Shown here: positions 1 through 64,000 of the stretch, in pieces
How the letters are laid out: the number at the start of each line of letters is the position of its first letter
Position numbering within the stretch: the first letter of the stretch is position 1
NCBI GenBank assembly: GCA_944474755.1
Contig: OX104120.1
Location: 24,892,242 to 24,956,241 of the forward strand
Source of the DNA: Limnoperna fortunei
Taxonomy: Eukaryota > Mollusca > Bivalvia > Mytilida > Modiolidae
Direction: 5' to 3'
Length of the DNA: 64,000 nt
Position numbers and translations under genes: made by a program
The notes under the pieces: generated by a model
Database searches by the model: none
What the model was told of the DNA's origin: nothing
The model's input: only the letters and a program-made list of their open reading frames with translations

Positions 1-736
1 CCATTGCACCCTGAAAAAACCATAAAATTTTATTCACAGCAGTCTGGTGATATCTTTTTATAGCATTAAAGGGATTAGATGAGATAAAGAAACATACAAG
101 TACATATACATATATCATGTATATTAGCTAAATTAAGCAACTGTTTGCAAAAGAACCTTAAGTTTGGCAAAAGAACATGTGCTACAGTTATAAATAGAAG
201 GAGTCAATGAACAAGAAATATTGAATAAGAAGTACCATTTAAAATTCATACTTTGCAATAATTCATTGCAAATGTTGAAGTTGTACAGTATGAAGTGAAA
301 GAGTGGAAGTTGCAGTACAGTTTGGCTCCTCCCCTTTGACATATTTTTCCAATTTGAAGAAAAGACATTTTTCATTGAAAAATCTGAAGACTATATGTTA
401 CAAATTACAGATGAGGATTTAAACCACAACCAAAAAAGTTTGTTTACCCTGTCAAGTTCTTCAAATTGCAACAGAATATGAAATATGAATTGCTTACATT
501 TTATTCTCATGTCATATTGACCATGTATCTTCTTCAGTTTCATCTGGTTTGTATTTCTACTACCAAAAAAAATAAGAAAGAACCTCAGGGAGCATGCTCG
601 CAATCCCTCACATACTCCGAGGTGGATACATATTTGACACTAAAACAAGAAAATTTCAAAATTTAATGGTAATACATTTAAATTTTGTTGAGCATTTTCA
701 AGAAAGTTAGTCCAAGATTTAGAATGGAAACTTTGA
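1..736. other. AT-rich stretch, no gene seen
   Basis: No open frame with recognisable protein content and no clear TIR or tandem repeat. A weak minus-strand acceptor-like site near 550 precedes a short open stretch, but it does not connect in phase with the exon at 3448-3613, so it is not called. Confidence 0.5.
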
Positions 737-800
737 AAACTAGAGGCTCTTAAAAGCATGTAATCGCACACCTGGAACACAAATGACTAACTATATTTCA
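737..800 (-). mobile_element. 3' end fragment of Helitron-like repeat (copy 1)
   Basis: Begins CTAGAGGCTC and continues with a 'taatcgcacacctggaa' segment that matches the start of the longer copy at 8470. In the element's own orientation this is its 3' end, CTAG followed by T. The terminal hairpin is diverged here, and similarity fades after about 60-100 bases. Confidence 0.5.
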
Positions 801-1734
801 ATTTTTCAATTTTATGACTCAGGTGGAATATCTTGGTCTCTTACATTAAACCCTATAATAATATTCTAAGGAAGAAGCTTAAATTTACCTGAGTCATGCA
901 TGAGTAGCTGCAATTTAAATGTCCAGCTCTTTTTGATGAAGAGCTTTAAAGAAAACAGATTGATGCAGTTTTCTAAACAGCTGTTATCTGTATTAAGAAT
1001 TGATTGACCAGTAGGTAGAAAATACCTGACAGGTCATTGTATTTCGACTGTAAAAACTACAATAATATGTTTCACTTAAGAACACTGTGCGAAATACCAC
1101 ATAAGGTTCTATTGAAATCTGAAATTTAGGTTGCACACATTTCATTTGAAAAGTTTGACAAACTATACTAGTAATATATTTTTCAGATGCCTAACTCCTA
1201 CAAAAATATCTAATTAAAAATTTCCATTGTTCAAATTTAGATCAACATCAAACACTAAAGATTTACAGCAAGTGCAAAAGCATTTTTGTCCCCCACAACC
1301 ACTGGCATAATAATTTTTGAACTAATAAAAGGAGGTCATGGTTTAAGCCTAATATCTGTATGTTCCAGTCTGGAGGCCTTACCTAAGTTTCTTCCTGTAC
1401 CTACATGTAGAACTTTTGGGACTTGGAAGGTCTGCTGCATTTGAATACCTGAAGTTATAAGAATTATTTTTAATAAAATTAATATAATTGTAGGACTTTT
1501 TTTGTTTATAATTTTAAAGGTCTCATATTGTTCTTATGCGTCATATTATATATGGTATCATATTTTTCAAAGTAGCGAAATAACAAACCAGCCTTCAACA
1601 ATTAGTAGACTAAATCTTGCTTTATCCAAAAGTTTCAGATATTTTTCAACTTTTTTTTTAGTAAGAGTGACCTTGCCCTGAAAAGCCTCAAATCCAATCC
1701 CATGCTAGGTCTTCATGGATTTGGTTTTTTTTTT
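801..1734. other. AT-rich stretch, no gene seen
   Basis: No supported gene, RNA or repeat. Only short homopolymer runs and stop-rich frames. Confidence 0.5.
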
Positions 1735-2015
1735 AATGGTGTTTAGTGCCGTTTTCAGCAATTTTTCAGCTATATCATGCCATCCAGTTTTTATTGGGGG
1801 TTGAAGCCGGAGTACCAGGAGAAAACCTTGACCTGTGGTAGAAAAACTGGCAATCCTTGTCAATTAAGATTGGATTTGACTTTGGTTTGAATGTTGTTTT
1901 AATGCCACGTTCAGCAATTTTTCAGCTATATCATGGCGTCCAGTTTTTATTGGGGGAGGAAGCGGAAGTAACCAGAGAAAACCCCCGACCTGCGGTAGGA
2001 CAAACCAGGCAAAGG
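1735..2015 (-). repeat. Two tandem partial SINE bodies
   Basis: Two adjacent degenerate copies (about 1735-1880 and 1881-2015) share 'cagcaatttttcagctata', a 'ccagtttttattggggg' block and an 'agaaaacc...cgacctg' block. The same blocks occur in opposite orientation in the SINE at 4774-5045. Neither copy has the tRNA-like head, so both are 5'-truncated. Confidence 0.65.
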
Positions 2016-3447
2016 ATAAAGAAAACTGGGTTTGTTGTAATGATTTCCCAATGACGACACATCTTTGGTATCAATCAATACAAATAATCAGTGGCCTAGC
2101 AACCATTTACACAACAACTCACCGGCGTGCACAAACGAAACAGCAATTTTTTTTTAATAAAAAAAAGGACAAGGGAATAGGAAGAGGTATACTCATTCTA
2201 TATGTTCTGAGTAGTTTTTAGTCCAAAAATTCTCCAACCATACTCATTCTATTTGTCTCTGTAGTATACATTCAGGAAATTTCCACAGACTTTGAGATTA
2301 ACTTGAAAAAAAGTTATTGACATTTTTGACAATGCAAAAAGCAGAAAAATGATGCTTACATAAAATAAAATAAATCTTCTTTCAACAAACTATAGTCATC
2401 ATTTTAGTTGCAATTTAATTCATTGCCAGCTTTTCAATTGTTGCGGGATATATAGTTTTTTTTGTGTGATCGTCCGTTATATTCATCTTCATTATGTTAT
2501 TAATGCTTCAGACATTGCGAAAATGACAGGAATCGATCTTTATTGAAGAAATTTCTTTTTTCGTCTTTGAAGATGCATGTGGAAAATGCTATGTTGATCA
2601 TATTTCTGTATATGGATAATGTGATCTAATTTTAGTATAATCGTGCTAATTTGCATACTGTAACAACTAATCTGTAGTAAGAATCCAGTAATTTACATAT
2701 ACTTTCCCCCAAGATGCAGCACACCATTAAGTTTTTGGTTTTTCGTGTAGTAAACATAATTAAACAGAGACACAAATGTCATTTAATAAGCAACGCACAT
2801 ATGATCCATCTTAAACATAAACAGATAAAAAAATGGTGACACTGTTTAAAGATATCAAGATTGACCACAGCGGATTATATATGCAACTTTGTTTTTACAT
2901 CAAAGTGCCGGGAGTGATTCACTTTCGCTCTGCTACATTACGAGTAATGAGACTAAATTCGTACCATCCCCCAAAAAAAGCAAGGGTATGATCATTCATT
3001 CTACCCTGGACCCCATACCTGCACTGCAATCAGAACCTAGCTACACCAACCAAAATTAAAATATATCGTTGTATAAATAAAGGGCCATAACACTTAAGTG
3101 GCTGAAGCTATTTTGCTGGTTATCAATCTTGGTCAGGATATACAATGTAATGACAATTAACATTTTCCCCAAGTTTCATAAGATCGAACAACTGTTTGAG
3201 ATAGAGTGGACAAGGCGAATTTGCCATTTCTTGTATAAACGAAATGACTTAAGTGATTTGATTGTTTTTCGAAATTAACTAAGATAGTATACCCATAAAC
3301 ATTTTCCATAAGTTTCATGCAGATCAAACAACAACTGTTCAAGTTGGATAATAATATAACTTGTTTTCGACGGGCATATAAAAATGTTTGCCAAAATATT
3401 TCTCTCGGCAATTCTTGTGTGGATGTAATGATAATTTTAATTCTTAC
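2016..3447. other. No gene seen; weak internal duplication
   Basis: AT-rich. A degenerate duplication of about 140 bp is visible around 3160-3350, where 'acattttcc..aagtttcat' and 'gatc(g/a)aacaac' recur. No coding signal found. Confidence 0.4.
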
Positions 3448-3613
3448 CTCCCACATGTTGCAGGATGTCCTTCAGTGGTACTGAAAGAAATATCATCTGT
3501 ATCTTCATCATCGCATGCCTTACTAAGAGTATTTGAAACTGTTTTGGAAATATTCAGCCGTTCAGGTGATGCCCATTTACTCAATTCAGGATTTAAATCT
3601 AGATCCATTTGTG
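3448..3613 (-). CDS. Orphan internal or first coding exon of an unknown host gene
   Basis: On the minus strand a canonical acceptor (TTTACAG) is followed by 166 bases open throughout, then a strong donor (GTAAGAATT). It contains an ATG at 3608 after which the frame reads MDLDLNPELSKWASPERLNI and continues, rich in Asp, Ser and Thr, for about 53 codons, ending in phase 2. Codon use and composition differ from the surrounding AT-rich noncoding DNA. I do not recognise the family. No partner exon was found in phase at lower coordinates, where the rest of the gene would lie if it is inside the window. It could be a retained fragment of a host gene. Confidence 0.5.
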
Positions 3614-4164
3614 CTGTAAAAAAAACCCCTTTAACTACAATACAATATTATGCTTCTAAAAATTAGACATGAATATTCTGTGAAAGACATGTGATGTCTG
3701 CAGATAGAATATGCTACTCAAAAAAAAACTTGTAAGAGTATCCCACTGCAGTTAACATTAAGTTCCATGCTCAATCAATACTGGTTCATTCAGATGGAAA
3801 TTTTGGTTGTCATAATTAACTGACAGACAAATCAGAAGGTTGAAAAAAAAAACTCATACTGATTTAAATATGTATATTCTCAAAATGACTTATCAAAACA
3901 CTGACTTTGAGAATAATGAGTATGTGAATAGACAAGAAAATCAACCCGATTGGTTATAGGTATATACACGACTCATTATCTGTATCTGCCATGACACCAA
4001 ACTAAAAGGTTCCCAAGACCATGTATAGTTGACCTGATTAATATCTATGCAGTAAAGGAGTCACTGAAACATTTTCTTATAAGGTCATTTATTAAAGTCA
4101 TGCAATGGTGTCTAATTTCTTTTCAAACAAACAACAACAAAAAAATCTATGAAGTATACATTAC

Positions 4165-4403
4165 CAGAGATGCCAACCCCACACAATGGAAAATCTGAGT
4201 ACAGAAAAATTTTAACTATTAGGGCGGCAAAGCGGCCTGAATACGCCGCACAGTGGCGTTTTTATGGGGGGGGGTCTGGGGTAAATGAAGCAAAATCCTG
4301 CATTCTGGGGCTCTCCTGGCAGTAAATAAGGGCTTTCCGAGCGCGGATTTTAGGTAGAAAAATCGGGGTAACTCCTACTAAATCAGAGGGGTTGACATCT
4401 CTG
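4165..4403. mobile_element. MITE, hAT-like TIRs (CAGAGATG)
   Basis: TIRs are CAGAGATGCCAACCCC on the left and the inverse of CAGAGATGTCAACCCC on the right (15 of 16 match). The element is directly flanked by CATTAC on both sides (4159-4164 and 4404-4409), a 6-bp target duplication. It is 239 bp and non-coding, with a GC-richer centre and a run of nine G near 4265. CAGnnnTGYCAA resembles hAT ends, but a 6-bp duplication is shorter than the usual 8. Confidence 0.75.
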
Positions 4404-4773
4404 CATTACAATAACATCCATATACAGTATAGCTTTAATGCAGCTATGAAGTTTCTGAAAAGAGGGCATTTGTAGAGTTTAATGTATATGACCACAATGA
4501 GTATTGGTCAAATGATATATTATAATAAATTGGTCTTAATGTCAACAAATGTATGTAGGATTCATTAAACATAAATTATACAATAAATCAATAAAACGGT
4601 CCTTAGCTGGAATATATGGAACATACTTAACAATGATTCATACTGTGTTATTTGGAGTTCTTATGTGTTTGTTGTAGTAAAGAAAACCTTTTTTTCATTA
4701 TGACCTGCAGTTAAGTTATAGTTAATGAATGACAGGTACTAGTATTTACAGTCAAACTGCATGTCATGATGTG

Positions 4774-5045
4774 GGAACCTTTGTGGCCGAGTGGTTATGG
4801 TAGTTTGTGTACTATTAATCAAGTTGTCTTTCAAGACTTAGATTGCCGGTTCAAGTCTCACTATGGACATATTGCGCTCGACTCTTATCTTAATTGACAA
4901 GCTATATATTGCCAGTTTTCCTACCGAAGGTCGGGGGTTTTCTACGGGTACTATGGCTTCTCCCCCCAATAAAAAATGGATGTCTTGATATAGCTGAAAA
5001 ATTGCTGAAATTGGTGTTAAACACTTCAAACAAAGAAACATATCA
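4774..5045 (+). repeat. tRNA-derived SINE
   Basis: The head has a Leu/Ser-tRNA-like A box (TGGCCGAGTGG, from about 4784) and B box (GGTTCAAGTC, 4848-4857), the internal pol III promoter layout. The body has the conserved blocks also seen at 1735-2015 and ends with an A-rich 'caaacaaagaaaca' tail. The spacing and the unrelated body rule out a functional tRNA. Confidence 0.75.
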
Positions 5046-5685
5046 TGATGTTTGCTGTTTAACTTTTAGAAATCCAATGAAAAATATACATAAAAAGATC
5101 ACAAAAATATAAAATGTCAGTGTCATTTGTTGGCAGTTTTCCAGTTAAAAAAGTAGTTTTTTGATGATGTTTTATAAGACAATAAGTATTATGCCAATGC
5201 TATGACTTCATTGGCATTTGGTGTTTCAGTAGCTACACAATATTTTAGCCTTTGTTTAAGGTGTAAAATTGGCAACACCCATGGAAAACTGGACTGATAG
5301 GTGAGCAATATCACCTGTAAATAAGTAATTGCTAATTATTTCACAGATTATGATCTATAGCATGTGTAATTTATTATTGAGGAGTCATTTGTTTAAGAAA
5401 TAAATGCAAGACATTTTAACAGTAATTTTGCCTTGAATTTATTGTTTACATTGCCTGAATAAAAATCATATTTGGCTAGAACACATCTGATGAATTAGTG
5501 TTTTTCAAACAGTTCACTTTAGGAATAGAAGTATACAATGAAGGTTTAGATATTGATACTGATATGTAATTGTGTCTTTGGACTAGTTTTTTCATAACTG
5601 TCAGCATATTTTTTAGCCCTATTAACTAGGTATTCATTGACCTGATTAAAATTGCATGGCAAAAATTTGCTCTTTAGCCATTAAA
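5046..5685. other. AT-rich stretch, no gene seen
   Basis: No coding or repeat structure that I can support. Confidence 0.4.
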
Positions 5686-5963
5686 TTAAGGTATCCGGAC
5701 CATAATTGACCACGTGATCATATTTGATGACCCGGATGTCCATTGCTTTTCAATGGAGCAGACATCGGTAATTTTCGGCAAACATCGGAAATACTATTTG
5801 AGTAACCAATTTTTTTTGCTCAAAACTGTCAACATTGAATCAAAGTAGCAATATATATTTAATTTGCATCATTAATTAGCATAGATTGATTTGAATAAAG
5901 TTGTATTATTTGGTAGAAAAATAAAATTAAACGGTGACTTCAATTATGGGTCGGATACCTTAA
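5686..5963. mobile_element. piggyBac-like MITE with TTAA target sites
   Basis: Outer TTAA on both sides (5686-5689 and 5960-5963) encloses inverted ends GGTATCCGGACC and the inverse of GGTATCCGACCC. Length and TTAA duplication fit a non-autonomous piggyBac-type element. There is no transposase. Confidence 0.75.
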
Positions 5964-7957
5964 GTTCTTTCATTGAATCCAATCCTTGATGGATTCTAAA
6001 CTAAGAAGAGGATTCAAATTATCCACAATGTCCGAGTCCTCATTTGACCTCTCATCAAATTTTGCATTTTTCCATCATCTACAGCTGGATTCAATGCCTA
6101 ATACATGGCAACTAAACGCTGCTTTGTGACAGACACGCTTTTGCCATTTTCTTTTGAAATTTCTTTTAAGAAATCTTTCTTAACTGTGAATATCTTATTT
6201 CTTTTTAAATCGTAAATTGTATAATGTTTACATTCAATGCCATTTTCAGTTACAGAAGCTACTGGTCACAGAGTAGTTCTCGCTACCCGATCTTTTGACA
6301 GTTTTTGTGAACAATTACCATTATTTTAAAAGTGATTACATAATTTATTTTGGATAGAAGATAGTGAAATCAAATGGGATCTAATCATATACCGAGATAT
6401 TAAATCAGACTTATTCATATTTATAGGTTATTTACGTTTTTTTAAACGAGATGTGTTTTCTCGTTCATATCTCATCGAAGGGCGTCAGCGCTAAGATGAG
6501 ACGATGAGAAAATGCATCGAGTTTCATAAAACATAAATAGTCTGTTTATCGCTGTTTTGTAACATTGTGACATCATAATGTTACTTATAACGACGTCTCC
6601 ACAGCGAACTGAGATGGGCCCATCTCAAGCTAGTAGAGTGATATGGAATAATATCACACACAAAGATCAAAGGAAAATACTGCAAAATAGCGATAAATTT
6701 CATTGTCCTACATCCCCTTTTATTTAACAACATATAAGCATTTTTTTTTTATCAAGTGATGTTAATAGAGCACTTAATTTGTAAAATCAGTGGGATATAT
6801 TTAGATAATTTAGAAATATCCAATGATATGTTTTTCTATGAAAAAAGCTACTTTTCATATATTTTAGAGAGGTAAAAAAGTTACCCATTTGGGCCACACA
6901 TCCACATCACCATTACCCTATATATACCAAGTTACCCCCCTCCGATGGTACAGATCTAGTGTACATACTGAACCTCATTATCAACGCTGAATTGGTCTTT
7001 GTTGTATGGAGTACTACAAAAATGTAACTCCGGTACAAAATGATATACACGAATGTACCTCAGGTACATACTTGTATACAAAAATATACATTGCCATTTG
7101 TTTTGGCAAAAAATGGTAAGAATAAGACCGATTCAAATACATGCCAATGCTCTGGATTTTGCCGGGAATTTTTTACCAGTGTCCGGGCAACCGGGAAGGT
7201 CATTGGAATCTCCGGGATTTCTACATTTTTCAGGAAAAAAGTCTAAATTACTTGTTTTAAACAGCTTTTCGAATACAGAATTAACAAAACACATGCATAT
7301 ATCAGCTAAAAAAAAACGTAATTTGTAAATATTTCTTGTCTAAACCGATTTTAAAATCGTTTTCGGTCAGGAGGCAAGCCCCACTGGGCCCCTAATTGGA
7401 CTTTGCCCTGGACCCACTGGGGACCTTAAGCAATCCCCAGATGCCTTGCCGAAATTATCAGGAATTATTTCAAAAATATGTTGGCAAGTATGAATTCAGC
7501 ATAAATCATCTCCATTCAGAACTATTTTATGAATCTGTTATGTCGCGAACGTCAAGTAAAAAAAAAAGTTCACTACCAACAAGATTTTGATCTGGGATAC
7601 CCTAAATTTACACAGGGTACAATATCTTGCCAAAACAAACGGCCAGGCACATTTTGATATGAGCAATCTATTTTAGACATTGTGAAAGTACTGGCATGTT
7701 AACTGATGTTTATTTCCCAATTTACCTGATGCTTATCTGATATAGAACCCCATCTGTTTTATAGCTTAATTAAACAAGCTTACTTCATCAGTGACATCCA
7801 TGGGTCATCTGGTTACTATTCAAACTTACCTGTTCCCTAAGCCTATTGTAACATCATCTAATAAGGTAAATAAGATTAAAATTTAATTGGCATAGACAAA
7901 CAATACAAAAACCAGGAACAATCTTTATTTTAATATCGACCTTTGTGATGACAGCCA
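5964..7957. other. No gene seen
   Basis: AT-rich. Imperfect inverted segments lie around 6440-6540 (cgagatg..tctcgtt / cgatgagaaaatgcatc). A small CCGGGAA-rich patch lies at 7155-7220. Short ORFs at 7040-7590 have no recognisable content. Confidence 0.4.
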
Positions 7958-8434
7958 CATCCTCACAAGTCAGGGTTTCTTTGTTCACATGTGGACAGGA
8001 AACACTGACAAACTTAGCTAGGAAATTCCTGGGTTAGAAGTCACTATTTTGATTGGCTACATCATACCTTAATGTGGAAATTCAAAAGCTCGCATTCATT
8101 CACGACTTGGTTCGGAGATATCCCGATGTCAATTGTAAATAACCAAACGGATGTGTTGTATAGACCATGTGAAAATTAATGTATTTTGTACAGTAGTGTT
8201 AATAGTTTTTTTATTACCATGTTATTTATTTGTTGAGTTACGTTTTCTCCCCATTCAAGAATGAGCAAGAATGACTACTGCAAAACACTTGTATCTTTCA
8301 AGCAATTTCATTAGTTGATATTTTGAAGGTTTGACATCATATGAAAATCTTCTAGCCCGGGAATTTCCTAGCCAAGTTTGTCAGGGTTTCGTGGACACAT
8401 GTGGAGGACACAGAAACTCGGACTTGTGAGGATG
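7958..8434. mobile_element. Mutator-like MITE, long TIRs and 9-bp target duplication
   Basis: The left TIR (7958 to about 8040) starts CATCCTCACAAGTC. The right TIR (about 8350-8434) is its inverse, roughly 80% matching over nearly 80 bp. TGACAGCCA is present directly outside both ends (7949-7957 and 8435-8443). A perfect 9-bp duplication plus long TIRs is the Mutator-superfamily signature. The 477-bp element is non-coding. Confidence 0.85.
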
Positions 8435-8469
8435 TGACAGCCATAGTGTTCTTTTAAACCGGAAGTAAA

Positions 8470-9780
8470 ACTAGAGGCTCCCAGGAGCCTGTAATCGCTC
8501 ACCTGGAATCCAAATGACTTCAACTATATTTAAATTTTTGAAATAAACAGTTTCAGTCTAGTTGTTATAGCTTTTAAGTTACTGTGCAAGAATTAAACAT
8601 TTCTTCAAAATTTTTAGTTAAATACAATAACTCCTATAAGGTGCCATCAGACCATTTCTGAAAATTAAATGGTTTGTAGGCATTGCAGACCTGTCAAGTG
8701 TCACGCAACGCGCGTGAGACTCACGCATCTAGTCCTCAATTTGGCAGCAAATTTCTTTGATTTTTTCATTTTTTCCTTTGATCTTTCAATTTTTAGGCAA
8801 ATCTCACGCGAGCAGCTCATAAAAACTTGACAGCCCTGGCATTGTCCTTTAGGGTAATTTAGAAATTTACAGTTTTACTTTAGGTGTGTTATAGACTAAT
8901 TTATAATTCAAAAACTGTTCATTTGTCCAAATTCATAATGAAAGGGCAAAAACTCCTATAAAGAGTCATCTTGCAATTTTGGACTAAGCAATCATTTGTA
9001 GGGCTTGTATTGCTGATCATTTTTGCTATTAACAGTTTCACTCTAGCTGTTACAGTTTTTTATAAGTTACAGGACAAAACGGAAAATTTCATAAAAAATT
9101 GCCATTTATGGGCAATAACTAATTTAAGGAGTTGTCTGACAATTTCAGACCAATCATGTGAATTGTAGGGCCTTTATTGCTGATCATTTGTGCAATTTAC
9201 AGTTTCAATTTAGCTGCTATAGTTTTCAAGTTACATGACAAAAGCGGAAAATTTCATAAAAAATTGCCATTTAAGGCAATAAGGAGTCATCTGACAATTT
9301 CAGACTAATACAAGGAATTCTAAGGCTTGTATTGCTGATCATTTTTGCCATTTACAGTTTCACTCTACCTTGTATAGTTTTCAGGTTATATTGTAAATAC
9401 CAAAAATTTTGTCAATAAAGGGCAATAACTCCTACAAGAAGCCAATACACAACTTCAGACTTATAGCAACTATTGTAGACTTTAATGTGCTGATCAACTT
9501 GAAGTAACCGTTTTCTCTATAGCTATTATAATTTTTGAGATAATGATCAAAAACCTGTGTTGACCCCATGTTCTTTTTTTAGTAACAGTGGCCATATTTG
9601 TCTGTTGATCAACACCCTGGGTACAAACTTGAAAGTACTAGTAGGAACCCTAAGGATGAATGTGGCCAAGTTTGAAAAAAATTGGCCCAGTGGTTTCAGA
9701 GAAGATTTTTGAAAAAGTTTACGACGGACGATAGACAACGGACGACAGACGACGGACGCCAAGTGATGGCAAAAAAGGGG
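8470..9780 (-). mobile_element. Helitron-like repeat (copy 2)
   Basis: Read on the minus strand the element ends ...AGGCTCCTGGGAGCCTCTAG followed by T, i.e. a short hairpin next to a CTAG terminus. The body has degenerate tandem units of about 160 bp ('ggcaataactcc', 'gctgatcatttttgc', 'acagtttcactctagctgt'). The far end is a run of GACGGAC-type repeats and 'ccaagtgatggcaa', matching the beginning of the copy at 57335, but the last ~30 bp of that start are missing. No ORF with a Rep/helicase is present, so it is non-autonomous. A MITE (8686-8838) is nested in it. Confidence 0.6.
8686..8838 (+). mobile_element. CAG-ended MITE, copy 1
   Basis: 153 bp with ends CAGACCTGTCAAGT and the inverse of CAGGGCTGTCAAGT, flanked by GCATTG on both sides (8680-8685 and 8839-8844). 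Subterminal 'gcgcgtgagactcacgc' and 'ctcacgcgagc' boxes are shared with the copy at 25710-25862. Confidence 0.75.
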
Positions 9781-9813
9781 AGAAGAATCATGTAATACTG
9801 GAAATGGGTGGTT

Positions 9814-10110
9814 CATCGAAAGTGTAAAAAAACCCGGAATATTGTAAAAACCCTCATATCTATGGTGAAACCCCCTCAGAAATGATAGATATTACTATAT
9901 ATTATGATAATAATTCAATATTTGTGAAAAAATAATTATGCTTTATCCCACAGAATCGATTTTTATAACCGCCTGATACGTCCTATATTAGGTCAAATAG
10001 CTAGGGGAGAGCACTCTTATTCATTGCAATAAAAGTACTTTAGGATAATAGGTAGGAATAAAATATATTCAAAATGGATGCTATAATACACGATTTGTTA
10101 CATATAAAAT
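9814..10110 (+). repeat. Left TIR of composite block A
   Basis: Begins CATCGAAAGTGTAAAAA, contains 'agaatcgatttttataac' and 'gctaggggagagcact', and ends about 'ttcaaaatggatgctata'. It is the inverse of 18640-18832 and the direct homologue of the block B left TIR (18866-19172). Confidence 0.7.
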
Positions 10111-10289
10111 GATTTAAGAATACATGAATTAAATTAATATATAATGTAATTTAAGCCTTTAGAATATGAGTATTTAATGATTTTATAAATAGTCCATACA
10201 TATGAATTGCTAATATTAGACTACATTTTAATAGGAGATGATTAATACAGTTAGTTTGTTTCTTTGTTTATTTTTGTTTTTATTTAATT

Positions 10290-10545
10290 TTTTTTCAGAA
10301 TGGACAACTTAACAAAGTTTCGTCAATTTCAGTAAGAAACTGTCTATTATCACGAAAAGACAAAACAGAAGACTGCAGAGACCTTTCTTATTATCAAACA
10401 ACTGTAATAAAATGTACATTGAAAGAGTTCTAATTTTTTTTTATGGATACATTGCATATGCAAACAGAGACCAATTTAACTACCTGTTGTCTTTGTTGGG
10501 ATCTCTATGTATACTGTGTTATGAAATAAAAATATTCTGGGAAGT
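10290..10545 (+). repeat. Sequence shared with block B, LINE-tail-like
   Basis: A ~250-bp stretch from 'cagaatggacaacttaac' to 'actgtgttatgaaataaa' that recurs at 19200-19450 just inside the block B left TIR. It follows a T-rich tract and an AG like an acceptor and is open for about 42 codons here but stopped in the B copy. The closing 'tatgaaataaa' resembles a LINE or transcript 3' end. Function unknown. Confidence 0.5.
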
Positions 10546-10550
10546 TACAT

Positions 10551-12868
10551 TTAAATAAGGAACAATAGAAAAATCTTGAGATAATACATACTAGAACTAG
10601 AACTTTCATCCTTGTACTTTTGACATCTAAACAAAAAATGTATTTCATCTTCTAATTCTCCAGATCTAGAGCTGCAGTTCTGACAAATTCTATGATTAAG
10701 GAGAAGACCCTGGTACCTGCCCTTTTCTATCTGCAATTGATGGGCAGAAATTCTGAATTAACACAAATTTTTCCTCAGCTCAAAATTGTTTATTATATTG
10801 ATATAATTTTCAAAGCCAAATTATCTTTCACTTTCGCACAAGTTCTGAGCTTTCCTTCACTGTTTTATCTATGATTCATATGCCATGTTTTTATATACCG
10901 ATTTTTCAGGATTTTAAAAATTTTGATTTTATTTATTTTTTTATTCTTATCAAGGTTTATGGTAATTTCTGGAATTTGTGTAATAATTGTTTGAATTGAA
11001 CTAAACCATGATGGTTTTTTTCATTCAAATAATTTTTTTGAATGAACATTAGCATCTTGTAAGAGTTCAAATTTTTCCAGATTTTCTAGTCTTATCCAGT
11101 AATTTAGTATAGATTTCACAATCAAAATGTAAAGGGAATCGACCAAGTTCTGAAAGAGTTGCAAAGTTGGAGGCATTTTTATGCACACCAATAATTCATT
11201 CAAGAAATTTTAAGTGTAATTTTTCACAGCCTAAATTTGTAAAAATATTTTCTATTTGAATATTATCAAATTTTAGCATTTTTGAAGAGAAACAGTTGAA
11301 GGTGCCCCAAATTTCACATCCATATAATAATATAGGTTTGACTGTATGGTCGAAAACATGCAAAGAGTTATGAATCTTTGGATTAAGTGAAAAAAAGTCT
11401 TTTTGTAATTTAAAAAGAGCTTTTAAGGCTTTGTTGTATAATTCATTTTGAGCAAAAGAAAAGGTACCAGATGTACAAAAAATCATGCCCAAATATTTAT
11501 ATTGTTGTACACACTCTAATTCATGATTTTGATAAATAAATTTGGAGCAGATGTGCCTGCCTGCCTTGCTGAAAACCAAGATTTTTGACTTAAAGAGAAA
11601 GACACCAATCAACACAAAATTTTTCTAGAATATTCAGTTTGTTCTGTAATCCCATTTCTGAAGAGGACAATAAAACAATATCATCAGTGTACATGAGGCT
11701 GTGTATAGGTTTATGGTTTAACATTACTGGATCTTGCGCTTTTTCAAGTAAAAAAGGAAGATCTGTGATAAAAACTTTAAATAAGTTTGGGCTTAAATTG
11801 TCGCCTTGCTTTACACCTAATTTTGTAGTAATAAATTGTGTTATGCCTTCATCTACACGAATACAGGTTCTGCTTACTGAATACATATTTTTAACTATGT
11901 TGTTGAACAATGTTCCAACCCCAATGACTAAAAGTTTAATCTTTAAGCCTGTGTGAATAACGGTGTCAAACGCTTTTTGGAAATCAACAAAGCAGGCATA
12001 CACTTTTCCTTCTTTTGATTTACAGTATTCATCAATTATGCATTTTAATATAAACATATGATCTGATGTTCTAGCATTCCTTGTAAACCCAATTTGACAC
12101 TCATGGATGATTTTGTGGTTCTCTAGAAAAAGATTTAGTCTTTCATCTAAAATACAGTTAAACAATTTTCCTACAGCACTTGTTATTGTGATGCCTCTAT
12201 AATAATTTGGATCATATTTGTCATTAGATTTATGAATAGGGACTATATATCCCTCTGCCCATTGCGTCGGGTAATTTCCACTTGTTAAGCAAGCATTAAA
12301 AAGTTTTCACAAAGAAGGAATTAAAAATTACATGACCACTTTTAATCATATTGTTAGAAATATTGTCTAAACCAGGAGCCTTGTTAATCTTTTATTTTGA
12401 AATAGCCTTCGAGATTTCTTTTGTGCTAATTTTTATGTCTAACTAATTAAAAGTTATCTGTTTTTCCATGGTGTCAAGCAGGATCTCAAGAGAGTTAATC
12501 TCTGTTTAAACTTAACTTTGACTGTATGGTCACACACTCGAATTTCGTCCATACTGGAATTTCGGCTATTTCCCTTCATTCAGTTAAACCGACACACTTT
12601 CATCGCCGAAATTTGGGTGTACTAGTATATTTAAATTTGTAAAATGTGATATCCAGGCAGATGGCTCCACAGCTGAATTACTTTGATCTTTATATTTGGA
12701 TTCTTTAATTTCATTTATAAGATTCCAGTATAATTTTCGGTCATTATCATGTAAAGATTCTAATTCACGTCTTTCCATATGCGCGCCACCTACCGGTAAC
12801 ATGTTCGGTAACTCGAGTTTACATGTAAGACTGTAGTTGTTATACAAGCCATAACAAAAATCTGTCAC
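10551..12868 (-). pseudogene. LINE reverse transcriptase remnant (block A)
   Basis: Minus-strand pieces, in protein order, are a linker (12584-12868), an RT core (11590-12165), the RT continuation (11196-11615) and a C-terminal zinc-knuckle-like part (10551-10736, RICQNCS...LEDEIHFLFRC). The RT core shows GFTRNARTSDH, the FVDFQKAFDTV block, GVKQGDNLSPNLF and MYTDDIVLL (YADD variant with T). Frameshifts and stops separate the pieces. The matching endonuclease lies at 17727-18551, so the LINE is split by about 4.4 kb of other DNA. The nearest relatives appear to be EN-RT LINEs abundant in molluscs and cnidarians; the clade is not assigned. Confidence 0.85.
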
Positions 12869-14479
12869 ACTATACCTTCAATAAACAATGAATTGGCACC
12901 TACGTAGGTGAAAACCCCATTAAATAAAAAGGGATGTTAAAATATGTATCAGATATATATCAGATATACAGACTTTGCAAACTTTTGTCAAATAAAAGTG
13001 TGTATTTAAAAACTCCTAATTTATAAGTATACACAAAAAGTGTTAACATATGAACTGTGGTACTTGGACTTGTTGGCCATACTGTGGTTTATAAGCTGCT
13101 AATAAATTGTTAGTATAAATTACTTTCACACTTTGTGCCCCAAGGAAATTAATTACCTGTTCATCGGATGCAAGATACCATACCTGGCTGCCGGTTAGAT
13201 AAAGGTGATTTTTATTGTGGTGTCAACGAATATCCTGTACGAAAATTTTGAGAGTATTTCGTCTAATTTTAGCCGGATTCTGGGCAGAATCCGCTTTAAA
13301 ATTAAGCAATTTAGACGGAATTAAGGCGTACATGGAAAATGGGGCAAAAATCTGTCTAAGGATAAGACGGAATCCATCTAAGAAGTTTTTAATTCCAGCT
13401 AACAGGTACCAGCAAAAGCGGAATTTGGTATTCACAATTCCTGCTAACAGTTAGAGAAATCTGACACTTAGAAAATTTTTCATAATAATCTTAGACGGAA
13501 ATTTGGGCTTAAAACATTTTCACTATTATGTCTATTTACAATACTTATTTTTTTATTATCAGATACATGTACATGTATATTACATGTAAATTGATAAACA
13601 ATAAACATAATTAACATGATTAGTATTACAGTTTAATACAGTGTTAGCAATTGTATATGTAGAGATCTACCCTCTCTTGTACATTTTAAAAAGGATCTAC
13701 ATTACATGTACTCATTGTAGGTTAATTATAACACTCACACATGTCACAGAACCTATCATCAAGCAGTTAAATAATCATAATAATATAGAGTATAACTTAT
13801 TCTTGGTAATTTTTTTCAGTTACATTTGTCATTTATGTCTCAAAAATACATGTATAAATAATATAATGTTAGGGTAAAATGTTTTGTTTTATTTTTTTCT
13901 ATTTTCAAGTTACATTTAATATGCAATTAGTTTATAAATATTTTCTTTACCAATAGTTTGAAAGCTTTGCCCTTGAATTTTGCACTAGAAAAAAAATTCT
14001 TACTTTTCTAGAAGTTTGTTTTACACTTAGGGTTTCTAAACTGATTTGACATCTTTTAGATTTCTAGATCTTGTTTTCTATTTATTTTAAATACAAAATT
14101 TTCCCAACCAGTTCATTAATTCTATCGCATCAAAATTGTTAAAAATTGACTCAGTTTCTTTTTTTTACGTGGAAATTACAGCATTATTAGATTCTTAGAT
14201 TTGCTTGTTATATAATTAGGCTTAACTGTTAACAACAAGTTTTCAACATTGTTGCTGAGACATTCAAGTTTCGCAGCGACCAATAAGAAAAAGGGGGGAG
14301 CAAGTGAAAGATTTAATTTTAATTAGATTGACCTAAAACAAATTAAGTTTACAAGTGATTAACGTAACAAATCAAAATGCACTTGGTTCTCTTGAAGCCT
14401 TTTAATTTAAAGCATTAAAATTCCTCTCCTTTTTTCATTTGTATATAATATAAAATAAAATATTTAAAAAATCTACGGT

Positions 14480-14737
14480 TGATATGTTGGTAATTAGTCG
14501 AATGAAAAGATTCCTGCTGAAGCTGGGAAATTACGTGATATCTGATTGGCTGTTGTCATGGTTTCATCGTATGACTGTCCAATCGTTAATCCACTTTAAT
14601 ACTGAAGCTGAAGTTTGCGCCAATTTTCAAGATCGATCACGATGGCCGACTCAACGGGCTAGGCCGTCATGTGTTGCTTACAGATGGAAATAAGTTGATG
14701 GTTTCCGATTTACATTTGGCAGTACAAAATATCGAGG
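14480..14737 (+). promoter_or_regulatory. Promoter-like region with CCAAT boxes
   Basis: A GC-richer island in AT-rich DNA. It has an inverted CCAAT (GATTGGC, about 14542) and a direct CCAATCG (about 14579), followed by 'gatggccgactcaacggg' and an ATG-initiated short exon at 14738. No TATA box is obvious. Inference from motifs only. Confidence 0.3.
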
Positions 14738-14806
14738 ATGCCTAGGCCTTTGGCAGTTTCGCATTCTGAAGATGGAGGAATGATGCAATCCGGTAAATCA
14801 GTCCAC
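14738..14806 (+). CDS. Possible first coding exon
   Basis: ATG opens 23 codons (MPRPLAVSHSEDGG...GKSVH) that run straight into a consensus donor GTAAGTAG at 14807, phase 0. It lies downstream of CCAAT boxes. The first detected exon of the Ulp1-like gene at 56341 is also phase 0, so joining is formally possible across a 41.5-kb intron, but nothing in the window proves it. It could equally belong to the surrounding TIR element or be chance. Confidence 0.3.
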
Positions 14807-15830
14807 GTAAGTAGAAATTTTGTGATTCGCGGTTAAATCAAAATAAATTTCTTCGATATTTGTAATAAATCTTTACAATTGATGGAACTGTATAAAGGTG
14901 AACTTATTTTAACTTGACGAAAAACAATGCTAAACATCATGAAAATTAACGAAACATGTTGCTCACCTGTGTTTACATTGTGTGTGACCTTGTACGGTAA
15001 ATCCGCTCATGCAGTATGGATGATCATTAAATTCGAAACATGTGCTTGCAACGCGGTTTTATTTATTGTTTGAGAAATTTCTTGAAACAGGACGTACTTC
15101 TTCGATGCTAGTTTTGTGGTCCATAATTTGATAGGACACCTTGCAATGGATGTTCTGTGGGTTGAGGCTCAAATGTTTAAATTTCTGTTTTATTTTGTGG
15201 TACGCTGTAGAGATCAATTCTGGCTTTTTACAATTCTTTTTTCATGCATAATTTTGGCAAAAATTGACAAAAATTAACTTTGAATTTGGCCTGGACCCCT
15301 TGCCCCTTTCTTCAGAACATCCATTAAAAGAAAAATCCTGGATCCGCCACTGCTTCTAACCATTTTTATATGCAAAACTTGATAAAAAATTTATGACAAG
15401 TATGAGAATTGACTTTTTTAGAGCTTCAACTTAAAATTAAGACCTTGTCATTATTGTATTCCACAGTTTAATTCTTAAAAGCCCACATACATATGGACGA
15501 CTGATAAGGAGCATTCAGTAGAAGAGCTGCAAAAATCTGTTAAAGGTGTTCTTTGAGACGATAACATTATGAAGCATTTTACCTTCAAAATCTTCTCCGA
15601 AGAGGAACTGAGGACTTGTACCATGACAGGAAAAAAGGACAATAAAGAGTGGTGACACTGTAAAGACAGCTTTGAATAATGAAAAAATGGAATTGTTTGA
15701 AAATTTATTACTAAAAAACACCACATTACAAAGATTTGTTTTCATAAAAAATAAAACAGAACAAAAATTTAAGGGCTTATTGAATTGAAGTTTGTATCAT
15801 AATTAAGCTATGTCATATTTCAATTGTTTG

Positions 15831-16066
15831 TTCTTGAAATAGTTCATCAACTTCTTGAATTTATTCAAGAATGATATGAGAGTTCTTGAAATAATTCGAG
15901 AATGGTTTTGAAAGTTCTTGAACAATTTTCAACCATCTTAAACTTGAATGCTTTCAAGAACAAGTTCAGGAACTCGAAGTTCAAGAATGGACCATTTAAT
16001 GTTCAGGAACTGTTCGAGAACTATGTTCTGGAACAATTCTTGAATCATTCAAGAACAGTTCTTGAA
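15831..16066. repeat. Cluster of 15 TTCnnGAA motifs
   Basis: TTCTTGAA, TTCAAGAA, TTCGAGAA, TTCAGGAA or TTCTGGAA occurs 15 times in 236 bp (starts 15831, 15852, 15864, 15883, 15895, 15915, 15953, 15965, 15980, 16002, 16013, 16026, 16037, 16048, 16059). The motif equals the two-unit core of a heat-shock element (nTTCnnGAAn). Spacing is irregular, typically 11-15 bp start to start with larger gaps, so it is not a simple tandem repeat. Confidence 0.8.
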
Positions 16067-17309
16067 TTCCTCGCAGTGATGGAGACAAAAAATTGCCTCC
16101 CATCCTACACACACTTAATTCTTTCTGAATCAACCTTTATGTGTATTTCTAAATATATCTTGGTAATTCTGTCAAATAACTCCGCCTAACTTCTGATTTA
16201 AGCGGATTTCTGCAAATAGGCGGATTTTTTAAAATTCTGTCTAAGATAAGCAGACTAATTTACATATTCCGCCTTCAAAACCCGGCTGAAGTTCGGCTGG
16301 ATTCCGCCTAACCTCTTCATTCTTTTGTAAAATACCATTAAGGCGGATTACGTCTAAATAATTACGCCTGGAATCCATATAAATTACAGGCGGATCTTTT
16401 CGTACGGGATACGTGCAATGTAAATGACATAAATGTATTACTTGTACATGTAATTACAAGCCTCTGACGTATGTGAGCACAGATTTCAATAGGTTGAAAG
16501 TTATCAGTTATGGATAATTGAATGATTACATATACCTATAATAAAAAAATATCCAACTGAGAAGCTTCCTGTACAGGTGAATGGTGTTAATTGGAAAAGG
16601 TACACGTGCAATTTAGTAATAATTACCATGGGAAAATGTATTGTTTGTTTCGGATACGACCTTCCAAGGTATATTTTACCCACATGTTTTAGGATAAGCA
16701 TTTTCCAAATTGCAGTTGTATGTTTAGTGGAATATGTCGAAAATAAAATAGCTTAAGATTATTTCCTTTTTTATTTTGTTTAAGAAAATTATTGCAACCC
16801 AGAAAGGAGCATCGTTTTATTGCAGTCATGTAGAGATGTTTTAACAGGTGATTTCAAGTCTATGAAGGAATGCTCCTGCCATCGTTAAGTTTTTCCCGCC
16901 ACACCTATTGATTGGATTGTAATAGGTGTGTTGCTTTTTATACACGGGGCCACCCACCTGTCACTTAAGTCAATCACATCAGGCGTTCAAAGGAATGACA
17001 ATAGACACTGAATACTCGCATTGTGCATGTCCGATTGTTGTTGAATTTCTAGACAATTATATTATCTGTCAAATGAACAATTGTGTGAACCCAAAAATAA
17101 AACTGGAACGTCACAATAACGAGGTCAAAATATGTTGCAAAACATTGTTTTTATGGTATTTAATTCATTGGAAATAAGTATTTTCTCACTGAAAGTTAGT
17201 GGTAAGCATATACAGCATGTGCGAGTCATACATGTAAATCGTGGTTACCCGCCCCTTTAAGGGAGGTAACACCACTTAATTCACAATCGGCAAATTGACT
17301 TAAGATGGA

Positions 17310-18551
17310 TTCTTTATATTCTCTATATTTATGTTTCCTCAATTTTTCTACTCCCTATATAATTTATAAAAATGATTTTTTACAGAGTTATCTTTTGGAA
17401 ATCTGGAGTATATCTGACCATAACTAATAAAGTTACTTTTTGATGTTTTTAAATCATTATCGAATCATTTCATGTTGGCTGGTTTTTTGTTTTTTTTTAA
17501 CGACCCTTCTTTTTAAAGATTTGTTGGCTGCATTTAATAGAATTTGATGTAATTTAGCTGCAGAGTCATCCACTGAAACAATATCATTATTATTAAAATT
17601 TGACAATTTTATTTTTACATCCTCCTTATCTAGTGCAAGTTGGAAAAGTCTCTGCCGAGTCTTTTGCCCATATAAAATTTTGGGAAATCAGATAGATTTC
17701 TGCATTTTCCCGACTTTTTTTAGACATTAGTGAGCAGACATTGTCCATTCCAACTTACAGTGAGTATCAGACAATGTTGGAATGAATTCGGAAACTTTAA
17801 AATGCAAGACCTGATCTAAAATATTTTCAGAAACTATGACATAGTCAACAACACTAGCTCCGTTTGGAGTATAGCAAGTTAAATGACCGAACATATCCCC
17901 AAGGGTACGATTAAGGATTCTCAGTTGATTACCTACACACATAGCTATTAATTCTTTACCTCTATGATCTATATTTACATCTGGACTTTTTCTTTCAAGT
18001 AAATTTTTATCTATCTGGTAGTCGTTCGGCATTGGTAGATAGTTGTTATCATCTTGAATTATAATATCTTTCACTTCTCCAACCCTTGCATTAAAGTCAC
18101 CTCAAAGAAGAATGTTCCCCTTTTCTTTGAATTTACAGATATCAATTTCAATTGAATCAAGAATGTCTTTTTGTAACCCTTGAGTATATGTTGAGCCACT
18201 AGGAGGATTGTATACAAGACATATGAATGAATCCCTGTCAAAATTAAAATACTCTTTTTTAAATTTGACCCATTGATAATCAGGGTTGCTATTGTTCAAA
18301 ATTTTGATATGGTTTTTAATATTTGGTTTGCACAGTATGACAAGTCCACCAAAGAATCTATTGTTTCTTTTTGAAACATTTCTACATATAAAATGACAGT
18401 TAAATGGACCTTTATTTTGTATATTGTTACCATCTCCAATGTGAGTTTCATCTAGAAAAACTATGTCATATTTATTTATTTCTTTTAAAAATAAGGGGTC
18501 CGTTGTTTTGTCATAATGTCTTGTTTTCATGCCCCCAATGTTCCAAAACAC
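17310..18551 (-). pseudogene. LINE endonuclease and linker remnant (block A)
   Basis: 18102-18551 encodes the N-terminal half of an exonuclease-endonuclease-phosphatase domain (MFWNIGGMK, FLDETHIGD, GGLVILC). After a small frameshift, 17727-18074 encodes the rest (LRILNRTLGDMFGHLTC, VVDYVIVSE, LSDTHCKL), with the expected D and H of the active site. Downstream to about 17310 a decayed linker follows. This is the missing 5' half of the RT remnant at 10551-12868. Confidence 0.85.
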
Positions 18552-18639
18552 ATCTTAATTGAAGATCTTGTGCCTGTTACAGTTGGGATTATATTGACAG
18601 TGTATATAAGTGTATATACAAAAATGAAATGTATGATTT

Positions 18640-18832
18640 ATTGCAAAGAATTAGAGTGCTCTCCCCTAGATTTGACCTTATAGGACATATCGGGCAGTTA
18701 CACAAATCGATTCTGTGGATAAAGCATAATTATTTTTCAAATATTGGATTATTCTTATAATATATTGTAATATCTATCATTTTTGAGGGGTTTCACCATA
18801 AATATCGGGATTCTTACACTATTCCACGGGGT
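18640..18832 (-). repeat. Right TIR of composite block A
   Basis: Inverse of the 9814-10040 sequence: 'gtgctctcccctag', 'aaatcgattctgtgg', 'atctatcatttttgag'. The terminal ~50 bp present in the other three copies is replaced by unrelated sequence, so this end is truncated. Confidence 0.7.
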
Positions 18833-18865
18833 TATACATAGTCCCGGCAATGGGTCAATTTGCGG

Positions 18866-19172
18866 TACATCGAAAGTGTAAAAACAACCCGAAAAGTGTA
18901 AAAACAATGTGGAATAGTGTAAAAACAACCATATCTGTGGTGAAAACAACTCAGAAATGATAGATATTACCATATATTATGATAATAATCCAATATTTGT
19001 GAAAAAATAATTACGCTTTATCCTACAGAATCGATTTTTGTAACAGCCCGATATTTCCTATATTAATTAGGTCAAATAGCTAGGGGAGAGCACTCCAATT
19101 CATTGCAATAAAAGTACTAAAAGGGCTATCAGTAGGAATTATATTGAAAATGGTAATACAGACAAATGATTT
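18866..19172 (+). repeat. Left TIR of composite block B
   Basis: Starts TACATCGAAAGTGTAAAAAC, with GTGTAAAAAC repeated three times, and ends 'gtaatacagacaaatgattt'. It matches the inverse of 24876-25167 almost throughout, about 300 bp. Confidence 0.8.
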
Positions 19173-19459
19173 ATTTTTGTTTTTATTTAATTTTTATTTT
19201 CAGAATGGACATTTCAACAATGTTTCATCAATTTAAAAAAAAGAAAAACTGGTTATTATCACAAAAAGACAAAATAGAAGACTGCAGAGACATATTTCTT
19301 ATTATCAAACAACTGTAATAAAATTTCAGTCTATGTACATTGAAAGAGTTGCAATTTTTTGTTTATGAATATATGCAAACAAAGAGCAATAAAATTTAAT
19401 GACCTGTTGTCTTTGTTGGGATCTCTATGTATACTGTGTTATGAAATAAATATCATATT

Positions 19460-20870
19460 AGAAACTTGGAAAAATGATGAACTTAAAATTTCTATTCCAA
19501 ATTTTGACGAAATAATGGTGGTATAATTATTTATGTAAAAAATGAAATTCAAAGAGGTATTGAAATTTTGAAAAACATGTCAAATTCACAAAATAGAATA
19601 TGGCTTAAACTACATAAAATTTTTTTAGCCTCGATTCAGATTTATATATATGTGGAATATATATTCCACCAATATCTTCACCACACTATGATAATGAATA
19701 TGAAACATTAGAAATGGAAGTTAATACTCTTTCTAAAACTGGAAATATACTCATAATGGGCGACTGCAATTCAAGAACATCAAATTCAAAAGATTATATT
19801 CAGATACTTAATTCCCAAGGACGTCAGTCGTTGGATCTTTGTGTTTCTCGAAAAATTCGAATTTTAAATGGTAGATATATAGGAGATCTTCTAGGAAACA
19901 TAACTTGTTTCAATAAAAATGGTTGTAGTATTGTAGGTTATGCCATTGCATCTGAAAGTAAAATACTTCCAAATTAATAATCTGATCATAATCAATTGAC
20001 TTTACAACTCAAATGTCAGAATAAAATTAATAAACCTTATGATAACTATAAACAACAAGAATTTAGTTTCAAATGGACAAACTACTCAATAATGATACTT
20101 GAAAAAGAGCTTTATGAAAAATGTACCCATGACAATATAGTAAACTTTCAAAACACAATTTTTGAAAACAATATAAGTGGTATCAACAGTGCAAATGACA
20201 AAATTTCCAATATATATATTAACTTATCTTCAAAATGTATGAAGAAATGTTATATTAAAACTGTAAAAAAGAAAAAGAAATCCTCATGGACAAATTCTCA
20301 ATTTATTTCCCTAAGAAATACTGTTAATTTATATAGTAAAAAAATTAGATTATCTCCCTTTGACCAAAAATTTTAACTTATTCCAAAAAACTGAAGAAAA
20401 TGTCTAAAATTATGAAAAGAAATCACAAACAAAATATTATTAATAAAATAAACAATATTAACTGAAATGAGAGTAAAGAATTTTGGAAAATTATTAAAAA
20501 TATTAAAAATGAAAAAATGTAAAAATGAACCTAATATAGATTTAAATCAATTTGCTAATCATTTTAAAAATCAAGGTAATCCTCAAGAGATTAATAAACA
20601 TTTTGAATCCCAGATAAATAACAATCTTTTAATAGAAGAACAAAACCTACTTGAACAAAATACAGATATACCTATTACAATAACAGAAATTCAAAAACAA
20701 TTAAAAAAATTAAAAAATGGAAAAAGTAGTGGACCAGATCTTATTTGCTATGAAGTTATTAAACACAGTAGTACTATAATGCTAACAGCTTTAGCCAAAT
20801 TTTTTAATCATATCCTTAATACGACATTATATCCTGAAACATGGAATAAATCGTTTATTATCATATGTTC
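19460..20870 (+). pseudogene. LINE endonuclease and RT N-terminus (block B, 5' half)
   Basis: Pieces in order: 19480-19977 (MGDCNSRTS; LRILN-type IRILNGRYIGDLLGNITC; the DY motif is changed to GY), 19996-20376 (linker, ending in a KKKKKSSW basic patch) and 20467-20866 (KLKNGKSSGPDLICYEVIK, the RT entry motif, to NTTLYPETWNKSFI). Frameshifts and stops separate them. RT homology breaks off near 20866 and resumes at about 22760. Same LINE clade as in block A but on the opposite strand. Confidence 0.8.
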
Positions 20871-22758
20871 GATCTCTTCTTATTATCTCTTAATGATATA
20901 TAATTGTTTTCGGGTAAATTGAGCAAAAAGGTAAAAACCATACTCTACAATATAGTTCATGTTGTAAGTGATAAAATGGCAAATATAATATTAAAGAAAA
21001 CATTTCAATTACAGTTTTTCGTATTTGTTAAATCCTTCAAGCTTTAAAATATGTTTTTTTTTGTCCTGATCTAATAAGAAGTAAAGATGTACATAATTGC
21101 ATATTATTGCGCGCTTTACCAGTATCTCGGTTAATATGAACAGATCCGCCTCAATTTTTATTTTTGGATTATTTTACTATCTATAGGGTAAGCCTAGTAT
21201 TTTTATTAATGCATTCTATTCTTGACATAATAAAATGTATAAACTTGAGTTTCTTTTATTAATTAGTTATTTAATTTGATAAGAAAAAGGCATTTAAAAA
21301 TATTGTTATGTTATATTACGTAATGTATTTCATCGCTTCAATTGTATTTCTTGGATTATTTCGTGATTTATATGTCAAGCTTCGTAATTTTTTATGCATT
21401 CTTATTTTAACATGATAAAGTGTAAATTTGTCGGTTTTTATTAGTTACTTAGATAATTTGACAATAAAGACAGAAAGTGCATGTTTAGATTTTGTTTAAC
21501 GCGCTTGTGACCACTCATCCAGAAAACTTATTTCTGGATTATTTCATAATTTATAAGGTAGAAAATGGAACTTTTACGCAGAAAATTAGTCATCTTGAAC
21601 ATTAAATTTAATTTCCCTGGGTTTTGTTTATTGACGGTATCGAAATCCCAAACTCTCGTGAACGATTCGTGTGTGGTAGTGGTGGTTTTAGGGAGGGGCA
21701 GAGATATTTCTGTGATGTAATTGTATATTAGATGTGCCTTGTTTATTTGCTAATTGATTAGTTATTACCCGACACTGAACTTTTATGAAAGGTAAAAATG
21801 AAAGACCAATCAGACTCGCATAATAAGCCGCTAAAATGGCTAAATTAGATTATGATTTTGATATATATTGTATATAGCCTGTTGTTTTGTTTGTTTATTT
21901 GTTACTTTCTCTGTATTATTGGCTGTGTGAGAAGAAACTATATATACAAAATTAGATTTTCAAACAGGCATGTTATTTAAAAAAATTGATGTCTGAATCA
22001 GTGAAAAATGTGGTAGAAATTAGTAGGGAAAAGAAATTTCTCAATAATAAAAAAGCACAAAAGATATAGATTTTTATTTAATTCAAGATTTAAAAATTTA
22101 GATGTTAAGATATTTTAACGAAGCAAGTTATATATATAATAATACAACAGAAAAAAATTCAGTTACGTTCGAATAAAGGTCATCAACAGTTTATATTGTT
22201 GAAAATAATTGTAGAAGTTAATAATCTCATCAATTGTTTTGCAAAATAAGACTCTTCTTCTAATTGTTTTTTTTTATATTTTAAATTCTGAAAATTTTAT
22301 AAAGTTCTTAGCAATGTTTATGCACATGAATTCTAGTTTGACGTTTGAAATACATTTAATTGCAAATCTTTTGAAACAATTTTAATTACAGTAAAATTAA
22401 ATCAATAAAAATTGTAACTTGTCTGTATGTTTTCTTTGATTTTAAGAGGACGCGATAACTACCGATATTACATTCACATTTTCCCCCACAGAACCACTTG
22501 ACTATGGTCAATGTATTTTTATTGGTAAACATATATTTGTCCTTCGAAAACTTTGCTTTTTTTATTACAGTACTCTTCTCAAAGTTGAGATATTATAATC
22601 AAGATGATTATTTCTTGCCTTTCACAATTGTCTATATTTGCATCCCTTTACAGCATATGATGAAATTTTAAATAAAACAAATTGAAAAAAAAACTATTAA
22701 ACCAAATGGGATACACCTATAACATATAAATCGGACATCTCTGGATATGGGTTTAACC
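20871..22758. other. ~1.9-kb AT-rich insertion in the block B LINE
   Basis: Interrupts the RT between the NKSFI and PIFKSGD motifs. No ORF, TIR or target duplication could be fixed. A 21-bp near-perfect palindrome (GATATGGGT-TTA-ACCCATATC, 22744-22764) sits at the right junction. Confidence 0.5.
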
Positions 22759-24662
22759 CATATCTTTTCTTGTTCCAATATTTAAAAGTGGAGATAGAAC
22801 AAACCTTTCAAATTATAGAGGTATCTCACTAACGAACTGTTTAAGTAAATTATTTAATTCTATAAATTAATATTTGATATCTTTTAAGACAAAATTGATA
22901 CATCACAATTTGGTTTTCATACAAACCACAGAACCTCAGACAGCATATTTATTGCCAAAACCTTACTAAATAAATAAATATATAAACAAAGGAAAAAAGA
23001 AAGTATTTGGATGTTTCATAGATCTTAAAAAGCATTTGATTCTGTGTGGAGAAATGGTCTTGTGTATAAACTTGTTCAAAATAAAAAAATATAGGATATA
23101 AAATATATAATGTGATTAAAAATATGTATAGCAAAACTGTAGCTTCAGTTAAATCACACCATTTTATATCTGATAATATCCTTATAGATAGAGGCATAAA
23201 ACAAGGGGACAATTTAAGTTCATTGTTATTTAATATCAATGATATTCCAAGTGTATTTGATACTAACTGTAGGCCAGTTTCACTCAAAGATATGTATTTA
23301 AATTGTCTTATGTTTGCTAATGACATACTACGTTTGTCAGAATCACCTGATGACTACAAAAATCTATTGATAGACTACATCAGTACTGTGAGAATTGGCA
23401 ACTTTCAATAAATGCCAACAAAACTAAAATTATGATATTTCAACAAAAAAATATTTTAAATACAAAAGATGATTTCTATTTAGGCACAGAAAAATTAGAT
23501 AAAGTATTAAAGTACAAATATTTAGGGAATATCATAGAATATCATAGAATCCTCTGGAAAATTTCACTCGACCCACATTGAATTATCAAAAAAAGGAAAC
23601 AAAGTAATGTTTGGAAGTTTAAATATCTACAACCCTTAGACAATATTTCAATAAATATCTTTAAAAATTATTTGATTCACTTGTTAAACCAATCTTAATG
23701 TATAACTCTGAAATTTGGTACATGGACTTCTATGAAAAAATTATTAAAGCATCTAAATGAGGAGAAGAAAATAATTTTGATCAAATTTCATTAATAGATA
23801 CTAGTTTCATTGAAAAGGTAAATCTAAAATTGTGTAAATACACATTAGGTTTGAGCAAACAGTCTGTAAACATAGCAGCTAGAGCTGAATTAGCTCAATA
23901 TCCTGTAGATACATTTATTAAAATACAGTCAATCAAATACCTAATAATATTAGTAATCCTTTGCTAGATGATGTATTCTTATTATAACAGTCCCTGCATA
24001 ATGGTTTTCATATGTACATAATATATGCAGTTCAAATAATATAGAAATAGAAGAACTAAAAAATATTAACTATAATAAAGACTTGACTTTTTTTACAAAG
24101 ACAATTAACACAAATTTTAAAGATAACTATGTAAAATGCTTTTTTCAAAAACTAAAAAAACTTGCACCAGAAAATAAAATATATTTATATAGTAAAATTA
24201 AAACTGAATATAACATAGATGAATATTTATTAAAAACAAACTTTGATAACAGAAGAAATATATGTAAAATAAGAACAAGTGATCATTTCGTTGAAATTGA
24301 AAGAGGAAGATACAAAAGAGTGAAAAAGCCAGATAGATTATGTACAATGTGTACTAACAATGTATTAGAAGATGAAATTCACTACTTTTTCCATTGTCCG
24401 AAATACTCGGATATAAGAAAAAATTTAGAAAATAACATTAAAAATAGTACATAATGTAATGAAAATGATATAAATAAATATATAAATATAATGTCTTCTT
24501 GGAGTCATTTGCAGTTTGTTGTTCCATTTATTAAAAAGTCTTTAATACTGAGGAAAGTGGACTTGAAGATTGCATGATTCTACTATATGATTTGTTAATT
24601 TGTGTTTATGTATGTCTTCAACCCCTCACGGGGTATAACTGTGCTTTAAATAAATAAATAAA
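22759..24662 (+). pseudogene. LINE RT C-terminal half (block B) with tail
   Basis: Resumes with PIFKSGDRTNLSNYRGISLT, then decayed RT blocks (GIKQGDNLSSLLF, 'MFANDIL' where YADD is expected) and the C-terminal zinc-knuckle-like domain at 24083-24454 (LCTMCTNN..LEDEIHYFFHC). It ends with 'cccctcacggggtataac' and an (AATA)n tail near 24645-24662, typical of a LINE 3' end. Many stops. Confidence 0.8.
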
Positions 24663-24875
24663 TTACATTAACAATTCATTGTAACTGTAACTAATTTTGT
24701 CTAATATGAGCTACTAACAAGGATGACATATATAAAATATTTTAATAACAACAGAGACATATAATTACATGTAATACAAGGAATGCAAAGCTTTGAATGA
24801 ATATATATATATTTAAAGATATATATATATTTAAAAATATCATTATAAAACTGTAGACAATTATTTTCACACATT

Positions 24876-25167
24876 AAATCATTTGTCTGTATTACCATTT
24901 TCAATATAATTCCTACTGACAGTACTTTTAGTACTTTTATTGCAATGAATTGGAGTGTTCTCCCCTAGCCTTTGGGACGTATCGGGCGGTTACAGAAATC
25001 GATTCTGTGGGATAAAGCGTAATTAATTTTTCACAAATATTGGATTATTATCATAATATATGGTAATATCTATCATTTCTGAGTTGTTTTCACCATAGAA
25101 ATGATTGTTTTTACACTATTCCACGTTGTTTTTACACTTTTCGGGTTGTTTTTACACTTTCGATGTA
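24876..25167 (-). repeat. Right TIR of composite block B
   Basis: Inverse of 18866-19172, ending ...TTTACACTTTCGATGTA. No target duplication is obvious outside it. Confidence 0.8.
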
Positions 25168-25495
25168 TCCGATGTAAGATCGCGGATATTAGATCACAAC
25201 AAATGCATTTTATAGCTTTACCGCTATTATCAACATCAATATTTTCATTCTTTCACATTTAACCTACCAGTTCTCGCCAATTTTTACTACTTAAGATAGT
25301 TTATAACAACCCTACTGCCATGTGCCCGTGGTGGTTAGAGTAATATTTTCAAAATGGCGGAAAATATGAATGTCAACAACAAGGCTTTAGGGACATCTCG
25401 TCCATAATATGACTTCGGCCATGGACACTTCGTCCATAGACAACTCGTCCATAGTTCAGATCGGCCATACTATAATAGGACATATCGGCCATGGA

Positions 25496-25496
<1 letters not shown>

Positions 25497-25528
<32 letters not shown>
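25497..25528. repeat. (TA)n microsatellite
   Basis: Uninterrupted TA dinucleotides, about 15 units. Confidence 0.95.
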
Positions 25529-25530
<2 letters not shown>

Positions 25531-25709
25531 AATAAAGTTATATAATAAAACCAAGTTTGATTGAAATAAATGATATTACCAATGATACATTAGATATTAA
25601 TCCTAAAATAAAATATGTATGTCATATATAAGGTTCCTGCTGATCTCTTCGATATCGCACAAGTCTTCGTGCTCTCCAATGATCGCGGTGACTCGGCAGT
25701 GACGGTGAC

Positions 25710-25862
25710 CAGACCTGTCAAGTGTCACGCAACTCGCGTGAGACTCACGCATCTAGTCCACAATTTGGCAGCAAATTTCTTTGATGTTTTTATTTTTTCC
25801 TTTGATCTTTCAATTTTTAGGCAAATCTCACGCGAGCAGCTCATCAAAACTTGACAGCCCTG
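25710..25862 (+). mobile_element. CAG-ended MITE, copy 2
   Basis: Second 153-bp copy of the element at 8686-8838, same strand, roughly 95% similar by eye, with the same ends. No clear target duplication here. Confidence 0.75.
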
Positions 25863-26039
25863 GCAGTCGGAGCTGTCCATCAGACACTGCATCAATATTT
25901 CGTTGTTGCCAAATACAGTATCGGCTGTGCTAGAGCTACGTTTAGTAATCAGTAGGTGATTTAGGGTCGATAGGTGTTTTTCTCTGGCATGTTTGTAAGT
26001 ACTGCAGTGTAGTAACTAGGTGTTGAATTTCCCAATCAG

Positions 26040-28093
26040 CTAAAAAATGCACTTGTAGTTCCATTACATAAGAAAAATAGTCAATTGGAGGTAGGCAACT
26101 ATAGGCCTGTGAGTATTTTACCTGTGGTATCAAAGTTTTTTGAGAGGGCCATATATCAGCAGCTCATAGAGTATTTTGAAAATTTATTTCATCCTTTCTT
26201 GTCAGCATTTAGACCAGGATATGGCTGCAATACAGCACTTCTCAAGGTAATTGAAGACTGGAAGAAGGCAGTTGATGACAATCTCTATGTAGCTGCTATC
26301 CTTATGGATCTCTCAAAAGCTTTTGACTGCCTGCCACATGACTATTATTAAAACTTAAAGCATACGGTGTTGAAGATGACTCTTTGAATCTTTTACAAAA
26401 TTATTTAACAAATAGGAAACAATATGTCAAAGTCGGAAATAACTTAAGTACATGGAAAAATATTTATAAAGGTGTTCCCCAGGGTTCTATCCTGGGTCCT
26501 GTTCTTTTTAATATATTTATCAATGATATTTTTAATGTTGTGAAAGATAGCACTCTTTATAATTATGCAGATGACAATACATTGTCTTACTCAGGACCTG
26601 ACCTAGATGGATTAGTTAACACTTTGGAACATGAAAGCACAGCTTTAATTAATTGGTTTGATGTTAATAAAATGAAAGCTAATCCAGAAAAATTTCAGGC
26701 AATTGCCATAGGGAACAAAATAAAAAATGGGAACTTGAAATTCACTTTGGATGGGCATCTAATTGAATGTGAAAATGAAATTAAACTTTTGAGAGTGACA
26801 ATAGATTATCAGCTGCGTTTTAATACATACATCTCCATTATTTGTAATAAGGCCTCAAGACAGTTAAATGTTTTAAAAAGAATAGGTAAACATTTATCTA
26901 AACTGGGAAGATTGACAATATACTATTCATTTATTTTATCAAACTTCAATTATTGTCCTATTGTTTGGCACTTTTGTGGGGAGGGTAATACTAAAAAAAT
27001 GGAAAAAATTCAAGAACGTGCCTTGAGGTTTATATACGAAGATAATTCAAGTGACTATGAGACTCTTTTATACAAATCTAGAATGCCAACTTTAAAAATT
27101 AGAAGAATGAGATGTATGGCAATTGAGGTTTTTAAAATTATACATAAGAAATCACCACTGTACTTACAAGATATTATTAGTTTAAAAAATTCTAATTACT
27201 CTTTCAGAAAGGAAAACTCTGTTAATATTCCACAGGTGAGAACAACACATTATGGTTTGCATTCGCTGAGATATGCTGGAGCAACACTCTGGAATGAGCT
27301 GCCTGACAACATTCGTGCAGAGGCAAACCTCAACCAATTCAAAAGCCTTATCAACAACTGGAATGGCAGTTATTGCAGATGTAGCTCCTGCAGGTCTCAG
27401 TGAATCACTCCTTTGAGCCTTCGCTTATACATGTAATATGCTGTGTTGATGCTTATTTTACTTTATCTCACATTGATATTTTGATTATTTATGCAAACTT
27501 GTGCTTAGATAAGGGCTAGTAACAGTATCTATCAGTGCTTTAGTTGTAGTATTAACTGATCTCTGTGCTTTTGGTGCTAATAACTATCTTGGTGCTTAAA
27601 TGTGTGCTATAATAGATCGGGTTGCTTTAAGCTGTGCTTAAATCTGATATTTGTGCTTTAAGTTGTGCTTAAACAATGCTTTATGCTTTTATGGGTGTAT
27701 AACTGTACATTATGCTATTTATGCTTATCACTGCAATTTATGCTTTTATTTATGCTTATAACTGCACTTTATGCTTTTATTTATGCTTAAAACTGAGCTC
27801 AATTCTTTTAGATCTTCTAACTGATAAATAAATTTTTAGTGATCCAAGTGTTTTTAGTTAAAAATTATGATGCTCTTAAAGTATGCCTTTTAACAATATG
27901 TATGATCTCTTAACAAGTAGCTTGCTTTTTATCATGTACATGTATGTATAACCCTGTCCTAACAAATATATGTTTTAAATATAATGTTATGTTTGTATGT
28001 CGGTAAAAAGCTCTACAGAGCTTATGTTTGCTATGTGTTTTAGATAATCCGACTTTAAATAAAATTTTCTTGTCTTGTCTTGTCTTGTCTTGT
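26040..28093 (+). pseudogene. CR1/jockey-like LINE, 5'-truncated, RT with one frameshift
   Basis: The coding part runs from 26040 (ALVVPLHKK-like start inside RT) to 27403. The first segment (to 26351) has NYRPVSILPVVSKFFERAIY and AAILMDLSKAFDCLPH; a single-base deletion near 26340 shifts frame. The second (26384-27403, 339 aa) has VPQGSILGPVLFNIFINDI, NYADDNTLSY (the catalytic YADD), then the thumb and the typical C-terminal LRYAGATLWNELPDNIR segment. The 3' UTR is followed by a (CTTGT)n tail (28069-28093). It inserted into a minus-strand LINE whose sequence flanks it at 28094. Confidence 0.9.
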
Positions 28094-28256
28094 CGGTCAT
28101 CGTCTCCATTATTACAGCTTGGACAGAATGGAGAAACTGCATGCTGGTTGTATTTTGCCCGATTTGTCTGTAGTACTAGTGTATAGGTAGGTTCCAGTCA
28201 GTATACGCGCCTTGATGTTAGCTTTTATTGTACTCCTGGTATTGTTTGGTACTGAA
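28094..28256 (-). pseudogene. C-terminal piece of the minus-strand LINE
   Basis: Minus-strand translation gives LTGTYLYTSTTDKSGKI...PACSF and then ...ETMT, matching the LTGTY/Cys-rich C-terminal motif of LINE proteins. It is cut from the rest (33007 onward) by the Steamer-like element and on its other side by the CR1-like LINE. Confidence 0.6.
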
Positions 28257-28475
28257 TGTAATATTCTCGGGCGTGATATATACACAAGCGTGTTATCAGT
28301 TCAAGTGACTTAAATGAAACTGAATCATATGTTAATGTATGTTACAGAAACAATGTTAGATAGACGATTAAATTACATTGTGTGGCTGGGAACTGTCCAT
28401 ATTAATTAAAGTGATGTTAAATGTCTGCATCAGGTTTAACAGTTATAAGTATATAATGTTTATTTTATCACAACA
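28257..28475 (-). repeat. 3' LTR of Steamer-like element
   Basis: 219 bp, TG...CA, one mismatch to the other LTR. Confidence 0.95.
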
Positions 28476-28490
28476 TCTCCCTTCTGAAGA
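28476..28490 (-). promoter_or_regulatory. Polypurine tract
   Basis: On the minus strand CTTCAGAAGGGAGA directly precedes the 3' LTR, the usual site for plus-strand priming. Confidence 0.75.
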
Positions 28491-28811
28491 AAGTCATTAA
28501 GTCACGGTAATTTTAGACTGAACTTTAAAAAAGCAAAACATTCAATAATTTGAAAAACTAAAAAGTATTATTTATATATTTATTTTTTAAATTTTACACT
28601 TCACACAACAGTGATCCAACAACAACTCAGTTTTATCCAATTCAGAAAACCCAAATTATCAAAAAGAAAATAATAAATATTTTTACAGTAAACTGATTTG
28701 TTGAGTACCAACCGGAAAATGTGATAGTGCCAGGTCAGGGTAGACTGCCCTGCCTGCCTATCGAACCTGAGTGCTAGGGATTATTTTGCCCTCGCGCACA
28801 CGCATTGCAGC

Positions 28812-31800
28812 TCAGGCTGTCATATCAAAATCTGTAAACTTTATTGGAATTTTGACTTCTCGACCAGATCGTGTGGTATACGGTTTCTCGCTTGCGGTTT
28901 TTTCCTTTAAGATTGAAGGTTTACAATTTTCAGATAGTTCATTTTCTATCCTATTTGTAGAGTTTTCTTGTTCATTTGTTTTCATGAGATGTTTTCTGTT
29001 TCTTCTGTATTCTCCTCCCGTATCATTTCTGACATCATATGATCTGGGCATATCCAGTTTCTTAGTTACAGTGCATGGTTCCCAACAACCATTGTTCTGG
29101 TATCTTACACGTTCTCCCACTTTAAGATCATCTAGCGGTTTCGCACTAATGTCAAAGAATCGTTTTTGAACGTTTTGTCTTCTCTTAAGCTCACGTTTAA
29201 CTTGTGAATAATTCGATACTTTTGATTTCAACTTTTCCAGTGTAAGCGGTAGTTTTGATCGGAGACGTCTACTCATTAATAATTGAGCCGGTGAACCTAG
29301 ATTGTCTTGCGGAGTGTTCCTGTAGTTCAACATCGCAATATATGGATCTTCACCATCATTTTTTGATTTGTCAAGTATGCGTTTCGCAGTTTGTATCATT
29401 CGTTCTGCAAATCCGTTTGCTTGACTGTGATATGGACTGGAAGTTCTATGTGTGAATCCCCATTTCTGTGCAAATGTTTTGAACTCTAACGAAGAGTATT
29501 GTGGTCCATTGTCCGAACGCACAACGTGCGGTATTCCAAACCTAGAGAAGATTGACTTAATTTGACTGATAACTGTTGATGTTTTGGTATTTTCAAGTTT
29601 TGAGATTTCAAAGTATTTAGAATAATAGTCCGCAACGATAATATACTCTGTCTTGTTCCACGTAAACAGATCGGTTCCTACCATTTCAAACGGTAAGTTT
29701 GGTATTTCCGAAGGAATAAGAGGTTCCTTTTGTTGACTGTTTCTTGACTCCAAACACACTTTGCAATTTTTGACATAGTCACAAATTTGAGTGTTCATGT
29801 TTGGCCAGTACATCGTTTCGCGTGCCAGTTTTTGACATTTTTCTATGCCAAAATGGCCTTCATGTAATTTTTTTAGAAGTTCGGATCGCATCGATGTTGG
29901 AATAACAATTCTTTCTCCACGAAGAACGATTCCATCAACATAGGACAATTCATCAGCATGAACGAAATAGTCTCGAATATCTTGTGGTACATGATGCTTC
30001 GATTCAGGCCATCCCTTCAGTATTTGATCGACCAGTTTCCTCATAACATTGTCACTCTTGGTTAACTCAGTAATTTCATCTAGCTTGGTATCGGAAACAG
30101 GAAGTCGTTTTATCACTTGATGAACATACATGTCGATTTCATTGTGAAAAACATCATTTTTAGTATGCGGCAGGTTAGCTTGCGATAGCATATCAGCTAG
30201 AACCAGATCTTTTCCAGGTCTGTAATGTAATACAAAATCGTATCTTTGTAATCTAAGAAGCATTCGCTGTAACCTAGGCGGTGTATTACTCAACGGTTTC
30301 TTAAGTATTGACTCTAAAGGTTTGTGATCTGATTCGACAGTTATTTTCTTTCCGTAAGTATACATATTAAATCTTTCAAGCCCAAATAAGACAGCTAAAA
30401 GTTCCTTTTCAATTTGCGCATAGCGTGTTTCGGCATCAATCATTGCTCTTGACGCATACGCAACTGGTACTTCGTCTTGAAGTAAAACTGCACCTAACCC
30501 AGATTTTGATGCATCACAACTAATTTTTACATCTTTTGTGACATCAAAGTATGCAAGCACAGGTTTCCGTGTCAAGACATCCTTTATTTCAGCATAAGCT
30601 TGCTCCTGTTCGTGTTCCCACTTGAACTCTACGTCTCGTAACAGTAATTTCCTGATCGGCTCTGTTTTTACGGACATATTCGGGATAAATTTCGATAGAT
30701 AGTTTACTGACCCAAGCAGTCTTTCAACTCCTTTACAATCTTTTGGTGGAGGCATGTTTTTTACGATTCCTTCGATTTTATCAGGATCCGGCTTAACGCC
30801 ATCCCTTGACAGTACATGTCCAATATATTTTACATCTGTGGTACCAAATGTACACTTGTCTTTGTTTAGTGTATTTCCTACTTCAGCACAACGTTGCAGT
30901 GTCGACCTGAGTCGTTCATCATGTTCCTCCTTCGTTCTTCCCCATACCAGGATGTCGTCGATGTCTGTCTCGACACCAGGTAAATTTTCAAATAGCTGAG
31001 ATATGCGTTTCTGGAAAACTTCCTGAGCGCTATTTATACCAAAAGGTAAACGACGAAAGCAATAACGCCCAAAAGGTGAATTACACGTTGTCAACAGCTC
31101 TGACGACTCATCAAGTTTTATTTGCCAGTATCCATTGTTTGCATCCATTTTACTGAAGTACCTCGCCCCTGTCATTCTGGTAGTGATTTCCTCTATTGTC
31201 GGTAATTGAAAATGTTCACGCTTAATCGCCGTGTTCAAATGTCTCGGATCTAAACAAATGCGAAGTTTACCAGATTTCGGTTTTTCCACCACAACGAGAG
31301 AATTGACCCAGTCAGTCGGTTCATCCACTTTACGGATTACCCCAGTGCGTTCCATGTTTTGTAACGTTTGACGTAAGTTTTCACGCAGAGCATTGGGTAT
31401 TTTCCTGGGTGGATTGACTACTGGTGTGACGGATTCATTAATTTTAATATGGTAGGGTATTTTTAAACAACCTAGACCACTAAACACTTGAGGAAACTCT
31501 TCTACAAAATTTGATTCCTTAGTTTGTGTAGCTAAAACTACTTTCACAATTCCCATTTCATGTGAAGATTTAAATCCTAACAACGGAGGCTGATCAGTTT
31601 CAGTGATGTAAATTTCCAAAGTGTGATTTTTGCACTTTAAATCTGTCATTCCAACTACATTTAGTCGATTTCCCGAATAACTTGTTAAATTTGCTTTGCT
31701 TGGCCTAACCTTTGTGTTTTTATTTTTAATCATATCAAATGTTTTCCTTGGCAGTATGTTGACCTGTGAACCCGTGTCAACCTTGAAAGTTGTCGGTTTG

Positions 31801-32681
31801 CTGTTTATCGTAAGTGTTACAAAACATTCATCCGATTTAATGTCTGTTTTGACAGATGATTTATTGTCTATTGTACCCACGTAGATTGTTGCTGGTTCGC
31901 CGTCACCCTCCTCATTAGCATTAATGTCACACACTTTCTTGGATTTACATTGTTTTTGAAAATGATTCTGCTTTCTACATTTATAGCAGGTTTTTCCAAA
32001 TGCTGGACATTTTCGCTTCTCGTGTTTGGTCCCACACTTTTGACAATTAAAAGATTTCCTACCTTGATTGCTGTTTTCTTTCTGATATTCTTTGTAGCCT
32101 TTGAATTTCATTACTTTTGACGCATGTGTTGGTTTTCGGACGGAATGTACAGATTCTGTCTCGCACATCGCTTTGATTTGTCTCTTTGATTCTTCTTCGG
32201 CTTGACATATTCGTATTGCCTTTTCAAGAGTTAATTCATCTTCCCGGAGCAGTCTCTCTTTAACTATTTCAGAGTTTGTCCCACAGACAATTCTGTCTCT
32301 GATCAGTTCATCTTTTATTGCTCCGTATTCGCAATTGTTACTCATATTTCTAAGGTCTGTCACATACGTGTCAATGGTTTCTGTTTTTCCTTGGAAACGA
32401 GTGTTGAATTTGTATCTTTCAACAGTAATGTTCTTTCTGGGAATACAATATCTTTGAAACTTTTCAAATAACGATTTCACTTTATCTTTTTCTGCTTTCG
32501 CAAAATTAAATGTGTTGAAAATATCTCTTCCCGCTTGTCCTATTATGTATAAAATAGCTTTGCATTTTTCATCCTCTTCATTTGATGCCATTGCTACATC
32601 AAGGTAAAGTTCCATTGTTTGTTCAGCTATATTTCCTTCTCTATTAAAATCCATTTCTGGAGGCTGTTTTAAGTGCTCCAT
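28812..32681 (-). CDS. gag-pol: Gag-Pol polyprotein, Steamer-like retrotransposon
   Basis: 1,289 aa in one uninterrupted frame. Order: capsid-like Gag (1-200); two zinc knuckles (C213-x2-C-x3-H-x4-C225 and C232-x2-C-x4-H-x4-C245); aspartic protease (VDTGSQVNIL, D302); reverse transcriptase (about 420-620, D513 and the DD pair 575-576); RNase H (D723, E760, D785); integrase with an HHCC zinc site (H940, H943, C973, C976) and D1004, D1057, E1093. The residue where most RTs have Tyr of YxDD is Asp here (TDIDD), which I take as a lineage feature rather than damage. No envelope ORF and no chromodomain seen. A single frame means Gag and Pol are made together, probably separated only by the protease. 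Confidence 0.97.
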   Translation of the reverse strand: MEHLKQPPEMDFNREGNIAEQTMELYLDVAMASNEEDEKCKAILYIIGQAGRDIFNTFNFAKAEKDKVKSLFEKFQRYCIPRKNITVERYKFNTRFQGKTETIDTYVTDLRNMSNNCEYGAIKDELIRDRIVCGTNSEIVKERLLREDELTLEKAIRICQAEEESKRQIKAMCETESVHSVRKPTHASKVMKFKGYKEYQKENSNQGRKSFNCQKCGTKHEKRKCPAFGKTCYKCRKQNHFQKQCKSKKVCDINANEEGDGEPATIYVGTIDNKSSVKTDIKSDECFVTLTINSKPTTFKVDTGSQVNILPRKTFDMIKNKNTKVRPSKANLTSYSGNRLNVVGMTDLKCKNHTLEIYITETDQPPLLGFKSSHEMGIVKVVLATQTKESNFVEEFPQVFSGLGCLKIPYHIKINESVTPVVNPPRKIPNALRENLRQTLQNMERTGVIRKVDEPTDWVNSLVVVEKPKSGKLRICLDPRHLNTAIKREHFQLPTIEEITTRMTGARYFSKMDANNGYWQIKLDESSELLTTCNSPFGRYCFRRLPFGINSAQEVFQKRISQLFENLPGVETDIDDILVWGRTKEEHDERLRSTLQRCAEVGNTLNKDKCTFGTTDVKYIGHVLSRDGVKPDPDKIEGIVKNMPPPKDCKGVERLLGSVNYLSKFIPNMSVKTEPIRKLLLRDVEFKWEHEQEQAYAEIKDVLTRKPVLAYFDVTKDVKISCDASKSGLGAVLLQDEVPVAYASRAMIDAETRYAQIEKELLAVLFGLERFNMYTYGKKITVESDHKPLESILKKPLSNTPPRLQRMLLRLQRYDFVLHYRPGKDLVLADMLSQANLPHTKNDVFHNEIDMYVHQVIKRLPVSDTKLDEITELTKSDNVMRKLVDQILKGWPESKHHVPQDIRDYFVHADELSYVDGIVLRGERIVIPTSMRSELLKKLHEGHFGIEKCQKLARETMYWPNMNTQICDYVKNCKVCLESRNSQQKEPLIPSEIPNLPFEMVGTDLFTWNKTEYIIVADYYSKYFEISKLENTKTSTVISQIKSIFSRFGIPHVVRSDNGPQYSSLEFKTFAQKWGFTHRTSSPYHSQANGFAERMIQTAKRILDKSKNDGEDPYIAMLNYRNTPQDNLGSPAQLLMSRRLRSKLPLTLEKLKSKVSNYSQVKRELKRRQNVQKRFFDISAKPLDDLKVGERVRYQNNGCWEPCTVTKKLDMPRSYDVRNDTGGEYRRNRKHLMKTNEQENSTNRIENELSENCKPSILKEKTASEKPYTTRSGREVKIPIKFTDFDMTA

Positions 32682-32770
32682 GTTTAGAATTCCACAAAGG
32701 TCAGTTTAGTAACTAATCCAATTAATTAATTTATATAATTAGTAAATCCACAAAGGAAACAAAAAAAAAA

Positions 32771-32787
32771 TCCCGAACCTGACACCA
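32771..32787 (-). promoter_or_regulatory. Primer-binding site of Steamer-like element
   Basis: Minus strand TGGTGTCAGGTTCGGGA follows the 5' LTR without a gap. It would pair with a tRNA ending ...CCTGACACCA, an acceptor stem that fits Leu tRNAs; the isoacceptor is inferred. Confidence 0.75.
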
Positions 32788-33006
32788 TGTAATATTCTCG
32801 GGCGTGATATATACACAAGCGTGTTATCAGTTCAAGTGACTTTAATGAAACTGAATCATATGTTAATGTATGTTACAGAAACAATGTTAGATAGACGATT
32901 AAATTACATTGTGTGGCTGGGAACTGTCCATATTAATTAAAGTGATGTTAAATGTCTGCATCAGGTTTAACAGTTATAAGTATATAATGTTTATTTTATC
33001 ACAACA
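32788..33006 (-). repeat. 5' LTR of Steamer-like element
   Basis: 219 bp; carries the promoter for minus-strand transcription by position. No TATA box was singled out. Confidence 0.95.
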
Positions 33007-33011
33007 CTGAA

Positions 33012-36000
33012 CTCCATATTTGGTGTGCTTTCTTTGTTGGTTTTTGTGGCATGTTGAAGTACGCCACTGTCGACTTTTCTTGTAGATCTTCAGTCCATTC
33101 AGATTTTAGATGTTGTTGGACTGCTTCATCTAGTATGGTTTTCCACTTTCCCTTTGATGGTGTAGTCTCCATTAGCTCAAATGCATCCGGTAGGTTGTAT
33201 TTCTGTAGTAGGATTCTGATTTGTGTAAACCAACTGTTGCTGTTGATGTCCTTTACTGCTAATTGTCTCTTGGCAATCTGGTATTCTGATGTCTTTTTAT
33301 TTCTGATGATGTTGTAGAAGCTGGTAAGAGTATTCTTTTCGATCTGTACAGTGATGGGTGTTGCTGCGATGAGTGCATAAGTTACTGTATTCGAACTTCC
33401 CTCTGGTAGTCCTTGGAGTTGTTTAAGAAGTCGGTTCAGTTCATCCTTCTCTTTGTTGCTAAGTTTAACTGCTTCTAATCCATAGATAATTCTTGGTCTA
33501 CAAAAGTGGTGTATATCTTGTAGGACACGATCGGGTTAATGCTGTTTTTCCCATGCAAACCAGCACCAAGTAAGGCACTATAGCGTTCTTCTTCCCTTTT
33601 CTATGCGTTCATGGATATCGTTTTTGCAGTCTGTATTCCTTACTAGTCCTATGTGTTTGGTCGAACTTACTTCGGCGATTTTTTGGTTTCCCATAGCCCA
33701 GGTCTGCGAGTTGCTGCCTTTTTTGTCATTGATTATGATGACGTCGCTTTTTGTAGAATTAATTTTCACGCCATCTTTGGTAGTCTCGTTGTTGACAATG
33801 TGCAGGGCTTGCTGGAGTTCCTCCGGATCGTATGTGATTATTGCGATGTCGTCTGCTACAGTTGGGCAACCAATAAAGGTGGTTCCAATTCTGGCTCCAA
33901 CCCCCTCGTTGGTGAGTATGTCCAAAAGTTGGTTGTTGTAGCATTTATACAAGGTAGGGGATAGTTTTGCTCCCTGTCTGATCCCTTGTTTGGTGGTGAA
34001 TCCTTCACTGAGCTTTCCATTCCACTTTACCTTGGTGTTTGCTTCAGTTTGTAACATCTTCATTGCTAGCCAGGCGTCATCTGTGATATTATAGTGGTAT
34101 AGCTTTCTAAAGAGTTGGTGCATGGTGTACCAGCTTATCAAATGCCTTCTCTGCGTCGAGAGTTGTGATTGCAACCGGTATGTGACGATCTTTTGCTTCG
34201 TTGATTCCTTCTGATACAATTATGGCTGCATTGATTGGTGATGTTTTTTCCGTAAAACCTCGTTGTAGTGGGTTTTGGATCCTTCTTACAGTTGGCTCGA
34301 TGTGTTGTTTTAGGATAGTCTCTATTATTTTCCCAATTATAGGCGTAACCGAGATTCCCCTATAGTTTCCTGGGATTTTAGGGTCTTTTTCTTTTTTCAG
34401 TACAGGTGTTAGTATTCCTGTTTTCAGTATTTGCGGGATGTTCAAGTCGCTCAAGGCGGCGTTCACTAGCCTGGTGACGTAGTTAGTAACAGGGTTACCG
34501 CCTCTTTTCAAGTGTTCCGCTGTCAATCCAGTATGATCGGGGGATTTACCATTCGCAAGATTTTGGATGGCTTCGTCTACCTGTTTTGTTGTTACAACTG
34601 GTATTCTTTTTCGCAGTTTGGGGTCCTTAACGATTTGTTCAATCAAATCACATTCCAGGTCGCTAGTGCTGTGTTTTTCATCCTCACTTTGGGGTGTGCC
34701 TAGTCTTTGGAAGTGTATGTTCCAACCGCTCAAGATGCTTTCCTCATCTGTCAGTATCATATCATCAAGTATAATCGTGTCAGTACAACTTTGCTTTGTC
34801 GATCGTTGTTCTTGGATGAGTTTATAGAATAGTGGTTGGTTAAATTCATGTGATTCCATTATTGTATTGTACTTTTTCTCTCTGATACTGGCAATGGCTT
34901 GACGTTGTTTCTGTCGTAGTACTTTCTTTGTAGATTTCATTTCAGAGTAATCCTTATTCTGTCCGCTCTTGATTTCCCCGTTTTGTTTCCATTTGAAGAA
35001 GGCTTGCTTTGCTGTTCTTGAGGCCTCGCCTATTTCTTTATTCTAGGTTTTTTTCCTTTGATTACTCTATTACCATTCGGTTTGTGGTTTGGAATAGCGT
35101 TGCTAGTAGCTGTATGGAGAACGTTAGTCAAGTGTATAACGTCTAATTCCAATTGGAAGTTATTGGTACTATTCTCATCTATATTATTGACGTTTAGCAA
35201 CTCCTTGATAATTTCTTGGTACTTTGTATCATTGCATTTCCCCCACTTTGGTTTGCAGTATAATTGTTGAAGAGTGGTGTTGTCAGTCTTCTGCTTTTGG
35301 AGTTTGCTAATTATGATTTCACCAGTGACTAGTACGTGGTCTGACGTATTGAGGTTTTGTTGTCCGTGGATCCTGATGTTAGTTATCCTGCTGTGTCTTT
35401 GGTTTTTAAGGCAGAAGAAGTAATCAATCTGAGATGAGCTTTTGTTGTCGTGATGGTAGAATGTTGGTTCTGTTGGGTAGTTAACAGGCAAGGTTATCTC
35501 CATCTCTATTGAAAATGTCTGAAGGCTTGTGTCTAAAAAGTTTGGCGGGTCTTTCTTCCTCTGCATGGCATGTAAGCATTTATTAGATTGAGTGGTTTTG
35601 GTGACACCTCTACCTCCAGAGCGATTATATTTGTTGTTCAATCTGGTAGGGGTTTGATATGTGTTGAGATGTTCTTCCAAAGAAAAGCTACTCCTCCATA
35701 TCCTCTTATTCTCTCAGACTGATTTACAGCTGTTTCTTCATCTACACTCCTAGAATAGAAACCTATGTCTGGTATTATTGTGTTGATCTCATTTTGTTCG
35801 AAGGAAAATAGCCAGTGTTCCTGAATCATCATTTTGTCAATGTCCTTCATAGTATTTTGTAGAAACACTGCGTTGCCCCTTATGTTTTTGTACATTTAAT
35901 TTCCCTATTTTTATTTTCTCCTGAGCCTTGTCCATTACTTTTGTTGTTGGTACAGAGGCATTCCTGTCAGCACCTTTACTAAGAGTATCGTGTCCCATCT

Positions 36001-36201
36001 GGTTGAGGCACGGCCGAGCCCTAAAAAATGGTTTGTTGTAGTTTTGCTGTTTTTTCTATCAGGTAGTTGAGTTGTTTGGTTTGGACTAAGATGTTGTTTG
36101 GTCTTGCAGGGGTCTTGAAGATTATTTCCAGTTGCCAAATTTTGGTTGATATCACTAGTATCGGCTTGAGTTGTATTCCTTTGTTGTTGGTTTGTCTTCA
36201 A
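33012..36201 (-). pseudogene. EN-RT LINE, minus strand, frameshifted
   Basis: Ordered pieces: Q/N/T-rich N-terminal ORF (35935-36201); endonuclease N-half (35638-35895; IQEHWLFSFE); endonuclease C-half and linker (35030-35680; SSSQIDYFF, TSDHVLV); RT N-half (34107-34940; LANGKSPDHTGLTAEHLK, NYRGISVTPIIGKI, LDAEKAFDKL); RT C-half (33578-34219; GIRQGAKLSPTLY, VADDIAII). Each junction overlaps in another frame, so at least three frameshifts broke it. The 3' remainder (33012-33577) continues across the Steamer-like element into 28094-28256. Confidence 0.9.
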
Positions 36202-36518
36202 TAATTTTAACGAAAGAATTGAACAAAAGTTAACAATTTATTTTTCTCATTCATTTTTAAATTTTCATCGGATATTGATTTTTTATCTGTTTATGTTTAC
36301 AGATAGTGCAATGCATCTTATCTTTGAATAAAATGTTCAAGATGCATATTTTTCAATAAAAGGTGTATCTGAATTCATACATAAGTTTCTACACATCATT
36401 TATTTAATATTTGATTGGTCCCAGTAATCACAGTATTACTTGCCCACAGGCGCTTGTGTATAGTCAAATATTGTTCGCTAGACAATAGCAATCCCGCTGA
36501 AAAATCACAAGGTCGGAC
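36202..36518. other. AT-rich gap, no gene seen
   Basis: Lies between the LINE 5' end and the minisatellite; no coding signal. Confidence 0.5.
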
Positions 36519-37448
36519 ATATGTGTCACATAGAACAGGTCTATGTTATATATATTATCTGGCCTGTTGTGTGGAAAAAAAGAATTTCCTGACCTGTTGT
36601 GTGGACAATTTATGTCACATAGAACATATATATATTTCCTGGCCTGTTGTGTGGACAATTAATGTTACATAGAACAGGTATATATTATATATATTACCTG
36701 GCCTGTTGTGTGGACAATTTATGCCACATTAGCACATAGAACAGGTATATGTTATATATATATTACCTGGCCTGTTGTGTGGACAATTATTGTCACATAG
36801 AACAGGTCTATGTTATATGTATTATCTGGCCTGTTGTGTGGACAATTTATGTCAGATAGAACGTCTATGTTATATATATTATCTGGGCTGTTGTGTGGAC
36901 AATTAATGTCACATAGAACAGGTATATATTATATATATTACCTGGCCCGTTGTGTGGACAGTTTATGTCACATAGAATAGGTATATATTATATATATTAC
37001 CTGGCCTGTTGTGTGGACAATTTATGTCACATAGAACAGGTATATATTATGTATATTACCTGGCCTGGTGTGTGGACAGTTTTATGTCAGATAGAACAGG
37101 TCTATGTTATATATATATATTATCTGGGCTGTTGTGTGGACAATTTATGTCACATAGAACAGGTCTAAGTTATATTTATTATCTGGGCTGTTGTGTGGAC
37201 AATTTATGTCACATAGAACATATATATTACCTGGCCTGTTGTGTGGGCAATTAATGTCACATGGAACAGGTATATACTATATATATTACCTGGCCCGTTG
37301 TGTGGACAATTTATGTCACATAGAACAGGTATATATTATATATATTACCTGGCCTTGTGTGTGGACAGTTTATGTCAGATAGAACAGGTCTATGTTTTAT
37401 ATATTATCTGGGCTGTTGTGTGGACAGTTTATCTGGGCTGTTGTGTAT
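36519..37448 (+). repeat. 59-bp minisatellite, array 1 (~15 units)
   Basis: The unit contains CCTGTTGTGTGGACA, a short AT loop, TGTCACATAGAACAGG and a TATATAT spacer. The first two parts are inverted to each other, so each unit can fold into an imperfect hairpin. Period about 59 bp with units varying by a few bases. It abuts the hammerhead array on its right. Open frames through it (CHIEQVY/GQFMSHRTG) are by-products of the repeat. Confidence 0.95.
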
Positions 37449-37546
37449 ATATATATAAACGTCTAAAGAGTCTACCAACCAGTAAAGCTTATTAAGTATC
37501 GGATCGACAAACATGACGATGACTTGTACTTGAAGCATTAAGAGTT

Positions 37547-37587
37547 AAACGCCACTGATGAGTCTGACGAAACGCGCGTCTAGCGTA
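37547..37587 (+). ncRNA. Hammerhead ribozyme, edge copy with shortened stem II
   Basis: Same core as the others (CTGATGA...GAAAC, GTC cleavage triplet), but stem II is GTC-T-GAC, six bases shorter, and stem I has a G-to-A change (TAGCGT). Probably impaired. Confidence 0.6.
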
Positions 37588-38051
37588 AGGAATTTGTCAC
37601 CTTGGTAATTTTGATTACATCTTGTTGGAATATTTGAGGAAAGCCAAGTAACAGCACGGCACGTCCGCGGCTGGCGGACTTGAAAAGCAACTATTTTGGG
37701 TTAAGTTGGAAATGAGAAAGTTTAAGATTAATATGTTATGACTTGTTTACGTCATTTATTTATATTGACATTCAATGACTAAGGCCATTCGTTGGTCAGT
37801 CTTTGTCTAAATTTTTGACAAGAAACACCGTCATTTGTATCGTTGCATAATCTTCTAGACTTGTATATTATTTTTTGTTTATGCTGTATCGTCATGTTTG
37901 TCGATCCGATACTTAATAAGCTTTACTGGTCTGTAGACTCTTTAGACGTTTATATAATATTTTGAACTACCTGTATTGTGTTTTTACACGATCCCAGTGG
38001 ACTTGTATCATTCCATCACCGAATGAAAAAATACTTGAAGCATTTAGAGTT

Positions 38052-38098
38052 AAACGCCACTGATGAGTTTTACGTAGACGAAACGCGCGTCTGGCGTA
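38052..38098 (+). ncRNA. Type I hammerhead ribozyme (unit 2)
   Basis: Stem I ACGCCA/TGGCGT; core CTGATGA; stem II GTTT/AGAC with 5-nt loop; GAAA; minimal stem III from the palindrome ACGCGCGT; cleavage triplet GTC. All conserved core bases are present. Such a short stem III usually works best in dimers, which suits a tandem array. Confidence 0.85.
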
Positions 38099-38562
38099 AG
38101 GAATTTGTCACCTTGGTAATTTTGATTACATCTTGTTGGAATATTTGAGGAAAGCCAAGTAACAGCACGGCACGTCCGCGGCTGGCGGACTTGAAAAGCA
38201 ACTATTTTGGGTTAAGTTGGAAATGAGAAAGTTTAAGATTAATATGTTATGACTTGTTTACGTCATTTATTTATATTGACATTCAATGACTAAGGCCATT
38301 CGTTGGTCAGTCTTTGTCTAAATTTTTGACAAGAAACACCGTCATTTGTATCGTTGCATAATCTTCTAGACTTGTATATTATTTTTTGTTTATGCTGTAT
38401 CGTCATGTTTGTCGATCCGATACTTAATAAGCTTTACTGGTCTGTAGACTCTTTAGACGTTTATATAATATTTTGAACTACCTGTATTGTGTTTTTACAC
38501 GATCCCAGTCGGCTTGTATCATTCCATCACCGAATGAAAAAATACTTGAAGCATTTAGAGTT

Positions 38563-38609
38563 AAACGCCACTGATGAGTCTTACGTAGACGAAACGCGCG
38601 TCTGGCGTA
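38563..38609 (+). ncRNA. Type I hammerhead ribozyme (unit 3)
   Basis: As unit 2, with stem II GTCT/AGAC fully Watson-Crick and loop TACGT. Confidence 0.88.
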
Positions 38610-39073
38610 AGGAATTTGTCACCTTGGTAATTTTGATTACATCTTGTTGGAATATTTGAGGAAAGCCAAGTAACAGCACGGCACGTCCGCGGCTGGCGGA
38701 CTTGAAAAGCAACTATTTTGGGTTAAGTTGGAAATGAGAAAGTTTAAGATTAATATGTTATGACTTGTTTACGTCAGTTATTTATATTGACATTCAATGA
38801 CTAAAGCCATTCGTTGGTCAGTCTTTGTCTAAATTTTTGACAAGAAACACCGTCATTTGTATCGTTGCATAATCTTCTAGACTTGTATATTATTTTTTGT
38901 TTATGCTGTATCGTCATGTTTGTCGATCCGATACTTAATAAGCTTTACTGGTCGGTAGACTCTTTAGACGTTTATATAATATTTTGAACTACCTGTATTG
39001 TGTTTTTACACGATCCCAGTCGGCTTGTATCATTCCATCACCGAATGAAAAAATACTTGAAGCATTTAGAGTT

Positions 39074-39120
39074 AAACGCCACTGATGAGTCTTACGTAGA
39101 CGAAACGCGCGTCTGGCGTA
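39074..39120 (+). ncRNA. Type I hammerhead ribozyme (unit 4)
   Basis: Identical in core, stems and cleavage triplet to unit 3. Confidence 0.88.
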
Positions 39121-39584
39121 AGGAATTTGTCACCTTGGTAATTTTGATTACATCTTGTTGGAATATTTGAGGAAAGCCAAGTAACAGCACGGCACGTCCG
39201 CGGCTGGCGGACTTGAAAAGCAACTATTTTGGGTTAAGTTGGAAATGAGAAAGTTTAAGATTAATATGTTATGACTTGTTTACGTCATTTATTTATATTG
39301 ACATTCAATGACTAAGGCCATTCGTTGGTCAGTCTTTGTCTAAATTTTTGACAAGAAACACCGTCATTTGTATCGTTGCATAATCTTCTAGACTTGTATA
39401 TTATTTTTTGTTTATGCTGTATCGTCATGTTTGTCGATCCGATACTTAATAAGCTTTACTGGTCGGTAGACTCTTTAGACGTTTATATAATATTTTGAAC
39501 TACCTGTATTGTGTTTTTACACGATCCCAGTCGGCTTGTATCATTCCATCACCGAATGAAAAAATACTTGAAGCATTTAGAGTT

Positions 39585-39631
39585 AAACGCCACTGATGAG
39601 TCTTACGTAGACGAAACGCGCGTCTGGCGTA
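39585..39631 (+). ncRNA. Type I hammerhead ribozyme (unit 5)
   Basis: Identical in core, stems and cleavage triplet to unit 3. Confidence 0.88.
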
Positions 39632-40095
39632 AGGAATTTGTCACCTTGGTAATTTTGATTACATCTTGTTGGAATATTTGAGGAAAGCCAAGTAACAGCA
39701 CGGCACGTCCGCGGCTGGCGGACTTGAAAAGCAACTATTTTGGGTTAAGTTGGAAATGAGAAAGTTTAAGATTAATATGTTATGACTTGTTTACGTCATT
39801 TATTTATATTGACATTCAATGACTAAGGCCATTCGTTGGTCAGTCTTTGTCTAAATTTTTGACAAGAAACACCGTCATTTGTATCGTTGCATAATCTTCT
39901 AGACTTGTATATTATTTTTTGTTTATGCTGTATCGTCATGTTTGTCGATCCGATACTTAATAAGCTTTACTGGTCGGTAGACTCTTTAGACGTTTATATA
40001 ATATTTTGAACTACCTGTATTGTGTTTTTACACGATCCCAGTCGGCTTGTATCATTCCATCACCGAATGAAAAAATACTTGAAGCATTTAGAGTT

Positions 40096-40142
40096 AAACG
40101 CCACTGATGAGTCTTACGTAGACGAAACGCGCGTCTGGCGTA
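40096..40142 (+). ncRNA. Type I hammerhead ribozyme (unit 6)
   Basis: Identical in core, stems and cleavage triplet to unit 3. Confidence 0.88.
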
Positions 40143-40465
40143 AGGAATTTGTCACCTTGGTAATTTTGATTACATCTTGTTGGAATATTTGAGGAAAGCC
40201 AAGTAACAGCACTGCACGTCCGCGGCTGGCGGACTTGAAAAGCAACTATTTTGGGTTAAGTTGGAAATGAGAAAGTTTAAGATTAATATGTTATGACTTG
40301 TTTACGTCATTTATTTATATTGACATTCAATGACTAAGGCCATTCGTTGGTCAGTCTTTGTCTAAATTTTTGACAAGAAACACCGTCATTTGTATCGTTG
40401 CATAATCTTCTAGACTTGTATATTACTTTTTGTTTATGCTGTATCGTCATGTAGCATTTAGAGTT

Positions 40466-40512
40466 AAACGCCACTGATGAGTCTTACGTAGACGAAACGC
40501 GCGTCTGGCGTA
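40466..40512 (+). ncRNA. Type I hammerhead ribozyme (unit 7)
   Basis: Identical motif, 370 bp after the previous one because the preceding unit is internally deleted. Confidence 0.88.
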
Positions 40513-40872
40513 AGGAATTTGTCACCTTGGTAATTTTGATTACATCTTGTTGGAATATTTGAGGAAAGCCAAGTAACAGCACGGCACGTCCGCGGCTGGC
40601 GGACTTGAAAAGCAACTATTTTGGGTTAAGTTGGAAATGAGAAAGTTTAAGATTAATATGTTATGACTTGTTTACGTCATTTATTTATATTGACATTCAA
40701 TGACTAAGGCCATTCGTTGGTCAGTCTTTGTCTAAATTTTTGACAAGAAACACCGTCATTTGTATCGTTGCATAATCTTCTAGACTTGTATATTATTTTT
40801 TGTTTATGCTGTATCGTCATGTTTGTCGATCCGATACTTAATAAGCTTTACTGGTCGGTAGACACTTTAGAC

Positions 40873-40876
<4 letters not shown>

Positions 40877-40963
<87 letters not shown>
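40877..40963. repeat. Long (TA)n microsatellite
   Basis: More than 80 bp of pure TA directly after the right inverted repeat of the hammerhead array. It generates meaningless YIYIYI open frames on both strands. Confidence 0.97.
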
Positions 40964-40966
<3 letters not shown>

Positions 40967-41073
40967 CGTCTAAAGAAATAGTCAACAATTGTTCGTACGG
41001 GATGTTGGATCGTTACGGTAGATAACGATGCTGTACAGACTAAAATAATAATAATATATTCGTTTAAAAATAT

Positions 41074-41146
41074 GCCGGGCCAGTAGAGCAACAAATTTTA
41101 GGTTCAGGATGATTTATTATCAACTTCGTTATAAACCCTAAAAGTA
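41074..41146 (+). repeat. 73-bp direct repeat, copy 1
   Basis: Identical by eye to 43798-43870 (GCCGGGCCAGTAGAGC... to ...CCCTAAAAGTA). The sequence after it is unrelated to that after copy 2. Confidence 0.85.
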
Positions 41147-43500
41147 AAAAAATATGCTGAAATAAATGAAAAGCTGAAACACAAGTATGCTGAAATATTT
41201 AAAGAAAGAAAACAATATATTAATAATCTGAAAAAAACAAATATGTTGAAATAGATGAAAAGCTGAAATACAAATATGGTGAAAAACTTAAAGAAAGAAA
41301 AAAATATTAATAATCTGAAATAAAGAAAAATAAATAAATTTGAAAATTAGAAAACCTACAGGAATATAAATAAAATAATAATATCAATTAATTTTATACA
41401 GTACCTACAATAAACTAAAGTACCTAAACTAGAAAGAAAAAAATCAATGTAATAACCTTAAATAAAGTAAAGCTACAAGGAAAAAAAATATGAAAGCTAC
41501 AAGAAAAAAAATCAAATTAATAAACTTAAATAAAGTATAAAAGCTCCAAAGACAACAAAATGACCTACAATAACTATCGAAATAAAGAAGGAAAATATAT
41601 ACAAGATATGAATATAAACACTGCATGTACTGAATCTAAAATGAAAGTGTATCTATTATTGCTATTAAAAAAAATGAAAATATGAAAATACTTAAATAAT
41701 ATATAAATAATCTAAGTATCTGAAAATGTCATATTATATATAAATGAACAGCATCTAAAATATAAAAAGAAAAAAAAATTAATTTCAGATAAGGAAAAAA
41801 AAATTTAATAAATAGTTTAATAATCAATCTTTAGAAATCAAATCTATTAATTAGTATTAAAGTAAATAATAAATCAGTGTTATAAAGTAACTACCTAAAT
41901 ATTAAATATATATATATATAAGGCTTATGTCCCCTGAAAGTAATAACACAATCAATATACTAGGTAAAAAAAAAATTATCAAAGTCAAGTAAAGTATTTG
42001 TCAAAGTAAAGTCAGTCAAAGCAAAGTCTCAGTCACAGTAAAGCAAAGTTTCAGATGTCAAAGCAAAAGCAAAGTACCAGTCAAAGCAAAAGCAATCAAA
42101 AGCACACAATATAGTAAGTACAGTTGACAAAGTATGAAACACAGTCAACACAAATACAAACACCAAGTACAACTTAAGTGAATATACACAACAACCAAAC
42201 AATACAAGTATCTAGAGCTATGTGTATGTAAGTTTTATATGTGTAAACCTACATGTATGCAAGTTTTATCTGTATAGGGGTGGGGATACTTACTAATAAA
42301 CCAACTGTCTGCTGTCTTCAATCTTCTAACACACAAGTGTCAACACATGCAGTATCAGGTATAATGTTTATAATTTGTTTAGAAATGTGTTAACATGCAC
42401 TGTGGTGCTAAAAGTAGGGTAAGTGGAGGATGTGGCCAAGTTTATTCAAGGGTGCAGGGTTGAGAACAATCACACAAACGCACACAAATAAGCACAATTA
42501 CATTCAAAGACACACGCAAACAAAAATGTACCCTTATTTTATAAAATTATTTCAAGTATACACTAGTATACCTTTACATAAAGTAAACCCAACACAAACA
42601 CAAGTTCATGTAAACTCAAGAAATTTTTTTTTTTACAAATTTCTAAGTTTCAGATAAACTTTATAAAAAAAAAATAATTTGTTAATTAAGTTCAGTAAAT
42701 CTTCAATGAAAAGGAAAAAAAAATAATAAAAATAAAAATTAATATATTCTGAAAATCTTTTAATAAGTGCACGTGTCCTTAAATTATTTGAAGAAAAAAA
42801 AATAACTAACTTAAATATAAAGTGCACCTGTAACAAACTATCAATTAGTTTACTTACAAATGGTTAATGAAAAAAAAAATAATAACACGTATCTCAATAC
42901 AACTGTTTATCTTAACCGAATAAACATTAAGTACTGTTGTACTAATACTTTGTCCAAAAAAAAATAATCAAGTAGTACTAACTTAAGTTACATAAAAAAA
43001 ATAATAAACACTAGAATGTTCTGTATCATATGTATCAATAATATGGATATATCGTATGGCCACACGAAAACAATTCTAAATTACCACAGCGTACGCAATA
43101 AATGTACAATATATATAAAATAACAATAAAATTCTCACCCTAAAGTCTGTGCACAAAAACTATCCGCTGTCCGTAACGTTACACAATCCTTTTATCAAAC
43201 GAATCAACAATATTGTTTGTTTACATCCACTGCATTATAGCGATTATAAACTAATTGCTGTGATGCATTGGGTACGAGGAGGTTCAACACCTACAACATA
43301 CCAATTTGACCTTTAAGTATCTACGCTTGGTCCCCTCTGCATAATGGCAATCACATTTCGTCATTGTGCATTGGGTACGAGGAGGTCTAACATTATAATT
43401 TTTTGGCCATATATACTTCATCTTTACTTTATACCTGTATAAAATATAACTTTTGCAACACTATGTATTCAAATATGGGTCACTGGTGAAATTACTATTT
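41147..43500. other. Low-complexity A-rich region, no gene
   Basis: Holds degenerate 'gctgaaataaatgaaa' repeats (41150-41340), 'caaagtcaaagcaaaag' repeats (41980-42110) and many poly-A runs. The sequence GCATTGGGTACGAGGAGG occurs twice (about 43265 and 43367). No coding signal. Confidence 0.6.
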
Positions 43501-43672
43501 TAATACTTAAATGTGTACTATTTTAATACTTAAATTGTTATTGTTTGTCAATTTTGTGAATGATATGTTCAATTGTAATAGTTATATGTTAATGCCAAAT
43601 TATAATTGTAATGTCATTTGCCCTTTGTGGGCCCTGATTTGGTCTAATAAAATATTCTATTCTATTCTATTC
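43500..43672 (+). mobile_element. 3' end of a LINE with (TTCTA)n tail
   Basis: A noncoding 3'-UTR-like stretch ends '...gccctttgtgggccctga...aataaaatattctattctattctattc', a pentamer tail as seen for CR1/jockey-type LINEs (compare the CTTGT tail at 28069). No RT is left. Confidence 0.45.
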
Positions 43673-43797
43673 ATCCGAGGACTTCCTGTTAAACGTCCTA
43701 AATATTGACTTCCGGTGGACGAGGCTCCAAACGGGTGTGAAAAGGAAAATCTATGTCGCAGTTGATCAATCATCTAAGTACGTGGGCGCCATTTGTA

Positions 43798-43870
43798 GCC
43801 GGGCCAGTAGAGCAACAAATTTTAGGTTCAGGATGATTTATTATCAACTTCGTTATAAACCCTAAAAGTA
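43798..43870 (+). repeat. 73-bp direct repeat, copy 2
   Basis: Preceded by 'gtgggcgccatttgta', which on the minus strand reads TACAAATGGCGCCCAC, a Lys-tRNA-type primer-binding sequence. This could be the edge of an old LTR element, but no second full LTR was found. Confidence 0.6.
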
Positions 43871-44468
43871 CACAAATAACAATACATAAATACAATTACA
43901 AGACAAGTGTACGAATAACAATAATAGACATATGTTAAAACTAGAGGAATGTATTCGCACGAATACGACTTACCCGCCTGCCCAATTTGTTTTCGAGCAC
44001 AAATGTTGAACAATATAGTACCCAATGCACAGTCAAGATCATGGGTGTACACGCACGATTCAAGCGCTTTTTTCAATCTGTCAATATTTTGCCACTTGCA
44101 GCAAAAGACTTTCACCATTCAGTTTGCCATTTGTTCCCAATGACACTAAATATATATGTTGAAAAGCAAACATGAATTTCTATCATTCATCGTCAAATAT
44201 ATATAAACAATAACTTTTTATGTTTAGAGATGTCCTGTTTTGAGTTAAAAATAAATTCAACAAAGCTCTAGCAATTAAAATTGAACAATAATCATTTGCT
44301 TACCCGATTAGTCCGTTAAACAGAAAAAAACTCGGTAAGTCCGTTACCATTCTACACCGTGCAACAATAAGAAAAATAATTAGATTAAAAAAATTAAACA
44401 AACATATATAAAATCTGAGATTTTTTTTTTATTAAATACCCCCCCCCCCCTTTTTCCTCAACATTCAA

Positions 44469-44740
44469 AACCACGTGGGTATATTTAAATCCACTGTGTT
44501 ATCATCTGCTGTGTAGGCTATTTATAGAACAGTGTGCACAGCAGTGAACAAAGAACATTAAAAAGTAATACAATCGATAATTTATAATCTACACCTTTTC
44601 ACTATCTTTTAAAATTATTCCACGTGACTATGTTTCTAAAATGCACAACCACGTGATATATTTAAATACCTCTGTTATCGATCGACAACGTTGGTTATTT
44701 ATAGAACAGTGCACACAGCATTGAACAAAGAAACCTTAAT
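44469..44740 (+). repeat. Tandem duplication with E-box and TATA-like modules
   Basis: Two copies about 178 bp apart share 'ccacgtg', 'tatatttaaat', 'ctgtgttatc', 'tatttatagaacagtg' and 'cacagca(g/t)tgaacaaagaa'. CACGTG and TATTTATA could be promoter elements, but no transcript unit is visible. Confidence 0.6.
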
Positions 44741-44914
44741 TAGTGAATATCTCATTAATAATTTAATTAATCAAAAAAAGAGCGCCGTTCGTCTATTGTA
44801 CTAAATGAGTCCGATAATCCCTGCAAGTTTGAGCTCTTAATATTGTGCAGTTTTCGGATAAAATCGGTTTCACACAAAATCTGTGACGGACAAAATTTTG
44901 CTAAAGTGAATACA

Positions 44915-44951
44915 TTACTTACCCGCCTCCTACAGGAGGGCGGGTAAGTAA
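44915..44951. repeat. GC-rich inverted repeat (hairpin)
   Basis: TTACTTACCCGCCTCCT faces its inverse across a short loop, with one extra G in the right arm. Confidence 0.8.
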
Positions 44952-45991
44952 CAATACAAATTAGTTCTTTTCTATCGGATGAAAACCAATCGAAATATTA
45001 ACTCTAATAAAAGTAAACTCTTTACAAAATAATAGTTTCATTAGTTTTAACTTACGAAGTTTAAATCGGTGTGATTCAATACATAAGTATTTATAAGTAA
45101 ACAATTACACAACATGTAAATACTATTCACTGGACAAGTACACAAACACAATAATAAGACAATACGATTAAATAAAAACATAGAAACACTGATCTTACCA
45201 TGTATATGGTACATGGGTCAGACAAGGATTTTAACTACAAGTCCACTGGTTAATTGGACTCAATCTGTACAAAATAAATAAAACCCTAATAAATATAATG
45301 AAGTATGATTTATATAATAATGATAAGGATTAAACAATATTAAATTATATAGTTCATCAACAAAAAATAACTGGATTAACCAATAATTAATTACATATTA
45401 AAATTGGCATTATAAATCATTTTACATCTGAACCCATTGTAAATATCGATTTAAAAGTAAAACATTTATCAATTATAAACTCTTACTCTGTTTCAATCAA
45501 AAATCACACTTATTCTCAGATTCATACTAAAAGAATTATAAGAAGGAAATTACAGATTACAGAAATGTTAAAAACTGACCTGGTTAGAATAAATAATTCA
45601 TCCAGAAGTATTGTTCCAAAAATATGTTTGTTATAGGAATATGTCTTTAGTTTGTTGAAAAGCGTAAATTTCAAAATGTCCACATCAGACCAAGAACATT
45701 CAAATTCTGCACAACTAATTCCCATTAACCAATCAGAACACGAAAATGGTACATATGACTACGCCAACCAATAGAAAATAGATAATAGGAAATACAGTAC
45801 TGAACAGAGTTAACATACCAAAGAAACTACTGGAAATAGAAATACAGTACAGACTAGAGCTAACGTGTCAAAGTAGATAACTATGTCACATTAAGCAGAA
45901 ATGGTCAATTAGTCAATCAGTCAAAGAAATAAGTACAGCTATTTAATATAAATTAGACTGAAATATAAAATAAATATTAATATGAAACACT

Positions 45992-46163
45992 TGTAATGAA
46001 TGGCGAGTATATATGGTAGATTCAAATATTACCTGAGAAGTAAGACAGTATGACGATCGTCTTCACAGGTCCACTTCAGGTATTCGTATATGCAATCCCG
46101 ATTCTACTGTAGTTTATATAGTTGTATATTTCTGGTCTGGCTATTACCAGGAGCGTCACAACA
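45992..46163 (-). repeat. 3' LTR of TatD element
   Basis: 172 bp, identical by eye to 54539-54710. Confidence 0.97.
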
Positions 46164-46180
46164 TTCTTCCCCCTTTTGTG
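46164..46180 (-). promoter_or_regulatory. Polypurine tract of TatD element
   Basis: Minus strand CACAAAAGGGGGAAGAA directly precedes the 3' LTR. Confidence 0.85.
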
Positions 46181-46289
46181 AGGCCGATAAGTCATAAAAA
46201 TACAGTAAACTAATTATATTTACAAATCCAAGTCCAACATCTGTAAAAAATGCACTAACATATATACAGGCAGAATATACTTGTAAAAC

Positions 46290-47774
46290 CTATTTGATCC
46301 GATAAAGTCCGACAGCATTCTTAGTTGTTACATTAGCAACGTCCTCCACTGGAATGCTAAATAAGCTTCCTAGTTTTTCCAGGATGTCTTGAATTAACAC
46401 GGGAGAACCAGTTTTTTGTCCTTTAATGTGTAGATATGGGGCATCAGTTTCCATGATGATGTCATTTAAATCCATTTCACTCACCAAGGTTCTGTACTCA
46501 GGATATTTATCATCTTGAAGAATGAACGGAGATATACCGAACTTGATATTTTCAAAATTGCTTTTCCATTTCTTGTATTGTTGTAAGTTTCCATTAAAAC
46601 AATGTCTGTGGATAGGATGGGAGGACGGAAGTACTTTAGTAAGAGTGTTTAAACACAAGGAGTCAATTGAATTATTACCACGGCAATGAATAACAATCGG
46701 TAACCGCTTCTTCAGAGCCATTTTACATTGTAATTCCAAGTATTCCGTTTGTCGTTTTAATTCTCGTTCGGATGGAAAGTCAGAGGAATCGAGTCCACAC
46801 TCCCCAACCGCAACAACTCTCGTTGCTTCTAGTAGTGCTTCCATCTTTTCCAACCAAAGATCTAGGGTTCTCCTGCTCTCCAAATTAATTAATCTAGGGT
46901 GAATCCCAAACGTTAAATGAATCCTACTGTCCTCTCTTACCCTAGAGCGTTTGAGACTATCTGGCCAATGGTGTGGATAACAGTAATTTGCAACGAGGTG
47001 TTTGATTTGATAATGAGTTTCTCCCCACATCCAAGATAGTGCTGGCAATCTTTCTAGTTTCGATTGTTTCACAAGCATGTCAAAATGAAAATGGGAGTCC
47101 ACAAGATGTATTATTTTATCTTCCCTTTTCAAACATTTTCTTTGTTCTAATGAAATCAAGTTTTTGGCATCTTCTGTTCTACTTATCAAGATTGCAAGTA
47201 CTCTCCAGTGTAATAAGGAGTGTAAACCAGATAATGGAGATACGAGGCGATCGGATAACGGTTTTTGGAGTACATAATTATTGACTTCCATGAAGAAGTT
47301 AATGAAAGGTAAATCCATATCATTAAAAACTGGAGCTGAATTCGGCTCAAATTTTATGTGAGTATTTGCATACCTCAATAAATCTACAGGTTCTTGGACT
47401 CCATTTTTGGAGATAAGTACGTCTATTAGCCCATTCATCATCTCCACCCACACAATGCCATTTATGTCAACGTTAAACCGCCTACCTAAATCTATATTTT
47501 CATGGAATTCCTTGATGTGACCATCTAATAATGATACTTGTCCATACTGTGATTTGCACTGCCAACAAGCCGTTGAAGGTGACACATACCAAGGAACATG
47601 TTGCCGTAATACATGTCTTCTAGTGTTGGTAAACCGGCCTGGACATACAGGGCAACTTCTTCCTTTCTTCCAATTCTCAGTACTAGCCCTAATTTTATCC
47701 GATTTTTCAGGGATTTCATCGTCAAAAGGACCATAGTCTGGTACAAACATGAACTCATCTAAGACTTTATCCAT
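46290..47774 (-). CDS. Zinc-finger/TatD-family nuclease, retrotransposon ORF3
   Basis: 494 aa. N-terminus: two C2H2-type fingers (C41-x2-C44-x9-H54-x4-H59 and C70-x2-C73-x12-H86-x4-H91). The middle (100-220) is helical and unassigned. The C-terminus (224-494) is a TatD-type amidohydrolase-fold DNase: H228-x-H230 in VDSHFHFD, E325 in VGECGLD, H363 in VIHCRG, H391 in HRHCFNG and D444 in METDAPY, the complete metal-ligand set. TatD enzymes are metal-dependent 3'-5' exonucleases; human TATDN2 is a relative. It sits after pol, where env lies in retroviruses, 226 bp from the pol stop. A likely 3' splice site (CTGTATTTTAG, then T, then ATG) immediately precedes the start codon, suggesting expression from a spliced RNA. 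No signal peptide or membrane segment, so it is not an envelope. Confidence 0.93.
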   Translation of the reverse strand: MDKVLDEFMFVPDYGPFDDEIPEKSDKIRASTENWKKGRSCPVCPGRFTNTRRHVLRQHVPWYVSPSTACWQCKSQYGQVSLLDGHIKEFHENIDLGRRFNVDINGIVWVEMMNGLIDVLISKNGVQEPVDLLRYANTHIKFEPNSAPVFNDMDLPFINFFMEVNNYVLQKPLSDRLVSPLSGLHSLLHWRVLAILISRTEDAKNLISLEQRKCLKREDKIIHLVDSHFHFDMLVKQSKLERLPALSWMWGETHYQIKHLVANYCYPHHWPDSLKRSRVREDSRIHLTFGIHPRLINLESRRTLDLWLEKMEALLEATRVVAVGECGLDSSDFPSERELKRQTEYLELQCKMALKKRLPIVIHCRGNNSIDSLCLNTLTKVLPSSHPIHRHCFNGNLQQYKKWKSNFENIKFGISPFILQDDKYPEYRTLVSEMDLNDIIMETDAPYLHIKGQKTGSPVLIQDILEKLGSLFSIPVEDVANVTTKNAVGLYRIK

Positions 47775-48000
47775 ACTAAAATACAGGTGTAAATATTAAT
47801 ATTATATATTTATTACATACTGACAATCTAAAAATCTACTAACCAATATTCTTATTTTATTGATAACCATCAGAAAAGTGGAACTGTGAGGCATTAGAAG
47901 ATCTGACACGCACACAGCTCCCAAAATATAAAAGTAAATATATAAAATAAATATATAAGTTTATATATACAATTCTATGTACAGTACCAACAATTTTATA
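47775..48000 (-). other. pol-ORF3 intergenic segment with splice-acceptor-like site
   Basis: 226 bp, AT-rich and non-coding. At its 3' edge (minus strand) a CTGTATTTTAG sequence at 47776-47786 ends one base before the ORF3 ATG. Confidence 0.5.
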
Positions 48001-51000
48001 TTAATCTTCAATATAATCTTTGAAGTAAAACGGGCGTTTTCGGTTTCTTTTCCCATTTATCTCTAAAGAATTTGTTATCGTTCCTTGTTCATTGTCTATG
48101 TGGTACATAAAAGTGTCGTCCAGATTTTCCGAGAGATCTTTCAATTCATCTAAATTGTTAACAGTCTTCCTTGCTTCCATACTTCTTGTCATCTCTTGAA
48201 TAATATCATTAGACACCAGAAGATCTGGCGCACCCATGACATTACTATCACTACCTATGTGAGACACCAGAAGATCTGACGTATTCACATCTGCAGTGTT
48301 CTCATTAAACAGAGACGACATATTGAAATTTTCGTTTGGATCATCGGTTTCCTTTAAATTGCTACTACATTTTAATATTTCATTCCGCAATCTTTTGATC
48401 CAAACCGGAAATTCTCGATCTTGGCATAGTTTTATTCTGTCATGATGTATCCACGATTCGCATTTTCTGTCCTTTATTTTATACAGTACTGGCCTTTTCA
48501 GTTCGGTTATTACATAAGGGCCTTTCCACGGGGATTTCAGTTTAGAGGATTGTCCAACTTTTGTTGCTTGATCTAGCTTATATACTACATCTCCGACATC
48601 ATACGAGTTCTGATTATTAACCAAGTCATATGTCCTTTTTTGTCGTTCTTGTGCCGTATCCAAATTATCCCTTGCAATAGAATGAGCCATGTTCATAGTT
48701 TCAACTAGATCAAGTATATACTGCGGAACTTCTTTTTCTTCAGATTGAACCTTTGCCATGCCAAAAAGTACATCAATTGGTTGGAAAACTTCCCTACTTA
48801 GCATCATTAAATTTGGTGTGAATCCTGTTTGTCGGTTTCTAGTTGACCGAACGGCTGCTACTAGTTGTTGTAAATGAAGGTCCCAATTATATTGTTTATT
48901 TTTAATGAAACATCTTATAATCTGCAAAAGTGTTCTATTGTAGCGCTCGATTTGTCCGTTGGATGAAGGATGATAGGGTGTCGTTCTTGTTTTTGCGATT
49001 TGCATTAGTTCGCAAAGCTGTCTTATAAGGTTTCCGTCCATATTTTTTCCTTGGTCTGTATGGAGTTCAAGAGGGCAGCCAAATCGTGAAAAGAAATTAT
49101 CTACTAAAGTTCTTGCCACAATTTCAGCTGTCTGTGACGATATGGGAAAACATTCCAACCACTTTGTAAATTGGTCAACAACCATAAGTATATACCTACT
49201 TCCTTGCTGGGTAACTGGCAAAGGACCTAATATGTCCATATGAACTCTCTCCATTGGTACACCTGCATGATATTGCTCTAGCCCTGCCCTAGCTTTACGA
49301 GTCAGTTTCTTATTTTTATTACAAACCTGACAGGACTGTACATACAGCTTGCAATCTTGTGTCATGCCATACCAAATTGCCATGTTTTTTACCTTCTCTA
49401 AAGTCTTGTACTGTCCCATATGACCAGACATTCGTATATCATGGCAGTAATGTAAAATCTCCGGTTGCATCTGTTTTGGAGCCATAAACAAAAGTTTCGG
49501 ACACGCAGGATCTTCCCAACTATAGTATAGCACTTCATCTTTCAATTCTAATTGTGAATTGCACAGCCAAAAGTGTCTCACTGCCTTGCTGCTCAATTTC
49601 AGTTCGGGTACAGAAGGAATATGCTTTTGAATTGTCCAGTCCTTAAGTGTTTTCAAATCTGGGTCCTTCAATTGTTCTTCAAGCAGTTCTTGTGGAGAGT
49701 AGGAACATAACCAGTTACTTTGCACAACTTCCGGTGCCAGTCTCCTGATTGCTAGTGGGACAACAAAGTCTACATCTTCTTCAAACGTCCCCCACTGCCT
49801 ACGAGCCCTGGTGCAAAACGCACAGCCCCCGCATAGTAGGTCTTCCAAATTTACACCAGCTTTATAATCATTGCAGGCAACGAGATCATCTGGAATGCGG
49901 GACAGACCATCAGCATTTGAGTGTTTTTTTCCGGATCTGTGTTGAATAACCATATTATACTGTGATAGTTCTTCTATCCATCTAGCTAATTGACCTTCGA
50001 TGTTTTTAAAATTTAGCAGCCAAGTTAAACTATTGTGATCGGTTCTGATGATGAAATTCCGACCTAATAAATAATGGCGGAAATGTCTTGTAAAACAGAC
50101 TATAGCTAATAGTTCCTTACGTGTGGTACAGTATTTCCGTTGAGTTGGTGTAAGAACTCTGCTGGCATAAGAAATTGTCTTTTCTACTCCATTTTGTACT
50201 TGGCTAAGTTCTGCGCCAATGGTTTTCTCTGATGCATCCGTGTCCAGTATAAAGATATCATCTGGTGTTGGAAAGCTTAGTATAACGGCATTCAATAAAG
50301 CGTCTTTCAACTGTTCAAAGGCTTGTTGGTGTTTTTCGTGCCACGCAAAATCGGTTTTCTGTCCCGTCAATTGGTGCAAAGGTTCCGCTATTTCTGCAAA
50401 ATTCTTAATATGGTCTCTGTGGTAGTTAGAAAAACCCCAAAAAGATTCGACATCTTTCTTACCTTTTGGTATGGGCCATTTTTTTACTGCCTCAATACTG
50501 TCCGGATTTACAGCGATTCCATTTTCGCTAACAATTTTACCCAAAAATTTAACTTGTGTTTGTAGAAGGTTACATTTGCTGGGTTTTAATTTTAGATTGT
50601 ATTTTCGAAATCTAGAGAATACCTTATAGAGATTCTCCATATGACTATCAAAATCAGTTCCCAGAACTACCACATCGTCTAAATACGCTAAGCATTCTTT
50701 CCATGTGAGACCTTGCAGCACTAACTGAATCATTCGGCTAAAGGTTGCAGGACTGTTACATAATCCGAATGGAAGTTTGGTATATTGAAAAAGACCGTAT
50801 TTGGTAATAAAAGCCGTCTTATGTTTATCATGGTCATCTAGTTTCACCTGATAATACCCAGAGGCCATATCTAGTGTGGACATAAAGACACTCCCTCTTA
50901 ATGTATCTAGACATGTCTCAATTTTCGGAATTGGAAATGCGTCCTTGACTGTTAAGTTGTTTAGTTTCCTATAGTCAATACAATATCTTAACTTACCGTC

Positions 51001-52059
51001 TTTTTTCCTTACCAAAACTGGAGGTGAAGCCCAGTCAGATGACGATGGTTCAACAATACCCTTCTCTAAAAGGTCTTGAAGATGAACTTCTTCTTCCTTT
51101 TCAAATCCAAGAGGTGTTCTCCTCATTCTTTGCTTCACCGGATGGGCATCCTGAGTGTCGATCCTGTGTGTAATGTTTCCATTAAAAAGACCAATGTCTA
51201 GATCGTCCTTTGCAAATATATCTGCAAAGTTATACAATAATTTTGCCAATTGTATCGATTGTCTGGTGTCAAGATTGCATATTGACCTTGTAAACAGTTC
51301 TTTGATATGATCAGGAAGTTGTTTTTCCAGTTTTTCCAACTGTTCTATTTCCGGGAGAAATTGATTCTCTACATCTATTTTATTTATCTGGAAGTCCATT
51401 TCCTCCTCATCATCCTCTATAGTTTCAGACGCTTCTATTCCTATACCAATTGGATATCCTTTTCTCAGTGTCTTGTATACGTTAGATAAATTTCTTATCA
51501 CTATAGGTACCTGTTTTTTACCCTGACAAATCATATTTGGAATAAGCAGACCTTTCAAAAAATTTGTTGGCTGAATAACGGTATCAGTACTTGGTATCTC
51601 ATCAAATTCGACGGACGACAGCTTATTTGAGCAAGGTGGTATCACTATTTTTTCGGCCAATTTAACTCTGAAGATTTTCATTTTCTTTTTTTCTTTAGTT
51701 GAAACCATTATAGAAGGAATTATTTGGCCGTGTAACTGTACTGTGTAATCTGCAAGGTTAATAACAGCTTTTTGGTGAATAAGGAAATCTATACCTAAGA
51801 TGACATTATCTGTAATGTCAGCTACTATCATACTCCATTGTAGTGAAGATTTACCTATTTTTAACTCAATCTTGTCTGTGACACTAGCATTCATTTCTGA
51901 AAATTCCCCCGCACCCCTTAAAATAATAGTGTCAACTAGTTTTGGTTTTGAAATTAACGTATAATAAAAATTCCAGCTGATGACAGATACTTGGGCTGCT
52001 GTATCTACAACGGCCATTGTCTCTTTTTGTTGTATTATGACAGGGATATATAAAGTCAT
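48001..52059 (-). CDS. pol: Pol polyprotein of TatD element
   Basis: 1,352 aa from the first Met; the frame is open upstream to about 52200, overlapping the gag end in the -1 frame, so the true product is probably a Gag-Pol fusion. Order: aspartic protease (VDTAAQVSVIS, D19, with Ala in place of the usual Gly); RT (D397 in STLDMASGYY, YLDD 459-462); RNase H (D607, E649, D674); integrase (zinc site H873, H880, C910, C913; D942, D1002, E1038) with a C-terminal GPY module (KGPYVI). The last ~120 residues are acidic and Ser/Asn-rich. No stops or frameshifts: looks functional. Confidence 0.96.
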   Translation of the reverse strand: MTLYIPVIIQQKETMAVVDTAAQVSVISWNFYYTLISKPKLVDTIILRGAGEFSEMNASVTDKIELKIGKSSLQWSMIVADITDNVILGIDFLIHQKAVINLADYTVQLHGQIIPSIMVSTKEKKKMKIFRVKLAEKIVIPPCSNKLSSVEFDEIPSTDTVIQPTNFLKGLLIPNMICQGKKQVPIVIRNLSNVYKTLRKGYPIGIGIEASETIEDDEEEMDFQINKIDVENQFLPEIEQLEKLEKQLPDHIKELFTRSICNLDTRQSIQLAKLLYNFADIFAKDDLDIGLFNGNITHRIDTQDAHPVKQRMRRTPLGFEKEEEVHLQDLLEKGIVEPSSSDWASPPVLVRKKDGKLRYCIDYRKLNNLTVKDAFPIPKIETCLDTLRGSVFMSTLDMASGYYQVKLDDHDKHKTAFITKYGLFQYTKLPFGLCNSPATFSRMIQLVLQGLTWKECLAYLDDVVVLGTDFDSHMENLYKVFSRFRKYNLKLKPSKCNLLQTQVKFLGKIVSENGIAVNPDSIEAVKKWPIPKGKKDVESFWGFSNYHRDHIKNFAEIAEPLHQLTGQKTDFAWHEKHQQAFEQLKDALLNAVILSFPTPDDIFILDTDASEKTIGAELSQVQNGVEKTISYASRVLTPTQRKYCTTRKELLAIVCFTRHFRHYLLGRNFIIRTDHNSLTWLLNFKNIEGQLARWIEELSQYNMVIQHRSGKKHSNADGLSRIPDDLVACNDYKAGVNLEDLLCGGCAFCTRARRQWGTFEEDVDFVVPLAIRRLAPEVVQSNWLCSYSPQELLEEQLKDPDLKTLKDWTIQKHIPSVPELKLSSKAVRHFWLCNSQLELKDEVLYYSWEDPACPKLLFMAPKQMQPEILHYCHDIRMSGHMGQYKTLEKVKNMAIWYGMTQDCKLYVQSCQVCNKNKKLTRKARAGLEQYHAGVPMERVHMDILGPLPVTQQGSRYILMVVDQFTKWLECFPISSQTAEIVARTLVDNFFSRFGCPLELHTDQGKNMDGNLIRQLCELMQIAKTRTTPYHPSSNGQIERYNRTLLQIIRCFIKNKQYNWDLHLQQLVAAVRSTRNRQTGFTPNLMMLSREVFQPIDVLFGMAKVQSEEKEVPQYILDLVETMNMAHSIARDNLDTAQERQKRTYDLVNNQNSYDVGDVVYKLDQATKVGQSSKLKSPWKGPYVITELKRPVLYKIKDRKCESWIHHDRIKLCQDREFPVWIKRLRNEILKCSSNLKETDDPNENFNMSSLFNENTADVNTSDLLVSHIGSDSNVMGAPDLLVSNDIIQEMTRSMEARKTVNNLDELKDLSENLDDTFMYHIDNEQGTITNSLEINGKRNRKRPFYFKDYIED

Positions 52060-52154
52060 TGCCTCAGCATCACTAGTTACTGTCTGATAAAGTTTAACTT
52101 CAACTGGATTCTTTTTATTTGAAAAAGGTGGTGGCCTTCCGGTGTCATTTGGGT

Positions 52155-52197
52155 GGACTAAAGACTGGCCTACATCTTCAGTCCGTTGAAGTTTAAC
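52155..52197 (-). promoter_or_regulatory. -1 ribosomal frameshift signal between gag and pol
   Basis: On the minus strand: slippery heptamer G TTA AAC (52191-52197, in gag frame), 6-nt spacer (52185-52190), then a 9-bp stem GGACTGAAG/CTTTAGTCC (52176-52184 with 52155-52163; one G-U pair) with a 12-nt loop that holds the gag stop TAG (52170-52172). The pol frame is closed just upstream (TAA before 52200), so slippage must occur in this short window, exactly where the heptamer is. GTTAAAC is a known viral slippery site (arteriviruses). Confidence 0.88.
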
Positions 52198-53852
52198 GGA
52201 TTACTTCCCCTGTTAGGTGAAGGAGACCTTGGCCTTGGGTTATACCTCTGTGGTGACCTATTTTTCGGCTTGTCACATTGAGAAATATAATGCCCTTCCA
52301 AGCCGCAATTGAAGCAGCGTCCATCCCTCGTCGGACTCTGTCCTGGGTTAACTGTCCTGCTTGGTGACCTTGACCTGTCTGTTCTTGTTCGGCCTTTTAA
52401 AATGTCCAATATTTGTGTAATTGCCGATTTGGTCTCCTTTAAGTCGTCTTCTGTTTTCTTAATTCTGGCCTCCAATCTGCTAATGTCAGGTGTAGCATTC
52501 TCATTTTTGTATACGATCCTTATATTGGGTCTCGGCTGTGTCTCCTCATCAATTGGTTCATCATAGTCTTCATCATTTCCTGTATCAGACTCTTGGAATG
52601 TAACCCTTTTTATGCCCACATCAAGCTTCCTTTGTCCCAAGATAACTCGCTGGTTCGTGATGGCACATTTGACATACTGTAGAGCTTGGTCTAGGCTATC
52701 TGGATCTTTATCCATAGCTGTCAAAGCCGCTTTTTTATCGGAACAGCCCTTTAGGAACGCATCTATTGCCACCACCTGAATGAACGCATCTGGAGTTCCC
52801 GGGTAACCATCTGTCGCCATTTCTTGTGTTCTCTCTGCATACTCTTCTAGAGATTCTTCCTGCAGTTGCCGAAGGTCCTGAAGTTGCCTTCGGACAATAT
52901 GGGGGAGGTCTCTACTTCCGAATCTTTCGTTCATTTTTTTGCAGATAGCTTGATAATCCTCCTGAATTGCTGTTGATCTGGATGTGAAAAATTTAAGTGC
53001 CTTATCTCTGAGACACTCTATTAGTTTATCTAGTCTCTGTTGATTTGTCCAATTGTATCTATTGGCGATGTGATTGAACTGCACAAAATATGGGCGCCAA
53101 TCATTTCTGCCGTCATAAGTGGCCATTTTCGGAGGTAAAGGGCCACTTGATTTATTAGGTAACACCTGGTCTGTTGAATGGAGGGGTTTACTTATATATG
53201 TGGATTTCTTCCACGAGTCTTGTGACTCTGACTTTATTGTTTCTAGATATTTATTGGACTTTATGTCTGCGGAGAGCTTTCCGTAGGCTCCCTCGGATGA
53301 TGCTTCTTCTTCCATTTTTTTCAATCTGATGTCTCGCAATTTGATCTCTTGACATAAAATCTCTTCCCTGTCTCTGAATTCCCTCATAAATTTATCGTAC
53401 TTCTCGTTTTGTTGCTGAACATAATTTTCATGTTGTTTATTATATTCATGCTCTGTATTTTTTAATTTAATTTTGAAATCAAGAGTGATATCTGCTAATT
53501 TTTTATCATAAGCTGCTTGCATATTGTTTTTGTCTTTTTTTATTGATTCTAGTTCGTTTTTTAGTATATCAATTGTATTAGCCATGTGCTGAAATTTTTC
53601 TTTCTCTGTTGATGTTTCTAAAGTCTCTTCTATTGTTTCTGGCTCTTTCAAGACTGTAATTACACCAGCTTGTATTAATGGGTCCCACATCGTGTTTGGT
53701 ATGTCTGACATAAGTTTTAAATCTTCAAGAGTAAGAGGGGAACCCTTCTCTTGTCTTCTTTTTATAATCTTGTTTGCCCTCTTATCACTGATACCTGATA
53801 TCTGTTTTAATTGTTCGAATGTTGCTGTGTTTATATCGATAGGCGTCGACAT
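52170..53852 (-). CDS. gag: Gag of TatD element with N-terminal helix-hairpin-helix
   Basis: 560 aa. Residues 5-55 (DINTATFEQLKQISGISDKR...PLTLEDLKLMSDI) match the ComEA/PsbU-type helix-hairpin-helix DNA-binding pattern, including INTAT, the GIS hairpin, the A..II helix and the LEDL turn. Residues ~75-205 are charged and predicted coiled coil (many K/E/Q heptads). Residues ~240-420 are the Gag-like capsid region (PPKMATYDGRNDWRPYFVQF; EYAERTQEMA). Then an acidic linker and one CCHC zinc knuckle (C513-x2-C-x4-H-x4-C526) in an R/S/P-rich tail. The stop overlaps the -1 frame of pol. The HhH is unusual for a Gag and may have been captured. Confidence 0.93.
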   Translation of the reverse strand: MSTPIDINTATFEQLKQISGISDKRANKIIKRRQEKGSPLTLEDLKLMSDIPNTMWDPLIQAGVITVLKEPETIEETLETSTEKEKFQHMANTIDILKNELESIKKDKNNMQAAYDKKLADITLDFKIKLKNTEHEYNKQHENYVQQQNEKYDKFMREFRDREEILCQEIKLRDIRLKKMEEEASSEGAYGKLSADIKSNKYLETIKSESQDSWKKSTYISKPLHSTDQVLPNKSSGPLPPKMATYDGRNDWRPYFVQFNHIANRYNWTNQQRLDKLIECLRDKALKFFTSRSTAIQEDYQAICKKMNERFGSRDLPHIVRRQLQDLRQLQEESLEEYAERTQEMATDGYPGTPDAFIQVVAIDAFLKGCSDKKAALTAMDKDPDSLDQALQYVKCAITNQRVILGQRKLDVGIKRVTFQESDTGNDEDYDEPIDEETQPRPNIRIVYKNENATPDISRLEARIKKTEDDLKETKSAITQILDILKGRTRTDRSRSPSRTVNPGQSPTRDGRCFNCGLEGHYISQCDKPKNRSPQRYNPRPRSPSPNRGSNPLNFNGLKM

Positions 53853-54524
53853 AGCTGTTTATTGCTGACAAAATACGTGAGAAGTGCTCAAACCAATTTG
53901 TAGGTAAGGGATCAATTGTATTTGCGTTAACAAATCAACACATAAAGAAAGTCAACATGAGTATCGCTCACGTTTATGTTTATTGACCAAAATGTACAAA
54001 AAACGAGTTATCCTCAAATACCGATAGAAAACTATTGAATAAACAAAATACTTGTAAACAATAATGACATCAGACGATCTGACGCACAAAATTGTCACAT
54101 AAGGTTGTTGGTTTCAATTTTTAATACACAAATCTGTGAAAGCAATTTCCGTACAAATTGATTTTTGAGAATGAAATCGGCTGTAAAATGGAAGAGAAAA
54201 TTAATAAATCTATCTGTATTCCTATAGTGGCCAACTTCAACAAGAATAATAACTGAGGATTTTTTTAATTGTTTGAAAAAAAGGGGGGATAGTCAGAAAT
54301 ATTTTGAGTCTGACGTCTAGATTAATAAAAAAAAATCGACAATACCAGAATCGCACTTAAATATAAATGCAATATTATTGTAATATAATGAACATATAAT
54401 TAATCGACGTTCCACGTATGAATATCGCGAGGGGTAAAAATGATATTTCCACCCGCGAAACAAATCAAAATCAAAATATAATTTGAAATATGTCGCGCAT
54501 ATTTGTAAATGTGGAATCGTTACG
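53853..54524 (-). other. 5' leader of TatD element
   Basis: About 670 bp between primer-binding site and gag ATG. It may contain packaging signals and a splice donor, but I did not identify one with confidence. Confidence 0.6.
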
Positions 54525-54537
54525 ACTTCTGACACCA
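54525..54537 (-). promoter_or_regulatory. Primer-binding site of TatD element
   Basis: Minus strand TGGTGTCAGAAGT, one base after the 5' LTR. Complementary to a tRNA ending ACTTCTGACACCA, which fits metazoan Leu tRNAs. Confidence 0.8.
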
Positions 54538-54538
54538 C

Positions 54539-54710
54539 TGTAATGAATGGCGAGTATATATGGTAGATTCAAATATTACCTGAGAAGTAAGACAGTATGA
54601 CGATCGTCTTCACAGGTCCACTTCAGGTATTCGTATATGCAATCCCGATTCTACTGTAGTTTATATAGTTGTATATTTCTGGTCTGGCTATTACCAGGAG
54701 CGTCACAACA
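54539..54710 (-). repeat. 5' LTR of TatD element
   Basis: 172 bp, identical by eye to the other LTR; drives minus-strand transcription by position. Confidence 0.97.
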
Positions 54711-54834
54711 CACTCTACCACATGCACAACAACATCTAGATACATAATTAAAGCAAAGTTTTACACTTTAAAAAATTGCACAAATATTTCGCCTGACCAA
54801 CAGGCTTCCTCAGTGTTACAACGAATGACAATGT

Positions 54835-56195
54835 ATATATTACCTGGCCTGTTGTGTGGACAATTTATGTCACATAGAACAGGTCTGTGTTATATATATT
54901 ACCTGGCCTGTTGTGTGGACAGTTTATGTCACATAGAACAGGTCTAAGTTATATATATTACCTGGCCTGTTGTGTGGACAGTTTATGTCACATAGAACAG
55001 GTCTAAGTTATATATATTACCTGGCCTGTTGTGTGGACAATTTATGTCACATAGAACAGGTCTATATTATATATATTACCTGGCCTGTTGTGTGGACAGT
55101 TTATGTCACATAGAACAGGTCTATGTTATATATATTATCTGGGCTGTTGTGTGGACATTTTATGTCACATAGAACAGGTCTGTGGTATATATATATTTCC
55201 TGGCCTGTTGTGTGGACAGTTTATGTCACATAGAACAGGTCTATGTTATATATATATTACCTGGCCTGTTGTGTGGACAATTTATGTCACATAGAACAGG
55301 TCTATATTATATATATATTACCTGGCCTGTTGTGTGGACAGTTTATGTCACATAGAACAGGTCTATGTTATATATATTACCTGGCCTGTTGTGTGGACAA
55401 TTTATGTCACATAGAACAGGTCTATGTTATATATATTATCTGGGCTGTTGTGTGGACAATTTATGTCACATAGAACAGGTCTATGTTATATATATTACCT
55501 GGCCTGTTGTGTGGACAATTTATGTCACATAGAACAGGTCTAAGTTATATATTATCTGGGCTGTTGTGTGGACAATGTATGTCACATAGAACAGGTCTAT
55601 GTTAAATATATTACCTGGGCTGTTGTGTGGACAATGTATGTCACATAGAACAGGTCTATGTTATACATGTATATATTACCTGGGCTGTTGTGTGGACAAT
55701 GTATGTCACATAGAACAGGTCTATGTAATATATATATTACCTGGGCTGTTGTGTGGACAATGTATGTCACATAGAACAGGTCTATGTTATATATATTACC
55801 TGGGCTGTTGTGTGGACAATGTATGTCACATAGAACAGGTCTATGTTATATATATTACCTGGCCTGTTGTGTGGACAGTTTATGTCACATAGAACAGGTC
55901 TGTGTTATATATATTATCTGGGCTGTTGTGTGGACAATTAATGTCACATAGAACAGGTCTAAGTTATGTCTATTTCTTGGCCTGTTGTGTGGACAATGTA
56001 TGTCACATAGAACAGGTCTATCTTATATATATTACCTGGCCTGTTGTGTGGACAGTTTATGTCACATAGAACAGGTCTATGTTATATATATTACCTGGGC
56101 TGTTGTGTGGACAATTTATGTCACATAGAACAGGTCTATGTTATATATATTACCTGGGCTGTTGTGTGGACAATGTATGTCACATAGAACACCAA
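54835..56195 (+). repeat. 59-bp minisatellite, array 2 (~23 units)
   Basis: Same hairpin-forming unit and orientation as array 1 at 36519-37448. Two unit variants alternate in patches: 'acctggcctg' and 'tctgggctg/acctgggctg'. Confidence 0.97.
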
Positions 56196-56340
56196 TGCAT
56201 ACAAAATATACAGCAAAGATAATATTTTATTAATATGTATGTATATATAGTTGTAGTTTATTCAAAAATGCACAGAATATTATGCATGTATATGAAAATG
56301 TCTTTTTGTGAAATTGGTATTCAATTTGCCTATCTTGTAG

Positions 56341-59300
56341 GAAAATGAAAATAATGGTTGTGGTTCTGGGCCCAATGGGAGCTTGCAAGGAAAGGTTGGT
56401 CAATTTTATCCATCAATTTATAGTATGCATGTCACTTCCCTGCTAGTACAGTTTAACAAAACAGACAATTCTCTAGAAATGGTATTGAAAATATATAGCA
56501 ACACTCAACAATCAGCATTCTTATATCATTCACAGTAATAACAACAATAAATATAAATTACAGGTGATACAAGCAAGGAGCCAGAAAAGAAGAATGGATA
56601 GGAAATATGATGTGATAGCAAAGAGGGTATCTTTTGTAAATAAAAAAAAACATTTTACAATTAAAATGATTATATTTGATCATGAAAATAGCAAAGATAG
56701 TTGTCACCTCACACAAACAAAATAGAGCACAACATGCTTTTAGCATATTAAATATAATTGGCACTTCTTTTCTGATTGGTTGAACATTTTTCATTATTAT
56801 CTTATGCATGTTATACACATGTGATTTATGCCCTTTTTTCATGAAACATATAGAGTACAATTTATGTTGAATATATTTGGTTTTCAATTAAAACAGATGT
56901 GTATATGTTTATGTATATAATGTGCCATTCAAATGAATGACCTCTATTTATATCTATTTTAGGCAAGGAATTGGTATAACCATGAGACTAACCACTTTGC
57001 AATGTTTTATTTAAAGAAGGGTGAAATTGTTACCGAAGGTATTTTTAAAATTTATGACATTTTCTTGTTTCCCAATAAATTAGTTTTCTTTAAGTTTCTT
57101 GTCTTTGTTCATCACTTAAACAAAAGGAAACGAGGAAACATTGAAAATAAGTACATTGTGAAAGTATTTCTGAATTTATGTGTTGAAACAAAAAATAGAT
57201 TTGCTCCGATTTCTTTTTTATTAATTTAAATATGTTCCATTTCTACTTAATTTTACTCTTATAACAAAAGATTAACATTAACCAGAAAAACCTTAATGTG
57301 TCTTGTAGGACCTGCTCATATGGAACCTTTTTTAGCTCACCTGACCCGAAGGGTCATGTGAACTATTGCCATCACTTGGCGTCTGTCGTCGTCGTTGTCG
57401 TCGTCGTCGTCGTTAACTTTTCTTCAAAAATCTTCTATTCCAAAACCACTGAAGGGATTGCTTTGAAACTTTGCACACATCACCAGTAAAATGTCCTCTA
57501 CCAAGTTTGCCCAAATCATGGCCTCAGACCAACCAACATGGCCGCCATTGCTAAAAATAGAACAGGGGGGTCAAAATACAGTTTTTTGCTTATAGTTCAA
57601 AAAGTATAACAGATACAGGAAAACCGAACAGACTTTCCTTCTTCAGCATCTAAAGCTCTACAAAACACTCTATTGGGTCAAAGTTGTATGATGACTCCTT
57701 GTAGGAGTTATTGCCCTTTAATTGTCAAAATTGATGATTTTTGCCATTTTTGCCTCAAAATCTTAAAAATTATTAGAACTAGAGAAAAAGTTAGCATAGC
57801 TTAATTGTTCTGCTCTATCAGGGCTACATAAATGACTTAAGCGTCAAGATTGTCTGATTAACCGTTTAAGAGTTATTCCCCTTGAACTTTTTTTTTAATC
57901 GGTTTTAATTGATTTTTTAAAATCTTCTCCTCTGAAACAACTGAAAGTACTGCTTTGAAACTTTGTACACATCATCCATCAAATGTCCTCAACCAAGTTT
58001 GTACCAACCATGGCTGCAGATTAACCAACATGGCCACCATGACTAAAAATAAGATGGAGGGGGGTAAAATACAATTTTTGGCTTATATTTAAAAAAGTGT
58101 AACAGATACAGGAAAACCGTAGAGACATGCCTTCATCTGCATCAAAAGCTCTACGAAACACTCCATTGGGTTGAAGTTGTATGATGATTCCTTATAGGAG
58201 TTATTGCCCTTTAATTGTCCAAATTGATTATTTTTGACGTTTTTGCCTCAAAATCTTAAAAATTATTAGAACTAGAGAAAAAGTTAGCATTGCTTAATTG
58301 TTCTACTCTATGAGGGCTACAAAAATGACTTAGGGTCAAGATTGTCTGATGAACCGTTTAGGAATTATTCTCCTTGAACATTTTTTTAATCAATTTTACT
58401 TGATTTTAAAAAATATTCTCCTCTTTAACCAATGAAAGGACTGCTTTGAAACATTGCACACATCATCTTTAAGACGTCCTCTACCAAAATTTTGCAAATC
58501 ATGACACCTGACTACCTACATAGCTACGTTGGCTTAAAATAGAAAAATGAAAAAAGGGGGGGGTGGGAGTCGAGAGAGTTTTCGACTGATAGTTAAAAAA
58601 GTATAACAGGTACAGCAAATTTGAAGTGAACCTCCCTTCTCCCTCTAAGCATCAAAAGCTCCTCCTTATAGGAGTTATTTCCCTTAAAAGGTCAAAATTA
58701 ATGATTTTTGCAGAAGTTTTGGGCAATTCCTTATAGCAACGAAAAGCTGGATAAAAAGGGGTTGTTTGGTTTCAGGTTCAGGTGAGCGATACAGGCTCCT
58801 GGGAGCCTCTAGTTTAAAGATCCGATGGTGATATCCAAATTTAAAGCAGTTGCTTTGGGTAGGTGTATAAGTTTCAACAATGGAAAAGGTAAAAAATTAT
58901 AGATCATAATAAATACTTACATAATGAATAACTTTAAAAAAAAAACTTTCTTCTCTTGACCATAGTAGTCATACTATTTCTTATTGTTGGTTGGTACTGT
59001 TTCCAAAATGATCAGTTAGCATATGTTAAAACAAGTACCACTCTGTGAATCCATACCAGATTTCTTTTTAGTTTGAATTTGTATCTGAGGAGGCCTTTGG
59101 TGTTTACAATATTGGTAGAAAGCACTGGGTTTTGGTTGTAAGTATATTTCTGTTTTAAATTAATTTCATTTATTTGAAATATAATGAAATATTTCACATA
59201 TATGCTTAATTACAGTAAAACTCGTTTATAACAGGGGCAGATCAAAATAGTTCATTATAACAGAAATTCGTTGTATTGTTTAAAAGAATTTGGCTATATG

Positions 59301-61892
59301 ATACAACGAATTCGTAATATTGATAAAGGTATAGCTAAATAAGCGAAGTACTGTACCATGGTCTTTGCTTAAACATTTGTTAATAGTATAACATGGTCTG
59401 AGGATAAATATGATTGGTATGGTTTAAGATCGGTTTGTAATTACTGTAAGCTATGCCATTATCAATTAATTAAGTAATTAATAAACGATATCAATGTTAT
59501 TAAATTCTTTAAATTCGTTAAAACCGACACCAAAATAATGTAATTATTAATCTACGGGAAAATTTCTTAATTCGCTCTATCAGAAAATTCCTTAAAAGTG
59601 CATTTGTTATAAACTATTAAATTTATATGATTTATATAAGACTTTGGTTGGGGATTTTAAATAAATTCGATATTCGTACATTCGTTGTAAGCGTGTTCAC
59701 TATTTTCGAGTTTTACTGTAAATGAAATTAATACAAGCATATTTTATCAGTGTAGTTTTATGCTATGTTATAGATGTTTATTCTTGTGGAAAATTTAATA
59801 ACATCAGAGTTCATTTATTTTGCTCTTTTTAAAAGGATTTATATTTATATGTTACAAAAGTTATCATAATGTATATAGATTGCTGCTTCTGTTTCTTAAC
59901 ATTTTTATCATTAATAAAAGAGGTGACTGGGCTCTAAGAACCAAAATCTGTCATATTTTCAGTTATCAGTTTTTATTTTCTGTAACCCCTTTGTAATATT
60001 TTATCAAGTTTACTTAATTATTTCAGTGTGATATTAAAAAAATATACATGTAAGTGACTTTTATTTCAGATTTTTAACTTCAAATCAAGAGAGTTGGTGG
60101 TATTGGATCCACTGGGAGAGCTGGCCATTACACTAAGGACGATTTTTACTTCTTGGATGTGAGTTTGTAAATGCAATTTTGTTTGTTTCTATGAAAAGTT
60201 GACATATCCTTTGTCATACATGTATAATACTTGTGTCAGATTACATAATTTTTTTTAGAAATAATGGCTGTCAACAAAAAATGTGTTTTAAATGTACACG
60301 AGACAGTGATGAAGCTACTAAATGCCTCCTAATTATATTATCATACATGTGATGAATATGTTTTCAATTACAGAATTTACTTGAAATTGAAAAATGACCC
60401 CCATCACCATCAGTGGCGAGTTTTGACAAAAAAGCACCCAAAACAACAGGACAGCACTTCATGTGGTGTTTATTGTTTAATGGTAAGTGTAATAGCACTA
60501 TTCATATTGTATATTTATACCCCTACTTTTAAAGTGGGAGTATATAGTGATAGGGATGTCCTTCTGTCCATCCATTACATTTTATAGTTACCATCTGTTA
60601 TCATTAACTCCTCCAGTCAATTGATTTTCATACTAATTTTAACAAATCTTTGTTACATGATGTAGATGTGCACCTCTTAGAAGTGTGACATTAGAAAAAA
60701 AACATAGCATGCGGTATTTTGATGAAAATATGAAAAAAGCAAATTTCTTTCCAAAATACTGTAATATGGTTGGCATACAATCCACATTTACTCATTAAAC
60801 TCTTTTTATAAAGATTTTATGCTGTAATCTTGTGCAAAATGAACCCATTGGTTTACATACGAAAGTGGGGGCATATAGTGTTAGGGTCTGTTCGTCCGTC
60901 CATTCGTCTGTCCGTCCCAAATGTTGCGAGATGGGGCATTATAAATGGCTTTCGGACATATTCTTGTTATTCATGTTGTGAATGAAAAAAAAATATATCA
61001 AGTTAACATTGTTTTAAGGATTCTGAAATTTATTTTTGTTTCAGTTTGCTGATAAATATATTGCATCAGAATCAATGAATTTTCGAACAAATGTGGAACC
61101 TATCGCTAGCTTCAGACAGAACATTCTCCAAACCATTTTGGAAAATCCAGGTAAAAAACTAATTAAAAAATCATGTTGTGTATTTACAATAAAATTTTAT
61201 AACATTCATTAAAAGGTGTGTTTGGATTTATTTTCATGCAATTTAAAACCAAATCAACTTCATGTATGCAGCTGTCATGAAATTGAGCAATATTTGTTTA
61301 TTACAGATGAGGACTTACTTTTAAAGATTTGTTGTATCTGCTGTCTACAAGATCCACGCAGTAAAACCAAGGAAGTTAATTGGGTAATTAAACTTAAATT
61401 CCATGTTGGCCTCTTTTTTAGTATCACTTGATAGTAGTATATGTTTAATATGCCATCCTTAGCTCAAGAGATTTAAAACTATGTTTACATATGACATGAT
61501 CAAGTGACTATCTGAATGTCACAAATATATGCCACATAGCTGTTCTATGTTTGATTTTTCTATTTCAATCTCAAATATACTAACAATACAGTACAAAATC
61601 TGTTGTCAAACATGTTTGACTCAAATTACCAATAATTAAATGCATTTGGCCATTTGTATAGATTAGTTATGATGGGGTTAAACTACTTCTCCACCATTAG
61701 ATAGTTATTTTTTTTATTTTCAAGACACAAGCATTTGCCAGCATAATAATTACCTTAAAATTTGTTTTATAATAAGTCTATATTCTTTTATCTTTTTCAT
61801 TTTAGGTTGGCTGTGACAGAAGTGGGATGTTTTGGTGCCACTTTGAATGCATGAAAGTTAAGAACACTACATTTTCTACCTTGGTTTTGTAG
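56341..61892 (+). CDS. Ulp1/C48-like SUMO protease with PHD-like C-terminus, multi-exon, 5' part missing
   Basis: Exons by GT-AG sites and open frames: 56341-56394, 56564-56626, 56963-57038, 57309-57334 + 58813-58888 (one exon split by an insertion), 59072-59137, 60070-60158, 60374-60482, 61045-61150, 61307-61383, 61806-61892 (TAG stop; AATAAA at 61901). The C48 cysteine-protease core is visible: His in GRKHWVLV, Asp in VVLDPLG, Gln and Cys in KQQDSTSCGVYC, on three successive exons. The last two exons give CCICC...NWVGCDRSGMFWCHFECMK, close to the end of a PHD finger. Phases agree at all joins except 58888 to 59072, where phase 1 meets a phase-0 exon: a missed micro-exon or a broken frame. 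The start lies upstream, not identified. Role inferred: SUMO/Ubl deconjugation, possibly chromatin-targeted. A transposon-derived origin cannot be excluded. Confidence 0.8.
57335..58812 (+). mobile_element. Helitron-like insertion in a coding exon (copy 3)
   Basis: Starts GCTCACCTGACCC and ends with the hairpin AGGCTCCTGGGAGCCT directly followed by CTAG, then T of the exon. Removing it joins A to T and leaves the exon reading in frame with no duplication, as expected for Helitron insertion. A GCTCACCTGA motif also occurs inverted near the 3' end. The body holds about three degenerate tandem units of ~485 bp ('actgctttgaaactttg', 'gtcctc(t/a)accaagtttg', 'gggctacaaaaatgac'), plus a (GTC)n tract at 57387-57415. 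No Rep/helicase ORF. The 5' end is not the canonical TC. Confidence 0.7.
59213..59718. mobile_element. Tigger/pogo-like MITE in an intron
   Basis: Ends CAGTAAAACTCG and its inverse, flanked by TA on both sides. The inner 'tttataac' and the CAGT start resemble pogo/Tigger TIRs. 506 bp, non-coding. Confidence 0.75.
60500..60960 (+). repeat. Two diverged dispersed-repeat fragments in an intron
   Basis: 'aaagtgggagtatatagtg(a/t)tagg' and a following GTCCGTCC-type stretch occur twice (about 60525 and 60865). Confidence 0.5.
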
Positions 61893-62297
61893 ATTTTGAA
61901 AATAAATAGGAGAAAACTAGAGAATAAAAAGCTATACAAAAGCATTGGGTCGAAGTTGTCCGATGAAATAAGTGATTTTTGTTGGATTTTGTTTGCCAGA
62001 TAAATGAAGAACAATACAAGGTTAAAAAAACTTTTTAATTGCTGAAATGTTCAGCTTATTTAGCTTATTTACCTTATTTAGCTCTTCAAAAGTCTCCACT
62101 GTGTTTAGGTTGGCAGATTAACTATCTATATTGAATATAGCAGTAAATGTTTTGCTTTATATTTGTTAACTGTAATTTTACTATTGTTATCCTTAAGAAC
62201 AAAACAATTTTAGAGCTAATTGTTAAACAAATAGTATATATTTTTAACTGTGAAACAAGATCATATCTAAGTAATATCTTTATTGTAGTTTAATTTA
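61893..62297 (+). other. Probable 3' UTR and flank of the Ulp1-like gene
   Basis: AATAAA at 61901-61906 is close to the stop; more AATAAA-type signals occur beyond 62440. No other feature. Confidence 0.4.
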
Positions 62298-62476
62298 CTG
62301 TAAATTCAGAAATTATTGTGATGGTTTTTTAATGCAAAAAAGTGTATTCACAATATTAAAAGCTCACATTTCCATTCTATTGATTTTGTGAACAATCACA
62401 ATAATATTATTGACATTTCTTACTTTTCTGAAGAATTGCAATAATAAATGCATGCAAAAATTTCTTTAATTTACAG
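62298..62476. mobile_element. Short MITE with TA target sites
   Basis: Ends CTGTAAATTCAGAAATT and the inverse of CTGTAAATTAAAGAAATT, flanked by TA. About 180 bp, non-coding. Confidence 0.6.
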
Positions 62477-62929
62477 TATACTGTATTTGTGATATTTGTG
62501 TGTCATAAACATGAATGAAATGTAATAAATATTATTTGAATAAATATTAAAACATAAGGAAAGTGTGTTGACATCAGTGGATATGTGTGATGTATGGTGG
62601 TCAGTTTCTTGTAACAGTCATTGTATCAAGTTCTGCTGTCACTCTCACAATCAATGAAAAATATGCAAATACAAATAAAATTCTATAAGCATTAGAAGCA
62701 CATTTAAAGGCATGTTGTCTATGAAAAATAAAATTTTTGTACAAACTAAAAAATTGTCAACAATTGTTAAAGGCAGAGAAATTTATTAATGTTATATAGA
62801 CAGTATGCAGGGGCCATTCGTCTCCAGAACTCAATATAAATGTTATACAGACAGTGTGCAAGGGTTATACGTCACTGTTTTATGTATTCCGTTTTGAGAC
62901 AATATATAATATCTCATGTGGTGGTTTAA

Positions 62930-64000
62930 CTAATTCCGAATCAGAGCTCGGGTTGGTCTAAAACGGAAAGATGAAAACCATCTGTATCTGTCTTGGTACG
63001 TCACAGATTCCCACTGGGCTATTGTGTGACGGGGTTGGACTGCGCAAGATTTAGTCGCGCTGACTGAGGAGGGTCGTTTTGAACTCCTCAGTATTGGTGG
63101 CACACACTATACAGTCTTCCAGTTGGTTCGAGTCACTGGGTGAACATTCTGTCAAAATTTCACAATATGTTTCATTGCATATAAGAACGAACGAACGCTC
63201 AACCTGAAGTTGTTCTTACAAACAGAGAGTTTTTGTATTGGTCTGTTTTTGCGGATGGTGTAATAACAGCTCTTGAGTTGTTCCTCACTTGATTTTCAAT
63301 AATATTTTTTGTAATGAAGTCTTTGTGTTTAGTCGCTCTTATATATATGCCTTTTAGGCTTTTGGTGTGTGATTAGGTCAGAAGTGGGGAGAGCCGGTAT
63401 CTGCCCCTCAACCACTTGTACAAGAAGATCAGCCTTTGTTGTTGTCTTCTGGTCTGGAGTGTTGGCAAGTCCAGATCTTTAAGCATTTTGCTGAGTGTAC
63501 CTTCTTCTCCAGAGTTGTAGTTATAAACCTGGCGCCCCTTCTATGTATAGCTTCTATAGTTTGTCAATATCCTGTTGTGAATAAGGGTCCCAAATAATTG
63601 ATCCGTACTCCATTATTGATCTTACTAGTGCCATATATACTGTTTTGCGACATTCTTTTGGGCAATGTTGGAGATTCCGCCGTAGGAATCCTAGAGTTGA
63701 GCTGGCCTTGTTGCACACGTTGGTGATGTGTTCTTTCCATTTCAGGTCTTCTTGAATTTGTAGGTCAAGATATGGATTTGATGGTACCTGATCTAGGATG
63801 TCTACATCTACATCTACATCATATACAAAAATGATCTATTCTGATATTGATTACATAATGTGAGTTTGCTGTGGCCTTTTTTCTTAGGCTTAGAATGTAG
63901 CATTTCTTTGCATTAAAGCGCATACCCCAGTCGGCTGCCTATTTTTCTACTGACAAGAGGTCGTCCTGTAGTTTGTTGTGGTCGATTTAGCTGTTAATCT
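62930..64000 (-). pseudogene. CR1/jockey-like LINE, 3' part, cut by window edge
   Basis: Minus-strand reading gives RT thumb and C-terminal motifs with stops and shifts: ADWGMRFNAKKCYILSLR, DLQIQEDLKWKEHITNVC, ASSTLGFLRRNLQHCPK, MALVRSIMEYGSIIWDPY, LPTLQTRRQQQRL, ITKNIIENQVRN and QYKNSLFVRT. An (ATCTAC)n expansion at about 63799-63823 disrupts it. The catalytic YADD lies beyond the window. Confidence 0.85.

What the first reader, a model, noticed from the sequence alone, without database searches (positions are those of the whole stretch)
46290..47774. LTR retrotransposon carrying a zinc-finger/TatD nuclease as third ORF
Seen: the ORF is inside two identical LTRs, same strand as gag-pol, in the env position, with every TatD metal ligand present (H228, H230, E325, H363, H391, D444) and two intact C2H2 fingers. 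Known: TatD proteins are metal-dependent DNases/exonucleases; Ty3/gypsy elements do not normally encode one. Inference: the nuclease may trim cDNA ends, resolve RNA-DNA hybrids, disable rival cDNA or counter a host defence, with the fingers giving target specificity. An open frame in a young copy suggests selection for function.
Basis: partly seen in the sequence, partly recalled or inferred. Interest (0 to 1): 0.92.

Follow-up and report, generated by a model that had tools for sequence, protein, structure and literature searches.

The report
Jumping genes carrying a TatD nuclease
In a mussel-like genome, several families of virus-like jumping genes carry an extra gene for a TATDN2-like nuclease that natural selection has kept alongside their copying machinery, so it probably helps them multiply, although what it cuts is not known.

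Summary
The ORF lies in a Ty3/gypsy element (45992-54710, minus strand) with identical 172-bp LTRs and a 4-bp target duplication. It has a zinc-finger-like module and a TatD domain with its metal ligands. It is not a one-off capture. The genome scan gave 151 TatD matches (a lower bound, fragments included). Of 29 TatD loci fetched (host genes apart), 26 have gypsy pol upstream on the same strand. All nine LTR pairs of this family enclose a TatD hit. TatD ORFs from very diverged pol lineages share one architecture, their tree mirrors the integrase tree (Mantel r 0.92), and pooled omega is 0.27 (pol 0.23). They group with TATDN2-type host proteins (98*); the host gene shows no such module in the part seen. 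Related proteins occur in Mytilus, scallop, pearl oyster and other bivalves; one M. coruscus protein fuses an integrase C-terminus to this ORF. Acceptor-like sites before the start codon (5 of 9 loci at p<0.01) suggest a spliced mRNA as for retroviral env; no donor was shown. Its substrate was not tested. My best guess is an RNA-DNA-hybrid, 3'-end or abasic-site nuclease acting on the element's own intermediates. I saw no printed report in an open-access library.

The parts
54539..54710 (-). 5' LTR, 172 bp
   Evidence: 172/172 identical to the 3' LTR; flank AGTG on the outer side
45992..46163 (-). 3' LTR, 172 bp
   Evidence: followed by AGTG
54525..54537 (-). primer-binding-site-like TGGTGTCAGAAGT just after the 5' LTR; same motif after the LTR of L014 and L027
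   Evidence: read; tRNA not identified
46164..46177 (-). polypurine tract before the 3' LTR
   Evidence: read; purine-rich also in L014 and L027
52170..53852 (-). gag, 560 aa: N-terminal helix-hairpin-helix (PF12836) and Retrotrans_gag (PF03732)
48001..52059 (-). pol, 1352 aa: protease, RT, RNase H, integrase
46290..47774 (-). ORF3, 494 aa: zinc-finger/HWR module plus TatD nuclease
46302..47102 (-). TatD_DNase domain (residues 225-491) with group II HxH motif
   Evidence: ligand counts
47598..47654 (-). finger 1, residues 41-59, C-x2-C-x9-H-x4-H
47502..47567 (-). finger 2, residues 70-91, C-x2-C-x12-H-x4-H
47776..47795 (-). candidate 3' splice site (TATTTACACCTGTATTTTAG), 1 nt before the ORF3 ATG; weak on its own
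   Evidence: p 0.19 here; combined p 9e-9 over 9 loci
54574..54582 (-). candidate 5' splice site CAG|GTAATA inside the 5' LTR; not significant
   Evidence: p 0.09

Best explanation
SHOWN: a related set of Ty3/gypsy elements in this genome carries, between integrase and the 3' LTR, a conserved third gene made of a zinc-finger/HWR module fused to a group II TatD domain. It is inherited with pol, kept under purifying selection, and closest to TATDN2 among the host TatD genes compared. INFERRED: a TATDN2-like coding sequence was captured, probably once, before the two main TatD-bearing lineages split, gained or brought the N-terminal module, and is absent (perhaps lost) in some sister elements. 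INFERRED: the protein is made from a spliced subgenomic mRNA (donor near the 5' end, acceptor just before the ORF3 start), as retroviral env is. GUESSED: the finger module brings the enzyme to the element's nucleic acid or to chromatin, and the TatD domain acts as a structure-specific nuclease on RNA-DNA hybrids, ssDNA 3' ends or abasic sites in reverse-transcription or integration intermediates, raising the yield of intact insertions. I give 0.95 to the shown part, about 0.6 to splicing, about 0.6 to single capture and about 0.35 to the substrate guess.
For: Linkage: 18 of 19 loci of 9.9 kb have pol upstream of TatD on the same strand, and 8 of 10 shorter loci do. Nine of 9 LTR pairs of this family enclose a TatD hit. 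Of 18 RT hits at 61% or more to the window RT, 17 have TatD 2.6-3.3 kb downstream. Co-inheritance: integrase and TatD trees agree in their resolved groupings, roots apart; Mantel r 0.915, p 0.0001, 12 loci. Selection: pooled omega 0.27 over 7 close pairs in which no copy is used twice (67 synonymous, 67 non-synonymous changes; neutral probability 3e-13); pol 0.23 over 4 pairs. With one pair per family omega is 0.28, without the window family 0.26, without the largest pair 0.32 (P 4e-6). In 11 of 11 diverged pairs synonymous sites are saturated while protein identity stays at 28-58%. Origin: retro-TatD plus TATDN2-type proteins form one clade (98*) apart from host TATDN3 and bacteria. A profile of the N-terminal module finds L018, L036, L043 and L044 but nothing at E 10 in host L046 and L009 or in TatD-less L047 and L048. 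Splicing: acceptor-like sites within 25 nt of the start, 5 of 9 loci at p<0.01, combined p 9e-9. Enzyme: ligands conserved. [quoted passage not shown] TATDN1 and TATDN3 as 3'-5' exonuclease and AP endonuclease (PMC10085689, abstract and two sections).
Against: No activity, expression, splicing or localisation data exist here. The LTR donor is not better than chance (p 0.09, 0.15, 0.35; combined 0.094), and in L027 and L020 stronger donor-like sites lie outside the LTR. Acceptors are weak in L010, L017, L039 and L043; loci sharing ancestry are not independent, the splice-site weights were recalled by me, and for L011 I took the second ATG after seeing the translation. Retro-TatD as one side of a branch has only 66% support, so two captures are not excluded. 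Close relatives without ORF3 exist in number: 67 of 95 RT hits have no listed TatD, and the two that I read, L047 and L048, have none, so the gene is dispensable for some. Loss is not shown: the integrase tree puts L047 beside TatD-bearing L043 (88/86), but the RT tree, which lacks L043, sets the TatD-bearing rows on one side (65/53); both are weak and their outgroup is a very long branch. The element already has an RNase H, which makes a hybrid-removing role partly redundant. The window copy itself shows relaxed or neutral change.
Confidence: 0.5

Rival explanations
1. A host TATDN2 transcript was captured once between the LTRs of this copy and has no function in the element.
For: The domain is TATDN2-like; the window copy carries an excess of amino-acid changes (N 7, S 1 against L014).
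Against: 25 listed TatD rows in the genome are full-length and stop-free (counted by eye), in diverged families with congruent trees and omega 0.27; the shared finger/HWR module is not found in the host TATDN2-type locus.
Confidence: 0.02
2. ORF3 is a counter-defence or rival-killing factor: it degrades host sensing or silencing nucleic acids, or the cDNA of competing elements, rather than serving its own replication.
For: TatD evolves faster than integrase in the same elements (mean distance 1.53 against 0.70); present in some and absent from other close elements.
Against: Pooled omega is well below 1, although single sites under positive selection were not tested; faster change fits any accessory gene; no target known.
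Confidence: 0.25
3. ORF3 is an env-like entry or exit protein.
For: Env position and env-like acceptor sites.
Against: Residues of a soluble metalloenzyme are conserved; the best 19-residue hydropathy mean is 1.29-1.98 in six families, with only L018 above 1.6. That is a simple scan, not a signal-peptide predictor.
Confidence: 0.03
4. The TatD-containing protein has become mainly a nucleic-acid binder or structural protein, with residual catalysis irrelevant.
For: The N-terminal module (finger 1 in 31 of 32 rows) is as widely shared as the TatD domain.
Against: All six ligand residues together in 31 of 32 proteins.
Confidence: 0.1
5. Two separate captures of TATDN2-like sequence, one in each TatD-bearing pol lineage.
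For: Weak support (66) for retro-TatD as one group; TatD-less elements lie in or near the PHD-finger lineage.
Against: Same finger plus HWR plus TatD order in both lineages and not found in the host TATDN2-type locus.
Confidence: 0.3

Closest known systems
Bdelloid rotifer LTR retrotransposons (Vesta, Juno) with DEDDy exonuclease ORF3 (PMC5408684: abstract and passages)
   Same: Enzymatic nuclease ORF3 downstream of pol, shared by several lineages, not env
   Different: RNase D-like DEDDy exonuclease; here a TatD-family metal-dependent nuclease with finger/HWR module; bivalve-type host; possible splicing
Vertebrate TATDN2 R-loop nuclease (PMC12709183, PMC10707325: passages)
   Same: Group II HxH TatD domain; the TATDN2-type rows that I had (host L046, two nematode proteins) fall with retro-TatD
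   Different: Host gene; no vertebrate TATDN2 sequence was compared here; L046 is split over exon-like pieces and shows no such module in the part seen
Mag-lineage and other Ty3/gypsy elements of molluscs (PMC6238403: passages; Steamer recalled only)
   Same: Gypsy elements of molluscs; LTRs, gag and PR-RT-RH-IN order as here (order recalled)
   Different: 'TatD' and 'ORF3' do not occur in the main text of that paper (0 hits each)
Orchid Ty3/gypsy elements with a captured m6A demethylase domain (PMC9289625: search listing only)
   Same: Acquired enzyme domain in gypsy elements
   Different: Other enzyme, plant host; not read further

Membership tests
Ty3/gypsy LTR retrotransposon | LTR pair with short target duplication | tested here: met
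   172/172 LTR identity, AGTG duplication
Ty3/gypsy LTR retrotransposon | protease-RT-RNase H-integrase order | tested here: met
Ty3/gypsy LTR retrotransposon | identified primer tRNA | tested here: inconclusive
   PBS-like motif seen; tRNA not identified; no tRNA gene in the window (bacterial settings)
Mag/Steamer lineage | RT groups with reference Mag or Steamer RT | not tested
   no reference sequences at hand; short LTRs resemble Steamer only by recall
TatD nuclease, group II | TatD_DNase domain over cut-off and HxH motif | tested here: met
   140.7 bits against cut-off 27; H228 and H230; group definition in PMC10085689
TatD nuclease, group II | metal-dependent nuclease activity | not testable with these tools
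   needs protein
TATDN2 clade | groups with TATDN2 against TATDN3 and bacterial TatD | tested here: met
   SH-aLRT 98*, quick tree; vertebrate TATDN2 and any TATDN1 not included; host L046 is called TATDN2 by elimination (HxH motif so not TATDN1; L009 is TATDN3), and the three TATDN2 rows group at only 65
Envelope gene (env) | membrane-spanning or fusion glycoprotein | tested here: not met
   no strong hydrophobic helix in 5 of 6 families by a simple hydropathy scan, enzyme ligands conserved
Rotifer DEDDy ORF3 | DEDDy exonuclease domain | tested here: not met
   only TatD_DNase found by Pfam

The most novel reading that the evidence does not exclude
A host R-loop nuclease (TATDN2) was captured once by an ancient bivalve retroelement, fused to a DNA- or chromatin-addressing module, and has since served as a spliced, nuclear accessory factor that clears RNA-DNA hybrids or damaged cDNA, or blunts the host's response to them, across deeply diverged gypsy lineages, with loss in others. 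It would be the first mobile-element use of a TatD enzyme that I know of.
Probability: 0.3. Interest if true: 0.85.

Novelty: new variant of a known kind. Interest (0 to 1): 0.7.

Why it matters
It adds a nuclease family that I found no report of in mobile elements to the accessory genes that retroelements capture, and shows by co-phylogeny and dN/dS that it was kept for a long time. It makes a question testable: what nucleic acid does an LTR element need cut that its RNase H and integrase cannot cut? It also warns that some bivalve genes annotated 'putative deoxyribonuclease TATDN2' or 'tatD' are probably retroelement ORFs, which would inflate apparent nuclease gene families.

Tried and rejected
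Viral contigs: five hits, 24-27% identity, which I take for ordinary bacterial or phage TatD without examining them. The LTR splice donor is not significant. A first acceptor scan that scored against local base composition over a 50-nt window gave p 0.50, 0.21 and 0.01 for its first three loci and then stopped on my error at L011. The scan used a flat background and a 25-nt window on 9 loci that I picked, one per family or sub-family with a clear start; its combined p depends on those choices. The splice-site weights are recalled, from no call. The N-terminal module alone found only two proteins, both with TatD (low sensitivity), so its origin is open. Literature: searches returned no paper; in the listings of 15, 16, 33 and 75 I saw none on TatD in retroelements, and I opened TatD passages only in PMC6962438 and PMC5408686. 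PMC8220671 and PMC8905726 held nothing of use; listing 74 (PHD finger with gypsy integrase) was not followed. The library is open-access PMC only. Rejected: one-off capture, env, host genes hit by nearby elements.

Rows dropped: one search used 95 of 96 RT rows (one second fragment) and a pasted list lacking some of the weakest TatD rows, which itself was cut off, so 'no TatD' is an upper bound. One search used 22 of 99 rows. L036 and L037 have no pol in the short stretch fetched; L037 has RT 7.3 kb upstream. L025 is rearranged, with pol pieces reversed. The tree used 68 rows, not all domains collected; the pairs were chosen, and that call left out poorly aligned codons. Ten of the 28 LTR hits are not in the nine pairs (one lies beside TatD at C13:61.4 Mb; the rest are partial or diverged).

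Full report
What is there. The window lies in an unnamed 1.34-Gb genome; most named proteins found with ORF3 are from Mytilus, so I take it for a mussel-like bivalve (inference). On the minus strand, 45992-54710 is a Ty3/gypsy element: LTRs identical over 172 of 172 bases, AGTG on both flanks, gag 52170-53852, pol 48001-52059 with protease, RT, RNase H and integrase, then ORF3 at 46290-47774. Finger 1 is nearly invariant among relatives (31 of 32) but atypically spaced; finger 2 is complete in 16 of 32.

It is a family trait. A six-frame scan gave 151 TatD matches in the genome, a lower bound that includes fragments and host exons; 25 listed rows are full-length and stop-free (counted by eye). 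I fetched 20 loci of 9-10 kb. L009 is the host TATDN3 gene. Of the other 19, 18 have pol upstream of TatD on the same strand and one (L025) is rearranged. Of 10 shorter loci, 8 have pol upstream; L037 has RT 7.3 kb upstream and L036 has none found. A search with this family's LTR gave 28 hits, 18 of which form nine pairs 5.4-8.6 kb apart; all nine enclose a TatD hit. Other families have young copies too: LTRs 243/243 identical in L027, 233/233 in L020 and 99.2% in L028.

Distribution along pol. Of 18 RT hits at 61% or more to the window RT, 17 have TatD 2.6-3.3 kb downstream. With the RT of L018, 28 of 95 have TatD within 12 kb downstream: 16 of 18 at 70% or more, 5 of 5 at 68-69%, 7 of 51 at 66-67% and 0 of 21 below. 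Two elements without TatD (L047, L048) have a long pol and no ORF3 in the stretch fetched. So ORF3 is an old but optional trait. In the integrase tree L047 sits beside TatD-bearing L043 (88/86), which hints at loss; the RT tree, without L043, puts the TatD-bearing rows on one side (65/53), which does not. Both are weak and rooted on a very long branch.

Evolution. The 32 aligned proteins, from this genome and from databases, nearly all have finger 1 (31), an 'HW' motif before TatD (28) and the six ligands (31). A profile of the N-terminal module also finds L036, L043 and L044, which were not used to build it. Integrase and TatD trees show the same resolved groupings, Mantel r 0.915, p 0.0001 over 12 loci; within the two lineages r is 0.88 (15 of 5040 permutations) and 0.79 (8 of 120, not significant at 0.05). 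Close copies: pooled omega 0.27 for TatD over 7 pairs with no copy used twice (neutral probability 3e-13) and 0.23 for pol over 4 pairs; on the same 4 pairs TatD gives 0.30. Leaving out the window family gives 0.26, leaving out the largest pair 0.32. The 7 pairs range from 0.15 to 1.81. The window copy against its four close copies gives 0.69-2.37 on few changes. Diverged pairs have saturated synonymous sites and 28-58% protein identity (11 of 11).

Origin. In a quick tree of 68 TatD domains, retro-TatD and TATDN2-type rows (host L046, two nematode proteins) form a group at 98*, apart from host TATDN3 and 12 bacterial rows; retro-TatD alone is one side of a branch at only 66. I call L046 TATDN2 by elimination: it has the HxH motif that PMC10085689 gives for TATDN2 and TATDN3 but not TATDN1, and L009 is TATDN3. 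Its TatD part lies in five exon-like pieces, and the module profile finds nothing in L046; exons beyond the fetched 9 kb were not seen. Database relatives named by their sources come from Mytilus trossulus, edulis, galloprovincialis and coruscus, Mizuhopecten, Pinctada, Mercenaria and Dreissena, without genomic context. P0047, a M. coruscus protein called 'tatD', begins with an integrase C-terminus 41% identical to the pol of L011 over 247 aa. That is independent evidence of the linkage in another species.

Expression. Just before the ORF3 start most families shown have a pyrimidine-rich stretch ending in AG. Scored on 9 loci: p<0.01 in 5, weak in four (L010, L017, L039, L043), combined p 9e-9. 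The best LTR donor (CAG|GTRA) sits at 73-77% of the LTR in three diverged families but is not better than chance (combined p 0.094), and stronger donor-like sites lie outside the LTR in L027 and L020. In L018, L020 and L038 ORF3 starts 42-46 nt after the pol stop, in L018 in the same open frame, so readthrough or re-initiation is also possible there. An env-like spliced mRNA is the simplest single model; it is inferred.

Function. Not tested. By family knowledge: group II TatD (HxH; PMC10085689, section read); human TATDN2 as RNA exo- and endonuclease of R-loops (passages); TATDN1 and TATDN3 as 3' exonuclease and AP endonuclease (abstract). I commit to a role on the element's own hybrid, 3'-end or AP-site intermediates at about 0.35, with counter-defence or competition next at 0.25. 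The closest precedent is the DEDDy exonuclease ORF3 of bdelloid rotifer elements (abstract and passages).

Novelty. Searches of open-access PMC showed me no paper joining TatD with retroelements (listings, with passages of two papers). Most subscription papers, bioRxiv preprints and Repbase were not searched. I rate it a new variant of a known kind.

Noticed in passing
L018, L020, L012, L038, L043, L047, L048 (end of pol): pol of this sister lineage ends in a PHD finger (PF00628, 29.3 bits against cut-off 24 in L020; the others by motif), with or without ORF3: a possible chromatin-reading tail analogous to chromodomains.
   Followed up: partly
L018 pol, between RNase H and integrase zinc domain: About 230 extra residues sit between RNase H and integrase in this lineage.
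   Followed up: no
window 52170-53852: Gag begins with a helix-hairpin-helix domain (PF12836, 1.5e-11), which I think unusual for a gag.
   Followed up: no
window about 54840-56325: A 59-bp tandem array begins about 0.13 kb outside the 5' LTR, so the element sits near its edge.
   Followed up: no
window 38002-40715: A tandem array of about 511-bp units.
   Followed up: no
window 28812-32681: A second Ty3/gypsy pol ORF (1289 aa), at most 28% (IN) and 33% (RT) identical to the elements compared; one search lists no other TatD match in the window.
   Followed up: partly
P0089: A protein of this family is filed under a Sedimenticola MAG: possibly host DNA of a bivalve in a symbiont bin.
   Followed up: no
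PMC6962438 passage: The giant squid paper lists 'TATDN2' among non-Hox ORFs in the Hox cluster, next to transposon-type names; it may be such a retroelement ORF.
   Followed up: no
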